A stretch of DNA of 64,000 nt from Bacteroidota bacterium (GTDB lineage Bacteria > Bacteroidota > Bacteroidia > Bacteroidales > P3): positions 1 through 64,000 of the forward strand of contig JAFNAQ010000001.1 of NCBI GenBank assembly GCA_017860275.1, given 5' to 3'. The notes beneath the pieces are model-generated. The model worked only from the letters and a program-made list of their open reading frames with translations, did not search any database and was not told where the DNA came from. This document shows, piece by piece, positions 1 to 64,000 of this stretch (position 1 is the stretch's first letter; each line of letters starts with the position of its first letter). Position numbers and translations under genes: made by a program.

Positions 1-232
1 TAAGATTTATCCTAATCCAACAAGCGATAAGGCTGTTTTAGAGTTTGAGGGCTTAAATGATGATGCTAATGTTAGTGTTGTAGATTTGTTGGGTAGGGTT
101 ATAAAAGAATACAAGATTAATAAGCAAGATAGCAATATTGAGATTGATGTTAAGGGTTTTGCAAAAGGTGTCTATAATGTTATTTTACGAAATGACAAAA
201 TGAATATCACTAAGAAATTGATTGTTCGATAG
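1..232 (+). CDS. T9SS type A sorting domain protein, C-terminal fragment
   Basis: The gene enters from the left edge and stops with TAG at 230-232, so only about 76 residues are visible. They form a type A C-terminal sorting domain: a YPNPTSDKA opening, a VVDLLGRV core strand, a GFAKGVYNV turn and a basic KKLIVR end. In this family the domain directs an exported protein through the T9SS outer-membrane channel and is then cleaved for release or surface attachment. The functional domain lies outside the window, so the substrate or activity cannot be told. A strong terminator follows directly. Confidence 0.9.
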   Translation, partial: KIYPNPTSDKAVLEFEGLNDDANVSVVDLLGRVIKEYKINKQDSNIEIDVKGFAKGVYNVILRNDKMNITKKLIVR

Positions 233-264
233 TGTTTTATCCTTTTGATTTTTAAAGTTATTTT

Positions 265-291
265 AACCACTCCTTTTGGGGTGGTTTTTTT
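265..291 (+). terminator. Rho-independent terminator
   Basis: AACCACTCC (265-273) pairs with GGGGTGGTT (278-286) across a TTTT loop, one pair being G-T, and a run of seven T follows. It closes the transcript of the T9SS protein that ends at 232. Confidence 0.85.
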
Positions 292-333
292 GTTATTCTT
301 GTGAGGATGTTTTTATTGGGTTAATAATTTTAT

Positions 334-341
334 TAACTTTG
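334..341 (+). promoter_or_regulatory. Bacteroidota-type -7 element before the ArnT-like gene
   Basis: TAACTTTG fits the Bacteroidota primary sigma -7 consensus TAnnTTTG. A possible TTG of a -33 element lies at 316-318, slightly closer than ideal. The start codon of the next gene is 18 nt downstream, so the leader would be about 10 nt. It probably drives the three-gene run 359-4854. Confidence 0.55.
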
Positions 342-358
342 CATTTTATATATGATTT

Positions 359-1840
359 ATGATTTGGAATAAGATTTCGAATAGGAAACTTTCTTGGATA
401 CTCGTGGCGGCTTTTGTGGCTATTAGTTTTTATCCTCTTTTTGCTTTTTTGGGTACTCTTCCTCTTAGGTTATGGGATGAGAGTAGATTGGCTGCCTCTG
501 CTTATGAGATGCTACATTCTGATAATCCTCTTGTTGTTACTTTTAATTTTGATGCCGACCATTGGAGCACTAAACCTCCTTTCTTGATATGGATGCAGGC
601 TATTAGCATAAAGATTTTTGGGGTTAATGAAGCGGCAGTTAGGCTACCCTCTGCCCTATCTATGCTTTTCTTAGGCATTTCTCTTATTCTACTTAGCGGA
701 AAGTTACAAAAGCCTTTCTTGGGTTTTTACTCCGCTGTTATTATTATTTGTTCCAAGGGTTTATTGATTTATCATTGTGGGAGAAATGCCGACTACGATG
801 CTATGCTTTGTATGTTTACACTCTCTTATGCTCTTTCTTATTTTGTTTTTCTTACAAAAAAAGATAATCGTTACTATTATCTCTTCTTTGTTCTGCTTAT
901 TCTTGCAACGCTTACTAAGGGTGTTCAAGCCTTGATACCAATTCCTTTTATTTTTATATATACCTTGTTTCAAAAGGATTTGATTAAGGTACTAAAGAGT
1001 AGGAATACTTATATTGGTATTGGACTTTTTGTTTTGGTTATTGGGGGTTATTATTTTGGGAGAGAACTCTTTGACAAAGGTTACCTAAGGGCTGTCTATG
1101 ATAATGAGCTTGGTGGAAGATATTTAACTGCCCTTGAAGGTCATAGAGGTGGTAAGGATTTTTATTATAATGAATTGAAGGATAATCTTTTTACTTATTT
1201 CTTCTGGTTATCGCCTATTGCGTTTTTGGTTAATCTATTTACAAAAGATAAGATTATTAGAAACCTAAATATTTACTCCTTTGGCATTGCTGCATTTATT
1301 TTTGTTATTGTCACTATTGGTCAAACTAAGCTTACTTGGTATGCCTTCCCTATTGTTCCATTTATGGCTATTCCTATTGGTATTGGTTTTTATAGGTTAC
1401 ATCTACTTATTAGAAAGCTAAAGAATAAAACCTTGTCTACTTCTTTGATTGTTGTTTTATTTGTTAGTGTTTTCTTCTCTCCTTATAAGCAAATTGTAAA
1501 TCATGTTACCCTACCTAAAGAACCTGGCTGGGCTAAGCCTTATTACTCAAGGTTTGATTTAATTAAGCAAGTTATTAAGAAGGATTTGGTTTATGATAAG
1601 GAGTTTACTTTTATTTATACTGATAATAACCAAGACCATCTTTTCTATAAATATGCTATGGACGAGGAAGGTATTAGAAATAAGACTATTTGGATTGAGC
1701 ATTTAAAGATTGGGGATATTGTTCTTATCAATGAACCTAAGACCGATGAGGATTTACAAAAGAAGTTCTCTTATGAGCCACTTTACAACCATATTCAGAG
1801 CAAGATTGTAAGAATCACTAAAGCAATTAATAATAAATAA
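359..1840 (+). CDS. ArnT/PMT-like membrane glycosyltransferase
   Basis: A 493-residue integral membrane protein of the PMT/ArnT superfamily (GT-C fold), which moves a sugar from a polyprenyl-phosphate donor to a lipid or protein acceptor on the outer face of the inner membrane. The first membrane helix is near residues 13-31. The first periplasmic loop has an acidic pair in LWDESRLA (Asp40-Glu41), then HWSTKPPFLIW near 68-78, both typical of the family. About ten further helices follow, and residues after about 410 form a soluble tail. The gene directly downstream encodes the kind of GT2 enzyme that makes polyprenyl-phosphate sugars, which supports this role. Sugar and acceptor (lipid A, glycan or protein) cannot be read from the sequence. 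Confidence 0.8.
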   Translation: MIWNKISNRKLSWILVAAFVAISFYPLFAFLGTLPLRLWDESRLAASAYEMLHSDNPLVVTFNFDADHWSTKPPFLIWMQAISIKIFGVNEAAVRLPSALSMLFLGISLILLSGKLQKPFLGFYSAVIIICSKGLLIYHCGRNADYDAMLCMFTLSYALSYFVFLTKKDNRYYYLFFVLLILATLTKGVQALIPIPFIFIYTLFQKDLIKVLKSRNTYIGIGLFVLVIGGYYFGRELFDKGYLRAVYDNELGGRYLTALEGHRGGKDFYYNELKDNLFTYFFWLSPIAFLVNLFTKDKIIRNLNIYSFGIAAFIFVIVTIGQTKLTWYAFPIVPFMAIPIGIGFYRLHLLIRKLKNKTLSTSLIVVLFVSVFFSPYKQIVNHVTLPKEPGWAKPYYSRFDLIKQVIKKDLVYDKEFTFIYTDNNQDHLFYKYAMDEEGIRNKTIWIEHLKIGDIVLINEPKTDEDLQKKFSYEPLYNHIQSKIVRITKAINNK

Positions 1841-1852
1841 TCATCTACTAGA

Positions 1853-2791
1853 ATGGAAATTTCAGCAGTAATACCAATATATAACGAGGAAGGAAATATC
1901 CCTCAGATGTATAAGAGAATGAGTGATGTCTTGTCTCAAATAAGTTCTGAGTACGAGATTATTTTTGTAAATGATTATAGCAAGGATAGTTCTCTTTCGA
2001 TGATAAAGGAGTTAGCCAAAGAGGATAATCATGTTAGATATATTAGCTTTAGTAGAAATTTTGGTCATCAGGTTGCTGTTTCGGCAGGGCTTGATTACTC
2101 TAAAGGAAAGGCTGTTGCAATTATTGATGGTGACCTTCAAGACCCACCTGAACTAATTAAAGAGATGTATGAAAAGTATATGGAGGGTTATAAGGTTGTA
2201 TATGCAAAACGTTCTTCGAGAAAAGGTGTGAGTATTTTTAAGAAAATAGCCTACAAGAGCTTCTATCGTATTTTAGATAAACTTACTGAAATTAAAATAC
2301 CTCTCGATACTGGAGATTTTAGATTGATTGATAGGGTTATTATTAAGCATTTGCAAGAGATGCCTGAGAGAAATAAATTCATTAGAGGGCAGATTGCTTG
2401 GATTGGTTATAAGCAAACCTTTGTGGAATATGATAGAGACCCAAGATTTAGTGGAGAGACAGGATATCCATTTAGTAAGCTTTTGAAACTTGCAATAGAT
2501 GGAATCACTGGTTTCTCGTCAAAACCTCTTAAATTTGCAAGCTCGATGGGAATTATTGTGTCTATTTTTTCTTTCTTAGTGATAATATATGCATTGATTT
2601 CTCAATTTGTCTATAACTCGCCCCTAAGGGGCTGGACATCATTGATAATTTCCGTTTCCTTTATTGGTGGTGTTCAATTAATTACTATTGGAATAATTGG
2701 GGAATATATTAGCAGAATGAGTACTGATATTAAGAAAAGACCTCTATATATTGTTGAAGAGAATACAGAAACCGAAGAAGAAGAAAAATAA
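1853..2791 (+). CDS. Polyprenyl-phosphate glycosyltransferase, GtrB/ArnC/DPM1-like (GT2)
   Basis: A 312-residue GT2 enzyme that probably transfers a sugar from a nucleotide donor to undecaprenyl phosphate at the cytoplasmic face. The GT-A fold starts with [11 protein letters not shown] (residues 6-16). The metal-binding DGD is at 92-94 in [11 protein letters not shown], and SRNFGHQ at 67-73 is a family signature. Two membrane helices near 228-250 and 262-285 anchor the enzyme, as in GtrB and ArnC. It starts 12 nt after the ArnT-like gene, so the two form a donor-synthesis and transfer pair. metG follows after 8 nt. Confidence 0.87.
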
Positions 2792-2799
2792 ATTGTGAT

Positions 2800-4854
2800 A
2801 TGAATTATACAGATAAAGAAAAAAGATTTAATCGTTATACCGTTACAACGGCATTGCCTTATGCTAATGGTCCTTTGCATATTGGTCACTTAGCTGGTGT
2901 TTATGTTCCTGCTGATATTTATGTACGTTATCTTCGCTTGATGGGTGAGGATGTTGTTTTTATTGGTGGTAGCGATGAACATGGTGTGCCTATTACTATT
3001 AAGGCTAAAAAAGAAGGTATTACCCCTCAAGAGGTTGTAGATAGGTATCATGGAATTATTAAAAAATCATTCGAAGACTTTGGTACTTCTTTCGATATTT
3101 ATTCTCGTACCTCATCCGATACTCACCATAAGACTGCCTCTGCTTTCTTTAAGAAACTATATGAAGAGGGTAAGTTTATTGAACAAAGCTCTGAACAATA
3201 TTACGACCCTGAGGCTAATCAATTCCTTGCAGATAGATATATTACTGGCACTTGCCCTCATTGTGGAAATGAGAGAGCTTATGGCGACCAATGTGAGGCT
3301 TGTGGTACTAGCTTAAATGCAACGGATTTAATTAATCCTAAGTCTGCTCTTAGCGGCTCTGCTCCTATCCTCAAAGAAACCAAGCACTGGTTCTTACCTC
3401 TTGAAAAGTATGAAGGATTTATGAGAGGGTGGATACTTGATGGACATAAGGAATGGAAGGCTAATGTTTATGGACAATGTAAGAGTTGGATTGACCAAGG
3501 TCTTCAACCAAGAGCTGTTACAAGAGATTTAGATTGGGGAGTTAAGGTTCCTATTGAGGGTGCTGATGGAAAGGTTTTATATGTTTGGTTCGATGCTCCT
3601 ATTGGTTATATCTCTAATACTATTGAGTTATTACCAAAGACTTGGGAAAAATATTGGAAAGAAAAAGATAGTAAGCTTGTTCACTTCATTGGCAAAGACA
3701 ATATAGTATTTCACTGCATAATTTTCCCTGCAATGCTAAAGGCAGAGGGGTCTTTTATATTACCTGAAAATGTTCCTGCCAATGAGTTCCTAAACCTTGA
3801 GGGAGATAAGATTTCCACTTCAAGAAACTGGGCTGTATGGTTACATGAATACCTTGAAGACTTCCCTGGCAAACAAGATGTCCTTAAATATGTTCTATGT
3901 GCTAATGCTCCTGAAACTAAGGATAATGACTTTACTTGGAAGGATTTTCAGACAAGAAACAATAGCGAGCTTGTAGCAATACTAGGTAACTTTGTGAATA
4001 GGACTATGGTTCTTACTCATAAATATTTCGAGGGCAAGGTTCCCCAGCGCTACGAATTGAATGATATTGATAAGTCTGCTATTGAGGAAATCTCATTATA
4101 TCCTGAGAAGATTGGAAGAAGTATTGAAAATTATCGTTTCCGTGAAGCTCTTTCTGAGATGATGAACCTTGCTCGTTTGGGAAATAAATATCTTACAGAG
4201 TGTGAGCCTTGGAAGACCTTTAAGACCGACTTAGATAGAACAAAAACCGCTTTAAATATTAGCCTTCAAATATGCGCAAACTTGGCTATACTTTCTGAGC
4301 CTTTCCTTCCTTTTACTGCAAAGAAACTTCAAAATATGCTTAACCTAGAGGCTAATTCTTGGACTACTGCTGGCAAAGATAATTTATTAGAAGTGGGACA
4401 TCCAATAAACACTCCTGAACTCCTTTTCGAAAGAATTGAGGATGCAGAAATTGAGGCTCAAGTAAAGAAGTTATTAGATACTAAGAAGGCTAATGAGATG
4501 GAAAATGCTGTTGCATCGCCTCAAAAAGAGAATATTGTTTTTGATGATTTTGCAAAGGTAGATATTCGAACTGGTACTATTATTGAGGCTGAGAAGGTTG
4601 CTAAGACTAAGAAACTTTTAAAGCTTACTATTGATACTGGAATTGATAAGAGAACAATTGTTAGTGGTATTGCAGAATACTTCGAAGCAAAAGATATTAT
4701 TGGACAACAAGTGTCAGTTCTAGTAAACCTAGCACCAAAAGACCTTAAAGGCATAGAATCGCAAGGAATGATTCTTATGGCTGAGGATGCCGATGGCAAA
4801 TTAGTCTTTGTTTCTCCTACACAAAAGGTAGTAAACGGAGCAGAAATAAGATAA
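2800..4854 (+). CDS. metG: Methionyl-tRNA synthetase
   Basis: Charges tRNA-Met with methionine. The 684-residue protein has the class I HIGH motif ([13 protein letters not shown] at 27-30), a four-cysteine zinc knuckle of the CPHCG...CEACG type near 148-166, and the KMSKS equivalent [10 protein letters not shown] near 335-344. An anticodon-binding helical domain follows, and from about residue 577 there is a C-terminal Trbp111/EMAP-like tRNA-binding domain ([12 protein letters not shown]), which in the family dimerises and grips tRNA. It lies 8 nt behind the GT2 gene, so an essential gene shares a transcript with the sugar-transfer pair. A strong terminator follows. Confidence 0.98.
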
Positions 4855-4870
4855 TAATTCTAGTTATAAC

Positions 4871-4910
4871 AAAAAGGAGGCTAAATCTTTTAATAAGATA
4901 GCCTCCTTTT
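4871..4910 (+). terminator. Bidirectional terminator after metG
   Basis: AAAAGGAGGCTA is complementary to TAGCCTCCTTTT across a 15-nt loop, with A and T runs on the outside. It ends metG on the plus strand and can also serve the peroxidase genes converging on the minus strand. Confidence 0.85.
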
Positions 4911-4928
4911 GATTTTTATAAGGTTTAG

Positions 4929-5567
4929 TTATTTGAGCATTGATTCTATTTCTGCTTCTAATTCTTTTGGGGTTGTAGGTGTTTCGAAACGCTTAATGGT
5001 TTTACCATCTTTTGAAACTAAGAACTTTGTAAAATTCCATTTAATTTAATTTCCTTCGAGAAACTCTGGAGAGTATTTCTTTAGGATTGATGATAAACGT
5101 TCCCCCATTTCTTTATCCTTAAAACCTTCAAAAGGTGCGTTCATTTTAAGAAAATTATATAGTGGAGCTGCATTTTTTCCATTCACATCTATCTTCTCAA
5201 ACATTTGAAAGCTGACTCCATAATTTGCTTGACAGAAGGCTTTGATTTCATCATTTGTCCCTGGCTCTTGAGCAAGGAATTGATTACATGGAAAGCCCAA
5301 AACTACTAAGCCCTTATCTGCATATTTTTTGTTTAACTCTTCTAAGCCTTTGTAATGAGAGGTAAATCCACATTTACTCGCTGTATTAACTATAAGGATT
5401 ACCTTCCCCTTATATTTTGAAAAATCAATTTCATCTCCTTCGAGTGACTTCATCTTAAAACTATAAAGCTCAGATTCCTTATTCTTCTTCTTATCTTTGT
5501 TTATGGTAAAGCTTGTAAAAAGAATTAATGCAGACAAAATAATTAATGATGTTTTAAATATTTTCAT
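4929..5567 (-). pseudogene. Glutathione peroxidase homologue interrupted by an in-frame TAA
   Basis: Translated from 5567 this encodes an exported thiol peroxidase: a Sec signal (residues 1 to about 22), NTASKCGFTS with the peroxidatic Cys, and FPCNQF with the conserved Gln. After residue 173 (...LEGN) a TAA at 5046-5048 stops it. Beyond the stop the same frame stays open for 38 more codons to the true TAA at 4929-4931 and encodes IKWNFTKFLVSKDGKTIKRF..., closely matching the end of the intact paralogue next door. There the equivalent codon is GAT (Asp), so two base changes separate them. The lost segment carries the Trp and Asn of the family's catalytic tetrad, so the 173-residue product (5046-5567) should be inactive or impaired. 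Either the inactivation is recent, the stop is read through, or the base calls are wrong. Confidence 0.8.
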
Positions 5568-5577
5568 TGCCTATTGG

Positions 5578-6117
5578 TTATAACATTGATTCTATGTCAA
5601 TTTCGATTGGAGAAACAGATGATTCGTATCTCTTTATTGTTTTTCCATCTTTTGATACTAAAAACTTAGTGAAATTCCATTTAATATCATTTCCTTCAAT
5701 AAATGATGGGGAGTTGTCTTTTAGTATTGAGGTTAATTTATCTCCTATCTCTTGATTTGGAAAGCCTGCGAATGGGGCTTGTGATTTCAAATAGGTGTAA
5801 AGCTCTGATTCATTTTCTCCATTTACATCTATTTTAGAAAACATTGGGAAGGATACTCCATAATTTAATGAGCAGAATTCTGATATTTCTCCATCCACAC
5901 CTGGTTCTTGACCAAGAAATTGATTGCATGGAAAACCTAATACTACTAATCCTTTGTTTGCATATTTCTTATTTAATGCCTCAAGACCTTCGTATTGACC
6001 TGTAAAACCACATTTACTTGCAGTATTTACTATTAATAATGCCTTACCTTCATACTTAGAGAAATTTACCATTTCTCCATTGATAGCCTTCATTTGAAAA
6101 TTGTGAATAGTTGCCAT
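5578..6117 (-). CDS. Glutathione peroxidase family thiol peroxidase
   Basis: A 179-residue cytoplasmic peroxidase that reduces hydrogen peroxide or lipid hydroperoxides. In bacteria the reductant is usually thioredoxin rather than glutathione. All tetrad residues are visible: Cys in NTASKCGFTG (about residues 31-40), Gln in FPCNQFLGQEPG (the Cys here may be the resolving one), and Trp-Asn in KWNFTKFL near 147. There is no signal peptide. It is the first gene of a minus-strand pair, its interrupted exported paralogue following 10 nt downstream. Together they look like a tandem duplication that gave a cytoplasmic and a periplasmic form. Confidence 0.93.
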   Translation of the reverse strand: MATIHNFQMKAINGEMVNFSKYEGKALLIVNTASKCGFTGQYEGLEALNKKYANKGLVVLGFPCNQFLGQEPGVDGEISEFCSLNYGVSFPMFSKIDVNGENESELYTYLKSQAPFAGFPNQEIGDKLTSILKDNSPSFIEGNDIKWNFTKFLVSKDGKTIKRYESSVSPIEIDIESML

Positions 6118-6391
6118 AATAATATTTTTATTTATTAATTCTATAATCTAAGAACAAGTATTTGATAGTTTTGTTCTGTTGTGCAAATATATACCCTTTC
6201 TAATTAATGAACTATTGCTTTTTTCTATTGACATATTGTTTTAAACTATTTTAGATTTTGAAACAAAAAATATATATTTGCATAATTAATTCCGAATATT
6301 AAGATAAAAACGCTAATTTTGCTTTAATCTAATAGTTCTCAGTCAAATAAAAGACAAATAAACATAATGAATAATTAATTGTTCTAATAAA
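6118..6391. promoter_or_regulatory. Divergent promoter region of the peroxidase and cydAB operons
   Basis: This 274-nt gap separates divergent operons. On the minus strand TATATTTG (6184-6191) is a -7 element for the peroxidase genes. On the plus strand TATATTTG (6273-6280) and TAATTTTG (6314-6321) are candidates for DUF4492-cydAB. I see no obvious regulator operator. The divergent layout would allow peroxide defence and oxygen-scavenging respiration to be controlled together, which is inference. Confidence 0.5.
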
Positions 6392-6610
6392 ATGAATGTA
6401 TTAAAAAAGATATTTAATTTCTACTATCAAGGATTTCGTTCTATGACACTTGGAAAAACCTTGTGGTTAATAATTTTAATCAAGCTGTTTATTATGTTTG
6501 CAATACTAAAAATATTTTTCTTTCCTAACTTTCTAAGCTCAAAAGCCGATGGCGAGAACGAAAAAGCAAATTATATTATTAGCGAAATGGAAAAACGTAC
6601 AAACAAGTAA
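6392..6610 (+). CDS. DUF4492 small membrane protein preceding cydAB
   Basis: A 72-residue protein with one strong membrane helix (LWLIILIKLFIMFAILKIFFF, about 27-47) and a charged C-terminal tail. The N-terminal pattern of short basic residues followed by FYYQGFRSMTLGKTLW matches DUF4492, a family known mostly as the gene before cydA in Bacteroidota and Campylobacterota. By position and topology it may be an accessory subunit or assembly factor of cytochrome bd, comparable in role to CydX, though it is not homologous in sequence and this is inference. cydA starts 34 nt downstream. Confidence 0.85.
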   Translation: MNVLKKIFNFYYQGFRSMTLGKTLWLIILIKLFIMFAILKIFFFPNFLSSKADGENEKANYIISEMEKRTNK

Positions 6611-6644
6611 ATCATTATATACTCATTAATAAAAACATATTTAT

Positions 6645-8174
6645 ATGGAGGATTTAATTTTATGGTCTCGAGCACAATTTGCTCTCACAGCCATATATCA
6701 CTGGTTGTTTGTTCCTTTGACTCTTGGTCTTGGAGTTATTATAGGAATAATGGAAACTGCTTATTATCGCTCTGGTAAAGAACAGTGGAAGCAAATCACA
6801 AAATTCTGGATGAAAATATTCGGAATAAATTTCGCAATTGGTGTTGCAACAGGTATTATTCTTGAGTTTCAGTTTGGAACTAATTGGTCTAATTACTCTT
6901 GGTTTGTTGGAGATATTTTTGGTGCTCCACTTGCAATTGAAGGAATACTCGCTTTCTTTATGGAATCAACCTTTATTGCTATTATGTTCTTCGGATGGAA
7001 TAAGGTTTCAAAGGGTTTTCATCTTGCCTCCACTTGGCTAACTGTTTTTGGAGCTTCAATATCTGCTCTTTGGATTTTGGTGGCAAATGGATGGATGCAA
7101 TATCCTATTGGTATGACCTTTAATCCCGACACGGTAAGAAATGAGATGACAGACTTCTGGGCTGTGGCTCTATCTCCTATTGCCATTAATAAATTCTTCC
7201 ATACCGTTACTTCTTGTTGGGTTGTTGGCTCTGCTGCTTGTATTGGTATTAGCTCTTGGTTTTTATTAAAAAATCGCCATACAGAAATGGCTAAGAAAAG
7301 TATAATGATAGCAGCACCTTTTGGGATAATTGGAATATTGCTTACTATATACACTGGCGATGGTTCTGCATATCAAGTGGCACAAAAACAACCTATGAAA
7401 CTTGCAGCTATGGAAGGTTTATATCAAGGTACTACAAAGGCCCCATTGGTTGCTGTTGGTATTCTTAATCCTCACGAAAAGGTAATGAATAATGAGGCAA
7501 AACCTCTATCCTTCGAAATCAAGATTCCTTATATTCTATCTTTTCTTGGATATAGAGATGTAAATGCTTTTGTACCTGGTATCAACGACCTTTTAAAAGG
7601 AGGTTACCCTACTCAAGATGGTTCAACACCTCTTTCTGCAAAGCAGAAGATGGAGAGTGGAACATTGGCAGTAAAGGCTTTGTCGGAATACAAACTTGCA
7701 AAAAGAGAAAACAATACTTATGTACAGGAAAAAAGCCTTCAAACTTTAAAAGCAAACTATAGTAACTTTGGTTATGGTTTTATTAAAGATGAGTCTCAAC
7801 TTGTGCCAAATGTTGCCCTTACATTCTACGCTTTCAGGTTTATGGTTATATTTGGGTCGGCATTTTTACTTCTCTTTTCCCTGCTTACTTACTTCAACTT
7901 TAAGAAAATTTCTTACGAAAGATATCGCTGGTTATTATATAGTGGGATTATTGGTATTCCTGTTGCTTATCTTGTTTCACAAAGTGGATGGATTGTTGCT
8001 GAGGTTGGTCGTCAGCCTTGGGTTATACAAGACTTAATGCCTACTTTTTCGGCAGTTTCATCTTTGGAGGCAAGCTCGGTAATCACTACTTTTGTTATTT
8101 TCTGTGTTCTATTCACAGTTCTTCTAATTGCAGAGTTAAGTATAATGTTCAAACAAATTAAGAAAGGGTTTTAA
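6645..8174 (+). CDS. cydA: Cytochrome bd quinol oxidase subunit I
   Basis: Catalytic subunit of cytochrome bd, which oxidises quinol and reduces oxygen to water at high affinity. The 509-residue protein carries the conserved histidine in YHWLFVPLTLG (about residue 19), the glutamates of ILEFQFGTNWSNYSWFVGD and AIEGILAFFMEST, a second haem-ligand region in NKFFHTVTSCWV (about 186), and GRQPWVI near 450. The quinol-binding loop between about 250 and 370 is unusual in sequence, consistent with the divergent Q-loops of Bacteroidota. It forms an operon with DUF4492 and cydB and probably protects anaerobic metabolism from trace oxygen. Confidence 0.97.
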   Translation: MEDLILWSRAQFALTAIYHWLFVPLTLGLGVIIGIMETAYYRSGKEQWKQITKFWMKIFGINFAIGVATGIILEFQFGTNWSNYSWFVGDIFGAPLAIEGILAFFMESTFIAIMFFGWNKVSKGFHLASTWLTVFGASISALWILVANGWMQYPIGMTFNPDTVRNEMTDFWAVALSPIAINKFFHTVTSCWVVGSAACIGISSWFLLKNRHTEMAKKSIMIAAPFGIIGILLTIYTGDGSAYQVAQKQPMKLAAMEGLYQGTTKAPLVAVGILNPHEKVMNNEAKPLSFEIKIPYILSFLGYRDVNAFVPGINDLLKGGYPTQDGSTPLSAKQKMESGTLAVKALSEYKLAKRENNTYVQEKSLQTLKANYSNFGYGFIKDESQLVPNVALTFYAFRFMVIFGSAFLLLFSLLTYFNFKKISYERYRWLLYSGIIGIPVAYLVSQSGWIVAEVGRQPWVIQDLMPTFSAVSSLEASSVITTFVIFCVLFTVLLIAELSIMFKQIKKGF

Positions 8175-8176
8175 TT

Positions 8177-9322
8177 ATGGATTATAATTTTTTTATTCAA
8201 TATTGGTGGTTTATCATTTCCCTATTGGGTGCTTTACTTGTTTTTCTTCTCTTTGTTCAGGGTGGTCAAACTCTTATACCTTGGCTTGCAAAAAATGATA
8301 TAGAAAGAACTATGCTCATTAACTCTATTGGGAGAAAATGGGAGTTTACTTTCACAACTCTTGTTACATTTGGGGGTGCATTCTTTGCCTCGTTTCCTCT
8401 TTTCTACTCAACGTCTTTTGGTGGTGCTTATTGGGTTTGGATGATTATCCTTTTCTGCTTTATTATTCAGGCAGTGAGCTATGAATTTAGAACAAAAGAA
8501 AATAATATTCTTGGTACGAAAACCTTCGATACATTCCTTTTGATAAATGGTTTTGGTGGTGCTTTCCTTTTGGGAACTGCTGTGGGTACATTCTTCACTG
8601 GAAGCGAATTTGTAATTAATAAAGAAAACATAGCAAATCCAATGATGCCTATTATCTCTCAATGGACAAATCCTTTACATGGGATTGAAGCTTTGTTCAA
8701 TGTGCGCAATCTTCTGCTTGGGGCTGTGGTTTTATCTTTGGCTAGAACACTTGGTTTATTATATTTTATCAACAATATTCACAACCAAACAATTCAAGAA
8801 AGAGCTAAGAAACTACTTAGAATTTGTGGAACTGTGTTTGTATTATTATTTATCACATTCCTTATCGTTACATTCCTTTCTGAAGGATTTGGAGTAGATA
8901 CACAAGGAAATGTAATTATGGTAAAATACAAATACTTCCTTAATTATATTGAGATGCCATTCTTGTTAGGAATACTACTTGTCGGAGTTTTATTAGTATT
9001 ATACGGCTTAATAAAGACTATTTTTACAAAAACACTTTTCACAAAAGGTATATGGTACGTAGGCACAGGAGCAGTATTAGCAGTATTAAGTCTATTGCTA
9101 AATGTTGGGTATAATAACACGGCTTATTACCCATCGACTTTCGATTTGCAATCATCGCTAACAATCTACAACTCATCATCGAGCCTTTTCACCCTAAAGG
9201 CAATGTCTGTGGTATCAATAATTATTCCTTTTGTCTTGGCATACATTTTTTACGCATGGAGAAAAATGGACAAGAAGCCTATTACGAAAGAAGAAATGGA
9301 GGGTGGCGATCATAAATATTAG
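8177..9322 (+). CDS. cydB: Cytochrome bd quinol oxidase subunit II
   Basis: Partner subunit of CydA. The 381-residue protein has eight to nine membrane helices starting with FIQYWWFIISLLGALLVFLL (6-25). The conserved family features GGQTLIPWL (about 29-37) and FEFRTKE-type (YEFRTKENN near 99) loops are visible. It begins 2 nt after cydA. Its TAG stop lies at the start of a 22-bp-pitch palindromic array that also forms the transcript-ending hairpin. No cydDC export genes are seen nearby. Confidence 0.96.
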   Translation: MDYNFFIQYWWFIISLLGALLVFLLFVQGGQTLIPWLAKNDIERTMLINSIGRKWEFTFTTLVTFGGAFFASFPLFYSTSFGGAYWVWMIILFCFIIQAVSYEFRTKENNILGTKTFDTFLLINGFGGAFLLGTAVGTFFTGSEFVINKENIANPMMPIISQWTNPLHGIEALFNVRNLLLGAVVLSLARTLGLLYFINNIHNQTIQERAKKLLRICGTVFVLLFITFLIVTFLSEGFGVDTQGNVIMVKYKYFLNYIEMPFLLGILLVGVLLVLYGLIKTIFTKTLFTKGIWYVGTGAVLAVLSLLLNVGYNNTAYYPSTFDLQSSLTIYNSSSSLFTLKAMSVVSIIIPFVLAYIFYAWRKMDKKPITKEEMEGGDHKY

Positions 9323-9375
9323 GCAAAACAAATTATGCTAGTAGGCAAAATAGACTATGCTTACTAGCATAATTT
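9321..9375. repeat. 22-bp-pitch palindromic array (array 1), doubling as terminator
   Basis: AGGCAAAA occurs at 9321 and again at 9343, exactly 22 bp apart. The second unit (TTATGCTAGTAGGCAAAA, 9333-9350) is followed by an inverted unit centred 22 bp further (TATGCT-TACT-AGCATA, 9356-9371). AAATTATGCTAGTA (9330-9343) is perfectly complementary to 9362-9375 and ends in TTTTT, giving a hairpin that can stop the cyd transcript. The array begins on the cydB stop codon. A 32-nt stretch matches the reverse complement of the 26.1 kb array with about two differences. Confidence 0.8.
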
Positions 9376-9383
9376 TTATAGGT

Positions 9384-10502
9384 CTATAATTCATCTAAAA
9401 CTTTCTGTATTTGATTTTTCCAGGAAAGATTAGGTTCAATTGAACTACGAATCTTCTTTGGAGTAAAGTCATTATTGTAATAGAAGTCTACTATACTTTG
9501 AATATCTAATGGGCTATCGTCGGCAGGTGCCTTGATTATGTATGGCATTTGTTCGAAATCGGTATCAATTTCAGAGTATACAAAGGGAATTCCTCTTGCT
9601 GCGTATTCCCTATTCTTAAGAGTCTTGATATGTGTGATATTGCTTCTATGTCTTGCCAAAGAGCCTATTCCAAAGTCCGATTTCTCGAAGACTTCATCTA
9701 ATTCTTTGCCCGAAAGTGCTCCAAAAAATGTGATATAATTCTCCATTTCTAATTTTTTGGTTTGCTCACTTAGAGCAAAACCCGAGTCTCTCTCTGGCTT
9801 ACCTACAATATTCAAATGAATCTTTTGTTTCGGATTAGATTTAATATACTCACTAACTCCACTTATAGCCCTATCCACCCCATGCCAATAGTGTAATTCT
9901 GCAACAACGATTAGATAAAATATTTCGGGGCTTGGTCTATAACTTTGTTTGAGTGGTAATGAATCAAAGTCTACCCCATTAGAGATTTTAATTGTCTTTT
10001 GCCTAAATATTTCATCATAATCGGAGAATGTAATTATCCTTTCTAATGATTTGCATAGCTGCACTCGGAAGAGTTTATTGATTTTAAAACGGAGTTTGTA
10101 GAAAAGCGGGAGTTCTTTTCCTTCATCGTCGTAGGGATAGGTTGGAATTTCCATAACTACTTTTACTCCTGAATGCTTTAACTTTCTTACAAAATGAATA
10201 AGAAAGGGCTCTGCATTAAGAAAGCTCCTCATATATATAAGCGTGATTTGATTATCAATTATATATTTGTATAGCTTTCTATAATCGTATCTTTTCAGAA
10301 TCTTCGCCTTGGTGCCTTTCCCATAGTTTTGCTGAACTTTTTCTGCAACCCATCTTACTTGGTTGCCATCCTTATCCCATCCCAAATAACATAAATCAGT
10401 TTCAACTCCACATTCATTGAGTGCTTTTACCTGATGCCTTATCTTCTTTGTTATCCCACTATATTCTGCTAAGGCATGGAAGACTAGAAACATTGCTTTC
10501 AT
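9384..10502 (-). CDS. Glycosyltransferase, GT4-like (GT-B fold)
   Basis: A 372-residue GT-B glycosyltransferase of the surface-glycan type. The N-terminal acceptor domain opens with MKAMFLVFHALAEYSGITKKI, and the donor half has YLIVVAELHYWHGVDRAI (about 193-210), LNIVGKPERDSG and YITFFGALSGKELDEVF. A weak GT4-style E-x7-E region (NREYAARGIPFVYSEIDTD) is visible instead of the classic EPFG motif. It overlaps the upstream methyltransferase by 4 nt (ATGA) and is the last gene of a three-gene operon. Donor and acceptor sugars are unknown. Confidence 0.78.
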   Translation of the reverse strand: MKAMFLVFHALAEYSGITKKIRHQVKALNECGVETDLCYLGWDKDGNQVRWVAEKVQQNYGKGTKAKILKRYDYRKLYKYIIDNQITLIYMRSFLNAEPFLIHFVRKLKHSGVKVVMEIPTYPYDDEGKELPLFYKLRFKINKLFRVQLCKSLERIITFSDYDEIFRQKTIKISNGVDFDSLPLKQSYRPSPEIFYLIVVAELHYWHGVDRAISGVSEYIKSNPKQKIHLNIVGKPERDSGFALSEQTKKLEMENYITFFGALSGKELDEVFEKSDFGIGSLARHRSNITHIKTLKNREYAARGIPFVYSEIDTDFEQMPYIIKAPADDSPLDIQSIVDFYYNNDFTPKKIRSSIEPNLSWKNQIQKVLDEL

Positions 10503-11275
10503 AATGATTTATTTATCTTTAGGTATTCTCTTAATAGAATTGGTCTGCGTTTAAATATCTTTTTCTTTATTTCTGTCTTTGTAAGATAATATAATGCCAA
10601 AACAAATTTGCCTATTTCTTTGGTTAGCTTTCTTTTGGGGAATAGTTTCTCTGTCATATATCTATCCCAAGGCTTAGTAAAGAATGATTTATAGTATTCA
10701 TCTTCAGGATTCACAATAATATCTATACTTCCCTCCCATTCGTATCTTGTTATCATAAGACTTGGTTCTGAGAACCACAATAATCTATAAATTAAAGATT
10801 GGTAAGGAAGGTAGTTCAAAAAGAGTTCACCATAATTATTTTCATAATTGCCTGGCATCTTATTTTTTTCGAATAATACAAGTTTTCCATCAATGTCTAA
10901 AACAACCCATTTATGCGATTTCTTGGGAAATAACAATTCCCCTATCATACTTGGCGTTTCAATATAACCTCGTTTTGCTACCCTTTCTTGTTCTTTGACA
11001 AATTTAACTGGGTCTTCTACATGCTCAAGAACTTGATTACAAATTACATAATCAAACTCTTTATCTTTAAATGGCATATCTTCGCCTGATGAATTAATAA
11101 ATTTCTGATGTGGGTATATCTTTGCATCTTCGCTTCGATGTGTATTATCATCTATATATCTCTCTACTATAACATTTGATACGAAAGTTGGATTATGTCC
11201 CGAACCCACCTCTAAAACATTATAATTCTTCTTTATTTTTAGGTCATTTCTATCTAATGGTGTCCTTAATTTCAT
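10499..11275 (-). CDS. Class I SAM-dependent methyltransferase
   Basis: A 258-residue enzyme of the Methyltransf_11 type. Motif I is VLEVGSGHNP (20-29), the acidic loop is SGEDMPFKDKEFDYVICNQVLEHVED (about 63-88), and a post-motif helix follows. It sits between an acyltransferase and a glycosyltransferase gene, so it probably methylates a sugar or glycan intermediate, which is inference from neighbours. The C-terminal part (about 150-258) is basic and not recognised. It overlaps the glycosyltransferase gene by 4 nt, pointing to translational coupling. Confidence 0.82.
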   Translation of the reverse strand: MKLRTPLDRNDLKIKKNYNVLEVGSGHNPTFVSNVIVERYIDDNTHRSEDAKIYPHQKFINSSGEDMPFKDKEFDYVICNQVLEHVEDPVKFVKEQERVAKRGYIETPSMIGELLFPKKSHKWVVLDIDGKLVLFEKNKMPGNYENNYGELFLNYLPYQSLIYRLLWFSEPSLMITRYEWEGSIDIIVNPEDEYYKSFFTKPWDRYMTEKLFPKRKLTKEIGKFVLALYYLTKTEIKKKIFKRRPILLREYLKINKSL

Positions 11276-11293
11276 ATCATTATTATTATAATA

Positions 11294-11920
11294 TTATTTA
11301 TCGACCTTAACCCAAGCATTCTTTTCGAAGTCATATCTTTTTATTGGCTTTGCTGGATTTCCTGCAACTATTGTATAAGGCGGAACATCCTTGGTTACAA
11401 CAGCCCCTGCTCCAACTAATGAGTGAGTTCCAATTGTTATGCCTTGAATTAATACTGAGTTTCCTCCAATCCAAACATCATCCGAAATAGTTATTAGATG
11501 ACCAGACACTCCTTGGCTTTTTATAGGTCGTGTTACATCTTCATAATTATGGGTTAGGGCTGTTGCCCTTGTGCCGTGCCCAATAACTACATTTGAACCT
11601 ATCTTGATTGGCGCCAAAATTAAAGCAGTTGATGCAATCAAGGTATTATCCCCTATAATAATATCACCTATGCCATTGTTTAATATAACATAGTCCTCAA
11701 TAATTGTCTTCTCTCCAATACGTAATAAATTGGAAGGATTTAAGTCTAATCTTGCTGTTCTTCTAATTATTGATCCTCTACCCCTTTTAATAATAAAAGG
11801 ATAGATAAAAGTTCTTGCCCACCATCTAGTTCTTGCAGAATATGGATGCGTCCACAATTCTAGAACAAATTGTTTTAAACGAGGTTTATTTGCAAAATAG
11901 TTTTTTATTTTTTCTCTCAT
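11294..11920 (-). CDS. Hexapeptide-repeat O-acyltransferase (left-handed beta-helix)
   Basis: A 208-residue member of the maltose/galactoside/WcaF acetyltransferase group, which transfers acetyl from acetyl-CoA to a sugar hydroxyl. Repeating turns such as IGEKTIIEDYVILNNGIGD, IIIGDNTLIAS, IKIGSNVVIGHG and ISDDVWIGGNSVLIQG mark the helix, followed by IVAGNPAKPIKRY near the end. A conserved His in ALTHNYEDV (about 126) is the likely catalytic base. It is the promoter-proximal gene of the operon with the methyltransferase and glycosyltransferase, together probably a tailoring set for a surface glycan. Confidence 0.87.
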   Translation of the reverse strand: MREKIKNYFANKPRLKQFVLELWTHPYSARTRWWARTFIYPFIIKRGRGSIIRRTARLDLNPSNLLRIGEKTIIEDYVILNNGIGDIIIGDNTLIASTALILAPIKIGSNVVIGHGTRATALTHNYEDVTRPIKSQGVSGHLITISDDVWIGGNSVLIQGITIGTHSLVGAGAVVTKDVPPYTIVAGNPAKPIKRYDFEKNAWVKVDK

Positions 11921-11989
11921 ATTAAAATCTGATTTATATTATAAATAACCTTTCAATCTTCTATTTGTTTATTAATAGACATCATATTG

Positions 11990-12018
11990 CAAATTTAATC
12001 AATTTATTGATATACAAA
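11990..12018 (-). promoter_or_regulatory. Promoter of the acyltransferase operon
   Basis: On the minus strand TTTG (complement of 12015-12018) is followed after 17 nt by TAAATTTG (complement of 11990-11997), a good fit to the Bacteroidota -33/-7 consensus. The first gene starts 70 nt downstream at 11920. Confidence 0.6.
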
Positions 12019-12150
12019 AGACCTTCTATTTTTTATTATTAATGTTATTGTATTATGTTGATGATCTTAATAGGATGATATCTCAGCAACTTTTTTTTCA
12101 ATTTCGAGTATAATTATGCATTCGCAACTTCTTAAATTAATAATTAGTTA

Positions 12151-13221
12151 ATGGGATTCAAAGCAACTAGACTTTTAACAGAGATAATTATTACTTTCAT
12201 TACTCTAGTATTTGCTGGAATAGGACTATTCTCAATTTTTTCTAGGTCAATGAGTCCGGAAAATTATAATTGGGTATATTTTATTGCACTATTGTTTCCT
12301 GTTATTTTAATAATAAATTTATTTCTTGCCCTATACTGGGCAACAAAAATTAGATTCTGGTTTTTCTTCTCCCTTATTGCAATATTAGTACAGATTCCAT
12401 TCATCAGTTTAAATTTTCAATTAAATTCAAAACCTCATATAATTGACAGTAATTCAATTTCCATTATTTCGTTTAATGTGGATAAATTTAAACAAGGAAA
12501 CTATTCTGAAAATGTGAAAAATTTAGGATTCTCTATTGCTCATATAAAACCAGATATTATTTGTTTACAAGAATTTTCTGAAGATAAATTATATAAAATA
12601 GATAGTGTTGCAAAATTTCTCCAAATGCCATATTATTCGGTTGGAAGAAATGGTTTGGGTGTGTCTGATTTAATAATCTTTTCAAAATACCCAATTAAGA
12701 ATTCAATGTCTTTTATTTATAATAATACTCATAACGGTAGTATGTATATTGATATTATTTTAAAAAATAAGAGAATCCGTATTATTAATTGTCATCTACA
12801 AACAACTAATATTAGTCAAAACAAGGGTACTATAAATAGTACCCTTAAGTTTGACAAGCCAAAAACTCAAATAAAAGCTATTCAAGATATTTATTTAATA
12901 TTAACTAAAAATAGTAGTAGAAGAGCTCTACAGGCTAGTGATCTTAGAAAATTGGTTGACAGCACAAATTCATCTATTATTTTATGTGGAGATTTAAATG
13001 ATACACCTTCTTCTTTTACATATAAAGAAACAAAAGGGGAATTAATTGATGGATTTATAGAGGCTGGTTATGGAATAGGATATACCTATAAGTATATTTT
13101 TAAAATTTTAAGGTTAGACTATATATTCCATAGTAAAGATTTTAAATGTATAAATTATCATTCTGAGGGTTTGAACTATTCTGACCATCAAGTTGTTTAT
13201 AGTATAATGAAGATTGAATAG
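12151..13221 (+). CDS. Membrane-anchored endonuclease/exonuclease/phosphatase (EEP) family protein
   Basis: A 356-residue protein with three N-terminal membrane helices (about 8-28, 38-60, 68-88) followed by an EEP hydrolase domain. Motifs in order: SIISFNVDKF (about 106), DIICLQEFSED with the metal-binding Glu (about 139), INCHLQTT (His-Leu-Gln, about 214), ILCGDLNDTPSS (Asp-x-Asn, about 278) and YSDHQVVYS (Asp-His, near 345). All catalytic positions are present. The domain probably faces the periplasm. Family members cleave nucleic acids, phosphoinositides or sphingomyelin, so the substrate is open. The gene is strongly AT-rich, like the polysaccharide operon that follows, and stands alone. 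Confidence 0.82.
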   Translation: MGFKATRLLTEIIITFITLVFAGIGLFSIFSRSMSPENYNWVYFIALLFPVILIINLFLALYWATKIRFWFFFSLIAILVQIPFISLNFQLNSKPHIIDSNSISIISFNVDKFKQGNYSENVKNLGFSIAHIKPDIICLQEFSEDKLYKIDSVAKFLQMPYYSVGRNGLGVSDLIIFSKYPIKNSMSFIYNNTHNGSMYIDIILKNKRIRIINCHLQTTNISQNKGTINSTLKFDKPKTQIKAIQDIYLILTKNSSRRALQASDLRKLVDSTNSSIILCGDLNDTPSSFTYKETKGELIDGFIEAGYGIGYTYKYIFKILRLDYIFHSKDFKCINYHSEGLNYSDHQVVYSIMKIE

Positions 13222-13284
13222 ATAAATTATGAGAAAATCAAGTATGAATTATCTTATTAATAATAATTTATCAATTCATTTTTG

Positions 13285-13292
13285 TAAATTTG
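13285..13292 (+). promoter_or_regulatory. -7 element of the exopolysaccharide operon
   Basis: TAAATTTG matches TAnnTTTG and lies 37 nt before the response regulator start. No clear -33 TTTG is at the usual distance, so the promoter may be weak or need an activator. Confidence 0.45.
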
Positions 13293-13328
13293 CGAATTAG
13301 TTTCATTTTTATTCTATATAATTAAGTT

Positions 13329-13691
13329 ATGAAAAAAATATTAGTAATAGACGATAAACAACCTATCGGAAAAATAATTTCTATGTATTTGGGTAAAGAA
13401 AATGAAATACAATGGTTCGACAATCCAGTAAAAGGTATAGATTGGATGAAAGAAGGAAATATGCCTGATTTAATTATCACCGATCTAAATATGCCTATGA
13501 TGAGAGGTGCTGAATTTTTGGAGTATTTAAAAAATAATGAGGAATATAAAAATATAAAAGTCATCATACTTTCAAGCAATGATAGCACAAGTGAGAGAAT
13601 AAGATTATTAGAAATGGGTGCTGATGATTATATTGTAAAACCATTTAACCCAATTGAATTAAATATAAGGGTAAAGAAACTTTTATTATGA
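13329..13691 (+). CDS. Stand-alone response regulator receiver protein
   Basis: A 120-residue CheY-like receiver domain without output domain. The acidic pocket Asp8-Asp9, phospho-acceptor Asp52 (LIITDLNMP), switch Ser82 (VIILSS) and Lys104 (YIVKPFNP) are all in place, so it should accept phosphate. No histidine kinase is in the window. It opens the polysaccharide operon and overlaps the initiating sugar transferase gene by 4 nt, so it may control polymer synthesis by protein contact rather than by binding DNA, which is inference. Confidence 0.9.
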   Translation: MKKILVIDDKQPIGKIISMYLGKENEIQWFDNPVKGIDWMKEGNMPDLIITDLNMPMMRGAEFLEYLKNNEEYKNIKVIILSSNDSTSERIRLLEMGADDYIVKPFNPIELNIRVKKLLL

Positions 13692-14488
13692 AAATCGATT
13701 TTTTTTCTAAAAAAAGTAATGAGGTTAATCAATTAAAATTATTCAAACTCCCTATATGGAAAAGGATATTTGATATAGTTTGTTCTATATTTGCTCTTAT
13801 CATTCTATCGCCACTTTTTTTGGTCATATCTTGTATTATTAGATGGGAGGGAAAGGGTCCTATAATATATAAATCTCAAAGAGCAGGTTCTAATTATCAA
13901 ATATTTGATTTTCTAAAATTCCGTTCTATGTATTTAGATGCAGACCAAAGATTAAAAGAATTCACAATGAAAAATCAATATAAAAACAATGTTACTGCTC
14001 CAGATATTAGCGCTATTGTACTAGATGAAAATATTATAGATAACGAAAATATTCTATTTGGAGACGATTATTCTGTTATAGCAAATGATTATTCTGCTTA
14101 TGCAAGGAGCAACAAAGATAATAGCTTTAAAAAAATTGAAAACGATCCTCGTATAACTAAAATTGGACGTTTTATTAGAAAATATAGTATTGACGAACTC
14201 CCTCAATTTATAAATGTTTTGAAGGGCGATATGTCAATTGTAGGCAATAGACCACTTCCTACTTATGAGGCAGAATTACTTACTGACGATAGTAGTATTG
14301 AAAGATTTTTTGCCCCCGCAGGAATAACAGGATTGTGGCAGGTTATGAAAAGAGGCAAATCCGGCAAACTTTCTGCCCAAGAAAGAAAAGCCTTAGATAT
14401 TTACTATGCTAAGAATTTTTCATTCATGTTAGATATGAAAATTATATTTAAAACTTTTACCTCATTTATTCAAAAAGAGAATGTTTAA
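13688..14488 (+). CDS. Initiating sugar-phosphate transferase (polyprenyl glycosylphosphotransferase)
   Basis: A 266-residue bacterial sugar transferase of the WcaJ/WbaP catalytic-domain family. It adds the first sugar phosphate to undecaprenyl phosphate and so starts a repeat unit. One membrane segment (IVCSIFALIILSPLFLVISCI, about 29-49) is followed by KGPIIYKSQRAGSN (about 57), FLKFRSMYLDAD, DPRITKIGRFIRKYSIDELPQ and GDMSIVGNRPLPTYEAELL (the P-R-P-type active region). An insert of about 55 residues separates FRSM and the DPRITK block. It lacks the N-terminal multi-helix part of full WcaJ. Position two in the operon fits the committing step. Confidence 0.92.
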   Translation: MKIDFFSKKSNEVNQLKLFKLPIWKRIFDIVCSIFALIILSPLFLVISCIIRWEGKGPIIYKSQRAGSNYQIFDFLKFRSMYLDADQRLKEFTMKNQYKNNVTAPDISAIVLDENIIDNENILFGDDYSVIANDYSAYARSNKDNSFKKIENDPRITKIGRFIRKYSIDELPQFINVLKGDMSIVGNRPLPTYEAELLTDDSSIERFFAPAGITGLWQVMKRGKSGKLSAQERKALDIYYAKNFSFMLDMKIIFKTFTSFIQKENV

Positions 14489-14497
14489 ATAATATCT

Positions 14498-15247
14498 ATG
14501 AAAATAAATAAACTACTAATTTCAATATTATTATTTACAAATCCTTTAAATATTTTATCTCAAGAAATAAAATTGGAAGTAAATAATTATCCATCAATAA
14601 TTGAAGATTCTTTATTCCCAAAGTTACCTCCAATTGACACATTATTAAAGGCATTAGAAATGTCTCCAACTACAAACATTAATAAATATCGGATTTTAGA
14701 GCAAGAGTCAATAATAAAAACTGAACAAAGAAAATGGCTTAGTTATATAAAATTATCTTCAGCCTATCAATATGGTTTTATTGGTTCTGAAATGATGACT
14801 CAAAATCCATATTACCCTGTAGCATTATATCAAACATCAGAAAATGCACAGAATTATTATCATATTGGGGCATCAGTTTCGATATCTTTTGAAGATATTT
14901 ACGACAGAAAAAACAAAATAAACAAAAATAAACACAGATTAGTTCAGATAAAATCAGAAAATGATATTAAACTAAATGAACTCAAATTTGAAGTAGTTGA
15001 GTTATATTCTAAAGTTGAAACTTTCTTGATATTAATGGACAATAAGTTCAAGGATCTTAAATTTATGGAAACTCAATATCAAATAGCTCAAAGTGATTTT
15101 ATTAATAGAAAAATAAATACTTCCGAACTATCTAATAGCAGAGATTCTTACTCAAAGGCTCTGGGTGAATTAGAAGAAATTAAAAGAGAGTTGAAAGTTT
15201 CAATCTATAAGCTTGAAATTCTATGCAATATTAAGTTATTAAAATAA
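14498..15247 (+). CDS. Short TolC-like outer-membrane efflux family protein
   Basis: A 249-residue exported protein (signal peptide about 1-21, cut after LNILSQ). LPPIDTLLKALEMSPTTNIN and the helical stretches near 60-75 and 145-240 resemble one TolC/OEP repeat, and a beta-like segment (SSAYQYGFIGSEMM, SVSISFEDIYD) lies between. Usual TolC proteins have two such repeats and over 400 residues, so this is about half size. It sits between the initiating transferase and Wzz, the place where an export-channel component would be expected. Assignment to the family is moderate and function as a channel is inference. Confidence 0.6.
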   Translation: MKINKLLISILLFTNPLNILSQEIKLEVNNYPSIIEDSLFPKLPPIDTLLKALEMSPTTNINKYRILEQESIIKTEQRKWLSYIKLSSAYQYGFIGSEMMTQNPYYPVALYQTSENAQNYYHIGASVSISFEDIYDRKNKINKNKHRLVQIKSENDIKLNELKFEVVELYSKVETFLILMDNKFKDLKFMETQYQIAQSDFINRKINTSELSNSRDSYSKALGELEEIKRELKVSIYKLEILCNIKLLK

Positions 15248-15257
15248 TAATATAATT

Positions 15258-17399
15258 ATGGATATCCTAAAATATATACTCAAAGTTCTCTATCAAAATA
15301 AATGGTGGATAATTATTATCCCTATTTTTGCCTTTATATGTGCTATTTTACTTACCCGTAATATATCTAAAACATACAAAGTAACATCAACTGTTTACAC
15401 AGGAATTGCATCAGGATATAATATTGAGAGTGATATAGCAAGTAAAACTGACTATAATTCTATTAATAACGAGATGGATAATCTTATTAACATTGTTAAA
15501 GCTCAATCTACTTTAGAAAAAGTATCTATAAGATTATATGCTCAACATATGATTTATGGTAATAATTTTAAAGACAATAATTATATTCAAGCAACCAATT
15601 TTAATGCTATTTATAATAAAACTCCAATTGAGATTAGAAAACTTATTGACAAAACCTCTGAAGCAAATACTATTGCACGATTATTAAAACATCAAACTGC
15701 AAGTCCAGATAATTTTGTATATGGCCTTTTTAATTGGAACCATCATCATTATAGTTATAAAGCATTGAGTAAAGTAGAGGTTAGAAGGGTTTCAAATAGT
15801 GATATGCTTGAATTGAGTTATGAGGGTAGTGACCCTGGAGTTGTTTATAATACTCTTAAAATATTAACTAAAGAGTTTATAGAAAATTATCAGTCACTTA
15901 GATTTCAAGAAACAGATAGCGTAATCGAATATTTCAGAAATGAACTTGATAGAATAGCATTGATATTAAGGAGTTCTGAAGACTCTCTAACAAACTTTAA
16001 TGTAAATAAAAAGGTCATTAACTATGATGAACAAACAAAGCAAGTCACATCAAAATATAATGAATATTTTTTAAAACATTCTGAGACAAAAATGGCATAT
16101 AATAGCTCAAAGGCCTTATTAAATGAAATTGAAAAAAGAATGAGCGATAATATTAATATAATTAAAAATAATTCCGAGTTTATTGAGAAAATCCAAAAGA
16201 TTTCTGATTTAAACTATAAGATTCAGTATCTTAAATCTAATAGTTCTGACATAGCTAATGCAAAAATAAAATCTCTAAAAAAACAACTTAATAAGGAAGA
16301 AGAAAATATCAATAACATCATAACTGAATATAAAACTCAAAAGTATACAAAAGAGGGTTTAGCAAAAGAAAGTATAACTGATCAATGGCTGATAGAATTA
16401 ATGAATAATATTAAAGCTAAAGCTCAATTAGAGGTGTTAAATGAATTAAAAAAAGAAATTGACGCGGAATATTCATATTACTCTCCTATTGGATCAACTA
16501 TTAAAAGAAGAGAAAGAGAAATATCTTTCCTAGAGAGTTCTTATTTGAATATTCTTAATAGTTTAAATGGAGCTATGACTAGGAAAAAAAATCTACAAAT
16601 GTCTTCTGCTGCACTAAAAGTATTAAACCCTCCTATTTTTCCTTTAGATCCTTTACCATCAAAAAGAAAATTAATTGTTCTAGGGGTTTTTATTGCTTCA
16701 TTTATTTTTACTGTAAGTTATTTTTTAATTATTGAAGTTATAGATCGAACTTTAAGAAATAAAATTAGAGCAGAATTATTAATCGGGAATCCTGTATTAG
16801 GAGCATTCCCAAAACCAAGTAAGATTAAGTATAGAAATTATCAAAATGAAGTTCATAATATTAGTGCAAACTATTTATTCAATAGCGTTTCTAACTACTT
16901 CGATTCATCTAAAAAAATAAATATTGTAAATATCATTAGTAATAACCCTGAAGAGGGTAAAACTTATATTGCCGAAAATTTATTACTCGCACTAAATCAA
17001 AGAGGTATCGAATCTAAATTACTCAATCATGAAAATGATTATAATCCTAATAGTAGTGAATATTTACTTGCAAATTCAATGGATGATATCTATATAATCA
17101 AAAATGAAAAAGTCATAATTATTGAACATCCTTGTTTAAAAGGAAACAATATACCAGATTATTTCATTAAAAATGCTTCATTAAATCTACATATAGTTTC
17201 TGCTAATAGGGCGTGGACAGATACAGATAATTTATTATTCAAACGATTATCTAAAAAAAGCAAAAACAATCCTCTATTTATTTATTTAAGTAAAACATCT
17301 AGGGAAACATTAGAAGTATTTACTGGCCTTTTACCTCCATACACCACTTATAGAAAAATTTTATACAAAATCTTACAGTTTGAACTAAAATCCAAATAG
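15258..17399 (+). CDS. Wzz-type chain-length/export protein with degenerate BY-kinase domain
   Basis: A 713-residue polysaccharide co-polymerase. Membrane helix 1 (WWIIIIPIFAFICAILL, about 15-31) and helix 2 (LIVLGVFIASFIFTVSYFLI, about 472-491) bracket a long coiled-coil periplasmic part. The proline-rich PPIFPLDPLPSKRK before helix 2 is typical of the family. After about residue 545 a BY-kinase-like domain follows: Walker A is kept (SNNPEEGKTYIAE, about 558-570), but Walker A' lacks its aspartates (SKLLNHENDYN) and Walker B reads VIIIEHP instead of the usual hhhDxPP. No C-terminal tyrosine cluster is present. The domain probably binds rather than hydrolyses nucleotide, or is purely structural. 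Confidence 0.87.
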   Translation: MDILKYILKVLYQNKWWIIIIPIFAFICAILLTRNISKTYKVTSTVYTGIASGYNIESDIASKTDYNSINNEMDNLINIVKAQSTLEKVSIRLYAQHMIYGNNFKDNNYIQATNFNAIYNKTPIEIRKLIDKTSEANTIARLLKHQTASPDNFVYGLFNWNHHHYSYKALSKVEVRRVSNSDMLELSYEGSDPGVVYNTLKILTKEFIENYQSLRFQETDSVIEYFRNELDRIALILRSSEDSLTNFNVNKKVINYDEQTKQVTSKYNEYFLKHSETKMAYNSSKALLNEIEKRMSDNINIIKNNSEFIEKIQKISDLNYKIQYLKSNSSDIANAKIKSLKKQLNKEEENINNIITEYKTQKYTKEGLAKESITDQWLIELMNNIKAKAQLEVLNELKKEIDAEYSYYSPIGSTIKRREREISFLESSYLNILNSLNGAMTRKKNLQMSSAALKVLNPPIFPLDPLPSKRKLIVLGVFIASFIFTVSYFLIIEVIDRTLRNKIRAELLIGNPVLGAFPKPSKIKYRNYQNEVHNISANYLFNSVSNYFDSSKKINIVNIISNNPEEGKTYIAENLLLALNQRGIESKLLNHENDYNPNSSEYLLANSMDDIYIIKNEKVIIIEHPCLKGNNIPDYFIKNASLNLHIVSANRAWTDTDNLLFKRLSKKSKNNPLFIYLSKTSRETLEVFTGLLPPYTTYRKILYKILQFELKSK

Positions 17400-17402
17400 C
17401 AA

Positions 17403-18875
17403 ATGTTAGATATTGATGCGAATAAATATTTTAATAAAATAATTCAGGCTTTAATATTAATACTTGCTACAATTATTATTTTATATGTAAGTATAAATTT
17501 TAATTGGATATTAGGAATCGGTGTTGGGTTATTACCCATATTACTTTTTGCTTCATTATATATAATACCAAATCCATATTGGGCTTTGATAAGCGTATTT
17601 ATCCTTAATTACTATATTATGGGTAGTACACGATATCTTGATATAATTTCAGGGGGGGGGGTAATGGACATCTCTCTTATATACGTCTTAGTATCATTAA
17701 TTTTTTATAATTTCAAAACAAGACTCATTGATCTAAAAAAATTAAATACTCCTATTTTTTATGGCGTATTACTATGGTTTATTTATTGTTTGTTAGAATT
17801 ATTTAATCCAGAAACAGTAACAATAAAATCGTGGTTTACTGGCGCAAGAGGTGTCTCTATTTATTTCCTTCTTATTGTAATATTCACATTATTAATATGC
17901 AATAAATACAAGCAAATGAAGACTATAATTCTAATTTGGTCCATATTAACCCTAACTGCTGTTGCAAAATGCCTTATGCAGAAATACTTTGGTTTTGATA
18001 GTGCTGAAACTAGGTGGTTATACGAAGGTGGAGATAAAACGCATATTATATCTTCAGGGATAAGATATTTTTCTTTTTATACTGATGCTGCAAATTTTGG
18101 AGCTGGAATGGGATTTTCTTTCATTAGTTTTTTTATTTTTACAATTGGAGAAAAAAACAAAAAACTTAAATTCTATTATCTTTTAGTTGCTTCACTAGCC
18201 TTTTATGGGATGATGCTATCAGGAACCAGAGCGGCAATTGCTGTCCCTTTCATCGGCTTAGCATCATATGTAGTTCTCAGTAAGAATATTAAAAGTATTA
18301 TTATTGGCTCAATAATACTTGTTTCAATTTTTATTTTTTTTAAATATACTGAAAAAGGAAATAGCTATTCTGAAATAAGAAGAATGAGAACTGCTTTTGA
18401 CCCAAAAGGAGATGCCTCATATTTAATTAGGAAGGCAAATCAAACTAAATTAGTAAATCTAATGGATAATAAATATTTTGGTTATGGAATTGGTATGGGA
18501 GGTGGTAAAGCGAAGCAATATGATTCCAATTCTGCCATAGCTCAAATTCCTACAGATTCATGGTTTGTTATGATATGGGTTGAAACTGGATTAATTGGAT
18601 TAATCATAAATATAGGTGTTTTACTTTTTATTTTTCTTTATGCAGCATATATTATCACCTTTAAAATAAGGGATAAAGAATTAAGAATATACCTAATTGG
18701 TTTTTTTGGTGGAACACTTGGAATGACCATTGCATCTTATGCCAATGAAATATTTGGACAATTCCCAAATGGGTTTATTATATATACTGGACTATCCTTT
18801 CTTTATTTAGGTATATATTTTGATAAAGAAATTGAAGAAAATAAAAATCTTATCAGTTTAAAAGCAAATGAATAA
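17403..18875 (+). CDS. O-antigen ligase/polymerase (Wzy/WaaL-like) membrane protein
   Basis: A 490-residue protein with about eleven membrane helices. The periplasmic region from about 190 to 225 and the large loop around 325-390 (KFGYGIGMGGGK..., QIPTDSWFVMIWVETGLIG) match the Wzy_C/O-antigen ligase family, which joins or polymerises repeat units on the periplasmic side. As the only such gene in an operon with Wzz and an initiating transferase it is the likely polymerase. Codons 84-87 contain a run of ten G (17652-17661) in an otherwise AT-rich gene, so a one-base slip would cut the protein after about 85 residues. It overlaps the next gene by 8 nt. Confidence 0.85.
   Translation: MLDIDANKYFNKIIQALILILATIIILYVSINFNWILGIGVGLLPILLFASLYIIPNPYWALISVFILNYYIMGSTRYLDIISGGGVMDISLIYVLVSLIFYNFKTRLIDLKKLNTPIFYGVLLWFIYCLLELFNPETVTIKSWFTGARGVSIYFLLIVIFTLLICNKYKQMKTIILIWSILTLTAVAKCLMQKYFGFDSAETRWLYEGGDKTHIISSGIRYFSFYTDAANFGAGMGFSFISFFIFTIGEKNKKLKFYYLLVASLAFYGMMLSGTRAAIAVPFIGLASYVVLSKNIKSIIIGSIILVSIFIFFKYTEKGNSYSEIRRMRTAFDPKGDASYLIRKANQTKLVNLMDNKYFGYGIGMGGGKAKQYDSNSAIAQIPTDSWFVMIWVETGLIGLIINIGVLLFIFLYAAYIITFKIRDKELRIYLIGFFGGTLGMTIASYANEIFGQFPNGFIIYTGLSFLYLGIYFDKEIEENKNLISLKANE
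17652..17661 (+). repeat. G10 homopolymer inside the polymerase gene
   Basis: Ten consecutive G encode Gly-Gly-Gly plus the first base of GTA in the polymerase reading frame. Long G tracts in AT-rich genomes are classic sites of slipped-strand mispairing. The length shown is the in-frame (ON) state. Confidence 0.9.
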
Positions 18876-19764
18876 GCCAATCATTTCATTCATTACAATA
18901 AATTACAATGGAATAGATGATACTATTGAGCTAATTAATAGTATTATAACTAATATTTTTAGTGTTAGTTATGAAATTATAGTAGTTGATAATGCATCCA
19001 ATAACAATGAGGCTAATTTACTTGAGATTAAATTTGATAATATCAAATGCATTAGAAGTGAAAGGAATCTTGGGTTTGCAGGAGGAAATAATCTTGGAAT
19101 AAAAGCCTCTATAGGTAAATACCTCTTTTTAATAAATAACGACACATATTTTATTGATGATAATATTGACAAAGTATTAAAACGATTTGAAGAAGATAAA
19201 AATATTGGAGGCATAAGCCCTAAAATATTATTTCATCAACCATTTGGAACAATTCAATTTGCTGGCTATACAAAACTTACAAAGATTACCATGAGAAATA
19301 GTATAATTGGTTTTGGAATAAATGATGATGGTCAATTCAATAATTCCTTTGACACCCCATATCTACATGGGGCTGCAATGATAATTAAAAGAGATATAGT
19401 TGAAACTACTGGTCTAATGTGTGAGGATTACTTCTTATACTTCGAAGAACTCGATTGGAGCGAAAGAATTAAATCTAAAGGTTATAGACTCATTTATGAG
19501 CCTAGTTGTGTGGTTTATCATAAAGAAAGTCGCTCTACAGGAAAAAATAGTCCATTTAGAACATTTTATATTACTAGAAATAGATTATTGTTTGCAAAAC
19601 GCAACTATAGAAAACCATATAATATTTTATCTATAATATATCAAGTTTTTATTGCAAGTCCAATTCATATATTAAAGCATTTACTAGTTTTCAGATTTAG
19701 ACACATTGAATCTGAAATAAAAGGTATAATAGCTTTTCTCAAATTAAAAACAAACATGTTATGA
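18868..19764 (+). CDS. GT2 glycosyltransferase, rhamnosyltransferase-like
   Basis: A 298-residue GT2 enzyme resembling WbbL-type rhamnosyltransferases. It begins FITINYNGIDDTIELI (7-22), with VVDNASNN (about 40), FAGGNNLGI (about 69-77), the metal-binding region FLINNDTYF (about 92), DYFLYFEELDWSERIKSKGY (about 189) and a His in VVYHKESRSTGK. It is soluble apart from a hydrophobic C-terminal patch. It overlaps the polymerase gene by 8 nt and the next GT gene by 4 nt, so the repeat-unit transferases are translationally coupled. The sugar is not determinable here. Confidence 0.87.
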   Translation: MNKPIISFITINYNGIDDTIELINSIITNIFSVSYEIIVVDNASNNNEANLLEIKFDNIKCIRSERNLGFAGGNNLGIKASIGKYLFLINNDTYFIDDNIDKVLKRFEEDKNIGGISPKILFHQPFGTIQFAGYTKLTKITMRNSIIGFGINDDGQFNNSFDTPYLHGAAMIIKRDIVETTGLMCEDYFLYFEELDWSERIKSKGYRLIYEPSCVVYHKESRSTGKNSPFRTFYITRNRLLFAKRNYRKPYNILSIIYQVFIASPIHILKHLLVFRFRHIESEIKGIIAFLKLKTNML

Positions 19765-20921
19765 TTATCAATTTTATTCATATTATCGAACTAGTTTTTT
19801 ATACAATAACTGCGATATCTGTATTATATCTATTTTTCTTTGCTATCTTATCTGTTAATGAAAAGCATATTATATATAAAGAGGCAAAAAAGAAACATAA
19901 AATATTAGTGCTTTTCCCTGCATATAAGGAAGATCTAGTAATTATTAATTCTATTGAAGAGTTTATAAAACAGGATTACCCAAAAGATAAATTTGACGTT
20001 TTAGTTATTTCTGATCAAATGACTGAAGAAACTAATAATAAACTCACTGATCTAAGTGCTGAAGTTTTAACCGCTAATTACAAAAATAGCTCAAAGGCAA
20101 AGGCTCTTCAATATGCAACAAAATCTAAAATTGATATTGAATATGATATAGTAGTAATTTTAGATGCAGATAATACTGTTGAAAAAGACTTTTTAAATCA
20201 AATCAATAACGCATATTATTCTGGTTGCAAAGCTATTCAAGCTCATAGAATTGCAAAGAATATTGATACAGAGATGGCTTTACTTGATGCAGTGAGTGAA
20301 GAAATAAACAACTCAATATATAGACGTGGACACATAAGATTAGGATTAAGCTCTGCATTGATTGGCTCTGGAATGGCTTTTGACTTTACTTGGTTTAAGA
20401 AAAACGTATTTCTCTTGCATTCTGCGGGAGAGGATAAAGAACTGGAAGTATTATTACTTAGACAAGGTGTTTATATTGATTATCTAAGCTGGGTCTTAGT
20501 ATATGACGAAAAAACTAGGAAGGAAAGCACATTCTATAATCAAAGAAGGAGATGGATTGCTGCGCAGTATCATACTGTTAAAAGGACAATAAAAGAGCTT
20601 CCAAAGGCAATAATGGATGGAAATTGGGATTATACAGATAAAATATTTCAGTGGCTAATTTTCCCAAGAATAATAATTTGGGGAATAACTTTTTGTTTTG
20701 CTATTGGATTGTTATTTGTGAATTGGGTATGGGCTATTAAATGGTGGATTGCATTTATATTTATTATTTATACATTTGCTCTGGCTATTCCTGATTTCCT
20801 TGTTGATAAAAAATTAAAGAATACCCTTAAAAGGCTACCTATTATTTTTATCCTCATGATTATTAACTTATTTAGGATAAAGGGAGCAGATAAAGAATTT
20901 ATTCATACAAAAAAAGGATAA
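19761..20921 (+). CDS. Membrane GT2 glycosyltransferase with QxxRW motif (processive type)
   Basis: A 386-residue enzyme with one N-terminal helix (about 8-28) and two to three C-terminal helices (about 295-355). The GT-A domain carries FPAYKEDLVI (about 52), ISDQMTEE, LDADNTVEKDF (about 134), SAGEDKELEVLLL (about 221) and NQRRRWIAAQ, the QxxRW motif (about 259-263). This motif set is shared with cellulose, chitin and hyaluronan synthases, so the enzyme may add several sugars in a row, or may be a single-addition member. It lies between two other GT genes in the operon. Confidence 0.85.
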   Translation: MIINFIHIIELVFYTITAISVLYLFFFAILSVNEKHIIYKEAKKKHKILVLFPAYKEDLVIINSIEEFIKQDYPKDKFDVLVISDQMTEETNNKLTDLSAEVLTANYKNSSKAKALQYATKSKIDIEYDIVVILDADNTVEKDFLNQINNAYYSGCKAIQAHRIAKNIDTEMALLDAVSEEINNSIYRRGHIRLGLSSALIGSGMAFDFTWFKKNVFLLHSAGEDKELEVLLLRQGVYIDYLSWVLVYDEKTRKESTFYNQRRRWIAAQYHTVKRTIKELPKAIMDGNWDYTDKIFQWLIFPRIIIWGITFCFAIGLLFVNWVWAIKWWIAFIFIIYTFALAIPDFLVDKKLKNTLKRLPIIFILMIINLFRIKGADKEFIHTKKG

Positions 20922-20922
20922 T

Positions 20923-22044
20923 ATGAAGATTGCAATTGAGGCTCAGAGAATATTTAGAATTAATAAGCATGGGATGGATTTTGTAGCCCTTGAAACAATA
21001 AGACAGATACAAACTCTTGACAAAAAAAATGAATATTATATATTTGTTGCTCCTGGTGATGATAAGTGTTTAGAGGAAAGCGAAAACATGAAGATTATTG
21101 AACTCAGAGCTTTTGGAGGTTACCCAATATGGGAACAAGTTGCCCTACCATTAGCAATAAATAAAATTGATCCAGACATTGTTCACTGCACAAGTAATAC
21201 AGCTCCATTATTTCTAAAACAAAAACTAATCGTTACTCTTCATGATATTATTTTTTTGGAAAAAAAGGCTCAAAAAAACAAGTCTTTATATCAAAACTTA
21301 GGAAGATTGTATCGAAGACTCATTGTCCCTAAAATAATCTCGAAGGCAAGCAAAGTAATAACAGTGTCCGAGTTTGAATGCACAAGGATTAAAGATTTTC
21401 TTAATCTCAAGGAAGACAAAATTTCATATATCCATAATGGATACAATAAGCATTTTACAAAAAAAGATAACCCTAAAGATATATACAAGAAGTACATAGA
21501 TCAGGATGATTATATTTTCTTTCTAGGCAATACTGATCCAAAAAAGAATACTGACCTTACACTTTGCGCTTATGCAAAATATATTGAAAAATCTAACAAT
21601 AAGAATATTTCTTGTTTGTTGATTGCAGATTTAAAAGAAAGCACTATTGATGAACTTTTAAAAATAAATAATATTGAATGGATAAAACCATTTATTTATT
21701 ACCCAGGATATATTCCTAATGCTGATTTACCTTATATTTATTCTGGGGCAAAATTATTTCTATACCCATCATTAAGAGAAAGTTTTGGGATTCCAATACT
21801 TGAAGCAATGGCTTGTGGTACACCAATCATAACTTCAAACACTTCTGCAATACCTGAGATAGCAGGCCCTGGAGCCATATTAGTTGACCCAAAAAATATA
21901 GATATATTATCAGATAAAATCTTTTTATTATTAAATAATCAGGAATCTAGAGAGAAACAAATCGAATATGGATTAGGAAGAGTAAAATTATTTTCATGGG
22001 AAAAAACAGCTTCAGAGCTTATTCGTCTATATAAAAATATTTAG
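20923..22044 (+). CDS. GT4 glycosyltransferase
   Basis: A 373-residue GT-B enzyme of the mannosyl/glucosyltransferase type. N-terminal half: IDPDIVHCTSNTAPLF and LIVTLHDIIFLEKKA (about 102). C-terminal donor half: DYIFFLGNTDPKKNTDLT (about 195) and the GT4 signature SLRESFGIPILEAMACGTPIIT, with Glu at the E-x7-E positions. It is the last gene of the operon, starting 1 nt after the previous stop, and probably adds one sugar of the repeat unit at the cytoplasmic face. No flippase (Wzx) is found in this operon. Confidence 0.9.
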   Translation: MKIAIEAQRIFRINKHGMDFVALETIRQIQTLDKKNEYYIFVAPGDDKCLEESENMKIIELRAFGGYPIWEQVALPLAINKIDPDIVHCTSNTAPLFLKQKLIVTLHDIIFLEKKAQKNKSLYQNLGRLYRRLIVPKIISKASKVITVSEFECTRIKDFLNLKEDKISYIHNGYNKHFTKKDNPKDIYKKYIDQDDYIFFLGNTDPKKNTDLTLCAYAKYIEKSNNKNISCLLIADLKESTIDELLKINNIEWIKPFIYYPGYIPNADLPYIYSGAKLFLYPSLRESFGIPILEAMACGTPIITSNTSAIPEIAGPGAILVDPKNIDILSDKIFLLLNNQESREKQIEYGLGRVKLFSWEKTASELIRLYKNI

Positions 22045-22115
22045 AAATGTTTTTTATTGAAAAACAATAATTTAGTTTGTAAATGAGTAAACTTTTTAAG
22101 TAAAATACATTTTTA

Positions 22116-22135
22116 GGCGAACACATGGGGTCGCC
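22116..22135. repeat. REP-like hairpin between converging operons
   Basis: GGCGA and TCGCC flank ACACATGGGG, forming a short GC-rich stem in an AT-rich gap (22045-22141) between the polysaccharide and glycogen operons. Its composition and the flanking CACTAC resemble dispersed REP-type hairpins. It may act as a two-way transcription barrier. Confidence 0.5.
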
Positions 22136-22141
22136 ACTACC

Positions 22142-22615
22142 TTATTCATTATGATAGGGTTCTTTCTTTAGTATTGTGAAGGCTCGGTATATTTGCTCAA
22201 CTATCATTAGGCGTATCATTTGATGAGAGAAGGTCATTTTAGACATAGCTATTTTTAAATCAGCTTTGTTATATACCTCATCGGAGAATCCAAATGCTCC
22301 TCCTACTACAAAGGCAAGGGTTTTTATGCCTGAGTTCATATTCTTTTGTAGGAAATCTGCGTATTCTAATGAGCGAAATTCTTTTCCTTTCTCATCGAAT
22401 AGAACCACCTTATCTGCTTTTGCTACTTGTTTTAGGATTAACTCCCCTTCCCTATCCTTTACCATCTGTGGGCTAAGGTTCTTGGTGTCCTTTAATGAGG
22501 GAATAGTAACCATTTCGTAGGAAATATAAAATTTCAACCTCTTTTCAAAAATATCTATGCCTTCTTGAAGATATTTCTCTTCCGTTTTACCTACAACAAC
22601 TAATTTTATATTCAT
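22142..22615 (-). CDS. rlmH: 23S rRNA pseudouridine(1915)-N3-methyltransferase RlmH
   Basis: Methylates N3 of pseudouridine 1915 in helix 69 of 23S rRNA on assembled ribosomes. The 157-residue SPOUT-class protein matches the usual length. The AdoMet knot is seen in LAFVVGGAFGFSDEVY (about 100-115) and the conserved tail MTFSHQMIRLMIVEQIYRAF...PYHNE (about 127-157) is diagnostic. It overlaps the upstream FemAB-like gene by 4 nt and is the last gene of the glycogen operon transcript. Confidence 0.97.
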   Translation of the reverse strand: MNIKLVVVGKTEEKYLQEGIDIFEKRLKFYISYEMVTIPSLKDTKNLSPQMVKDREGELILKQVAKADKVVLFDEKGKEFRSLEYADFLQKNMNSGIKTLAFVVGGAFGFSDEVYNKADLKIAMSKMTFSHQMIRLMIVEQIYRAFTILKKEPYHNE

Positions 22616-23565
22616 CTCTTGATTAAGGCTCTTATTATAGAATACAGTTTTGAATATCTTTTTTCAATTGCAAAATATGGGGTTTGCACTGCTCCAAAAT
22701 GACGCATAAACTTCTCTATTGGCTCAATCATCGACCCTGTAAAGTCAAATTCATTATAACCCATACTACTTGCATACTTTATTGCATGCCAGTTTAAAAG
22801 AGTGGTTGCTCCACTGCTGCGGTGCTTTGGGTCTGCTCCCGAAACTAAGCTATAGCATGCTTTTTCATCATATACTATCATAAGTACTGCGTGAATATTG
22901 CCTTTGCTATCTCTTGCTGCGTATAACTTGCATTGATTTTTCTCTATACACTTTGATGCAAGTGTGATAAACAAATCTTTTGAATATGGCACTTCTACTG
23001 CTTGACGAGAAAAGGTTAGGGAGTTTATTTTGTAGAACTCCTCGAGTGAAATATCCTCATCTACGGTTAATTCTTTCTCGGCTAAACGGATTGCTTTCTT
23101 TGTCTTAGTATGAAAATCATCATATACCTGATTAATATCTTGAAGGTTTAATATTCTATAGGTATATCTTGTTGTTTGCTTAAATCCTGACCAATAAAAT
23201 ATTATCCAGTTTGTAATAGAATGATGAAAATGTTGATAGAACCAATCTATTTTTAGTTTCTTAAGTTCTTCAATAAATATATTATTTACCTTGGCTTCAA
23301 AAGTATATTCAGAGGCTTTATTTACAACGTCTTGATAACTTAGCCATGTGCCTGCGATGGGAGTTAGATGAGGGGGTATTATTGTTTTGAAACAATATTT
23401 TTTGTGTAAATAATATGGCAGAGCTGCAATAATCTTATTATTTTCTTCAACAAGTATTACATCCCAACTATTCTTACATACAGAATCATACCACCAATCT
23501 CTCATAAAGATTGGAATTGATGGTTCTTTCTCGCACAATAAATGGTACTTTTCTTTATTTGTCAT
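22612..23565 (-). CDS. FemAB/GNAT-fold acyltransferase-like protein
   Basis: A 317-residue protein of the GNAT/FemAB-like (Acetyltransf_6) type. SWDVILVEENNKIIAALPYYL (about 33-53) and the later core KLYAARDSKGNIHAVLMIVYDEKACYSLVSGADP with STTLLNWHAIKYASSMGYNEFDFTGS are the two halves seen in these proteins. Members attach amino acids or acyl groups to cell-envelope precursors or act in exopolysaccharide synthesis. It is wedged between GH57 amylase (1-nt overlap) and rlmH (4-nt overlap), which does not reveal the substrate. Confidence 0.75.
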   Translation of the reverse strand: MTNKEKYHLLCEKEPSIPIFMRDWWYDSVCKNSWDVILVEENNKIIAALPYYLHKKYCFKTIIPPHLTPIAGTWLSYQDVVNKASEYTFEAKVNNIFIEELKKLKIDWFYQHFHHSITNWIIFYWSGFKQTTRYTYRILNLQDINQVYDDFHTKTKKAIRLAEKELTVDEDISLEEFYKINSLTFSRQAVEVPYSKDLFITLASKCIEKNQCKLYAARDSKGNIHAVLMIVYDEKACYSLVSGADPKHRSSGATTLLNWHAIKYASSMGYNEFDFTGSMIEPIEKFMRHFGAVQTPYFAIEKRYSKLYSIIRALIKR

Positions 23566-24797
23566 TAACCCTCATTTACGTTAGATTCGTTTTTAGGTTT
23601 CTTTTTAAGATTTTGTTCCAAAGAATCTAAACGAAGACGGAAGTCGCTTAGTACATTCATATAATTAATATAGGCATCGTATGGGGAATCGTAGTGATTA
23701 AAATATTTATGCACATCCCCATCGGAGAACCATTTTGTACACATATAATAAAAATGGTCGGAGGTTTGAAGCTTTCTCCAATCTCTCAATAGTGCTTCAT
23801 CATCTATGCTCAAAACTCTTGACTCTAATTCATATAATTGTTCAAAAGAATCATCTTGTAGGTCATTTCCTAACCATGCGGTCAAATCTCTTTCCTCATC
23901 TGCCCAAGATATTGGATAAGGAACATGAATATTACCAACAGGAACTAGCTCTGAGGCAAGCTCTGAGGGTGTTTTGAAGCTAAAGTCGGAGTGAGATAAT
24001 ACTCTTGATGGTAAATTTCTCATAAATTCAAAGATACCTGTTTCCTTCCATTGATGCTCTCCAAATGTCTCATAATCCATAAATAGATTAATGCAATCTG
24101 GGTTATCAACTTTATTAAGCCAATCTACATATTTCTCAGTAGTCAAAGGAAATCCCTCCCATGAATGTTGAGAAAACCTAAAGGCAATATCATCACTTAA
24201 TTGAAAGTTCTTCAATAATAGCTTTAATCCATTATTATTAGAGGTATTGTATGCAAAGTTTGGACTCCTCCACCCCAAGATATGCTTTGCCCCTTCTGTC
24301 AATTGTGCTTCAAAACCCATTTCTGCGACCATATCAGCAATATGGTCGGAATATATAAGCTCAGTATTTCGAAATACCTTTGGAGTAAGCCCAAACAAAG
24401 ATTCAATCCTCTGTTTTTGCATATTCACTTGAGATATAAATTCTTTTTTTGATTTAAGTGAAGCTAATGAATGATTATATGTCTCTGCCAGAAATTCCAC
24501 GCATCCTGTTTCTGCCAAGGCTTTGAATGAATCAATAACCTCTGGAGTAAATCTCTCGAACTGGTCTAAAGCAACTCCTGAGATAGAATAAGAAATTCTA
24601 AACCGTCCATTGTTACTTTTTATCAAATCGAGCATTAATTTGTTTGTAGGCAAATAGCATTTCTCTGCAACTCTTTTACAAATCCAAGAATTTTGAATAT
24701 CATCAAAATACTCATGACTTCTTCCTATATCAAAAAACCTATAGTTTTTCAATCGAAATGGTTGATGGACTTGAAAATAAAAACAAATAGATTTCAT
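23565..24797 (-). CDS. GH57 alpha-amylase/4-alpha-glucanotransferase family enzyme
   Basis: A 410-residue GH57 enzyme acting on alpha-1,4-glucan. The family start ICFYFQVHQPFRL (4-16, with the catalytic-site His) is present. The nucleophile is Glu146 in FRNTELIYSD and the acid/base Asp241 in FMDYETFGEHQW, each in its family context. It has no signal peptide, so it works on internal glycogen. It follows the glycosyltransferase gene by 6 nt, a pairing common in Bacteroidota glycogen operons with a debranching enzyme upstream. Confidence 0.92.
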   Translation of the reverse strand: MKSICFYFQVHQPFRLKNYRFFDIGRSHEYFDDIQNSWICKRVAEKCYLPTNKLMLDLIKSNNGRFRISYSISGVALDQFERFTPEVIDSFKALAETGCVEFLAETYNHSLASLKSKKEFISQVNMQKQRIESLFGLTPKVFRNTELIYSDHIADMVAEMGFEAQLTEGAKHILGWRSPNFAYNTSNNNGLKLLLKNFQLSDDIAFRFSQHSWEGFPLTTEKYVDWLNKVDNPDCINLFMDYETFGEHQWKETGIFEFMRNLPSRVLSHSDFSFKTPSELASELVPVGNIHVPYPISWADEERDLTAWLGNDLQDDSFEQLYELESRVLSIDDEALLRDWRKLQTSDHFYYMCTKWFSDGDVHKYFNHYDSPYDAYINYMNVLSDFRLRLDSLEQNLKKKPKNESNVNEG

Positions 24798-24803
24798 AGC
24801 CTT

Positions 24804-26084
24804 TTATCTTAGTAAATTATTATATAAATCATTCAATCTGCGCGCTGTATCTTCCCAACGGATAGACTCAACTTCATTTCTCCCTTTGCTAATAAACATT
24901 TTTGAGAGTGCAGGATAATTTAGTAGCCCGTATATTGCATCAGCCATAGCATCGGTATCCCAAAAGTCTACCTTGATTGCATATTTCAAGACTTCCGAAA
25001 CACCCGATTGCTTTGAGATAATGACAGGAACATTTGAATTCATTGCCTCAAGTGGAGAAATTCCAAAGGGTTCTGAAACGCTTGGCATAACGTAAACATC
25101 GCTAAGAGCAAACATTTTATTCACATCCTCCACTTTTAAAAATCCTGTAAAATGAAAATTCTTTGAGATTCTTTTCTTTGCAACAAGTGCAACCATTCTA
25201 TTAAGCATATCACCCGAGCCAGCCATTACAAATCTAACATTTGGATATACCTTTAATACCTTCGATGCTGCCTCAATAAAATAATCAGGACCCTTTTGGA
25301 AAGTAATCCTTCCTAAAAAAGTCACAACCTTTTCCTTTACTGTTCTCTCAATAGCATAATCATTAGTTACAAAACTATCTGCCCCATTATGTATTGTTGT
25401 TACTTTTTCTGGCGATTGACCATATCTGTTAATAATAATATTCCTTGTATAATCCGAAACAGCAACTATATGATCTGCATTATCCATTCCAAAACGCTCA
25501 ATATCATAAACCATTTGATTGATATTCTCTCCTGAGCGATCAAATTCTGTTGCATGAACATGAATAACCAGTTTCTTGCCTGAAATATTTTTTGAGATTA
25601 CTCCTGCTTTATAGGTTAACCAATCATGTGCATGAATAATATCATAATCATTGTCCTTAGCAAGTTTTGCAGCAACCATAGCATATCTTTCCACTTCTTC
25701 TAAGAGTGTTTCACCATATTTCCCTGAAAATTCATACTTCTTGGAGTGTATATTATTTTTCTCTAGCGCAACATACTTTTCCCCTTTATTTATTACATTA
25801 AAATAATCGTCAGTACCAAGATAAGGTATAAGCTTAGAATTAATCTCAATATATGAAATATTATCCCAAAACTCTTTGTACAAATTTTGAGATAAATCGA
25901 TTGACACATCACTTGCACTTACTAATTTGGTATAATTCCCATCCTCATCGCCATAAGTCTTAGGCACAACAAATATTACATGATTACCTAGTTGAGTCAT
26001 TGCTTTGGTTATCCCAAAACAAGCTGTACCTAAGCCTCCTGTGATATGTGGAGGAAATTCCCAACCAAACATTAATACTTTCAT
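24804..26084 (-). CDS. Glycogen synthase-like glycosyltransferase (GT4/GT5 type)
   Basis: A 426-residue GT-B enzyme. The N-terminus MFGWEFPPHITGGLGTACFG has the glycine-rich donor loop of starch/glycogen synthases. Further motifs are YDIIHAHDWLTY (about 154), VVTFLGRITFQKGPDYFIEA (about 252) and SVSEPFGISPLEAM with the E-x7-E pair (about 345). Its position between debranching enzyme and GH57 amylase genes implies alpha-glucan elongation, but many relatives are annotated only as GT4, so the donor (ADP- or UDP-glucose) is open. Confidence 0.88.
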   Translation of the reverse strand: MKVLMFGWEFPPHITGGLGTACFGITKAMTQLGNHVIFVVPKTYGDEDGNYTKLVSASDVSIDLSQNLYKEFWDNISYIEINSKLIPYLGTDDYFNVINKGEKYVALEKNNIHSKKYEFSGKYGETLLEEVERYAMVAAKLAKDNDYDIIHAHDWLTYKAGVISKNISGKKLVIHVHATEFDRSGENINQMVYDIERFGMDNADHIVAVSDYTRNIIINRYGQSPEKVTTIHNGADSFVTNDYAIERTVKEKVVTFLGRITFQKGPDYFIEAASKVLKVYPNVRFVMAGSGDMLNRMVALVAKKRISKNFHFTGFLKVEDVNKMFALSDVYVMPSVSEPFGISPLEAMNSNVPVIISKQSGVSEVLKYAIKVDFWDTDAMADAIYGLLNYPALSKMFISKGRNEVESIRWEDTARRLNDLYNNLLR

Positions 26085-26120
26085 TTTACCTTAAATATTT
26101 ATCTTATATAGCGTACTTTA

Positions 26121-26202
26121 TTTTGCTTACTAGCATAATTTGTTTTGCTTACTAGCATAACTTGCTCAGGTACCGACAAAATATATTTTGCTAGGAGCAA
26201 AA
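26121..26202. repeat. 22-bp-pitch palindromic array (array 2)
   Basis: Two copies of TTTTGCTTACTAGCATAA stand exactly 22 bp apart (26121-26138, 26143-26160). A degenerate segment centred on GGTACC (26169-26174) follows, then a perfect 17-bp palindrome TTTTGCT-AGG-AGCAAAA (26186-26202) that abuts the stop codon of the debranching gene. Centres are about 22, 20 and 22.5 bp apart. The unit is the reverse complement of that in the cydB-flanking array. It fills most of the 118-nt gap inside the glycogen operon. Confidence 0.75.
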
Positions 26203-28185
26203 TTAGGTTTGATACGAATCAATTAAATATTTAATTCTTATCAACTCAGCAACCGACCATGCTTGTGCAATACTACCTCCTTGTTTATATGGCGAATTCC
26301 CATCAAACACCTCTGCAACTTGCGCAATACCATAATCCATAATCTCGTTTTCAAACCCTTTATATATTTTGTTAGCTAATTCAAGTCCATCTTTCCCATA
26401 AATCTTCAAATAACCTTCAACAAAATGCCCCAAAAGCCATGTCCAAACAGTACCTTGGTGGTATGCCCTATCCCTTTGCTCTTGAGAGCCAAAATATCTA
26501 TCCTTATATTCAGGATGAGTCGGACTCAAGGTTCTTAGACCATAAGGCGTAAGTAATTCTTTTTTTACCCTTTCAATAATCAGACGACGAATCTTTTCAC
26601 TTACACAATTATATTTTAATGAAGTTGCAATTATCATATTTGGTCTAACACTGAAATCAAAATTATAACCATCTACAAAATCAGCAAGATAGCCAAAGAC
26701 CTTACTCCAAAATGTCTTTTTGAAATTCTCTGGAATAGTCTCTGCCAAATCTTTCCACTCTTTTGTAAATCCCTTATCCTTAGCCTCTTTTGCAAGCTCT
26801 AGGGAAAACATTATTGCATTATACCACAAAGCATTTATCTCTACACACATTCCCTTTCTCTGCGTAATAGGATTTCCATCTACTATTGCATCCATCCATG
26901 TAAGCGACTTTGCATTCTCACCAGAGTAAATAAGTCCATTTTCTAACATCTTGATATTATCCATCTCGGAGTATCGATAAGAGTTAAGTATCTTTTCCAT
27001 AACCCATTTATACTCTTTCCATACTTTTTTCTTATCTCCTATTTTATCAGTATATTGCTGTAAAGCCCAGAAAAACCACATAGGTGCATCGGCAGAATTA
27101 TATGCACAATCTCCAGAAAAACCTAGATTTGGGAATAAACCTCCTTTCATATCGGAGATTAATGTATCTAGAGCCTTTTTGAACAAGCCCATATCGTTTA
27201 AACCTATGCAAAGACCAGGAAGAGAGATAAAGGTATCTCTTGACCAGCGTCCAAACCATGGGTATCCTGCCAAGATATTCACATTATCTCCTTTTTCAAC
27301 AAAGAACATTTTTGCGGCTCTTCTTAATATTGCCTCAAATGAGTCTAATTTCTCTCTTTGTTTTTTCTCTTTCTTAAAGACTTCCTTTATTTGCTTTGGA
27401 TCAATTTCATTTATTGATGCAGTAAAATATAATTCATCTCCCTTGCCTAGCTCTGCCTCGAAGTAACCAGGCATCATTAAATCTTCATGAGAATCATATC
27501 CCCTTTCAGCCTCCTTGGTATATTCAAAATTATGATACCAATCGGGAGAATGAATATACCTTACATTTTCAGAAAACTGCAAAGATAATTTATCATACTC
27601 TTTGTATAACCTTATTGAAATACCATTTTCTATTTCCTCAAATGAAGTATCAATATTAGAATTAACCTTGCTTAGGGTATGTCTTTGCCTAAAGGCTAGT
27701 AGAGGATTTAATTGAAGTTTAAATTTCTTCTCACACTCTTTAGCCTTATATTTTATAAATAGCCTTTGATTATTTTGAGAAAACACAAGTTCTTTTGTAA
27801 TTATAATATCTGCAAGTCTATAAGTCCATTTAGGCAACTTAATTAATTCGAATGATTCTAAATACTTATGCCCCTTAGGGAAATATGTATCGTTTGGGTA
27901 ACGATGAAGAGCAAGCCTAAACTGAAAATCATTTTGAATTATTGTTTCATCTAAAGATGATAGAAGAACATGATATTCGTTATCTAATTGAGGTTGCTGG
28001 GCAATAAAGAGTCCATGATACTTCCTTGTATTACAAAGAGCCAGAGTTGTGCAAGCATAAGCCCCAGATAAACTAGTCTCAAGTATTTCTTTCTCTAGAG
28101 AGAACTCTAAATTAATAAGTTGATCCTTTGTAAATACTATCTCATTCATATCGTATAATTTAGAAATATTTTCATCAAACAACAT
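26203..28185 (-). CDS. Glycogen debranching enzyme (amylo-alpha-1,6-glucosidase type)
   Basis: Up to 660 residues, removing alpha-1,6 branch stubs from glycogen. The N-terminal beta-sandwich domain has SLSGAYACTTLALCNTRKYHGLF (about 39-61, typical of GDE_N_bis). The C-terminal GH15/GH133-like barrel has YPWFGRWSRDTFISLPGL (about 305-322), GLIYSGENAKSLTWMDA and GMCVEINALWYNAI with the likely catalytic Asp and Glu, and HQGTVWTWLLGHF. The start at 28185 is doubtful: a -7 element TATATTTG sits only 3-10 nt upstream (complement of 28188-28195), so Met13 (28149) is a plausible true start. It is the first gene of the glycogen operon. Confidence 0.93.
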   Translation of the reverse strand: MLFDENISKLYDMNEIVFTKDQLINLEFSLEKEILETSLSGAYACTTLALCNTRKYHGLFIAQQPQLDNEYHVLLSSLDETIIQNDFQFRLALHRYPNDTYFPKGHKYLESFELIKLPKWTYRLADIIITKELVFSQNNQRLFIKYKAKECEKKFKLQLNPLLAFRQRHTLSKVNSNIDTSFEEIENGISIRLYKEYDKLSLQFSENVRYIHSPDWYHNFEYTKEAERGYDSHEDLMMPGYFEAELGKGDELYFTASINEIDPKQIKEVFKKEKKQREKLDSFEAILRRAAKMFFVEKGDNVNILAGYPWFGRWSRDTFISLPGLCIGLNDMGLFKKALDTLISDMKGGLFPNLGFSGDCAYNSADAPMWFFWALQQYTDKIGDKKKVWKEYKWVMEKILNSYRYSEMDNIKMLENGLIYSGENAKSLTWMDAIVDGNPITQRKGMCVEINALWYNAIMFSLELAKEAKDKGFTKEWKDLAETIPENFKKTFWSKVFGYLADFVDGYNFDFSVRPNMIIATSLKYNCVSEKIRRLIIERVKKELLTPYGLRTLSPTHPEYKDRYFGSQEQRDRAYHQGTVWTWLLGHFVEGYLKIYGKDGLELANKIYKGFENEIMDYGIAQVAEVFDGNSPYKQGGSIAQAWSVAELIRIKYLIDSYQT

Positions 28186-28347
28186 AACAAATATATAAAC
28201 AAATATCCAATTATTGAACTCACTACTAATTATTAAAAGTTATTTAATATCAACTTAACAATAAATCTATTTCAATAACTTATTAATCTTCATTTTATGG
28301 TTATAATGCTATTTGAATTATTTTTTAATTAAGATTATATTTTTATG

Positions 28348-28355
28348 TATATTTG
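28348..28355 (+). promoter_or_regulatory. -7 element for the ferredoxin/lipoprotein pair
   Basis: TATATTTG fits TAnnTTTG. It places transcription start near 28362, which rules out a TTG start at 28353 for the next gene and supports the ATG at 28380. Confidence 0.6.
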
Positions 28356-28379
28356 CAGCCATTAAAAAAATTAGAACCT

Positions 28380-29492
28380 ATGAAAAAAACGCTATTATTT
28401 ATTCTGTCTTTGATTATTTCTTCAACAAGTATTATATATGCTCAAAAGAGCACTGCTTATAACGATAACAAAGATAGCACTGCAATTGTTTATTTTATAA
28501 AGGAAATAACTCCTGAGAATGTATTAAAGCTCTATAAAGCCTTAGGCGTTGAATATAAAGGAAAGACTGGAGTGAAAATTCATTTTGGTGAAGACGGAAA
28601 TAAGAACTTTTTAAATCCAGAACTTACAAGACCTTTGATGCAATATACAAAAGCTACTTGGGTTGAAACAAATGTACTTTATGTTGGCAAGCGTCGTTTT
28701 ACCGATCAACATATTGCACTAGCTAAAGAGCATGGGTTTACTTTTGCACCAATAGATATTCTTGACTCAGATGGAGAAATAGATATTAATACAGAAAAAA
28801 TGGGCTTTAAGCACTATAAGAAGATTAAGGCTGGTTCTAAGTTTGATAATTATGATAACTATATAATTTATTCTCATTTCAAGGGTCATGGCTCTGCTGG
28901 ATTTGGTGGTGCAATAAAAAATCTTGCAATGGGATTTGCTTCACCTGGAGGCAAAATGGCTCAACATGCATCAGAGGTTCCAATGATTAAAGACAAGACA
29001 AAATGCACTAAATGTTCAAACTGTATAAACAACTGCCCTGCCGATGCTTTGCTTTATGGAGAAGACGGAGATATAATGATTGACCCTAAAAAATGTATAG
29101 GTTGTGCTAAATGTATTGCAGAATGTCCAAGAAAAGTTATCACTCCAAGCAATAATAGACCCGAAACTAATGTTTTCTTAGAAAGATTAGTTGAATATGC
29201 ATATATCTTTCACAATAGAAAGCCTATGACTTACATTAATGTCCTTGCAAACATATCCTCTTCATGCGACTGTTCGGCAAGAGCACCAATGCCTTTCACA
29301 CAAGATATTGGGATGTTGGCTTCAAATGATATTGTTGCTATTGAGCAAGCCTCTCATGACCTTGTTTCAAAAGGACATAAATGCGAAGATGCTTTCTTAA
29401 AAGAGAGCGGAGTAAGTGGACTTGGTCAAATAATATATGCAGAACAACTAAAAATGGGAACAAGAAAATATAAATTAGTAGAGATAAAATAA
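28380..29492 (+). CDS. Exported DUF362-type protein with two 4Fe-4S ferredoxin motifs
   Basis: A 370-residue protein. A Sec-type signal (MKKTLLFILSLIISSTSIIYAQ, residues 1-22) precedes a DUF362-like domain (VKIHFGEDGNKNFL, SHFKGHGSAGFGGAIKNLAMG). Two classic [4Fe-4S] motifs follow, CTKCSNCINNCP and CIGCAKCIAECP, then a Cys-rich SSSCDCSARAP. The signal has no twin-arginine motif, odd for a cluster protein that would normally fold before export. The ATG at 28380 is used because the in-frame upstream TTG lies inside the -7 element. Electron partner and role are unknown. It pairs with a lipoprotein gene 10 nt downstream. Confidence 0.82.
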   Translation: MKKTLLFILSLIISSTSIIYAQKSTAYNDNKDSTAIVYFIKEITPENVLKLYKALGVEYKGKTGVKIHFGEDGNKNFLNPELTRPLMQYTKATWVETNVLYVGKRRFTDQHIALAKEHGFTFAPIDILDSDGEIDINTEKMGFKHYKKIKAGSKFDNYDNYIIYSHFKGHGSAGFGGAIKNLAMGFASPGGKMAQHASEVPMIKDKTKCTKCSNCINNCPADALLYGEDGDIMIDPKKCIGCAKCIAECPRKVITPSNNRPETNVFLERLVEYAYIFHNRKPMTYINVLANISSSCDCSARAPMPFTQDIGMLASNDIVAIEQASHDLVSKGHKCEDAFLKESGVSGLGQIIYAEQLKMGTRKYKLVEIK

Positions 29493-29502
29493 ATCAATAT
29501 CA

Positions 29503-31026
29503 ATGAATAGTTTTTCTAAATATATTATTTCATTTATTGCATCAATAATTATTGGAGGGCTAGCCCTCGTATCATGTATTTCTGAAGAAGATTATCTTAC
29601 AGACTCATCTGTAAAACTAAAATTCTCTTCCGATACTCTTCGTTTTGATACAGTTTTCACAACAATGGGCTCTGTTACCAAAAAGATAATGATATACAAT
29701 AAAGAAACTAAACCAATAAAGATTGATAATATTACATTAGGTGGAGGTAGAGCTTCTTTTTATCGTTTAAATGTTGATGGAGATACAAGTATTGTTGCCA
29801 AAAACATTGAGATTGGAGCAAAGGATAGTTTATTTATTTTTGCAAGGGTAACAATAGACCCAACGAATCAAAACAATCCATTATTAGTAAGAGATTCAAT
29901 AATTCTTTCCTTTAATAGCAAAAGACAATATATCCAACTTGAGGCATATGGTCAAGATGCATATTATCATGTTGGGAAAAGAGATTTAGGAACAACTGGT
30001 ATTAAATATAGCCTAGCCCAAGATGGAGGACTGCAAAGTGGTTGTATTATTAATGGGAATGAATTAGAATGGAAAAACGATAAACCTCATGTTATTTTTG
30101 GAGTTCTTGCAGTTGATTCAGCATATACTTTAACTATACCCGAAGGAACAAGAATTCATTTAAATTCTAAAGCCGACTTTTGGGTATACACCGATGGCTC
30201 TCTCAAGGTCAATGGCTCTATTCAAAACCCTGTTATATTTGAAGGTATGCGTAAAGATAGTTATTATTCAACACTTCCTGGGCAATGGGGAAAACTATGG
30301 TTCTGGGCAGGGAGCAAGAATAATACTGTAAATAATGCTATTATAAAAAATGGAACAATTGGACTTGTAGCTGACTCATGTGTTACGAATAATATTCCAA
30401 CAGTTGCCTTAACTAATACTAAAATAGAGAATATGTCCTTGCATGGGATTTTATCTCGTGGAGCTTATATTACTGGTGCAAATCTTTTAGTTCAAAATAC
30501 TTCTTCAAATACAGTTGCATTAACAATGGGAGGAAAATACCAATTTGTAAATTGCAGCTTTGCAAATCATTGGTGGTATGACACAAAAAGAAAAGTACCT
30601 ACCCTATTCCTTCAAAACTACTATAAAGATATTAATGGCAATATTATTCTTCGCCAAATAACTGAAGCAAATTTCTACAACACCATAGTATGGGGTTCTC
30701 TTGCAGAAGATGAAATAGGTATAGACAAACAAGATGGTGCGGACTTAAACTATGGATTCGAATCATGTCTTTTAAAGACAAAGTTTCTAAACTCTCAGAA
30801 CCCAAATATCTCTAACTGCATATTAAATGAAGACCCTCTTTTCAATAATCCACAAGATGGAGATTTAAGATTAAAGGCTAACTCTCCTGCTATTGGGAAA
30901 GCAAACCCTACCTATAGTTCATTCTATGCCCCATTCGATATAAATGGAGTTGTTAGATCAAATACTCCTTCAATTGGAGCTTATGAGTACGTTCCAATTA
31001 CAAAATCATTGATTTTACACAAATAA
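29503..31026 (+). CDS. Beta-helix-type outer-surface lipoprotein
   Basis: A 507-residue lipoprotein: membrane-like signal ending in GLALVSC with Cys25 as lipid site. The first domain has LRFDTVFTTMGSVTKKIMIYN (about 46-66), a pattern common at the start of Bacteroidota surface lipoproteins. The centre (about 230-420) has repeated short strands with Asn and Thr turns (NNTVNNAIIKNGTIG, VNCSFANHWW) consistent with a right-handed parallel beta-helix, and the end has ANSPAIGKANPTYS...GAYEY, typical of choice-of-anchor/polysaccharide-lyase-like repeats. It probably binds or trims a glycan, but no catalytic residues can be assigned. Confidence 0.75.
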   Translation: MNSFSKYIISFIASIIIGGLALVSCISEEDYLTDSSVKLKFSSDTLRFDTVFTTMGSVTKKIMIYNKETKPIKIDNITLGGGRASFYRLNVDGDTSIVAKNIEIGAKDSLFIFARVTIDPTNQNNPLLVRDSIILSFNSKRQYIQLEAYGQDAYYHVGKRDLGTTGIKYSLAQDGGLQSGCIINGNELEWKNDKPHVIFGVLAVDSAYTLTIPEGTRIHLNSKADFWVYTDGSLKVNGSIQNPVIFEGMRKDSYYSTLPGQWGKLWFWAGSKNNTVNNAIIKNGTIGLVADSCVTNNIPTVALTNTKIENMSLHGILSRGAYITGANLLVQNTSSNTVALTMGGKYQFVNCSFANHWWYDTKRKVPTLFLQNYYKDINGNIILRQITEANFYNTIVWGSLAEDEIGIDKQDGADLNYGFESCLLKTKFLNSQNPNISNCILNEDPLFNNPQDGDLRLKANSPAIGKANPTYSSFYAPFDINGVVRSNTPSIGAYEYVPITKSLILHK

Positions 31027-31044
31027 TACCTAATTAAAATTTCA

Positions 31045-31125
31045 TATGTTGCCAACATAATAATCATATGTTGGCAACATAGTTTTAATAAGTTGGCAAC
31101 ATAGTAACGATATGTTGGCAACATA
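31045..31125. repeat. 22-bp-pitch palindromic array (array 3)
   Basis: Four 15-bp palindromes of form TATGTTG-S-CAACATA start at 31045, 31067, 31089 and 31111, exactly 22 bp apart. Only one arm base varies (copy 3 starts TAAGTTG) and the central base is C, G, G, G. The 7-nt spacers (ATAATCA, GTTTTAA, GTAACGA) are not conserved. The array starts 19 nt after the lipoprotein stop and ends about 120 nt before the ppdK promoter. The remainder of the 305-nt gap is plain AT-rich sequence. Confidence 0.92.
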
Positions 31126-31242
31126 TGAGAATAAGATTTGATTTTATTATAGCAATACTTGATATAAATATCTTTTAAAGCTATTGTATATTAAATTTGT
31201 ATTAATTAGAGTATTTATTCTCCCTAAAACACATTTTTTGAC

Positions 31243-31250
31243 TATCTTTG
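31243..31250 (+). promoter_or_regulatory. -7 element of ppdK
   Basis: TATCTTTG matches TAnnTTTG, followed by GCACGC where transcription would begin, giving a leader of about 75 nt with a small hairpin (TTGCT...AGCAA near 31261-31275) and an A-rich stretch before the ATG. A -33 box is not clear. Confidence 0.55.
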
Positions 31251-31331
31251 CACGCTTGACTTGCTAGGAAAGCAATTGAAATGAGGATAATACCTTAAAA
31301 TATATTTTTAATTTTAAACATTTTAAAGAAA

Positions 31332-34043
31332 ATGGCAAAAAAGTACGTTTATTTCTTTGGTGGTAAGACTGCTGAAGGAAAAGCCGACATGAAGAATTTG
31401 TTGGGTGGAAAAGGAGCTAATTTAGCAGAAATGTGTCTATTAGGGCTACCTGTTCCTGCTGGTTTAACTATTACAACAGAATGTTGTACTGATTATTACG
31501 ATAATAATGCACAACTTCCTGCTGGTTTAATGGATGAAGTTTGGGCTGGAATGAGCAAGGTTGAAGAAGCAATGGGCTTAAAATATGGCGATGCTGAAAA
31601 CTGTTTATTATTGTCTTGTCGTTCAGGTGCTAGAGCTTCTATGCCTGGTATGATGGACACTGTTTTAAATATTGGTCTTTCATCGGTTACTATACCTGGA
31701 TTAATCAAAAAAACTAATAACCCTCGTTTTGTTTATGACTCATATCGTCGTTTAATTATGATGTATGCTGACGTTGTAATGGAAAAAGCTGAAGGAAGAG
31801 AACCTGCTAAGGGTATTGGTATCCGTCGTTTACTTGATGAAATGTTAGATGAATACAAACATTCAAAAGGATGTGCTTCTGATACTGATTTAACTACAGA
31901 AGACTTAATGTTCTTAGCTGATGCTTTCAAGAAAGCTGTTAAGGAAAACATTGGAGTTGAATTCCCAGACGATGCTGCTAAACAATTAGAAGGTGGTATA
32001 ATGGCTGTATTCAAATCTTGGAACGGAAAGAAAGCTATCTCATACAGAAGAATTGAAGGTATTCCAGATGATTGGGGTACTGCAGTAAACGTTCAAGCAA
32101 TGGTATTTGGTAATATGGGCGATGGTTCAGCTACTGGTGTAGCTTTTACTCGTAACCCTGCTACTGGAGAAAATCAATTCTATGGTGAATGGTTAGTAAA
32201 TGCACAAGGTGAAGACGTTGTTGCTGGTATCCGTACTCCAAACCCATTAAACGATGACACTAAGAATGATCAAAACTCTCACCTTCATTCAATGCAAGAA
32301 AGCATGCCTGGAACATATAAAGAGCTTTGTGATATCCGTGCTATCTTAGAAGAAGCATATAAAGATATGTTAGATATTGAGTTTACTATTCAAGATGGTA
32401 AATTATATATGTTACAATGCCGCGTTGGAAAACGTACAGGTGTTGCAGCACTTACTCTTGCTATGGAAATGCTAAAAGAAGGCTTAATTGACGAAAAAGA
32501 AGCTATCCGTAGAGTTCAACCAGCTCAACTAGACGAACTTCTTCACCCTATCTTAGATTCTAGAGACGAAGCAAAACAAACTGTTATTGCAAAAGGTCTT
32601 CCTGCAGGTCCTGGTGGTTCTGTTGGTGTAATTGCATTCACTTCAGAAGAAGCTATGCGTTTAGAGAAACTAGGCATCAAAAATATCTTAGTTCGTGAAG
32701 AAACTAACCCAGAAGATGTTGAAGGTATGCGTGCTGCTGATGGTATCTTAACTGCTCGTGGAGGTATGACATCTCACGCTGCTCTTGTTGCAAGAGGTTG
32801 GGGAAAATGTTGTATTGTAGGTTGTGAAGCTGTAAAGATTAATCTTGATGCTAAAACTGTTACTATCAACGGAAAAACATATAAAGAAGGTGATGTATTG
32901 AGTTTAAATGGAACTAAAGGTTTTGTTTATGATGTAGCTGTTGAAATGGTTGACGCTACTGAAAACCCATTATTCCAAAACTTCATGCAATTAGTTGATA
33001 AATACAGAACAATGGGTGTTAGAACAAATGCTGATACTCCAGAAGATGCTGCTAATGCTATTGCTTTTGGTGCTGAAGGTATTGGTTTATTCCGTATAGA
33101 ACATATGTTCTATGGAAAGAACTCAGAAGCTCCTCTTGCTGTACTTAGAAAAATGATTCTTGCAAAGGATACAGAAGAAAGAAAACAACGTCTTGCTGAA
33201 TTACACCCACATATCAAAGAAGCTGTTAAGGGTACAATGAAGGTAATGGACGGAAAACCTGTAACATTCCGTTTAATTGACCCACCACTTCACGAATTTG
33301 TTCCTCAAACTGAAGACAAACAAAGAGAACTTGCTGCTGAGCTTGGAATTTCTTTCGAAGAAATCCACACTCGTATCGAAGCTCTTCACGAAGTTAACCC
33401 AATGATGGGTCTACGTGGTGTTCGTCTAGGTATCATATACCCAGAAATCACAGCTACTCAATTCGATGCTTTGTTTGAAGCTACTGCTGAACTATCTAAA
33501 GAAGGATTTAATCCAAAATTAGAAATAATGGTTCCTCTTACAGTTGCTGTAACAGAACTTAGACATCAAAAAGCAATTGCTGACGAAAAACTTGCAGAAG
33601 TTGAAGCTCGCACAGGAATGAAGATTGATTACCTTTATGGTACTATGATCGAAATACCAAGAGCTACTCTTGTTGCTGATGAAATTGCACAGGTTGCTGA
33701 TTTCTTCTCTTTCGGAACAAATGACTTAACACAAATGACATTTGGTTTCTCTCGTGATGACGTAAATGCTATTATCGGAGAATACAAAGACCAAAAGATT
33801 ATCCCAGCTGACCCATTCCAAACACTAGATCAAGAAGGTGTTGGACAATTGGTTGCAACTGGAGTTCAAAAAGGTCGTTCTACTAAGGCTAACTTAAAAG
33901 TTGGTGTTTGTGGAGAACATGGTGGAGACCCTGCATCTGTAGAATTCTTCTTCCATACTGGAATGAACTATGTTTCTTGTTCTCCTTTCCGTGTGCCAGT
34001 TGCACGCCTAGCAGCAACACAAGCAGCAATCAACAAAAAATAA
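31332..34043 (+). CDS. ppdK: Pyruvate, phosphate dikinase
   Basis: Interconverts pyruvate, ATP and phosphate with phosphoenolpyruvate, AMP and pyrophosphate, in Bacteroidota often running toward ATP or pyruvate formation in PPi-linked glycolysis. The 903-residue length is standard. Seen in order: N-terminal ATP-grasp (KNLLGGKGANLAEM, about 21), the swivelling phospho-His domain GGMTSHAALVARGWGKCC (about 479-496), and the PEP-binding barrel with GIGLFRIEHMF, EIMVPLTV, FFSFGTNDLTQMTFGFSRDD and GVCGEHGGDP near the end. It uses CGT arginine codons far more than neighbouring genes, which use AGA, a sign of high expression. It has its own promoter and terminator. Confidence 0.98.
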   Translation: MAKKYVYFFGGKTAEGKADMKNLLGGKGANLAEMCLLGLPVPAGLTITTECCTDYYDNNAQLPAGLMDEVWAGMSKVEEAMGLKYGDAENCLLLSCRSGARASMPGMMDTVLNIGLSSVTIPGLIKKTNNPRFVYDSYRRLIMMYADVVMEKAEGREPAKGIGIRRLLDEMLDEYKHSKGCASDTDLTTEDLMFLADAFKKAVKENIGVEFPDDAAKQLEGGIMAVFKSWNGKKAISYRRIEGIPDDWGTAVNVQAMVFGNMGDGSATGVAFTRNPATGENQFYGEWLVNAQGEDVVAGIRTPNPLNDDTKNDQNSHLHSMQESMPGTYKELCDIRAILEEAYKDMLDIEFTIQDGKLYMLQCRVGKRTGVAALTLAMEMLKEGLIDEKEAIRRVQPAQLDELLHPILDSRDEAKQTVIAKGLPAGPGGSVGVIAFTSEEAMRLEKLGIKNILVREETNPEDVEGMRAADGILTARGGMTSHAALVARGWGKCCIVGCEAVKINLDAKTVTINGKTYKEGDVLSLNGTKGFVYDVAVEMVDATENPLFQNFMQLVDKYRTMGVRTNADTPEDAANAIAFGAEGIGLFRIEHMFYGKNSEAPLAVLRKMILAKDTEERKQRLAELHPHIKEAVKGTMKVMDGKPVTFRLIDPPLHEFVPQTEDKQRELAAELGISFEEIHTRIEALHEVNPMMGLRGVRLGIIYPEITATQFDALFEATAELSKEGFNPKLEIMVPLTVAVTELRHQKAIADEKLAEVEARTGMKIDYLYGTMIEIPRATLVADEIAQVADFFSFGTNDLTQMTFGFSRDDVNAIIGEYKDQKIIPADPFQTLDQEGVGQLVATGVQKGRSTKANLKVGVCGEHGGDPASVEFFFHTGMNYVSCSPFRVPVARLAATQAAINKK

Positions 34044-34065
34044 TATCTTATAATAAGATAAAAAC

Positions 34066-34102
34066 AAAAAAAGCTGTCTCTTAACTGAGGCAGCTTTTTT
34101 TA
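34066..34102. terminator. Bidirectional terminator between ppdK and the M28 peptidase gene
   Basis: AAAAAAGCTGTCTC (34067-34080) pairs with GAGGCAGCTTTTTT (34087-34100) over a 6-nt loop, with a T run on each strand. It serves ppdK and the converging peptidase gene. Confidence 0.88.
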
Positions 34103-34124
34103 TTCATAAATTTTGACCTAAAAA

Positions 34125-35384
34125 CTATTCTTTCACGAACTCAGTTATTAGGGTAAACGTCTTTTGGTAATTGTCGAGATATAGATTTTCATAATTATCT
34201 TCAAGGGTATGATGAATATTAAAGGCATCTCCTGTTTCCATAATTAAGAATATTGATGGTACATGCTTTTGGGCAAAAGGGTAATGGTCGCTATTGCCTG
34301 CTAGTTCTCCCTTATCCAATTTTGTAAATAGATTTAGCTTATTATTGATTGCATTAAATCTTTCCAAACCCTTTTCTCCTTCTGTGCTTACCTCAACATA
34401 AACATCTTTTGAGTTATCGGCTATCATATCTAAATTGATTAGGTACTTTATCTTATCCAATGGTAAAAGTGGATTTTCTGCGTAGTGTGTTGAGCCTAAT
34501 AAACCTACTTCTTCTCCTGCAACTGAAAGGAATACAATATTGTAGTTTGGAGTGTTTTCTTTCTTTGAATAATATTCTGCTAAGCTTAATAGCATTGCTG
34601 TGCCTGATGCATTATCGTTTGCTCCTGGATAATAGATATCTTTCCCCAAATGTCCTAAATGATCATAATGTGCAACAAATACTACGGTTGAGTCGGTGGT
34701 AGATTTCCCTTTTATTTGAGCAATTACATTCGAGCTTTTATAGTCTTTCAATAGTTGATTATCTACATCAATATTAATTGTATTTGCATTCTTTGGAAAT
34801 TTGCTGTCTACCCAAACTATGGTTTGTTCCATTACTTTGGAGCTATAAGCCTTATAGAACTTCAAAGGAGTATCCCACACTTTAATAACTCCTCTCATCT
34901 TTGTTTTATATAGTCGGCTAATTTCTTTTGAATGCTGTCTTAGAAAGCTAAAGTCAATGACAATAAATGTGTTTTCAAACTCTGGCTTATTGAAATCTTC
35001 TATTATCTTTTCAATTTCAAAGTTCTTTTGGTCAATATAATAAAGCTTATACTCGCCTTTTGCTCCACTAGAGAACTCCCTCATAACAAATTCTTTCCCT
35101 GGTCTTAACTCCTTTCCATCAACAGAGAGCTTCATATTGCCATGAAACACATTTACATCAAAACTAAATTCTTGGAAATAAGAACCCCTAACAGGCTTTG
35201 CCCCTATTCTTTTATACTGTTTAGCAATATACTCTGCTGCTTTCTTATCCCCTTCTTTATAATATCCCCTACCCTCATATTTCTTAGAACTAAGCTCTTT
35301 TATATATGATTGATAGTTTTGAACATTCTGTGCTTGAGCGCCTAAACACAAAATAAATAATAACACAAAAAATAATCTTTTCAT
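34125..35384 (-). CDS. M28 family zinc aminopeptidase, exported
   Basis: A 419-residue exported peptidase (signal 1-18, cleaved after GAQA). Zinc ligands of the M28 fold are in VFVAHYDHLGHLG (His, Asp of HYD), YPGANDNASGTAM (bridging Asp), SVAGEEVGLLGS (catalytic and ligand Glu-Glu), INLDMIAD (Asp) and GNSDHYPF (His). An inserted PA-like segment between about 100 and 215 precedes the catalytic part. It probably trims N-terminal residues from peptides in the periplasm or at the cell surface, fitting a peptide-fermenting lifestyle. Confidence 0.92.
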   Translation of the reverse strand: MKRLFFVLLFILCLGAQAQNVQNYQSYIKELSSKKYEGRGYYKEGDKKAAEYIAKQYKRIGAKPVRGSYFQEFSFDVNVFHGNMKLSVDGKELRPGKEFVMREFSSGAKGEYKLYYIDQKNFEIEKIIEDFNKPEFENTFIVIDFSFLRQHSKEISRLYKTKMRGVIKVWDTPLKFYKAYSSKVMEQTIVWVDSKFPKNANTINIDVDNQLLKDYKSSNVIAQIKGKSTTDSTVVFVAHYDHLGHLGKDIYYPGANDNASGTAMLLSLAEYYSKKENTPNYNIVFLSVAGEEVGLLGSTHYAENPLLPLDKIKYLINLDMIADNSKDVYVEVSTEGEKGLERFNAINNKLNLFTKLDKGELAGNSDHYPFAQKHVPSIFLIMETGDAFNIHHTLEDNYENLYLDNYQKTFTLITEFVKE

Positions 35385-35415
35385 TTTTAAATTGTAATTT
35401 TTAAATTATTTGTAG

Positions 35416-36651
35416 TTATTTCTCCAAAATACCGTCTATTGTTTTTCTTAATGTATTTCCCATATCCTCGGAATATCCTGAAAAAACTTGTTCAACATTT
35501 CTATCCTTACCTAGGATATATAATGTTGGATAACCTCTCACTTTATATTGTTCAAAAACAATTTTTCTATCCAAAAACGCAATATCATATTTAATTCCCT
35601 TCTTTGATATAAAATCCTTAAACTCTTTAATAGGCATCGAAGAATCCATTGGATCAATGCCTACAATAACAATTCCCTTCTCCTTATATTCCTCGTATAT
35701 TGAATCTAGAATAGGAAGGGCAAACATACAGGGTGGGCAAGACCTATAAAAGAAATCCAATAATATCACCTTTGTCTTAAGTTCACTCAACTTAATTTTC
35801 TTACCCTCAATAGTAGTTAAATCTAAATCGGGTGCAATTTCTCCTATTTCCAACATCTTGTTTTCTTTTTCTTCCTTTTCCTTTTCTGCCTTGAAAGAAA
35901 ATTTCTCTATCTTGAAATATTTAGGAATATCATTTCCTTCGAAGATATTGGAATTAAGTTTTATATCTAATTTGTACTTTACCAAGGAAAGTTCTGTATA
36001 TTGATAAATGGTATCCTTGGTCGTCTTATCATAGATAGTTACAATCGACTTAGCATTAGTAATAATACAATCCTCTTTATCTATTTCAAATATATTTTCA
36101 CGTCTTAGTATATCCCAGACTTGGATATCCAACACACTGTCGGAATAGACTCTAACAACATAGTGTACCCTGTTATTAATATTTTTTTCTCCCAAAAGTT
36201 CAAGAGTATATCCCTCATTCTTCAAAGAATCCGAATTTGATAATTTTTGCTTGGTGAATTCTGGCAACTCAAGATCATCAAAATAATAATCTCTATCCTT
36301 TTTTAAATCATTATATGAAAATACCTTTGCAGTACTGTCTCTATAATATACATTTCTCATCTTTTTGCCATCATATAGGTTCTCAAATCTAAGAGTATCA
36401 CGTGAATAATACTTTATCGCAAACTTAAGCGGAAATATATTATCCTTATTTATTTTTTGGAAAAATAGATTTTGAATTTCCCTATTGGTATCTAAATCAG
36501 TCATATACTTAACAGATCTACTAATCTCACAGTAACCCGTTTTAACTCCTAACGAGGTCTGAATCATTTTGTCGTATATCTCTTCAACCGTTTGTGAAAA
36601 CGACAATAAGGAAGAAAATACTAAAACTACAAATAAAATACTCTTTTTCAT
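35416..36651 (-). CDS. TlpA-like thioredoxin-family protein, exported
   Basis: A 411-residue exported protein (signal 1-19, LLSFSQ). The N-terminal two-thirds (about 20-265) form an unrecognised beta-rich domain resembling the outer-membrane lipoprotein-sorting-like modules often fused to TlpA domains in Bacteroidota. Residues about 270-411 are a TlpA/AhpC-like thioredoxin: GEIAPDLDLTTIEGKKIKLSEL, then FFYRSCPPCMFALPIL with a CPPC active site, and RGYPTLYILGKD with the cis-Pro. It probably reduces or exchanges disulfides in the periplasm. It ends 32 nt before the M28 gene start, so the two may share a transcript. Confidence 0.85.
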   Translation of the reverse strand: MKKSILFVVLVFSSLLSFSQTVEEIYDKMIQTSLGVKTGYCEISRSVKYMTDLDTNREIQNLFFQKINKDNIFPLKFAIKYYSRDTLRFENLYDGKKMRNVYYRDSTAKVFSYNDLKKDRDYYFDDLELPEFTKQKLSNSDSLKNEGYTLELLGEKNINNRVHYVVRVYSDSVLDIQVWDILRRENIFEIDKEDCIITNAKSIVTIYDKTTKDTIYQYTELSLVKYKLDIKLNSNIFEGNDIPKYFKIEKFSFKAEKEKEEKENKMLEIGEIAPDLDLTTIEGKKIKLSELKTKVILLDFFYRSCPPCMFALPILDSIYEEYKEKGIVIVGIDPMDSSMPIKEFKDFISKKGIKYDIAFLDRKIVFEQYKVRGYPTLYILGKDRNVEQVFSGYSEDMGNTLRKTIDGILEK

Positions 36652-36727
36652 ATATATAAAATTTTTAATTTCGACTATTTACCAAATCATTAAGGATTTA
36701 TTTTCCCTTACTGATAATCTATTATGA

Positions 36728-38164
36728 TTACTTTTCACTATTAACTCCTACCTTTTCACTCCTTTTAAGGGTGAAGATTGATAGAAAGATTAGTGTTGTT
36801 ACTATGCCTATTATTACAGATACCCAATATGGTAAACGTAATCCTTCTGGGGCGTAGAATATATAGGTTGTGCATACACAGGTCATAAACAATGCTGGGA
36901 TAAGAGTTATAAAATAATTTTTATTCTTTTTCCTTAGATATACTGTACATGCCCATAGAGTAAAGACTGATAGGGTTTGATTTGACCAAGCTAAATAACG
37001 CCAAAGTATATCGAAATTGATTTGTAGAAGAATAAAAGTAGCAACAAAGATTGGAATAGATATTATTAAACGATTCTTTATTGGTTTTTGATCAAACTTA
37101 AGGAAATCGGCTATGGTTAGTCGAGCAGACCTAAGAGCTGTATCGCCAGAGGTTAGTGGTGCTGCAACAACTCCAAGCATTGCTATAAAACCACCAAAGA
37201 CTCCAAGCCAATTATCCGATATTGCCTTAACAACTATTGCTGCCTTGTTTGCTGTGGGTGGTAGGGTTGCAACATATTCTTGAAGTCCTTGAATTGAACC
37301 ATAGAAACTACTTCCTGCTCCTGCCCAAATTAAAGTAATTATCCCCTCTGCAATCATTGCACCATAGAATATTCTTCTCCCTGTTTTCTCATCTTTAACG
37401 CAACGTGCCATAAGTGGAGATTGAGTTGCATGAAAACCCGAGATAGCTCCACAAGCAATGGAGATAAACATCATTGGGAATATTGGTAGTTTGTTTGGCT
37501 CTTGATTAGCTATTCCATTCCATATTTCTGGGATAGGAGCTGAATTAGTATAGATGGAGATAAGAATACCTGCTGCCATAAAGAATAAGCAGAATCCAAA
37601 GAAAGGATAAAATCTTCCTATTAATTTATCTATTGGCAAAAGTGTTGCTAATAGATAGTAGACAAATACAATTACCGACCACCAAAGAATTGATATATTA
37701 GAGAATATGCTCTTAAGGATACCGGCAGGACCCGATACAAATACTGCTCCTACTAATATTAATAATAGAATAGAAAAAAATCTTACAAACTGTTTTACAC
37801 CAATACCTAATTGTGAGCCTACAATTTCAGGAAAAGAAGCTCCATTTTGGCGAATAGAAAGCATACCTGAAATATAGTCATGAACAGCTCCACCAAATAT
37901 TGAACCTAAAACAATCCAAAGAAATGCTGCTGGACCATACATAATTCCCATAATTGCTCCAAATATAGGTCCTAAACCAGCAATATTAAGAAACTGTATT
38001 AAGAAAATCCTCCACCAAGACATAGGAACATAATCAACCCCATCAGGATTTGCAATTGCAGGAGTTTTTATTTCATTATTTGCTCCAAAAACTTTTTCTA
38101 CAAAGGCTCCATAGAAAATATACCCAAGAATTAAAAGTATAATAGCCGCAGTAAAACTTATCAT
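36728..38164 (-). CDS. cstA: CstA-family carbon starvation/peptide or pyruvate transporter
   Basis: A 478-residue inner-membrane carrier with about 13 helices. The CstA signature is at the N-terminus: ILGYIFYGAFVEKVFG, then VDYVPMSWWRIFLIQFLNIAGLGPIFGAIMG (about 43-73), and GGAVHDYISGMLSIRQNGASFPEIVG. The length is the short Bacteroidota form (the E. coli protein is about 700). Members take up pyruvate or peptides under nutrient limitation. A -7 element TAATTTTG lies upstream on the minus strand (complement of 38208-38215). The last codons share a GTTAATAGTGAAAAG string with the nearby degenerate intergenic repeats. Confidence 0.93.
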   Translation of the reverse strand: MISFTAAIILLILGYIFYGAFVEKVFGANNEIKTPAIANPDGVDYVPMSWWRIFLIQFLNIAGLGPIFGAIMGIMYGPAAFLWIVLGSIFGGAVHDYISGMLSIRQNGASFPEIVGSQLGIGVKQFVRFFSILLLILVGAVFVSGPAGILKSIFSNISILWWSVIVFVYYLLATLLPIDKLIGRFYPFFGFCLFFMAAGILISIYTNSAPIPEIWNGIANQEPNKLPIFPMMFISIACGAISGFHATQSPLMARCVKDEKTGRRIFYGAMIAEGIITLIWAGAGSSFYGSIQGLQEYVATLPPTANKAAIVVKAISDNWLGVFGGFIAMLGVVAAPLTSGDTALRSARLTIADFLKFDQKPIKNRLIISIPIFVATFILLQINFDILWRYLAWSNQTLSVFTLWACTVYLRKKNKNYFITLIPALFMTCVCTTYIFYAPEGLRLPYWVSVIIGIVTTLIFLSIFTLKRSEKVGVNSEK

Positions 38165-38330
38165 AATAAATTTGTTTGGAATTAGTATTGATATTAGTTT
38201 ATTTGCGCAAAATTAATAATTTAATAGTATTAATTACTCATTTTTATAAAAAAACTCACAAGAAAGATTTTATTTGCATTCAAAGCGAATAGGGAGATAA
38301 GCACTTTCTCCTATCATAAGAAATTTAAAC

Positions 38331-38436
38331 TCCCTAATTGATAAATTATTATTATTTACAACCCAACCCTTAACTTTTCACTATTAGCTTTTCCCTCTTC
38401 ACTTAATAATGCTTCTTCTCTGAAACATTACCCTTA
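38331..38436. repeat. Degenerate intergenic repeat, copy A
   Basis: This block after the 166-residue lipoprotein gene contains ACAACCCAACCCTTAACTTT, CACTATTAGCTTTTCCCTC and ACATTACCC, which recur in order in the next two intergenic gaps. The rest of the 38165-38440 gap is featureless apart from the cstA promoter. Confidence 0.6.
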
Positions 38437-38440
38437 TCAA

Positions 38441-38941
38441 TTACCTAGGCTTATACCAATTATCTTTAATCTTAATCCATTTCGTTTCTTTGCTGCGTTT
38501 TTGCAATTCACTTTCATCAATAAACCTTGCAAGTGAAATAGTTTCTACGTCTTTCAGATATACAAAAACATTTCCCACATTATCAACATCTAATCTTGGT
38601 ATTGTATACTTCATAAATGTTTGTGCCAATTGTTCAAGTTTTAAAGTGTCAGCTTCAACTGAGTATTCTGTCGTCCATTTTGCTTTTATTACTTGATGCT
38701 TTATTTTATCCATTGTTACAAAATAGCATGCTTCTTTTTTATTATCATTTACAATGTAAGATACAAGCATTGCAAGAATTTCTTGGTTTTTATCTCCTCC
38801 ACGTTTGAAAACATTAACACCTTTAAATTGAGAAAAATCCTCAAATTCATTTTTTACAATAAACTCCTTTTCTTTAGATTGACCTAAACAACTAGTTAAT
38901 AATAGTATTATTAAACAGTTAATTATTATTCGTTTTACCAT
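38441..38941 (-). CDS. Hypothetical lipoprotein
   Basis: A 166-residue protein with a lipoprotein signal (LLLTSC, Cys18). I do not recognise the mature domain. It is a mixed alpha/beta sequence with AMLVSYIVNDNKKEACYFVTMDK and TIPRLDVDNVGNVFVYLKDVETISLARF, ending in WIKIKDNWYKPR. It could sit on the inner face of the outer membrane. It is the first of three small minus-strand genes separated by related repeats. Confidence 0.7.
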   Translation of the reverse strand: MVKRIIINCLIILLLTSCLGQSKEKEFIVKNEFEDFSQFKGVNVFKRGGDKNQEILAMLVSYIVNDNKKEACYFVTMDKIKHQVIKAKWTTEYSVEADTLKLEQLAQTFMKYTIPRLDVDNVGNVFVYLKDVETISLARFIDESELQKRSKETKWIKIKDNWYKPR

Positions 38942-38959
38942 ATTTCTTGTTTTTATTCC

Positions 38960-39080
38960 TTCGTGAGATATTTACTCTCCCTTACTCATATATTATTAAG
39001 ATTTGTGATCCAACCCATAATTTTTTCCCTTTTAGTTTTTCCCTCTTAACTCAATAAGTCTCCCAATCTTATACATTACC
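38960..39080. repeat. Degenerate intergenic repeat, copy B
   Basis: About 120 nt with the order CCTTCGTGAGATATTTACT, CCCTTACTCATATATTATTA, CCAACCCATAA, TAGTTTTTCCCTCTTAACTC and ATACATTACC, matching copy C over most of its length with scattered changes. The final ATACATTACC contains the stop codon of the 80-residue gene. Confidence 0.65.
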
Positions 39081-39318
39081 TATTCTTAATATGACAGACT
39101 GATAAAATCAACCCGTAAAGAGAATAGAAAATAAGAATTTTAGCATATAATATTAACTCTAGGAAAAAATCTTTTTTACAAATAGGTATTTGATTAGCAC
39201 TACCATTAGGTAAACAATCGTCGAAATAGTATTTTATATTAACCTCTTGAGAGATATAAAATAAAACGCTATAAATCATTACTATCAATGAAAATAGAAT
39301 GAATATATATAGTGACAT
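39076..39318 (-). CDS. Hypothetical small membrane protein
   Basis: An 80-residue protein with two predicted helices (about 3-22 and 52-74) and a short loop holding three cysteines (DDCLPNGSANQIPICKKD). No family is recognised. Loop cysteines would sit outside if the termini are inside, so a disulfide is possible. Support is modest: length, composition and position within the series of small genes. Confidence 0.5.
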   Translation of the reverse strand: MSLYIFILFSLIVMIYSVLFYISQEVNIKYYFDDCLPNGSANQIPICKKDFFLELILYAKILIFYSLYGLILSVCHIKNR

Positions 39319-39331
39319 ATTTAATATCTTG

Positions 39332-39456
39332 TTATTCCTTAGTGAGTAATTTCCTTTCCCTGATTGATATTATTATGATTTACAACCCAGCCCATAACTT
39401 TTCTCTTATAGTTTTTCACTATTAACTCAATAAAGCTCCTAATCTAATACATTACC
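39332..39456. repeat. Degenerate intergenic repeat, copy C
   Basis: About 125 nt matching copy B in block order: ATTCCTTAGTGAGTAATTT, CCCTGATTGATATTATTATG, CAACCCAGCCCATAACTTTT, TAGTTTTTCACTATTAACTC and ATACATTACC. Its end also contains the stop codon of the adjoining gene. A partial fourth copy (TGCGAGAGATTTACTTTCAC) lies near 39922-39941. Confidence 0.65.
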
Positions 39457-39892
39457 CCTTATAACCCACTAAATAAAATTTCCTCTTATTTATTTTCTTT
39501 CTTTCAAAGAAATAAAGTGTCTGCTTCTCTTTTTCTAGAATAATCAATTTTATGTGTCTAAAATCCCCTTTTATTGGCTCATTAAAATATATTTTATGTA
39601 GACATTTTTCTCCATTCTTCATTTTTTTCATTTTTACCATAAATGATACTCCCTTATAGTACAACGTATCGGGTGTAGGAATATATATTTTATATATTAA
39701 AGAATCGTTCTTAGTTTCATAATTAATTACTTCATTATATCCCATACTAATTTTAGGGTAAAACAAGTCTTTTGTTGTTGTTTTATTATGAAATACAAGA
39801 GTTAAGCTATCCTTTATCGTCTGAGATTGAAGATTCGATAAAGATAGAAAAACAAGTATCAATATTATTGTATGTATCTTGTTAATAATCAT
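39452..39892 (-). CDS. Hypothetical exported protein
   Basis: A 146-residue protein with a signal peptide (about 1-23, LSNLQSQ). The mature part is beta-rich and basic (KIYIPTPDTLYYKGVSFMVKMKKMKNG, HIKLIILEKEKQTLYFFERK). No family is recognised. It lies third in the series of small unrelated exported or membrane proteins and is followed by repeat copy C. Confidence 0.6.
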   Translation of the reverse strand: MIINKIHTIILILVFLSLSNLQSQTIKDSLTLVFHNKTTTKDLFYPKISMGYNEVINYETKNDSLIYKIYIPTPDTLYYKGVSFMVKMKKMKNGEKCLHKIYFNEPIKGDFRHIKLIILEKEKQTLYFFERKKINKRKFYLVGYKG

Positions 39893-40262
39893 TTCTAGCT
39901 CCTTTCATTTCTTTCTTCGGTTGCGAGAGATTTACTTTCACTTACTGATATATTGATTTTTAATCCTTTGTTTGTTCTTGTTTAGCAATATCATCTTATT
40001 ATTTCTTGGTTTAAGATTGATTTGTGCGCCAAAGATAATTATATATTTTGATATATTATTGACTTTGGAGTTTTATTTTAACTAAAACCTTTGTTTTGGG
40101 GTGTTTTTGTAACATTATGTAGGTTTTGATGTTAAATGTTCGTAATGAGATTAGGGGTTGTGGGTTGAATAATTGAAGAGGATGATTGGAGTTTGGGAAA
40201 TGGTTCGTTAATTTCTTGTAATAAATTATGAGGATTTAGGAATTTTGGCGGTGGTTTTTATC

Positions 40263-40282
40263 AGACGCGATAAATCGCGTCT
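40263..40282. repeat. REP-like perfect palindrome
   Basis: AGACGCGAT and ATCGCGTCT are perfect 9-nt complements around AA, followed by CTCTAC. Such GACGCGAT-type GC palindromes are widespread REP elements moved by RAYT transposases in several phyla. The element stands out sharply from the AT-rich surroundings. Confidence 0.75.
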
Positions 40283-40379
40283 CTACTGGGAATTTTATTT
40301 CGTATTTTTCCGAAGAAACCTCATATTTTTGAATATATCTCTGATAAAAAATTACAGAAACGAGGTTTATTTTCAAGTA

Positions 40380-40466
40380 TATAGCGATTTTATTGCTGTA
40401 GAACTTGATTCTAGAAAAATAGAATCTTATTCTATTTCGCTATAATAAGATTCCATAGCAATAAAA
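40380..40466. repeat. Branched inverted-repeat element
   Basis: Outer arms TTTTATTGCTGTAGAA (40388-40403) and TTCCATAGCAATAAAA (40451-40466) pair at 14 of 16 positions. Inside are two perfect hairpins: GATTCTA/TAGAATC (40407-40426) and CTTATT/AATAAG (40426-40449). The single strand could fold as a three-way junction. TATAGCGA and TCGCTATA give an alternative pairing. Confidence 0.65.
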
Positions 40467-40510
40467 CAAGGAAATATTGCATTTTTGGGAGAGTTCTATT
40501 TCTTAATATT

Positions 40511-40535
40511 AACAAGCAAAGTAACCTTTGTTGTT
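40511..40535 (-). terminator. Hairpin at the end of msrB
   Basis: CAAAG and CTTTG around TAAC, extended by AACAA/TTGTT with one bulged base, overlap the msrB stop codon. It could end the lipocalin-msrB transcript, though the downstream T run is weak. Confidence 0.4.
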
Positions 40536-40899
40536 ATTTCTTAGGTTTAAAATCTAATGAGATTGAGTTTACACAATGTCTTGTGTTCTTGTCTGTAAAT
40601 CCTTCTCCTTCGAAGACATGCCCTAAGTGACCATTACATTCTGCACAAACGATTTCTGTTCTCCTTCCATCAGCATCGAGAACTCTTTTTATCTTATTGG
40701 GCAAAGCATCATCGAAACTTGGCCACCCACATCCTGCATCAAACTTATCTTCTGAGCGGAAAAGCTCTGTTCCACATTGTTTGCAAACATATACTCCCTC
40801 TTCTTCGAAATCGTAATATTTTCCAGTAAAGGCTCTTTCTGTTCCTTTATTTATTATTACGTTTCTTTCATCGTAATTTAATTCTTTCAAATTTTTCAT
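40534..40899 (-). CDS. msrB: Peptide-methionine (R)-S-oxide reductase
   Basis: Reduces the R form of methionine sulfoxide in proteins. The 121-residue protein has both zinc Cys pairs (CKQCGTELF about 39-47, CAECNGHLGHVF about 85-96), the substrate-site GCGWPSFDDAL, and the catalytic Cys in RHCVNSISLDF near the end. It starts directly after the lipocalin gene with no gap, so an oxidative-repair enzyme and a lipid-binding lipocalin are co-expressed. It has no signal peptide and is cytoplasmic. Confidence 0.97.
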   Translation of the reverse strand: MKNLKELNYDERNVIINKGTERAFTGKYYDFEEEGVYVCKQCGTELFRSEDKFDAGCGWPSFDDALPNKIKRVLDADGRRTEIVCAECNGHLGHVFEGEGFTDKNTRHCVNSISLDFKPKK

Positions 40900-41454
40900 T
40901 CAGTTGTTTTCAAAATTAATATTCTTAGATTGATCTACCCAAATTATCTTTGAGGTATCATAACCCCTCTCTTTAGCTCTTTTTATAAGAAATTCTAACA
41001 CATCATCACTAAGCTTTGGACTGCGACTCAATATCCATAGATATTTATCGGAGCTAGAGCCTATAAGAGCATAGGAATAATTCTCCTTATCTAACTCCAA
41101 GATATTATACTCTCCGTAGAACCAAAGGAAAAATGAAACCTTTAGTTTTGCAGGATTATTTTTATCTGCTGGCTTTGCCTTACCAATTGCGCGTTTAAAT
41201 TTCCCTTGAAAGCTATCTTTATAGCCGCTATTAACAACCTTAATTGTACCATCTTCATTGAGAGAATACATTGCAGTAGTGCCAACCATACCTCTTTCGA
41301 AAGAGTGGTCAAAACGTCCTATCTCAAACCAAAGTCCTAGATAGCGATTAATATCAAAGTCTTTAATAGTAGTCATATTGATATTGTTTTCTTTCTGAGC
41401 ACAAGAATTAAATCCCATGAACGAGAATAATATTAAAAATAGAATTTTTCTCAT
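40900..41454 (-). CDS. Bacterial lipocalin (Blc-like), lipoprotein
   Basis: A 184-residue lipocalin with a lipoprotein signal (FMGFNSC, Cys18). The lipocalin start motif is FDINRYLGLWFEIGRFDHSFERG (about 34-56), and the later strands IKVVNSGYKD, LKVSFFLWFYGEYNILELDKENYSYALIGSS and WILSRSP match Blc-type proteins, which bind fatty acids or lysophospholipids. Probably on the outer membrane's inner face. It shares a transcript with msrB, pointing to membrane damage repair, which is inference. Confidence 0.9.
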   Translation of the reverse strand: MRKILFLILFSFMGFNSCAQKENNINMTTIKDFDINRYLGLWFEIGRFDHSFERGMVGTTAMYSLNEDGTIKVVNSGYKDSFQGKFKRAIGKAKPADKNNPAKLKVSFFLWFYGEYNILELDKENYSYALIGSSSDKYLWILSRSPKLSDDVLEFLIKRAKERGYDTSKIIWVDQSKNINFENN

Positions 41455-41550
41455 AAATAATCAATTTAAGATAGAACAAAACAAAATGGAATAAGTTTTG
41501 CTTGATAAAATGATATTAAAGCTTTTGGTGATATTTTTTTAATTCGAATA

Positions 41551-42408
41551 TTATTCCTCTAACAGATATTTTCTCACTCCTGACCATAGAAAGCCTTTGG
41601 CTTCTTGTTTAATATCAATTTCCGATTTATTGATTCTTCTTTTGGATAATAGCTTTAGACTAAATCCTGTTTTTATTATTTGAAACTTCCATTTTCCAGC
41701 TTCAAGTGCCCCTTGAGGACAAGAATATATACATCCTAAGCACATATCGCATTTGCTATCAAAAGATGCTTTTTGGTCTATTATTGAAATGTTTTTGGAA
41801 GGGCAGTTTTTTACACATAGACCGCAAGCAGTACAAGAGTCATGAGTGATAATATTTTGTCCAAACTTGACTGTAAATTTATTTTCCCCTTCGCCACAGT
41901 ATGAAATTAACCTATCAATGAGAATTGGAGATGTTCTCTTTCTTACACCATTGATAATATCATCAACTATTTTGTTTACCTTTATAGGCAGAATGTCTAA
42001 TAATAGTAGGGATAATGTTTCTGAGGTTGGTATCATCCAATTATTTGGCATAATTACCATTTGCTCATATATTACATCGAAGCCTCTTTGTGATAACTTC
42101 TTTATTGCCTTTGTTCTACAAGCAGTATTTGAAATCATTTCACCTCCTGCCGAAACAGATATTACTACTGCCATTTTATTCTCTCCAAAATTATCATCAA
42201 TCCATGAATAAACTGGTGCAGGAGCATTAAATGCGTGAACAGCATATATTAAGAATAGAGTATCAAATTCTTCTTCTTTTATTGTCTTGCCTGAAATAAT
42301 TCTCTCTATTGATACTTCAATATTTTTTGAAATTAGATTTTCTTTAAATGTATTAGCTACAATTTCACTTCCTCCTGTACCGGTGTAATACACTATCTTT
42401 GCTTTCAT
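41551..42408 (-). CDS. EFR1-type flavodoxin/ferredoxin fusion protein
   Basis: A 285-residue protein: an N-terminal flavodoxin-like domain (KIVYYTGTGGSEIVA, residues 3-17) and a C-terminal pair of [4Fe-4S] motifs (CTACGLCVKNCP and CDMCLGCIYSCP). EFR1 proteins are presumed electron carriers but their partners are unknown. Met at 42408 is chosen because it overlaps the ComB stop as ATGA. A start 18 residues upstream would give a basic, unrelated extension inside ComB. It is the last gene of the pepD run. Confidence 0.88.
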   Translation of the reverse strand: MKAKIVYYTGTGGSEIVANTFKENLISKNIEVSIERIISGKTIKEEEFDTLFLIYAVHAFNAPAPVYSWIDDNFGENKMAVVISVSAGGEMISNTACRTKAIKKLSQRGFDVIYEQMVIMPNNWMIPTSETLSLLLLDILPIKVNKIVDDIINGVRKRTSPILIDRLISYCGEGENKFTVKFGQNIITHDSCTACGLCVKNCPSKNISIIDQKASFDSKCDMCLGCIYSCPQGALEAGKWKFQIIKTGFSLKLLSKRRINKSEIDIKQEAKGFLWSGVRKYLLEE

Positions 42409-43136
42409 AATAATAGAGCATTTTTTAGTTTGTCGCCTATTAGTCTTGGAACGACTGGGCATGTGTCTAAGGTAAATGTATATTCAAAAACATCGTCAAG
42501 ATGATGATTTCTTAGCCTATGAATATGTGAGGCTCTATCCATAAACTCCAATAAATTTGATTGGGCAAGTTTCCAAAGCTCTAATGAGCAATAAGAAGAA
42601 TCATTATGAATAATGAATCTTGAATTATTTAATAATCTTTCAATCAATGCTCCTGCGAAAATACTATCCTCTAAACAAAAGTTATTCTTCCATCCAGAAC
42701 ATAAGATAAGAATATTCTCATCTTTCTTCGATAAATAATCAGCTAGTACACTTAAATTAGAAAAAGCACCGATAAGGATTTCATTAGCTCCGGCATCTTT
42801 TGCCATAGTAATTGCAACTGTGCCATTTGTTGTTGAATGAACAATCTCTTTCCCTATTATTTTATCATTCATAAACTCAAAAGCTCCATTTCCAAAATCA
42901 GCAAAGTCAAAATTTCTTTCTATTCTCTCGCCGGCAACTATATATCCCTTAGATTTATATTCCTTTGCCTCTTCCAAAGTCAAAACTGGAATAATTGCCT
43001 CAACACCCCAATTAAACGCAGAACAAATTGATGTAGTTGCTCTAAGTATATCTACTATTACTATTATTGTATTGTCCTTTAACTTTCTATATTTGAATAA
43101 TGCTGGAGAAAAAACAACCTCTATCTGTCTATGCAT
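42405..43136 (-). CDS. comB: 2-phosphosulfolactate phosphatase family protein (ComB)
   Basis: A 243-residue ComB-family protein. The family carries out dephosphorylation of phosphosulfolactate in coenzyme M or sulfolactate pathways, but many Bacteroidota members have no such pathway, so the substrate here is uncertain. Diagnostic stretches are IIVIVDILRATTSICSAFNWGVEAIIPV (about 24-51), VAGERIERNFDFADFGN, IVHSTTNGTVAI and LCSGWKNNFCLEDSIFAG. No other sulfolactate genes are near. It overlaps the EFR1 gene by 4 nt and follows the T9SS type B protein gene by 5 nt. Confidence 0.9.
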   Translation of the reverse strand: MHRQIEVVFSPALFKYRKLKDNTIIVIVDILRATTSICSAFNWGVEAIIPVLTLEEAKEYKSKGYIVAGERIERNFDFADFGNGAFEFMNDKIIGKEIVHSTTNGTVAITMAKDAGANEILIGAFSNLSVLADYLSKKDENILILCSGWKNNFCLEDSIFAGALIERLLNNSRFIIHNDSSYCSLELWKLAQSNLLEFMDRASHIHRLRNHHLDDVFEYTFTLDTCPVVPRLIGDKLKNALLL

Positions 43137-43141
43137 AAGGA

Positions 43142-45163
43142 CTAATGAATTAGATTTACTGAACCACCCTTTTCTATCTTCTCACCATTCGAGTTTACGT
43201 ATTCCAAATAGTAGAAATATGCTCCTGAATTACAAATCTTACCCTTATATGTTCCGTCCCATCCTTCATTTATTGTTGTAGATTCGAATAATATTTGACC
43301 TGCACGAGAAAAAACTTTAAACTTATATGTTCCTGAGCGGAGAAAACTACAAACTGGGTAGAATTTACTATTTGCATTATCGGAAGGCATAAAGGAATTT
43401 GGCACAAATACTAAGCTTTCTTTTATTACCAATGCACGAGAGGACTTAGATATTGCTATCGATCCATCAGGACCAGAGGCTTCTTCATTTGCCTGAACAT
43501 AATAATACGATCTATCTGAGGCAGCAACCAAGGATGATATATTATCCTCATAACCATATATTCCAGAGGTGGAATTTCCAATTAATTGAGATATTCCATC
43601 ATTCACTCTAAAAACATCATAGTTTGAACAAGACCATCCAGAAAAATCATTCCAATTTAAAACATTCACTTCTGCATCTATAGCATCAACCACCAATAGA
43701 ATTGTTTTCACAATATTTGATTTCTTGTAAAGTAGATTACATTCATCTGGTGCATTTAAATAGTAACTATATGTAGTCTTATTTGCAGGAGTTGGGAGTT
43801 TATCGGAATAAGAAAATTCATCCGTTGCTGAATATGGTATTCTTCCAACCTTTACAAAATCTCCCTCTCCTTTGGCTCTATATAAATCATAACCATCCAC
43901 AGGCAAAGAAGAGTCAACATAGAATGATAGATTAACCGAATTATTATTATCAGAAACTATTACAGATCGAATATAATTAAATTCGACTTCCTTAGGTTGA
44001 GATTGTAGTGTACAGACATTATTAGAATTTGATATCTCACCTGTTTCAGATACGGCTTGAATATAAAAACAATTATTCTCTATATATGGATTTACTTGTA
44101 TTATTGTCGATGTAGTGCTTGCACTATATGAAGCGTATTCCGTAAATGGACTTCCATTCTGAGAAGAAAATACTTTGTATGCACGAACACCTCCAGGTAA
44201 ATTATCGTATTTATTCCATGTTAATGTTACTTCTGAAGAACAACTTGGTCTATTATACGACAAAACAATATTAGTATGGGAATCGGTTCTTAGAGATGTA
44301 TTCCAACAAGAATCAAATGCCATTATTGCAAGTGAGTTTAGCTGAGTAACATCACAGGTATTGCAGATATAAGAATTTTGAAGAGCTCCCCAAACAGTAT
44401 CCAAAGCAACACAGGGGTTTCCTGAACATATTACGTAGCCCCATGTATCGATTGATGATGAAGGAATCCAACTGAGATTTATTTTTTGTGAAGCCAAGTC
44501 AACTGAAATAGATTTTACTGTTGGTTCTATAGGATTAGTATTATCCCCTACCATTATATTACTAAGATTTGAAACACTTAAGCAACCATTAATATTAGAT
44601 AATTCAATCTTATAGAAGACGGTATCATAACACATTGGTGAAAAATTATCGGTATAGGTAAGTTGGTCGGTAGAATCTATTAATCCCCAAGTTGTTTCCT
44701 TTGATAAACGTTTATGAATATAATATTTACTTGATTCACTTCCGAGTAGAGACCCTGGCGATGTCCAATTTAGGATAACAGATGTCTGACTATTTAATAT
44801 AAGAGATAAGTAAATAGTTCCAGCAGTAGATTGATTTGTGACTGCACCAGTAGAAGTAACATAATCTGCCCCAACCCTCACAAATACTTGTGCATTATTA
44901 GCATTTTCTGTTGTATAGGTATAAGTATTATCAGTTTGAATAGTGCTATTACCTCTTTGTGTAAATGGACCAGATAATGAGTTAGAAGATTCATATTTAT
45001 ATTCTGTAAAACTTGTCAATGCATTGTCTGTAATTGGATTATATGTAATTGATATAGTCCCATCATCATTTACTTTTATACATTGAATACTTGGAGTTGT
45101 GTTTTGCGAAAATAATACATTCGCAAAAACTATTATAAACAGAAAACTTATATACCTTTTCAT
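43142..45163 (-). CDS. T9SS type B sorting domain protein with fibronectin-like repeats
   Basis: A 673-residue exported protein (signal 1-19, NVLFSQ). The middle contains about five fibronectin-III-like repeats, each with a tryptophan/tyrosine pattern (VILNWTSPGS, INLSWIPSSS, VTLTWNKYDN, SYYLNAPDEC). The end is a type B domain: VFVPNSFMPSDNANSKFYPV, FKVFSRAGQILFES, NEGWDGTYKGK and GAYFYYLEYVNSNGE. Type B cargo is exported by T9SS. Probably a surface adhesion or scaffold protein. Its gene shares a run with the T9SS plug gene. Confidence 0.9.
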   Translation of the reverse strand: MKRYISFLFIIVFANVLFSQNTTPSIQCIKVNDDGTISITYNPITDNALTSFTEYKYESSNSLSGPFTQRGNSTIQTDNTYTYTTENANNAQVFVRVGADYVTSTGAVTNQSTAGTIYLSLILNSQTSVILNWTSPGSLLGSESSKYYIHKRLSKETTWGLIDSTDQLTYTDNFSPMCYDTVFYKIELSNINGCLSVSNLSNIMVGDNTNPIEPTVKSISVDLASQKINLSWIPSSSIDTWGYVICSGNPCVALDTVWGALQNSYICNTCDVTQLNSLAIMAFDSCWNTSLRTDSHTNIVLSYNRPSCSSEVTLTWNKYDNLPGGVRAYKVFSSQNGSPFTEYASYSASTTSTIIQVNPYIENNCFYIQAVSETGEISNSNNVCTLQSQPKEVEFNYIRSVIVSDNNNSVNLSFYVDSSLPVDGYDLYRAKGEGDFVKVGRIPYSATDEFSYSDKLPTPANKTTYSYYLNAPDECNLLYKKSNIVKTILLVVDAIDAEVNVLNWNDFSGWSCSNYDVFRVNDGISQLIGNSTSGIYGYEDNISSLVAASDRSYYYVQANEEASGPDGSIAISKSSRALVIKESLVFVPNSFMPSDNANSKFYPVCSFLRSGTYKFKVFSRAGQILFESTTINEGWDGTYKGKICNSGAYFYYLEYVNSNGEKIEKGGSVNLIH

Positions 45164-45190
45164 AAATATGGAATTTATATAAAAACAAAT

Positions 45191-46513
45191 CTATTGTATA
45201 ATTGTTTCATTTCCTACTCTAATTTCCGACATTGAGTCTTTTGAGAGATAGTTTTTTGCAAGATTAATTATTGTTTCTGAATCAATAGTCTTAATTGTAT
45301 TTATGTATTTTTGATAATAGTCATAATCAAAACCATATTTTAAAAGAGGTCTAAATCTATCAGAAATTTCTAAACTACCGTCCAAACTTCTTAGAGTGGA
45401 ACCTATCATAAAGTTTTTCACTGCATTCAGTTCATCTATTTGAACCAATTCTTTAGAAAAAGAGTCAATCTCTTTATATACTTCATCAATTGCATTTTGA
45501 CACTTATCGGCCTTAACATCTGCTGTAACATAAAACATTCCAATATCCTTATATGAATATAAGGCAGAGCCTATACCATATGTATAACCCTTATCTTCTC
45601 GAATATTTGACATTAATCTTGAACCAAAATAACCACCAAGCAAACAATTTAATACATTTAATCCCATGAAATCATCATGCTTTGATGAAATTGTAGTCTT
45701 ACCTATTCTAATAGAAGCCTGAACAGCTTGTTCTAAATTGATTAGTTTACTAGAGGGCTTTATTGAATCAAAAATAATTGGTTTTAAATCAAAGTTAGTT
45801 TGATTATCCTTGTTATCCCTTTGCCAATCATTCTTGCCAAAATATTTGTTTATTAGGGATAATAATTCTCCATTAATATCTCCAGCAACAATAATAGAAC
45901 ACTCATTTGAATTATAAAACTTATGATAAAAAGCAATTAAATCTTCTCGTGAGAGTTTATCATAATCATCCAAAATACCAATTACCCCAAATGGATGATT
46001 TTCCCCAAATATCATTTCATTAAACTTTATCCTAGATAGATAATCAGTTTTCATCTGATTGACTAAATATTGTTGTTTAAGTTTTTGAATATATATATTT
46101 AGCTCATATTCTGGAAAAATGGCATCCTTAATAATTTCTTCAAACCAAGGTAATAGATTGTCTTGATACTTCTTAAGGAAATAAAAATTAATCGAAGATG
46201 TTTCCTTATCTACTGTCTTTTCAATAAAGGCTCCGTGAAAATCAATAGCATTTGCTATCTCAAATGATTTATGCTTTGAACTACCTTCTGAAATTTGATT
46301 ATTAGTTATTATAGATGAATAAATTTTGTTTTGGTAGATTGTTCCTGCATTACGAAAGAAAAACTCCAACTTAATAACTTCCATATCCTTATTTTCAAAG
46401 GCATATACATCTATTCCATTGTCTAATTTTGAAATTCTTGGACTGAGACTTGGCAATACAATATCTCCATTTAGTAAATCAGATTTTATTTCAAAAGTTT
46501 CTCTATTATTCAT
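45191..46513 (-). CDS. M16 peptidase homologue without the zinc motif
   Basis: A 440-residue M16-fold protein. The expected N-terminal HxxEH site is replaced by NQISEGSSKHKS (about 70-81), so no zinc can bind there. The C-terminal half keeps the substrate-binding Arg/Tyr region NIREDKGYTYGIGSALY (about 297-313). In M16B two-protein enzymes one subunit has HxxEH and the other the R/Y pair, and this matches the second. No partner with HxxEH is in the window. No signal peptide is seen, so it may be cytoplasmic. Start at 46513. Confidence 0.87.
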   Translation of the reverse strand: MNNRETFEIKSDLLNGDIVLPSLSPRISKLDNGIDVYAFENKDMEVIKLEFFFRNAGTIYQNKIYSSIITNNQISEGSSKHKSFEIANAIDFHGAFIEKTVDKETSSINFYFLKKYQDNLLPWFEEIIKDAIFPEYELNIYIQKLKQQYLVNQMKTDYLSRIKFNEMIFGENHPFGVIGILDDYDKLSREDLIAFYHKFYNSNECSIIVAGDINGELLSLINKYFGKNDWQRDNKDNQTNFDLKPIIFDSIKPSSKLINLEQAVQASIRIGKTTISSKHDDFMGLNVLNCLLGGYFGSRLMSNIREDKGYTYGIGSALYSYKDIGMFYVTADVKADKCQNAIDEVYKEIDSFSKELVQIDELNAVKNFMIGSTLRSLDGSLEISDRFRPLLKYGFDYDYYQKYINTIKTIDSETIINLAKNYLSKDSMSEIRVGNETIIQ

Positions 46514-46524
46514 TTAGTATATTA

Positions 46525-48969
46525 TTAAAATTCAAAAGTAAGCTTTGCATTGAGTTGACTTGGAGTTAGGTAATTAGGAACTCCATAATATTTATTATCA
46601 AAATCAGAAATCCACATATATGATATTGTATTTTGGTTTCCAAAAACATTAAACCATTCAACATTCAACCATATCTTCTTGATATGACGCATAAAATTCT
46701 TCTGAGCCCATTTTGAATCTTCGTCTTTTAATCGAAATGTAAATGCAATATCTGCTCTCATATAGTTAGGCATTCTTGAAGTCTGCTGCCAGCGCTCTGA
46801 ATTTGGAGCTCCAAAAGGATAACCTGTTCCGAAGTTAAAATTAAGGTATACTCTAATATATGGCATTGAAGGGATATAGTCATTGAAGCTAACATTCATA
46901 TTGAAGAGTTGGTCGGTAGGGCGAGGAATATATCCATGTCCGTCTCCTTTAATGTCTTCTTTTGTTTGCATAATTGACATAGTAACCCAAGAATCAATGC
47001 CCTCAATAAATTCTCCAAATAGTCTTAAGTCCAATCCCGTTACATAGCCCTTAGAATTATTTTGAGCGGAATACCTTATTCTAACGTTATCAACAGAATA
47101 TGGTATCAAATCCCAAAGATATTTATAATAACTTGCTGCCAAGAATTTAAAGGGGCGATTAAACATTTTAAAATTATAATCGCTTGAAAGAACAAAGTGA
47201 AGCGATTTTTGAGATTTAATATCATAATTAATATCTCCTTCAAAATCCCTATATTCTCTAAAAAATGGAGATTGAGAATAAACACCTGTTGCAAAACGAA
47301 ATAGCCAATCTTTTTTCCAATTAGGCTTCAAAGAGACAGAAGCTCTTGGAGAGAATAACACCTCATCATTAAATGACCAGTATTGAGAACGAGCACCCGT
47401 ATTTAGATACCATGTACCTATCTCTTTTTCCCAATTCCACTGTCTTTGTATATATGCAGAAATACGTGAAGAGTTTATCTCATTATTCGATTTAAAAATA
47501 TTTTGCAACATAGGCGAAGCAGGAAGGTTAGTATCTCCTGGAATATCAGGATTAGTCCCTACGGTTGTCCCCGATGAGTCGACCATCTTCCATTCATTCA
47601 TCTTATCTTGAATTCTCTCTAATTGATATTTCGCACCCCAACTTAGAGTTCCATCACTATATATTTTCCTTCCCTTATGTTCAAAATTATATATATTAGC
47701 AACCAAACGATTCCTTGCATGTTCAATATAAGTTCCTATTCCTCTATCGAAACCTGGGTCTTCTTCAGTTGAACCACCTAAGCCAGTTTCATATAACCAG
47801 TATTGACCTTGAATATCGTAGCTCTCTTTCTCATCCGTTGCAAAAAATGAAGTAATAAACTTTAATTGTAAATCCTTAACTGGATTATGAGTAAGCATAA
47901 AAGCACCAAATGCAGATGAGAATCTATCTAATTCTTGTCCATCAAAATAAACCTTTAGTTTTAAAACCTCATAAACATTTCCAAAAGAAGTCTCTCTTGT
48001 TCTAGGAATAAATTGATATTTATTGTCTGATATATTACCTAAGAATGCTAGTTCTGTCTTTTCATTTAAATCATAGGTAGTATAAACTTGAAGGTCATTA
48101 AAAACTGGATAATAGCTACCCTCAGTATCCATTGACCCTAGAATATATTTGTTAGTTTTATTTCTATACCCAATTTGATAAGTCATTCTAGAGCCTATTA
48201 ACCCTTCTAAATGAACACTACCTCCCAATAAACTAGCAGATGCACTTCCACTAAATTCTTGTGGTTTTTTATATTTAATATCTAACACAGAAGATAATTT
48301 ATCTCCATACTTCGAATCGAATCCACCAGAGGAAAAAAGAATATCCCCTACCATGTCTGAATTAATGAAACTTAGTCCTTCTTGCTGACCACTACGAATA
48401 AGAAAAGGTCTAAAAATTTCAATGTCATTTACATATACTAAATTTTCATCATAATTCCCCCCTCTAACAGAATATTGTGAAGACAATTCATTATTTGAAC
48501 TAACCCCTTCAAAGGTTTTTACTAATCCTTCAATTCCTGAGCTAGGACCTATAATATTTTTTGCCCACTCTGTTTTTATTCTTGTAATTCCTTCGCTTCT
48601 TGAATTATCTTCCTTTATTTCAATTGCTCCTAATGTAGTATTAGATACAACCAAAGAGAAATCTAAAACCCTATGTTCATTGGGTTTTAATCTCAATTTA
48701 TACAGTTTTGTTGCATAGCCTATATAAGATATAGCTAGTTCAAGTTCTTGATTTGCTGGAACCTCAAAACTATAATTTCCTATACGATTTGTGGTCGTAC
48801 CTATTGGGTTCTTGAGGTTGATGATACCTACATTTACAAGTTCCAAACCAATTTTCTTGTCATCAGTTATACGTCCTGAAATAGTTGCCTTACTTTGAGC
48901 AAAAATATCATTTGCTAAAAAGAAAGAAAAAAATGTGAATATAAATACTATTGTTTTTCTTGTCATCAA
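46525..48969 (-). CDS. TonB-dependent outer-membrane receptor with carboxypeptidase-like domain
   Basis: An 814-residue receptor: signal 1-24, a carboxypeptidase-like regulatory domain (ATISGRITDDKKIGLELVNVGI, about 28-49), a plug with SSQYSVRGGNYDENLVYVNDIEIF (about 162-185) and a beta-barrel. The end is KLTFEF, with the terminal aromatic expected for barrel insertion. There is no SusD-like gene beside it, so it is not a classic glycan-utilisation pair. The cargo is unknown; the neighbouring peptidase genes hint at peptides or a protein-bound cofactor. Confidence 0.92.
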   Translation of the reverse strand: MMTRKTIVFIFTFFSFFLANDIFAQSKATISGRITDDKKIGLELVNVGIINLKNPIGTTTNRIGNYSFEVPANQELELAISYIGYATKLYKLRLKPNEHRVLDFSLVVSNTTLGAIEIKEDNSRSEGITRIKTEWAKNIIGPSSGIEGLVKTFEGVSSNNELSSQYSVRGGNYDENLVYVNDIEIFRPFLIRSGQQEGLSFINSDMVGDILFSSGGFDSKYGDKLSSVLDIKYKKPQEFSGSASASLLGGSVHLEGLIGSRMTYQIGYRNKTNKYILGSMDTEGSYYPVFNDLQVYTTYDLNEKTELAFLGNISDNKYQFIPRTRETSFGNVYEVLKLKVYFDGQELDRFSSAFGAFMLTHNPVKDLQLKFITSFFATDEKESYDIQGQYWLYETGLGGSTEEDPGFDRGIGTYIEHARNRLVANIYNFEHKGRKIYSDGTLSWGAKYQLERIQDKMNEWKMVDSSGTTVGTNPDIPGDTNLPASPMLQNIFKSNNEINSSRISAYIQRQWNWEKEIGTWYLNTGARSQYWSFNDEVLFSPRASVSLKPNWKKDWLFRFATGVYSQSPFFREYRDFEGDINYDIKSQKSLHFVLSSDYNFKMFNRPFKFLAASYYKYLWDLIPYSVDNVRIRYSAQNNSKGYVTGLDLRLFGEFIEGIDSWVTMSIMQTKEDIKGDGHGYIPRPTDQLFNMNVSFNDYIPSMPYIRVYLNFNFGTGYPFGAPNSERWQQTSRMPNYMRADIAFTFRLKDEDSKWAQKNFMRHIKKIWLNVEWFNVFGNQNTISYMWISDFDNKYYGVPNYLTPSQLNAKLTFEF

Positions 48970-48974
48970 GTTAA

Positions 48975-50237
48975 TTATTTTCTTAGATACCCTATTAAAC
49001 TATCGTAGTTATTACCTGGTTTTCGGTAGTAAACGAAAATATTGTATGAATTATTTGCAACCGAATGATTTCCTTCTAAAATTGTTGGTGTAATAATATT
49101 AGAGTTTGAAGCTTTAAACATAATCATATAATCATAGAATCCTTGCTTAAGATATAAATCTAAATAATAGGAATTATGGTCAAAATCATATTTCATTTTA
49201 TTCTGGTCATTACAATACCAATCACTTAACTCTCCCCAAATATAAAAACTTCCATCTAAACGCATATCCATAGGTAAATAGAAATGAACCCAAGCATAAT
49301 CGGATTCTAATTCATTATTATATGCTCTTTCATTTCTAATATAATAATACCCATTCAAGTCACCAACTGTTGAATATGGGAGCTTAGAACGATCCTTATC
49401 TGGAATTAATCTAACATGATTTTCATTATTAGAAAAATCAATATTACTAACATTCTTAGAACGTGACCTTAGGGAAGAGAAATCAAAATTTCTAAACTCA
49501 TTTCCTGCATCAAAAATATTTTGAGGATTGAAGGAGTATTCTATCTCTGTTGACTTAATCTGCCTCTGTTTAAGGAGAGAAATATTATCTCTATTCCCAT
49601 TTTGTTGAACAAAAACCTTAATATATCGACTTGGGTCAGCAAAAGACATATTCGATGTAGGTTTTACAAAGACATCTATCTCCTGCTTTGTTTTTTGTTC
49701 CGAAGGATTACGTCCCATCATTAGGTCTGCTCTAATATATGCTTCATCTTCAACAACCATAAACCTACGAACCATAACAACCTTATCAGTATTATCATCC
49801 TCGTATACCTTAATCACATAATTGCCTGAAACCTTAAAACTCATCATTGAGTTAGGAAAGCTTTGGGAATAATGAACAAAACGTTGAATAGTATTAAAGG
49901 AATTTGAGAAATTCTCAATATAACCTGACTCAAAACCTTGAATATATTCCTGTGGTTGAAGCTCGCTCTGAGTCCAATTGGCATTACAATGAATTATTGT
50001 ATAGTTATAGCGTTTTGTTTGCTCCTCTAATTCATCAAAGCTCAGTTTAATTTTCTGAGATGAACCCAAGCGAAGAATAGGCATTGTAAAGTCCGTACCC
50101 TCTACTTCTAATTTCACACTCTTAATCACAGGACTATAGACCTTCTCTTGCCAATAATCCTGCGAAAAAGAGTGAAAAGCTAAAAGTGAAAAGTTAATAG
50201 TGAGAATTAGTGTTATATATGAAAAAAACTTATTCAT
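48975..50237 (-). CDS. T9SS plug-type protein (DUF5103 family)
   Basis: A 420-residue exported protein (signal about 1-24). Features such as WQEKVYSPVIKSVKLEVEG, YNYTIIHCNANWTQSELQPQEYIQG, FKVSGNYVIKVYEDD, IRADLMMGRNPSEQKTKQEID and the C-terminal YIWGELSDWYCNDQNKMKYD identify the DUF5103/T9SS_plug family. Family members seal the periplasmic side of the SprA/Sov translocon when no cargo passes. It overlaps the M24 peptidase gene by 8 nt, so translation is coupled. Confidence 0.88.
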   Translation of the reverse strand: MNKFFSYITLILTINFSLLAFHSFSQDYWQEKVYSPVIKSVKLEVEGTDFTMPILRLGSSQKIKLSFDELEEQTKRYNYTIIHCNANWTQSELQPQEYIQGFESGYIENFSNSFNTIQRFVHYSQSFPNSMMSFKVSGNYVIKVYEDDNTDKVVMVRRFMVVEDEAYIRADLMMGRNPSEQKTKQEIDVFVKPTSNMSFADPSRYIKVFVQQNGNRDNISLLKQRQIKSTEIEYSFNPQNIFDAGNEFRNFDFSSLRSRSKNVSNIDFSNNENHVRLIPDKDRSKLPYSTVGDLNGYYYIRNERAYNNELESDYAWVHFYLPMDMRLDGSFYIWGELSDWYCNDQNKMKYDFDHNSYYLDLYLKQGFYDYMIMFKASNSNIITPTILEGNHSVANNSYNIFVYYRKPGNNYDSLIGYLRK

Positions 50238-51621
50238 TCATTAATTCTTCTATTTCCTTAACAGTCTTTGGAATAGGAGTTCCTAAGACCCTATATCCCT
50301 TTTCTGTAACTAAAATATCATCTTCAATTCTAATACCCCCAAAATCTTTATAAGATTCCAATTCTTTATAGTTTACAAAGTCGGTAAATTTCTTTTCAGC
50401 TTTGAATTTGTCTATTAGAGCTGGAATAAAATAGCATCCTGGTTCATCTGTTAGAACATATCCTGGTTGAAGCTCTTTTCCTAAACGAAGAGAACGAAGC
50501 CCAAATTGAGTTGAACGAGTATATTTTTCGTCATAACCAACATTATCTTCCCCAAATCCTTCCATATCGTGAACATCCATTCCCATCATATGACCAAGTC
50601 CATGAGGCATAAATAATCCCATTGCACCCTCTTTAACAGCCTCATTAATATCTCCCTTCATAAGACCAATAGCCTTAAGTCCCTCTCCAAGGGTAGTAAC
50701 AGCCTTCAAATGAACATCTCTATATGGTATACCTGGTGCAATCATCTTAATTGCCTGAAGGTTTGCATTTAATACAGCTTCATAAATTCCTTTTTGTCTT
50801 GGGTCGAATTTTCCTCCACAAGGTACTGTTCTAGTAATATCTGAACAATATCCACTTGGAGTCTCACATCCTGCATCAGAAACCAACATTCTGCCTTTTT
50901 TAAGTTTAAGGCTATGGTCATGTCCGTGTAGGATTTCTCCATGTGTAGTTAAGATAATTGGGAAAGAAACAGGACCACCACCCGATAGTGCTAGACCTTC
51001 CATCTTACCAGCTATCTCATATTCGTATGTACCGATATTTGCAGCCATCTTCATCATAGTTGTATGCATAATATAAGCTGTATCGATAGCTTTCTCAATC
51101 TCATCAACCTCTTCAATAGACTTCACTGAACGTTGTTTTACAATAGCCTTAATAAGAGTTTTTGAAGCAAATTTATTTACATGATCTTTCTTTATATGCA
51201 AGAGCATTGATAATAAATTAGTATTTTCTGCCCTATATGCTGGCGTGAAATGAATCTTACGTCCTTTAGCAATAGCATCTTCTAAAAGCTTAATTAAATC
51301 GGCATGTGAACCAGAGTTTTTCACTCCTATCTCATTTGCTCTTTCTCTAATTGAAGCAACAGGACCAGTCCAAATAATATCATCAATTGAAACATCCTCT
51401 CCAAAAAGATAATCATCACCTGTTTCTGCATCAATAACTCCAGCAAGTGAAGGAAGGTTAAACTCAAAGAAATAACGAAAAGTACTATCTTGACGGAAGG
51501 TATAAATATTTGCAGGGTAATTAAATGCTGAATCTCCATTACCAAGAATCAATATCAAGCCTTTTTGAACATCTTTAGCTAACTGCTTACGACGTTTTGT
51601 ATATGTGCTTTTACTAAACAT
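50230..51621 (-). CDS. pepP: Aminopeptidase P family M24 peptidase
   Basis: A 463-residue cytoplasmic Xaa-Pro aminopeptidase-type enzyme. The creatinase-like N-terminal domain is followed by the pita-bread catalytic domain with all metal ligands: LVSDAGCETPSGYCSDITRT (two Asp, about 248-267), PHGLGHMMGMDVHD (His, about 333), LTDEPGCYF (Glu) and GIRIEDDILVTEKG (Glu, about 434). It probably removes N-terminal residues before proline. It sits 12 nt after pepD, and both suit a peptide-degrading metabolism. Confidence 0.94.
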   Translation of the reverse strand: MFSKSTYTKRRKQLAKDVQKGLILILGNGDSAFNYPANIYTFRQDSTFRYFFEFNLPSLAGVIDAETGDDYLFGEDVSIDDIIWTGPVASIRERANEIGVKNSGSHADLIKLLEDAIAKGRKIHFTPAYRAENTNLLSMLLHIKKDHVNKFASKTLIKAIVKQRSVKSIEEVDEIEKAIDTAYIMHTTMMKMAANIGTYEYEIAGKMEGLALSGGGPVSFPIILTTHGEILHGHDHSLKLKKGRMLVSDAGCETPSGYCSDITRTVPCGGKFDPRQKGIYEAVLNANLQAIKMIAPGIPYRDVHLKAVTTLGEGLKAIGLMKGDINEAVKEGAMGLFMPHGLGHMMGMDVHDMEGFGEDNVGYDEKYTRSTQFGLRSLRLGKELQPGYVLTDEPGCYFIPALIDKFKAEKKFTDFVNYKELESYKDFGGIRIEDDILVTEKGYRVLGTPIPKTVKEIEELMNE

Positions 51622-51633
51622 AATCTTTTAGTG

Positions 51634-53082
51634 TTAAAGGTTTTTTAAAATATCTAATGTATGAGCCCAAAACATTTCTACTGTTTTTATCTCTAATCTC
51701 TCCTCTGGCGAGTGAACACCACGAAGTGTTGGACCATAAGAAATCATATCCATCTCAGGATATTTCTCTCCAATTAATCCACATTCTAATCCAGCGTGTA
51801 TCGCTCTAACTACTGGAGTCTTTCCGAATAGTCTCTCATAGCTCTCTTTTGCAATCTTAAGAATTTTTGAGTCTGGGTTTGGAGCCCAACCTGGGTAACC
51901 ATCACCATGGCTTACATCTGCACCTGCCAAAAGGAAGCAAGCAGCATTCTTATCACAAGCAGCCTCTTTTGCACTCTCAAGCGATGAACGTTGCGATGTT
52001 GCAATAACAAAGCAATCGTCAACCATCTTTATTGAAGCAAGATTTGTTGATGTTTCAACAAAGTTTGGTATCTCACGGCTCATTGCAAGAACTCCATGAG
52101 GAAGTGCATAGATTAGATTTAATAAATTGTCTTGAGAAAGAAAATCTATAACAAATTCTGGGTTCTCTGTTAGGTTGATTGAAACCTCCATATTTGGTTC
52201 TGTTGAACGAAACTCAAACTTCACATCTTTTGCAAACTTATTCACAATTGCAACACAATCATCAGCCTCTTCTTTCGAAACAACAATAACAGCCTTAGCC
52301 TCTCTTGCTATAGCATTTCTTAGGTTTCCACCCTCAAAGCCAGCCAAGCACATATCCATCTCCCTATCCAATGTCCAAAGAACACGGTTAAGAACCTTGT
52401 TTGCATTTGCTAAGCCTTTGTTAATATCGTCTCCTGAGTGACCTCCCTTAAGACCTTTAACTGTAATCTTAAAGGCAGTACCTTCTGGAGTTTCTTCTTT
52501 TTCGAAAGGAAGTTTTCCTAAAGTATCTTTTCCACCTGCGCAACCAATAAAGATTTCTCCTTCATCCTCAGAGTCTAAATTCAATAATATTCTACTCTTT
52601 AGAACCTCTGAGCTCAACGCCTCAGCTCCAGAGAGACCTGTTTCTTCATCAACAGTAAACAAGCACTCAATTGCACCATGCTCAATATCATCACTATCAA
52701 GTATTGCAAGCTGTGTTGCAACACCAATACCATCATCAGCACCAAGGGTAGTTCCTTTAGCCTTTAACCAACCATCCTCAACAAAGGTTTCAATAGCATC
52801 CTTTTCAAAATCAAAGACCTTATCACTATTCTTTTCACAAACCATATCCATATGAGATTGAAGACAAACCGAAGGCTTTGCTTCCATACCCTTAGTTGCA
52901 GGCTTGCGAATAATAACATTACCTATATCATCACGTAAGGTTTCAAGTCCTCTCTTTGTACCCCAATCCATCAAATAAGCCGTCATTTTTTCCTCTTTCT
53001 TCGAAGGACGAGGAATCTCTAATATCTCTGCAAAATACTTAAATACCTTTTCAGGTTTCAATAAATTCAATTCTTCTTTCAT
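51634..53082 (-). CDS. pepD: Aminoacyl-histidine dipeptidase (peptidase D, M20C)
   Basis: A 482-residue cytoplasmic dipeptidase that splits dipeptides such as carnosine-type substrates. Zinc ligands of M20C are in VCLQSHMDMVCEKNS (His, about 79), TTLGADDGIGVATQ (Asp, about 116), FTVDEETGLSGAEAL (Glu-Glu, about 145) and HAGLECGLIGEKYPEMDMISYGPT (about 434). The insert GGHSGDDINKGLANANK is typical. It is the first gene of the eight-gene run and has a clear promoter. Confidence 0.95.
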   Translation of the reverse strand: MKEELNLLKPEKVFKYFAEILEIPRPSKKEEKMTAYLMDWGTKRGLETLRDDIGNVIIRKPATKGMEAKPSVCLQSHMDMVCEKNSDKVFDFEKDAIETFVEDGWLKAKGTTLGADDGIGVATQLAILDSDDIEHGAIECLFTVDEETGLSGAEALSSEVLKSRILLNLDSEDEGEIFIGCAGGKDTLGKLPFEKEETPEGTAFKITVKGLKGGHSGDDINKGLANANKVLNRVLWTLDREMDMCLAGFEGGNLRNAIAREAKAVIVVSKEEADDCVAIVNKFAKDVKFEFRSTEPNMEVSINLTENPEFVIDFLSQDNLLNLIYALPHGVLAMSREIPNFVETSTNLASIKMVDDCFVIATSQRSSLESAKEAACDKNAACFLLAGADVSHGDGYPGWAPNPDSKILKIAKESYERLFGKTPVVRAIHAGLECGLIGEKYPEMDMISYGPTLRGVHSPEERLEIKTVEMFWAHTLDILKNL

Positions 53083-53124
53083 AATATATCAATATTAAAA
53101 ATTTGTTTCTAAATAAATAACAGC

Positions 53125-53155
53125 CAAAGGTAAGAATTATTTCACTTTTCACAAA
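53125..53155 (-). promoter_or_regulatory. Promoter of the pepD-EFR1 run
   Basis: On the minus strand TTTG (complement of 53152-53155), 19 nt, then TACCTTTG (complement of 53125-53132): a near-perfect Bacteroidota promoter, 43 nt before the pepD start. Confidence 0.75.
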
Positions 53156-53272
53156 AGAAAATAATAAATATCATAAACAGATATGGTATTTCGATTGTTA
53201 GTTATATAAAAGATAAATACAAATGGATTAAAAAATCTTCTTAAATATCTAGGTTTCACATCGATTATGTAT

Positions 53273-53280
53273 TATATTTG
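53273..53280 (+). promoter_or_regulatory. -7 element of the T9SS type A gene
   Basis: TATATTTG followed by CATC, 44 nt before the ATG at 53325. The -33 box is indistinct. The rest of the 53083-53324 gap is plain AT-rich sequence. Confidence 0.5.
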
Positions 53281-53324
53281 CATCTGTAATTGAATGTTTA
53301 GTAAAAACAAATATCCATAGAATT

Positions 53325-54758
53325 ATGAAAAAGTTTTATTTTTTTATTTTGTGTTTTGGATTAATCTCAATACAAAATACGTTTTCTCAAATCAATAATG
53401 AGAATAAGGAAACGAAATCATCCATAAACCAAAAGACACCTATGCAATTAATGGGCTTGGATAGTGTAACCTATTCGTCTGATCCTAGCCAAACAAATAT
53501 CTTTCAATATGATAATAGAGGCAACTTAACATTAAGGCAAAGCACATTTCATAAAGATGAGAACACCTACAACCAAGATAGTTTATTAATAAGAAACCTA
53601 TTCTACTTATGGGATTATGATTCTAATTATTTTAGAGCTCATGAATCAACAGAGTTTACATACGATAACAATAGAAATCTCTCACAAGATATAATGAGTA
53701 TATTCCTTGATACTGCATGGTTTCTAAACGTAAAAAACACATACGAATACACCAATAATCTTCTAACAACAGAGCGTAGTTATTTCTTTGACTTAGATTC
53801 AAATAACTGGATATATTCCTCAAAAACAGTATATACCTATAATTTGAATAACGATATAACAGAACAAAGATTCTATTATATTGAAAATGGCATTGATGAA
53901 CTTAGCAATAAAACAACCAATACCTACGATGCAAATAATAATTTGACATTAAGCCTTTATGAAAGTTATCAAGACTCACTAACCCTCTCTTATGGGACAA
54001 GAACAAATTACACATACAACAATAATTTGCTAACCATGATGTTAACTGAAAGTTATAGTGTGTATGACAGTTCTATCTGGAGACCTTCCTATAAACAAGA
54101 ATACACCTACAATGCCAATTCACAAGTTGCAACTAGATTAAATTACATGTATAATAATAGTAGCAGTCAATTTGTTTTGCATAATCTCGATTCCTTGACT
54201 TATGATAATAACAATAACTATACACAAATAAAATCATACATCAATTATAATCAAGTATGGTCAAGCAATCAAAAAAAAACAAACACCTTCAATTACAGTT
54301 ATGCAAAGCAAGACCTATTAATCCCAAAACCAGCTCCAAGAAGTCTATCCTACGTACCAATAAGTGAGTATAACAATATGATAACCGAGCAAATACAAGG
54401 CTATAATTACACCCCAGGCATGGAAACGAATTGGGTTTACGATACTAACGTATATCATTACACCTTAAAGACAGTATATCTTTCTTTATCAGACAATATA
54501 ACTTTTGACGGAACAAATCTAAGGGTATATCCAAACCCAACAAGTAAAGAAGCAAAGATTACTCTTAGCGGAATTGAACAAAACACCCAAATCTCATTAA
54601 TCGATATACAAGGAAGAACAATAAAGTCAATCAACAAACAACCAATTGACAACAAAATAGAGCTAACAATCGACGTATCCACCCTAAAGAAAGGAACATA
54701 TATCCTAAACATAAGAAGCGGAAGATTAACCCAAAGCAAAAAAATAATTATCAATTAA
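53325..54758 (+). CDS. T9SS type A sorting domain protein with Asn-rich repeats
   Basis: A 477-residue exported protein (signal about 1-21, NTFSQ). Residues about 45-345 consist of repeats of 30-40 residues that carry YTYNxNN-like turns (YDNRGNLTLRQST, YDNNRNLSQD, YTYNLNNDITEQRFY, YDANNNLTLS, YTYNNNLLTMM), the YD/RHS-like turn seen in long beta-rich surface proteins. The end is a type A domain: VYPNPTSKEAKITLSG, SLIDIQGRTIKS, LKKGTYILNIRSG and SKKIIIN. Likely a surface-attached or secreted structural protein. Expressed alone. Confidence 0.88.
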   Translation: MKKFYFFILCFGLISIQNTFSQINNENKETKSSINQKTPMQLMGLDSVTYSSDPSQTNIFQYDNRGNLTLRQSTFHKDENTYNQDSLLIRNLFYLWDYDSNYFRAHESTEFTYDNNRNLSQDIMSIFLDTAWFLNVKNTYEYTNNLLTTERSYFFDLDSNNWIYSSKTVYTYNLNNDITEQRFYYIENGIDELSNKTTNTYDANNNLTLSLYESYQDSLTLSYGTRTNYTYNNNLLTMMLTESYSVYDSSIWRPSYKQEYTYNANSQVATRLNYMYNNSSSQFVLHNLDSLTYDNNNNYTQIKSYINYNQVWSSNQKKTNTFNYSYAKQDLLIPKPAPRSLSYVPISEYNNMITEQIQGYNYTPGMETNWVYDTNVYHYTLKTVYLSLSDNITFDGTNLRVYPNPTSKEAKITLSGIEQNTQISLIDIQGRTIKSINKQPIDNKIELTIDVSTLKKGTYILNIRSGRLTQSKKIIIN

Positions 54759-55067
54759 AAACATCAAACCCCGTAGAGACATAATTAATAACTTCTCTTT
54801 CATTATCACGTCTCTGTCAGGAAAGATTTGGTGAAAAATAATTTTAAATAACTAAAGGGGAAGAGTTTTGCACTAATCAAACTTGTGTTAGTGCAACTCT
54901 TAACCTATTTAACATCTGTTTCCTTGTTTCCATGCACTAAGAGGGTGGAAACATGGAAACAAAGCTACAAATCAATTAGTTATAAAAAACAAGGTGGAAA
55001 CAAACGTTAAAACCGATTAAGAATCATAAATAAAAGAACAATACAAACTACAACAAAAGAAAAAGAT
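54759..55067. other. Non-coding gap with several inverted repeats
   Basis: No gene is seen here. AGAGACATAAT (54775-54785) and ATTATCACGTCTCT (54802-54815) form a decayed relative of the REP palindrome. GCACTAA/TTAGTGC (54870-54894) forms a hairpin. TTGTTTCCATG/CATGGAAACAA (54924-54962) forms an 11-bp stem with a 17-nt loop, with extra GTTTCC/GGAAAC copies 8 nt away. Confidence 0.55.
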
Positions 55068-55154
55068 GCTGATTTTAGAAAAAAAGAGTTTGATTTTTCG
55101 AAAAAAATCGGGGAGTTTTCAGAAAAAATCGGTGATTTTTTTTAGAAAATCAGC
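55068..55154. repeat. 22-bp-pitch palindromic array (array 4, degenerate)
   Basis: Four units of form GATTTTn(2)GAAAAAA repeat with junction dinucleotides at 55077, 55099, 55121 and 55144, so steps are 22, 22 and 23 bp. Outer ends GCTGATTTT (55068-55076) and AAAATCAGC (55146-55154) are perfect complements. Unit 2 (GATTTTTCGAAAAAAATC) is itself nearly palindromic. Confidence 0.65.
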
Positions 55155-55211
55155 CTCTTCTTAAGGACTTTAAAGACATTAATGACCCTAATAAGCTTGA
55201 TGGTTTTAATT

Positions 55212-55242
55212 AAAAAGGGACGAAAATTAATTCGCCCCTTTT
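55212..55242 (-). terminator. Terminator of tRNA-Arg
   Basis: On the minus strand AAAAGGGGCGAA pairs with TTCGTCCCTTTT. One pair is a G-U wobble on the minus-strand RNA but an A-C mismatch on the plus strand, so the hairpin is built for the tRNA transcript. Confidence 0.75.
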
Positions 55243-55250
55243 GTTTTTTG

Positions 55251-55324
55251 TGACCTCGACAGGATTCAAACCTGTAACCTTCTGAGCCGTAATCAGATGC
55301 ACTATTCAATTATGCTACGAGGCC
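55251..55324 (-). tRNA. tRNA-Arg (ACG anticodon)
   Basis: Read on the minus strand, GGCCTCG pairs with CGAGGTC (acceptor stem, one G-U), the anticodon stem is TCTGA/TCAGA with loop TTACGGC, giving anticodon ACG (complement of 55288-55290), and the T arm has GGTTTGAATCC. A34 would be edited to inosine to read CGU, CGC and CGA. The CCA end is not encoded. Total 74 nt. Confidence 0.95.
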
Positions 55325-55336
55325 GTTTTGAGGTTG

Positions 55337-55367
55337 CAAAGGTATAAAAGTTTTTATTAATTGCAAA
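55337..55367 (-). promoter_or_regulatory. Promoter of tRNA-Arg
   Basis: On the minus strand TTTG (complement of 55364-55367), 19 nt, then TACCTTTG (complement of 55337-55344), 12 nt before the mature tRNA. It has the same boxes and spacing as the pepD promoter. Confidence 0.75.
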
Positions 55368-55419
55368 GGTTTTGTCTATATTTTTTACACGTTTGAGTGT
55401 ATATTTCGTTGTTTCTTTG

Positions 55420-56526
55420 TTAGCTTTTCACATCCATTGCTTGGCGAAGTCCTGAGCCTAAGAGCAAAAAGGCTAAAACCAACATCATTATCGCAATACC
55501 TGGTATTATCGCCATATATGCTGCGTCGAGTATTATATATCCATAATTCTCCTTTATCATTGTTCCCCATGAGGGCATTGGTGGTTGAACACCTATTCCA
55601 AGAAAGCTTAGTCCCGCCTCTTGAAGTATTGCTGTTGCAAAGTTCGATGCTGTTATTACTGTTGTTGCTCCTATTACGTTTGGTAGTATGTGTTTGATTA
55701 TTATCCTTGAGTTCTTAAAACCTAAGGCTCTTCCTGCCTCAACAAACTCCTTCTCCCTAAGAGATAGTATCTGCCCTCTTACTACTCTTGCTACATCTAC
55801 CCACATTGTTAGTCCTACTGCAACAAATACCTGCCAAAACCCTTTACCTAAGGCGAAGGTTATTGCAATAACGAGTAAGATTGTGGGGATTGACCAAACA
55901 ACATTTATTAGCCACATTATTAGGCTATCTACCCATTTGCCATAATATGCAGCTATTGCTCCTAGGCTTATGCCTATTACTAAGGAAATAAGTATGGATA
56001 TTAAGCCCACTGAAAGGCTTACCCTTGTTCCTATCATTAGCTGTGAAAGAATATCCCTACCATAGCGGTCTGTGCCTAGGAGAAAGGTCTGAGATTTTAT
56101 TTCGTATTTGGTTTTCTTGGCATCTATCGATAATATTTCTCCTTGCTCTGTTTTTTCTCCTGTGTAGAGCTCTGCAAATATTTTTCCGTCCTTTTCCCAA
56201 TGCTTAGAAATTGGATATGATGAATAAGGGTTTTGAGAGCCAAAGGCAATATGCTCCAGGGCATTTGTCTTTTTCACATAGGTTTTATCATAAACCCTTA
56301 GGAAATTAACCTTAAAGCCTGGCTTTTTTGTGGCTATCTCTAGATATTGTTGATTTGAATAAGGTGTCTGGTCTGGAGTTATAGAGTAGCCTAAGAATGC
56401 AACAATTGTAAAGCAGATGATAATCGACAGACTAAACATCGCTAATTTATTTTGCTTTAGCTTTTTCCATACCTCAGAGTTTAGTGAGGAAGCCTTTATT
56501 TCTTTATGCCGAGAGCTAAAAAACAT
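55420..56526 (-). CDS. ABC transporter permease, OppC/DppC-like
   Basis: A 368-residue inner-membrane permease of a peptide/nickel-type ABC importer. The N-terminal helix (about 31-51) is followed by an enlarged periplasmic region (about 55-160) and the permease core with MIGTRVSLSVGLISILISLVIG (about 164) and the ATPase-contact EAA loop EFVEAGRALGFKNSRIIIKHILPN (about 257-280). No binding protein, second permease or ATPase is next to it, so the partners are elsewhere. It overlaps the DUF59 gene by 1 nt and is the last gene of the tgt run. Confidence 0.9.
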   Translation of the reverse strand: MFFSSRHKEIKASSLNSEVWKKLKQNKLAMFSLSIIICFTIVAFLGYSITPDQTPYSNQQYLEIATKKPGFKVNFLRVYDKTYVKKTNALEHIAFGSQNPYSSYPISKHWEKDGKIFAELYTGEKTEQGEILSIDAKKTKYEIKSQTFLLGTDRYGRDILSQLMIGTRVSLSVGLISILISLVIGISLGAIAAYYGKWVDSLIMWLINVVWSIPTILLVIAITFALGKGFWQVFVAVGLTMWVDVARVVRGQILSLREKEFVEAGRALGFKNSRIIIKHILPNVIGATTVITASNFATAILQEAGLSFLGIGVQPPMPSWGTMIKENYGYIILDAAYMAIIPGIAIMMLVLAFLLLGSGLRQAMDVKS

Positions 56527-56834
56527 TATAATAATCCAAGTTCAAGTTTAGCCTCATCGGTTAGTTTGTCCATTGTCCAAGGAGGGTTGAAGGTAAGTTC
56601 AAGCTCTGCTTTCTTTACTCCATCGACTGAGCGCACAACGTCTAAAACCTCATTAGGTAGTGAGTCGGCAACAGGACAGTTAGGATTGGTAAGAGTCATT
56701 ATTATCTTAACGTTCGATTCCTCATCTATAATTATATCATAGATTAGCCCAATATCGTAAATATTTACTGGAATCTCTGGGTCATAAACTGTCTTTAGAC
56801 TTAGAATTATTCTTTCTTTTAATATATCTTTCAT
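56526..56834 (-). CDS. MIP18/DUF59 iron-sulfur cluster assembly protein
   Basis: A 102-residue SufT/PaaD-like protein taking part in Fe-S cluster maturation. The family pattern is VYDPEIPVNIYDIGLIYDI (about 17-35), then TLTNPNCPVADSLPNEV (about 47-63, with the functional Cys) and ELTFNPPWTMDKL (about 78-90). It overlaps sufE by 4 nt. The pairing with SufE argues for a role in SUF-type cluster assembly. Confidence 0.93.
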   Translation of the reverse strand: MKDILKERIILSLKTVYDPEIPVNIYDIGLIYDIIIDEESNVKIIMTLTNPNCPVADSLPNEVLDVVRSVDGVKKAELELTFNPPWTMDKLTDEAKLELGLL

Positions 56835-57259
56835 AAGGCACTATTTTTTAATGTAAATGCAAGCGCATAAAGCTTTATTTGCTTAACCATTGCAACCAAA
56901 CCATTGCTGCGTGTTGGAGAAAGGTGGGTGGAGAGTCCTATCTCATCAATAAAATACAACTCAGAATCATACACTTCTTGTGGTGGTTGATTATTAAACA
57001 CTCTTAGCAAGAGGGTAACAATACCCTTTGTAATTACTGCATCGCTATCCGCCTTAATATCCATCTTTCCATCAATAAGCTCTGCACTAACCCATACTCT
57101 TGATTGACACCCTTTTATTATATTTGTTTCTTTCTTGTCTTTTTCTTCTATTATTGGACAGTCTCTTCCTAATTCAATAAGGTAATTATACTTATCCATC
57201 CAGTCCTCGAAGCTTGAGAACTCTTCAATTATTTGGTCTTGTATTTCTTTAATTGTCAT
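56831..57259 (-). CDS. sufE: Cysteine desulfuration protein SufE
   Basis: A 142-residue sulfur acceptor that takes persulfide sulfur from SufS and passes it on for cluster assembly. The key Cys is in NIIKGCQSRVWVSAEL (about 46-61). DKYNYLIELGRDCP (about 20-33) is the conserved helix before it. SufS and sufBCD are not in the window. It overlaps GH3-like and DUF59 genes on both sides by 4 nt. Confidence 0.95.
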   Translation of the reverse strand: MTIKEIQDQIIEEFSSFEDWMDKYNYLIELGRDCPIIEEKDKKETNIIKGCQSRVWVSAELIDGKMDIKADSDAVITKGIVTLLLRVFNNQPPQEVYDSELYFIDEIGLSTHLSPTRSNGLVAMVKQIKLYALAFTLKNSAL

Positions 57260-58749
57260 AATAATTTAATTATTTCGTCAATATATTCTCTATTATTTGC
57301 TAGTCGTGGCACCTTATGTTGCCCTCCGAGTTTTCCCTTTGTCTTTAGCCAAGATATAAATGTTCCCTTTGGAGCAATCCTTAGCTTAGGTCTTTGAAGA
57401 ATAAAGTTTTTATATCTCTTTGCCTCATAGTCGGAGTTTACCTCTTGTAGCGAGGCATCCAAGATATCTATAAACTGCTCAATATCTTTAGGCTCTTTCT
57501 CAAATTCAATTACCCAATCATGATATCTTACCTCTCCCATAAAAGGAGCTGCCGTGTATTCATTAATTATTGAATCGGTCATCTTACAAGCCTTCTCCAA
57601 AGCATTGTTAGCATTATCGACTATTAGCTCTTCGCCACAAAGATTAATATAGTTCTTTGTTCTTCCTGATATTTTAAAGCGATATGGCTTAATTTCTGTA
57701 AAAACTATTGTATCTCCTATCATATAACGCCACAAACCTCCATTTGTTGATATAACTAAAGCATAGTTTTTTCCTATCTCCACTTTGGAAAGATTAATAA
57801 TCTTAGGATTTGGCTTATCTATTTCAGTAATCGGAATAAACTCATAGTAGATTCCATAGTCGAGCAACAAAAGCATGCTATCAAGGTCTGACCTATCTTG
57901 AAGTCCAAAGAAACCTTCTGAGGCATTATATGTCTCCATATAATTTATACCATTAGGTATTAGGGCATTGTATTGTTCTTTATAAGGAGTAAAGCTCACT
58001 CCTCCATGAAAATAAACTTCTAAATTTGGCCATACATCTTTTATGCTCTTACCTGTATGCTCCATTACTCCTTTGAGTAGGACTAACATCCATGAGGGCA
58101 CACCAGAAAGACTAACAACATTAGAGGATGATACATCTTGAATCATCATCTTTAGCTTCTCTTCCCACTCAGGCATTAGTGCTATTTCCTTTTTAGGGGT
58201 ACGAAAAGCCTCTGCCCAATATGGTAGATTGTCAATTATTATTGCCGAAACATCTCCAATGAATATACCATTATTGAATTCATTATCTTGTTTTGACCCT
58301 CCAAGGGCTAAGGAAGTACCCGAAAATATATTTGTTTCAGGATAGTTATTGCAATATAGTGCAAGCATATCCTTTCCCCCCTTATAGTGACATTCTTGTA
58401 GACTTTCTTCCGAAATTGGAATAAATTTACTCTTGTTTGCTGTTGTACCAGAGGATTTTGAAAACCATTTTATTTCACTACACCATAATATATTATCTTC
58501 GCCTCTACGTATCCTCTCGAAGAAAGGTAGTAGTGTATTATAGTCGTTTATTGGCACCCTTTGGTTAAAGTCTTCCCAAGAGTTTATTGATTTATAGTCA
58601 TAGAACTGACCCCAAATAGTATCTTTTGCGGATTTTATTAAATCATTAAACACATCTTGCTGAACTTCAAGTGGATTATTCATAAAATACTCAATTTGAG
58701 GTATTCTCAACTTGATGATTTTCTGCATAAGATTATTTACTATTGGCAT
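57256..58749 (-). CDS. GH3 auxin-responsive-family acyl-acid amido synthetase-like protein
   Basis: A 497-residue member of the adenylating GH3 superfamily, best known in plants for linking amino acids to auxin or jasmonate. Bacterial substrates are mostly unknown. The ATP-binding loop is KSSGTTANKSKFIPIS (about 97-112). NYMETYNASEGFFGLQ (about 270) and LVISTNGGLWRYMIGDTIVF (about 324) are the other adenylate-forming motifs. It lies 1 nt after the lptG-like gene and 4 nt overlapped with sufE. Confidence 0.88.
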   Translation of the reverse strand: MPIVNNLMQKIIKLRIPQIEYFMNNPLEVQQDVFNDLIKSAKDTIWGQFYDYKSINSWEDFNQRVPINDYNTLLPFFERIRRGEDNILWCSEIKWFSKSSGTTANKSKFIPISEESLQECHYKGGKDMLALYCNNYPETNIFSGTSLALGGSKQDNEFNNGIFIGDVSAIIIDNLPYWAEAFRTPKKEIALMPEWEEKLKMMIQDVSSSNVVSLSGVPSWMLVLLKGVMEHTGKSIKDVWPNLEVYFHGGVSFTPYKEQYNALIPNGINYMETYNASEGFFGLQDRSDLDSMLLLLDYGIYYEFIPITEIDKPNPKIINLSKVEIGKNYALVISTNGGLWRYMIGDTIVFTEIKPYRFKISGRTKNYINLCGEELIVDNANNALEKACKMTDSIINEYTAAPFMGEVRYHDWVIEFEKEPKDIEQFIDILDASLQEVNSDYEAKRYKNFILQRPKLRIAPKGTFISWLKTKGKLGGQHKVPRLANNREYIDEIIKLL

Positions 58750-58750
58750 A

Positions 58751-59836
58751 CTATTTAGGTGCTTTTTTGATTAAGAAAATTCCAATTATTGCATAGACAA
58801 CAAGGGGTAAGAGTATAGAAATAAGTGGTGGAAGATTGCCCTTTGTTGAGAAAACAGATGTAATCTTCATCATCATTATAAAACTAAAGGCAAGGGCTAT
58901 TCCCAAAGCTAAATGAAGACCTGTTCCTCCTCGAGTTTTTCTTGCAGATAGAGAAACCCCAATAAGAGTTAGCACTATGAAAGCTAGAGGGTTAAATATT
59001 CTTTGATATTTCTCTATTAGGTATAAATTTACGTCTTTAGACCCTCTTTGTTTTTCTCTATTAATAAAAGTATTCAACTCCTTGAAGGTCATCGTTTCTA
59101 CCTTTGCAGAATTGATATTGAAGTCGTAAGGTATCATCCCGATGTCTAATAATAGTTTTCTTCCCTGAACGAGAGTCTCTTTTTTTCCATGAATATCTCT
59201 TATGGAATAATCAATTAGATTCCACTTTTTAGTTGCTGAATCATAAGAAATTTGATTTGCACTAATCTTTTTGACAATACCTGTTGAATCAAAATACTCT
59301 TTTGTAAACCTATATCCAGTATTATTTGCTATATCGAAGCTTTGCACATATACTTGAGTAGTTGGACTTGCTTGGATATGTATATTGTACTGCTGACTTT
59401 TTGTAGGGTTCCTATAATATTGCTTCTCAAATGCAAGCCTTGGTTTATTAACTTGGGGAATAAGTACATTACTTAAATATACATTTATACCTGCAACTAA
59501 TATTGCTGAGGATAAAAACGGCACTAATAGACGATTAAAACTTATACCAGAACTTAAGATTGCTACAATTTCTGTTCTTGAGGCTAGTTTTGATGTTACA
59601 AAGATAACTGCAATAAAGAAAAATAGATGCCCAAAGAGGTTTACAAAGTAAGGGAGAAAATTCACATAATATGTGAATATGATTTCCTTCATTGGTGCAT
59701 TTTTCAAAAGAAAATCATCAAGCTTTTCAGATACGTCAAAGACTATAACAATGAGAATAATAAGGGCTATAGCCAGAATAAAGGTGGCTAATAGTTGTTT
59801 AATAATATAACGATCTAATTTATTAAAACCCTTCAT
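58751..59836 (-). CDS. LptF/LptG-family lipopolysaccharide export permease
   Basis: A 361-residue YjgP/YjgQ-family permease that, with its partner and LptB, extracts lipopolysaccharide from the inner membrane. Six helices in two groups (about 13-35, 55-80, 95-118; 275-295, 303-325, 335-357) enclose a periplasmic beta-jellyroll. FGHLFFFIAVIFVTSKLASRTEIVAILSSGIS (about 68-99) holds the coupling-helix region. Only one member is in the operon; the other is elsewhere. It follows tgt by 3 nt. Confidence 0.9.
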   Translation of the reverse strand: MKGFNKLDRYIIKQLLATFILAIALIILIVIVFDVSEKLDDFLLKNAPMKEIIFTYYVNFLPYFVNLFGHLFFFIAVIFVTSKLASRTEIVAILSSGISFNRLLVPFLSSAILVAGINVYLSNVLIPQVNKPRLAFEKQYYRNPTKSQQYNIHIQASPTTQVYVQSFDIANNTGYRFTKEYFDSTGIVKKISANQISYDSATKKWNLIDYSIRDIHGKKETLVQGRKLLLDIGMIPYDFNINSAKVETMTFKELNTFINREKQRGSKDVNLYLIEKYQRIFNPLAFIVLTLIGVSLSARKTRGGTGLHLALGIALAFSFIMMMKITSVFSTKGNLPPLISILLPLVVYAIIGIFLIKKAPK

Positions 59837-59839
59837 CGA

Positions 59840-60970
59840 TTAAAGTCTTGATGTAACCTTTTTAACCATCATTGTCTTCCATCTATTATAATCTCCTTTA
59901 ATTATATGTTTTCTTGCCTCTTTCATAAGCCAAAGATAGAAGCCAAGATTATGTATTGAAGCTATTTGAAGCGCAAGTATCTCGTTGGCAGTGAATAAAT
60001 GTCTTAGATAAGCTTTTGAATATATTGTATCTACAGAGCTAGTACCATTAGCATCTATTGGCGAAAAATCATTTTTCCACTTCTCATTTTTCATATTCAT
60101 TATGCCTTCGGAAGTAAATAGCATACCATTTCTTCCATTTCTTGTTGGCATAACACAGTCAAACAGATCTATTCCTAATCCTATGCATTCTAGTAAATTA
60201 GCCGGTGTTCCAACTCCCATTAGGTATCTAGGTTTTTCTTTTGGAAGTATTGAGCAACATAATTCTGTTAATTCATACATATCCTCAATTGGTTCTCCTA
60301 CCGACAAGCCTCCTATTGCATTCCCCTGGCAATCACAAGAGGCTATTTTTTCACAACTTTCTCTTCTTAAGTCCTTATAAACAGACCCTTGAACTATTGG
60401 GAAAAGAGTTTGACTATAACCATACTCACATTGAGTTTCATCGAAACGTTTTATACATCTATCGAGCCAAGAGTGAGTAAGTTTCATCGAATTCTTTGCA
60501 TACTCATATTCACAAGGGTAAGGAGTACACTCGTCGAATGCCATTATGATATCTGCACCTATAACTCTTTGTATATCCATTACATTTTCAGGGGTGAATA
60601 AATGCTTACTGCCGTCAATATGAGAACGAAATATTGCTCCCTCATCGGTTATCTTTCTATTATGACCTAAGGAATATACTTGGTAACCACCACTATCGGT
60701 AAGCATTGGTTTGTTCCAAGAATTGAATTTCTGTATTCCTCCCGCATTTTTTATTACCTCAAGACCTGGTCTAAGATATAGATGATATGTGTTTCCTAAT
60801 ATAATTTGAGCATTAATTTCGTCTTTTAGTTCATTTGTATGAACAGCTTTTACAGAGCCAACAGTACCTACGGGCATAAAAATTGGAGTCTCTATGTCTC
60901 CGTGATCGGTTTGAATTACACCAGCTCTAGCGCTGCAATCCTTAGAAATTGCATTAATAGTAAACTTCAT
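59840..60970 (-). CDS. tgt: Queuine/preQ1 tRNA-guanine transglycosylase
   Basis: A 376-residue enzyme exchanging guanine 34 of GUN-anticodon tRNAs for preQ1. Active-site motifs are MLTDSGGYQVYSL (Asp, about 88-100), IVQGSVYKDLR, GNAIGGLSVGEP and FDCVMPTRNGRNG with the nucleophilic Asp. The expected CxCxxC zinc site is absent: the stretch before YSKAYLRHLF reads GTSSVDTI, although the His in ASIHN is kept. Met at 60970 is chosen. An upstream in-frame Met (60988) adds six residues and lacks family support. First gene of a six-gene run with -7 element TAATTTTG (complement of 61011-61018). Confidence 0.96.
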   Translation of the reverse strand: MKFTINAISKDCSARAGVIQTDHGDIETPIFMPVGTVGSVKAVHTNELKDEINAQIILGNTYHLYLRPGLEVIKNAGGIQKFNSWNKPMLTDSGGYQVYSLGHNRKITDEGAIFRSHIDGSKHLFTPENVMDIQRVIGADIIMAFDECTPYPCEYEYAKNSMKLTHSWLDRCIKRFDETQCEYGYSQTLFPIVQGSVYKDLRRESCEKIASCDCQGNAIGGLSVGEPIEDMYELTELCCSILPKEKPRYLMGVGTPANLLECIGLGIDLFDCVMPTRNGRNGMLFTSEGIMNMKNEKWKNDFSPIDANGTSSVDTIYSKAYLRHLFTANEILALQIASIHNLGFYLWLMKEARKHIIKGDYNRWKTMMVKKVTSRL

Positions 60971-61040
60971 TCTATAAGTTATCAACAATAATTGTTCGGA
61001 AATATTTTGACAAAATTACTATTAAAATATGAATTTGTAA

Positions 61041-61048
61041 TACTTTTG
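61041..61048 (+). promoter_or_regulatory. -7 element of the GT2-sigma run
   Basis: TACTTTTG fits TAnnTTTG and lies 22 nt before the ATG at 61071. It shares the short 60971-61070 gap with the divergent tgt promoter. Confidence 0.5.
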
Positions 61049-61070
61049 TTTGTTTTTATATCACAAATAT

Positions 61071-62207
61071 ATGGATTTTTTATACTACAAGTTTGACACT
61101 TTAGGACTTTCTTTAGCGATAGCTTTAGGTTGTCTTATATTTTTACAAATACTTCATTTTATAATAGTTTATGGACGTACTGCCTTCTACAAGGGCAGTA
61201 AAAAAGTAAATGATAAATTATACTCAGTATCGGTAGTATTATGTGTAAAAAACGAAGCTCATAGTCTTCAACAAAGGCTTCCAACTATACTTGAACAGCA
61301 ATATCCTAACTTTGAAGTTGTAGTTGTAAATGATGCTTCGCAAGATGAAACAGAATATACCTTAAGAGTATTGCAAGAAATTTACCCTCATTTAAAGGTT
61401 GTCAATCTCCCAATAAGTGTAAATAACTTTCATGGTAAGAAATTCCCTCTTTCTATTGGGATTAAATCTGCGAAAAATGAAATTATTCTTCTTACTGAGG
61501 CTGACTCTATCCCTACAAGTTATGATTGGATTTCTGAGATTGTTAAGGGCTTTACCGAAAATAAAGAAATAGTCTTGGGATATAATGCTTACGAGAAGAA
61601 AGCAGGTCTGCTAAATGCTTTTATCCAATTTGAAAACCAGACAATTTCTATGAATTATCTTGGATATGCTATGCTTGGCAACCCATATATGGGAATTGGG
61701 AAAAACTTAGCATACAAGAGAAGTTTGTTTTTTGAGAATGGAGGATTTATCTCTCACTATAATATCCCCGTTGGAGATGATGATTTGTTTGTAAACAAGG
61801 TTGCAAAACCAAAGAATACTTCTGTTGTGCTTTCTTCCGATTCCATAATCCTATCTAGTGCAAAGACAAGATATTACGATTGGGTTATGCAAAAGAAGAA
61901 ATATTACTCTTCGCTAAAACACTTTAAGTTTAAAGACCGTTTCCTCACTTCTTTATTACCTGTTTCTACCTTCTTCTTATACTTACTTTTTGCGGCAAGT
62001 ATTGTTCTCGGACTGCCTTGGCAATATGTAGTTTTTGCAATGTTAATTAGATATATTTTTCAAATAATATGTTATTATCGAGCTTCTTTAGTCCTCGGTA
62101 CAAAAAAAATTGCTATATTTGCCCCTTTATTTGAGTTGTTTTTCTTGTTCTATAATACTATAATAAGAATTACTACGTTGTTAACAAAAAAGAAGAGATG
62201 GAAGTAA
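61071..62207 (+). CDS. Membrane GT2 glycosyltransferase
   Basis: A 378-residue GT2 enzyme with one N-terminal helix (about 9-32) and two or three C-terminal helices (about 300-370). Motifs: SVVLCVKNEAHSLQQRL (about 53), VVVNDASQDETEY (about 84), LTEADSIPTSYDWI (about 143, the metal-binding acid pair), GDDDLFVNKVAK and YDWVMQKKKYYSS in the place of QxxRW. The ATG at 61071 is used because a TTG 21 nt upstream would fall next to the -7 element. It overlaps the sigma-factor gene by 10 nt. The sugar is unknown. Confidence 0.87.
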   Translation: MDFLYYKFDTLGLSLAIALGCLIFLQILHFIIVYGRTAFYKGSKKVNDKLYSVSVVLCVKNEAHSLQQRLPTILEQQYPNFEVVVVNDASQDETEYTLRVLQEIYPHLKVVNLPISVNNFHGKKFPLSIGIKSAKNEIILLTEADSIPTSYDWISEIVKGFTENKEIVLGYNAYEKKAGLLNAFIQFENQTISMNYLGYAMLGNPYMGIGKNLAYKRSLFFENGGFISHYNIPVGDDDLFVNKVAKPKNTSVVLSSDSIILSSAKTRYYDWVMQKKKYYSSLKHFKFKDRFLTSLLPVSTFFLYLLFAASIVLGLPWQYVVFAMLIRYIFQIICYYRASLVLGTKKIAIFAPLFELFFLFYNTIIRITTLLTKKKRWK

Positions 62208-62809
62208 TTACATCACAATTGACAGATAAAGCATTGAGAGATTACCAGTTAGTTTGCTTGGCAAGAGAAAATGGTGACCAGAAAGCTTATGCCGATTTGA
62301 TGAATACTTATCGTGAGCCTATTTATTATATGCTACTGAAGATGACAAATAATGCAATAGATGCAGATGATTTGACATTGGAAGCATTCGGAAAGGCTTT
62401 TAAATCTCTAGGGCAATATACTCCAGATTATGCTTTCTCTACTTGGTTGTTTCGTATTGCCACTAATAATTGCATAGACTTTATCCGCAAGAAAAGAACT
62501 AAAACTGTTTCGATGGATAATCTTTATACAAATATTGACGGGGAGGAAATAGGTATTAATATACCTTCGGAAACTCTTGACCCTGAGGAGAAAATAATAG
62601 AGAAACAGAAAATTTTATTAATGCGAGAAGTTGTTTCTCGTCTTAAACCCCATTATCGTTCTTTGGTTGAGCTAAGATATTTTGATGAACTTTCGTATGA
62701 AGAAATTGCTGAAAAGCTTCAAGTTCCTATCGGGACAGTGAAGGCTAAATTGTTTCGTGCTAGAGAGTTCTTATATAATATCATAAAGAACTCAGAAGAC
62801 AGAATATAA
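62198..62809 (+). CDS. ECF-type RNA polymerase sigma factor
   Basis: A 203-residue sigma-70 family factor. Region 2 (about 26-95) has YREPIYYMLLKMTNNAIDADDLTLEAFGKAFK and FSTWLFRIATNNCIDFIRKKR. Region 4 (about 140-195) has LKPHYRSLVELRYFDELSYEEIAEKLQVPIGTVKAKLFRAREFL, the helix-turn-helix. Regions 1 and 3 are absent. No anti-sigma gene adjoins. Its overlap with the GT2 gene suggests expression together. The regulon is unknown. Confidence 0.93.
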   Translation: MEVITSQLTDKALRDYQLVCLARENGDQKAYADLMNTYREPIYYMLLKMTNNAIDADDLTLEAFGKAFKSLGQYTPDYAFSTWLFRIATNNCIDFIRKKRTKTVSMDNLYTNIDGEEIGINIPSETLDPEEKIIEKQKILLMREVVSRLKPHYRSLVELRYFDELSYEEIAEKLQVPIGTVKAKLFRAREFLYNIIKNSEDRI

Positions 62810-62833
62810 AACCCCTTCTCATAAATAAGGAAT

Positions 62834-63373
62834 ATGAAATTTGAAAAATTACTTCAAAGTCATTACAAAGACTTTGCAGAGATGGTATATACCAAGTCAT
62901 TTCCTGAGGATGAAAGAAGAGAATTCCCTCTTATCATTGAACTATTGTCTTCAAAAAAAGAAATCTTTGAGTTTTATACATTAGTTCAAAAGAGCTCCAA
63001 CAATCCTGTGGGTATATTAAGTCTATGGAATTTCGAATCGTTTTGCTATATTGAACACTTTGCAATCGAAAAATCTCTAAGAGGCAAGTCTCTTGGCTCA
63101 AAGGCATTGAAACAATTAATGCAAAAAATAGATAAGCCTATTGTCTTAGAAGTTGAGCCTCCCACAACATTTGATGCAGCAAAGAGAATAGAATTCTACA
63201 CTAAATTTGGTTTTAGAATAATAGATAAAGAGTATATCCAACCTCCATACTCTAAGGATAAATCCTCGCTTAAGATGAAGATTATGACAAATAATAACTT
63301 GATTGAAAAGGAAATATCGTTTGAAAATATCGTAAAAATACTCTACAAAGAGGTCTATAATCAAGTACTTTAA
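62834..63373 (+). CDS. GNAT family N-acetyltransferase
   Basis: A 179-residue GNAT protein. The fold is visible as SFPEDERREFPLIIELLSSK (about 22-41), VGILSLWNFESFCYIEHFAIEKSLRGKSLGSKALKQLM (about 56-93, with the acetyl-CoA loop RGKSLGSKAL) and VLEVEPP...RIEFYTKFGFRIIDKEYIQPPYS (about 101-137). It probably acetylates a small molecule or protein N-terminus. It follows the sigma gene by 24 nt. Confidence 0.87.
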   Translation: MKFEKLLQSHYKDFAEMVYTKSFPEDERREFPLIIELLSSKKEIFEFYTLVQKSSNNPVGILSLWNFESFCYIEHFAIEKSLRGKSLGSKALKQLMQKIDKPIVLEVEPPTTFDAAKRIEFYTKFGFRIIDKEYIQPPYSKDKSSLKMKIMTNNNLIEKEISFENIVKILYKEVYNQVL

Positions 63374-63397
63374 ATCGTAGTTTTGATGTCTAAAGAA

Positions 63398-63500
63398 AAA
63401 CATCGGATGTTTGTATATGAAACATCGGATGTTTAAGGTATAAACATCCGATGTTTGAAGTGTAAACATCTGATGTTCGAGGTGCAAACATCCGATGTTT
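63398..63500. repeat. 22-bp-pitch palindromic array (array 5)
   Basis: Five 15-bp palindromes AAACATC-N-GATGTTT start at 63398, 63420, 63442, 63464 and 63486, each exactly 22 bp from the last. The arms are perfect in all but one base (copy 4 ends TTC), while the central base is G, G, C, T, C. The 7-nt spacers of units 2-5 follow RARGTRY. The array fills the gap between the GNAT gene and the converging S46 peptidase gene, starting 25 nt after the former's stop. Confidence 0.95.
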
Positions 63501-63526
63501 TTAATAGGGTATCTTTTATCCTAGAT

Positions 63527-64000
63527 TTATTTCACAAGCGTTAGTTCGTTGATAAGGTTTTTTGCTCCTGCAAATTTGTCGATAATGAACAATACGTAAC
63601 GAATATCTACATTGATACAACGTTGCAAATCAGGGTTAAATGCTATATTTCCACTCATTGCTTCCCAGTTTCCATCGAACGCTATACCTACTAATTCTCC
63701 TTTTCCATTTACAACTGGAGAACCTGAATTACCTCCTGTAATATCATTATTAGAGATAAAGGCTACTGGTACTGTGCCATTTTCTGCATATTGACCATAG
63801 TCCTTTGTGCGATAAAGTTCTTTTAATTTCGTTGGAACGGCAAATTCATCAACCTCTGGATTATCTTTCTTCATTATACCATCTAAAGTTGTGTAATAAT
63901 CGTAGATAATTCCATCCTCAGGGCGGTAGTTCTTAACTTGTCCATAGGTGTAACGAATTGTTGAGTTAGCGTTTGGAGCAAAATGTTTAGTGTTATCCAT
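63527..64000 (-). CDS. S46 dipeptidyl-peptidase, C-terminal fragment
   Basis: The last 157 or so residues of a periplasmic S46 peptidase whose start lies beyond the right edge. [39 protein letters not shown] holds the catalytic Ser (GNSGSP), and [25 protein letters not shown] is the family-specific tail. The residue after FD is Gly, as in DPP7 (hydrophobic P1), rather than the Arg of DPP11 (Asp/Glu P1), so DPP7-like specificity is likely, from memory of those enzymes. S46 enzymes are known mainly from Bacteroidota that use peptides for growth. Confidence 0.94.

Follow-up and report, generated by a model that had tools for sequence, protein, structure and literature searches.

A 22-bp-pitch array of 15-bp palindromes in a Bacteroidales genome and its place among intergenic arrays of 21–23-bp pitch

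The window array and its neighbourhood

The window analysed here, a stretch of 64,000 nucleotides from a Bacteroidales genome of 2.93 Mb (111 contigs, 98.9% complete), closes with a GNAT acetyltransferase gene and the end of a convergent S46 peptidase gene. The space between them is occupied by an array of five 15-bp dyads, which begins 24 bp after the acetyltransferase stop codon and ends 26 bp from the peptidase stop codon (Table 1). An earlier note had described this array as five perfect palindromes on an exact 22-bp pitch. The five starts, the pitch and the central bases (G, G, C, T, C) were all found to be exact, but only four of the dyads are perfect and the one at 63464 carries a mismatch. 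The spacers, in order GTATATG, AAGGTAT, GAAGTGT and GAGGTGC, follow the RARGTRY rule proposed in the same note in three cases and depart from it in one.

Table 1. Features of the window referred to in the text, in order of position
Feature	Position	Strand	Description
TTATGCTTACTAGCATAA-type 22-bp tandem unit	9316..9361		between convergent genes
22-bp unit similar to that at 9316, second place in the window	26109..26167		likeness judged by eye
Second array	31045..31125		four units TATGTTGSCAACATA (third is TAAGTTGGCAACATA), 22-bp pitch
Dispersed element copy	40064..40517		also bounded 39955-40517; ~450-600 bp, non-coding, conserved ends TTTAACTAAAA ... TTTCTTAAWATTAAC
Shorter relative of a similar composite module	55060..55141		AAAATC/GATTTT-type units, 21-22 bp
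GNAT acetyltransferase gene	62834..63373	+	upstream neighbour of the window array
Window array, unit 1	63398..63412		AAACATC-G-GATGTTT, perfect 15-bp dyad
Window array, unit 2	63420..63434		centre G, perfect dyad
Window array, unit 3	63442..63456		centre C, perfect dyad
Window array, unit 4	63464..63478		AAACATCTGATGTTC, one right-arm mismatch, ends GATGTTC; absent from the exact-match list
Window array, unit 5	63486..63500		centre C, perfect dyad
S46 peptidase gene (end)	63527..64000	-	downstream convergent neighbour

A second array, which had been noted to share the 7-N-7 form and the pitch of the first, does have both, its units starting at 31045, 31067, 31089 and 31111 with three of them exact. 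It sits between a gene without Pfam match and a pyruvate phosphate dikinase gene, and the dikinase is 83–85% identical to those of the uncultured Bacteroidales UBA4866, UBA4893, UBA5515, STD2_111 and UBA5371. The real window thus holds one chain of five and one chain of four dyads, both at pitch 22. The earlier note had proposed comparison with shuffled sequence, and 100 Markov-shuffled windows gave no chain at pitch 22 and no chain of at least four dyads, with 14 chains of three dyads spread across pitches 13–60. The window array is real, and others of its kind exist.

The exact site of the window array has no second place in its own genome and no match in the ten other genomes of the genus, while among 101 family genomes it was matched in six others, one of which (G095) showed no clear array of the same type. 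The g2 genomes carry elements of ~100 bp built of AAACATC/AAAGATC units, with spacers that by eye resemble those of the window array. Four g2 genomes have one or two loci each with such AAACATC-type arrays of roughly 100 bp, which were also present in one g12 genome, and some of the g2 and g12 copies bear GGGGAGTATGC-like ends. The window array itself has no evident element ends.

Pitch, unit format and spread of the arrays

The stretches examined came from the genome of the window (667 kb), ten genomes of its genus, G011 (another genus of the same family), G012 and outgroups. Genes were simple open reading frame calls; 40 period-21 arrays were classed as coding, some probably lying in spurious reading frames, and were excluded from the intergenic counts. 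Five named loci (L117–L121) were assigned to the genus by protein identity only, and L121, from UBA5371, duplicates L082 of the genus genome G006 over nearly all of its length. Counts that include these loci are slightly inflated (shuffled consensus, adjacent-unit identity, centres, G.U and A.C pairs, curvature and column tests), and the main counts were repeated without them.

Intergenic arrays of at least 2.4 copies numbered 90 at pitches of 21–23 bp and two over the twenty pitches 18–20 and 24–40 together, a count that covers the sampled genus and one relative and leaves out the five named loci (99 against two with them). Short pitches of 12–17 bp accounted for another 24 arrays with 2.4 copies or more, of which 12 were at 14 bp. 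Direct-repeat lags in the intergenic DNA of the window's own genome gave counts of 40 at 21 and 19 at 22, with echoes at 42 (24), 44 (12) and 63 (14), and 0–9 at the other lags; the count of 8 at lag 23 formed no peak. Chains of at least three dyads were found 13 times at pitch 22 (one of these, in G018, being AT-rich and doubtful), three times at 23, four times at 44 and at most twice at any other pitch. The earlier note had made the existence of a class depend on 22-bp periodic palindromes recurring in close relatives, and the relatives tested do possess them.

Palindromy is most frequent at pitches 22 and 23 and less so at 21, with six of the seven possible dyad pairs reached by 30 of 58 arrays at pitch 22 (12 of them perfect), 10 of 19 at 23 and 45 of 151 at 21, so that 106 of the 21-bp arrays fall short, in comparison to 9 of 109 at pitches 16–20 and 24–28. 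Randomly shuffled consensus units gave six pairs in 10.6% and seven pairs in 0.7% of cases. The unit sequences found at 21–23-bp pitch are many and are unrelated to each other. An array of this pitch was present in 105 of the 210 intergenic spaces of at least 200 bp from the sampled genus and G011, in stretches that were not random, many having been chosen around earlier matches.

The palindromic unit consists of a conserved dyad of 15–16 bp and a spacer of 6–7 bp that is nearly free in sequence and fixed in length. For 22-bp arrays with odd-centred dyads (49 pairs), the identity of adjacent units was 0.78–1.00 at dyad offsets 2–7 and 0.24–0.53 beyond, although the units had been trimmed by their ±7 region, a step that biases the comparison towards the inside. 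In odd palindromic arrays generally, the central three bases were less identical than offsets 2–7 and identity was near random past 7. The 23-bp arrays had much the same profile, while 16 even-centred 21-bp arrays had no clear contrast between site and spacer. When the best 15 columns were compared with the rest, the contrast of 0.380 exceeded all 200 column permutations (maximum 0.307), and in 13 of 30 arrays the centre of the 15 most conserved columns coincided with that of the dyad, while in 18 of 30 it lay no more than 1 bp away.

Odd dyads have spacers of 6 or 7 bp, corresponding to pitches of 21 or 22, and the 16-bp GATGYRCATC units have a pitch of 23, or 22 in two related copies. In the family of the second array (31045), a search that used a 22-bp array as its query recovered 17 loci in four species, and the steps between their 65 units measured 22 bp in 48 of 48 cases, with spacer columns at 0.29–0.58. 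The corresponding 24 of 24 steps at 23 bp in GATGYRCATC loci carry less weight, since some of these loci were retrieved with a pattern in which the first step is already set to 23. Some units pair two different half-sites, such as TATGTTG with CAAGGTA or AAAATC with GAGTTT. The three-nucleotide centre of the next unit was the same in 37 of 96 adjacent pairs and the reverse complement in 22, where 6.5% and 5.2% would be random, and such flipping is expected if both strands count equally.

Beyond the genus, a further sample of the family (20 stretches, 315 kb, four of them chosen around matches), comprising eight more genera and two more g2 genomes, yielded 29 arrays at 21 bp, 13 at 22 and 2 at 23, along with 10 at 42, 8 at 44, 11 at 14 and 0–5 at any of the remaining pitches between 15 and 30. 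Few of these arrays were clearly palindromic, and the G+C-rich g17 genome had none at all. G012 (g3) possesses few such arrays, and stretches from eight other families of the order contained a single intergenic one. Among the 75 named loci assigned outside the genus, a mild rise was seen at lags 21 and 22 (32 and 22) and a higher count at lag 14 (41). The arrays are scarce in the other families sampled.

Dispersed families and comparison with known repeats

Several array families are dispersed repeats that have been amplified separately in each species. The 31045 family occupies six dispersed loci in the window's own genome and was also present in G003, G004 and G008, with no match to TATGTTGSCAACATA in the seven other genus genomes. 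Its spacers vary between loci and its unit number is 3, 4 or 5. At the six loci of the own genome, left flanks and inverted right flanks show an agreement of 0.87 in the first 5 bp, which drops to 0.53 in the 5 bp that follow, and the centres of outer units in the family are reverse complements in 11 cases and the same in 5, which is suggestive only. The 450–600-bp element represented at 40064 contains TAGAAT-N3-ATTCTA units at 21-bp pitch, and its exact right end occurs 32 times in the own genome, once in G012 and in none of 29 other relatives; the ten other genus genomes have no copy of it. The GATGYRCATC pair pattern was found 29 times in the own genome, 28 times in G007, twice in G006 and in none of 38 others; G002 and G010, which are carriers too, were not part of this sample. 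Counts of TAGAATNNNATTCTA, with a reversed control in brackets, were 74 (2) in the own genome, 31 (1) in G006, 8 (0) in G010 and at most 3 in the other eight.

Several further observations were made on array architecture. Words of the AAAACAAGG type flank the 31045 family and the arrays at L084, L092 and L065, and some pairs of these words are spaced 21, 22, 42 or 84 bp apart. A nested mirror array at L018 (18740-18960) consists of 21-bp ATACGCTGATATTTT units, AGAATGSCATTCT dyads and then the first unit inverted. Two small contigs carry 171-bp elements that are 88% identical and have TTGTACA units at 22 bp (L026 1073-1243 and L032 6794-6964); TTGTACA-type units at 22 bp were seen in G012 (GC 51%) as well. 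The AAAGATGYRCATCTTT element (L092 7296-7363, L096 3231-3297, L117 5088-5155 and L119 6837-6905) retains much of its spacers and flanks next to different genes in different species. The motif AAAACAAGGABTT, considered as a universal companion of the arrays, exceeded its reversed control in the own genome (16 against 1), G001 (16 against 2) and G005 (15 against 7) and was rejected because it is not general.

Among known systems, CRISPR arrays have repeats parted by spacers of ~30 bp and are accompanied by cas genes, and this identity was rejected on the spacers of 6–7 bp found here. Plasmid iterons and multi-operator arrays are direct repeats of roughly 22 bp, or two helical turns, that are bound by protein; iterons are usually non-palindromic and located at replication origins, whereas the present arrays share the ~22-bp pitch but are partly palindromic and lie between many genes. 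The closest known kind is that of small interspersed repeats such as the pneumococcal BOX, whose internal modules are longer than the units described here; the present arrays are set apart by pitch, not sequence.

BOX elements of Streptococcus pneumoniae are dispersed and have end modules around a variable number of tandem boxB units (PMC3049150). Several families here likewise have end modules and variable tandem internal units in dispersed copies, a likeness of architecture that was seen in those families and not in the window array at 63398. BOX is one sequence family, whereas here many unrelated units occur at 21–23-bp pitch, partly as dyads with nearly free spacers. REP/RAYT sequences are short intergenic palindromes that are often grouped and amplified by species, and CGTC-tagged REPs without a dedicated transposase are reported from Bacteroidetes (PMC3733652). 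REP membership was rejected, as the units here have an exact pitch, mostly lack a GTAG or CGTC tag (counts no further than 12 bp from the centre, over 214 palindromic units, being GTAG 13, CTAC 10, CGTC 3 and GACG 0) and come from a genome without Y1 transposase. PF01797 (Y1, IS200-like) had no match in the array-carrying own genome, G002, G007, G010 and G011, while five matches were found in G003 and one each in G006 and G008, and 5 of 14 control genomes were positive. MITEs, RUP and SPRITE are short, AT-rich and dispersed with partly inverted ends (PMC3049150); the arrays here are likewise short, AT-rich and dispersed and may have partly inverted ends, but their internal phased dyads set them apart. 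No description of 21–23-bp palindrome arrays in Bacteroidales was found among the titles and abstract openings listed from the openly licensed PMC literature, and the term 22-bp is absent from the main-text portion of PMC5771137 consulted.

Proposed protein-binding sites and alternative readings

The reading we prefer, to which we would give about an even chance, is that the window array consists of double-stranded sites, set in a row, that a putative dimeric DNA-binding protein recognises, and that it is part of a wider set of such arrays. Each 15-bp dyad, made of two 6-bp half-sites and a 3-bp centre, would bind one dimer, and the fixed 22-bp pitch would bring successive dimers to almost the same side of the helix, where they may touch and bind cooperatively. 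The wider set would comprise arrays of pitch 21, 22 or 23 with many half-site sequences within this Bacteroidales family, several of which would travel in small intergenic repeats that are dispersed and have been amplified independently from species to species, and the arrays would either serve the host or be recognition regions of mobile elements.

A phased binding array was one of three options raised by the earlier note, beside a 3'-end RNA structure and a hairpin-driven minisatellite, and it fits best, as the dyads are conserved and helically spaced, the spacers are nearly free but fixed in length and the centres are strand-symmetric. The binding protein, its cooperativity and any consequence for the chromosome or for genes nearby are what we infer from this format; no binding protein was found. 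The uniqueness of the exact window site in its genome would be odd for a dedicated regulator with other targets, and many unrelated half-sites in one genome would require many proteins or one tolerant protein. Further counterpoints are that most 21-bp arrays are not clearly palindromic and that there are mild hints of RNA pairing, namely an excess of G.U and complementary double changes.

Of the alternatives, the one that survives best, although it is unlikely, is that the arrays serve small non-autonomous mobile elements as recognition regions, their dyads being bound by a transposase or recombinase. Half-site diversity would then track enzyme diversity and the arrays would be selfish, which is compatible with DNA binding. 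Dispersed copies with common flanks in the 450–600-bp element and in the 31045, GATGYRCATC and AAACATC families are consistent with such elements, but the array ends inspected had no clear target-site duplication. The window array, with its lack of evident ends, also fits poorly, and it had no exact match in plasmids; two exact two-unit patterns had none in viral contigs.

A second alternative, which we consider quite improbable, is that the arrays are transcribed as RNA hairpins, each a 6-bp stem with a triloop or all together one long nested hairpin, that end or protect transcripts. Compared with shuffled sequence, the two window arrays are predicted to fold much more strongly on either strand (z -9.7 to -11.3), but any row of palindromes gives such strong folds. 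Placement points in both directions: for the 130 of 143 array regions that could be placed, the flanking genes were convergent in 30 cases, divergent in 27 and tandem in 73 (14.6, 9.2 and 10.3 regions per 10 kb, respectively), and 57 of the 73 arrays between tandem genes were nearer to the stop codon, as a 3'-end structure would be, whereas arrays between divergent genes argue against it. Arm pairs were intact in 1019 cases, changed on one side in 172, compensated in 6 and doubly changed without compensation in 6. Double arm changes in two families were nevertheless complementary in 3 of 3 and 4 of 4 cases, the four being one repeated A-T to T-A change. A loose scan for TAGAAT, which mixes step lengths and was left out of the pitch evidence, gave 50 compensated, 64 uncompensated and 803 one-sided changes. 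On the sense strand between tandem genes G.U outnumbered A.C (24 against 13), while on the + strand regardless of genes there were 44 A.C and 34 G.T.

The nested form of the hairpin was rejected, since pairing between mirrored spacers in the 31045 family was at chance level (42 Watson-Crick pairs against 39.6 expected, sd 5.9); in the GATGYRCATC family mirrored spacers gave 21 G.U pairs against a null of 13.9 and 26 Watson-Crick pairs against 43.8. No terminator-like site was found at 63250-63700, and Rfam at gathering level had no match at either window array, its only matches in 144 kb being tRNAs. An RNA structure also gives no reason for the linker between hairpins to remain exactly 7 nt. 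The mostly one-sided arm changes, the centres that flip to the reverse complement and the divergent placement together favour double-stranded DNA sites for a dimer over RNA hairpins and also over minisatellites.

That the arrays are tandem palindromes without function, produced by slippage and template switching at hairpins, is disfavoured and in our judgement very improbable. It would accord with two related copies, L065 9500-9664 with four units and L076 9089-9214 with three, that differ by exactly one 22-bp unit, and with the variable unit number of the 31045 family. Slippage, however, would copy spacer and site alike, whereas the spacers are near random and the sites near invariant, so that the divergence of spacers at a fixed pitch is left unexplained; repetition of whole units was not seen in palindromic arrays once the even-centred 21-bp group was set aside. 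Template switching predicts two-sided arm changes, which are rare, and unrelated sequences have one pitch in common.

The last alternative, that intrinsic curvature from AT tracts at intervals of 10.5–11 bp is all that matters in the arrays, is hardly credible and was rejected as a general cause because, in a wedge-angle prediction, the 21-bp palindromic arrays somewhat exceeded their column-permuted versions (mean z 1.23, n=21) but the excess of the 22-bp ones was weak (mean z 0.43, n=17). The two arrays of the window had scores of 0.62 and 0.22, where the background averaged 0.58.

Returning to recognition sites for dimeric proteins, a broader and more tentative proposal, which we hold to be possible rather than probable, is that the arrays form a class of bacterial intergenic element whose defining trait is architecture, not sequence. 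These would be putative helically phased operator arrays, amplified in the intergenic DNA of one Bacteroidales family, whose half-site families turn over between species as the cognate dimeric proteins, encoded by the host or by an element, diversify. If this is true, one bacterial family would have filled much of its intergenic DNA with sites that keep their spacing and not their words. The arrays would then constitute a natural experiment in protein-DNA co-evolution, with one format and many specificities, and the recogniser could be traced by comparing gene presence with array family across species.
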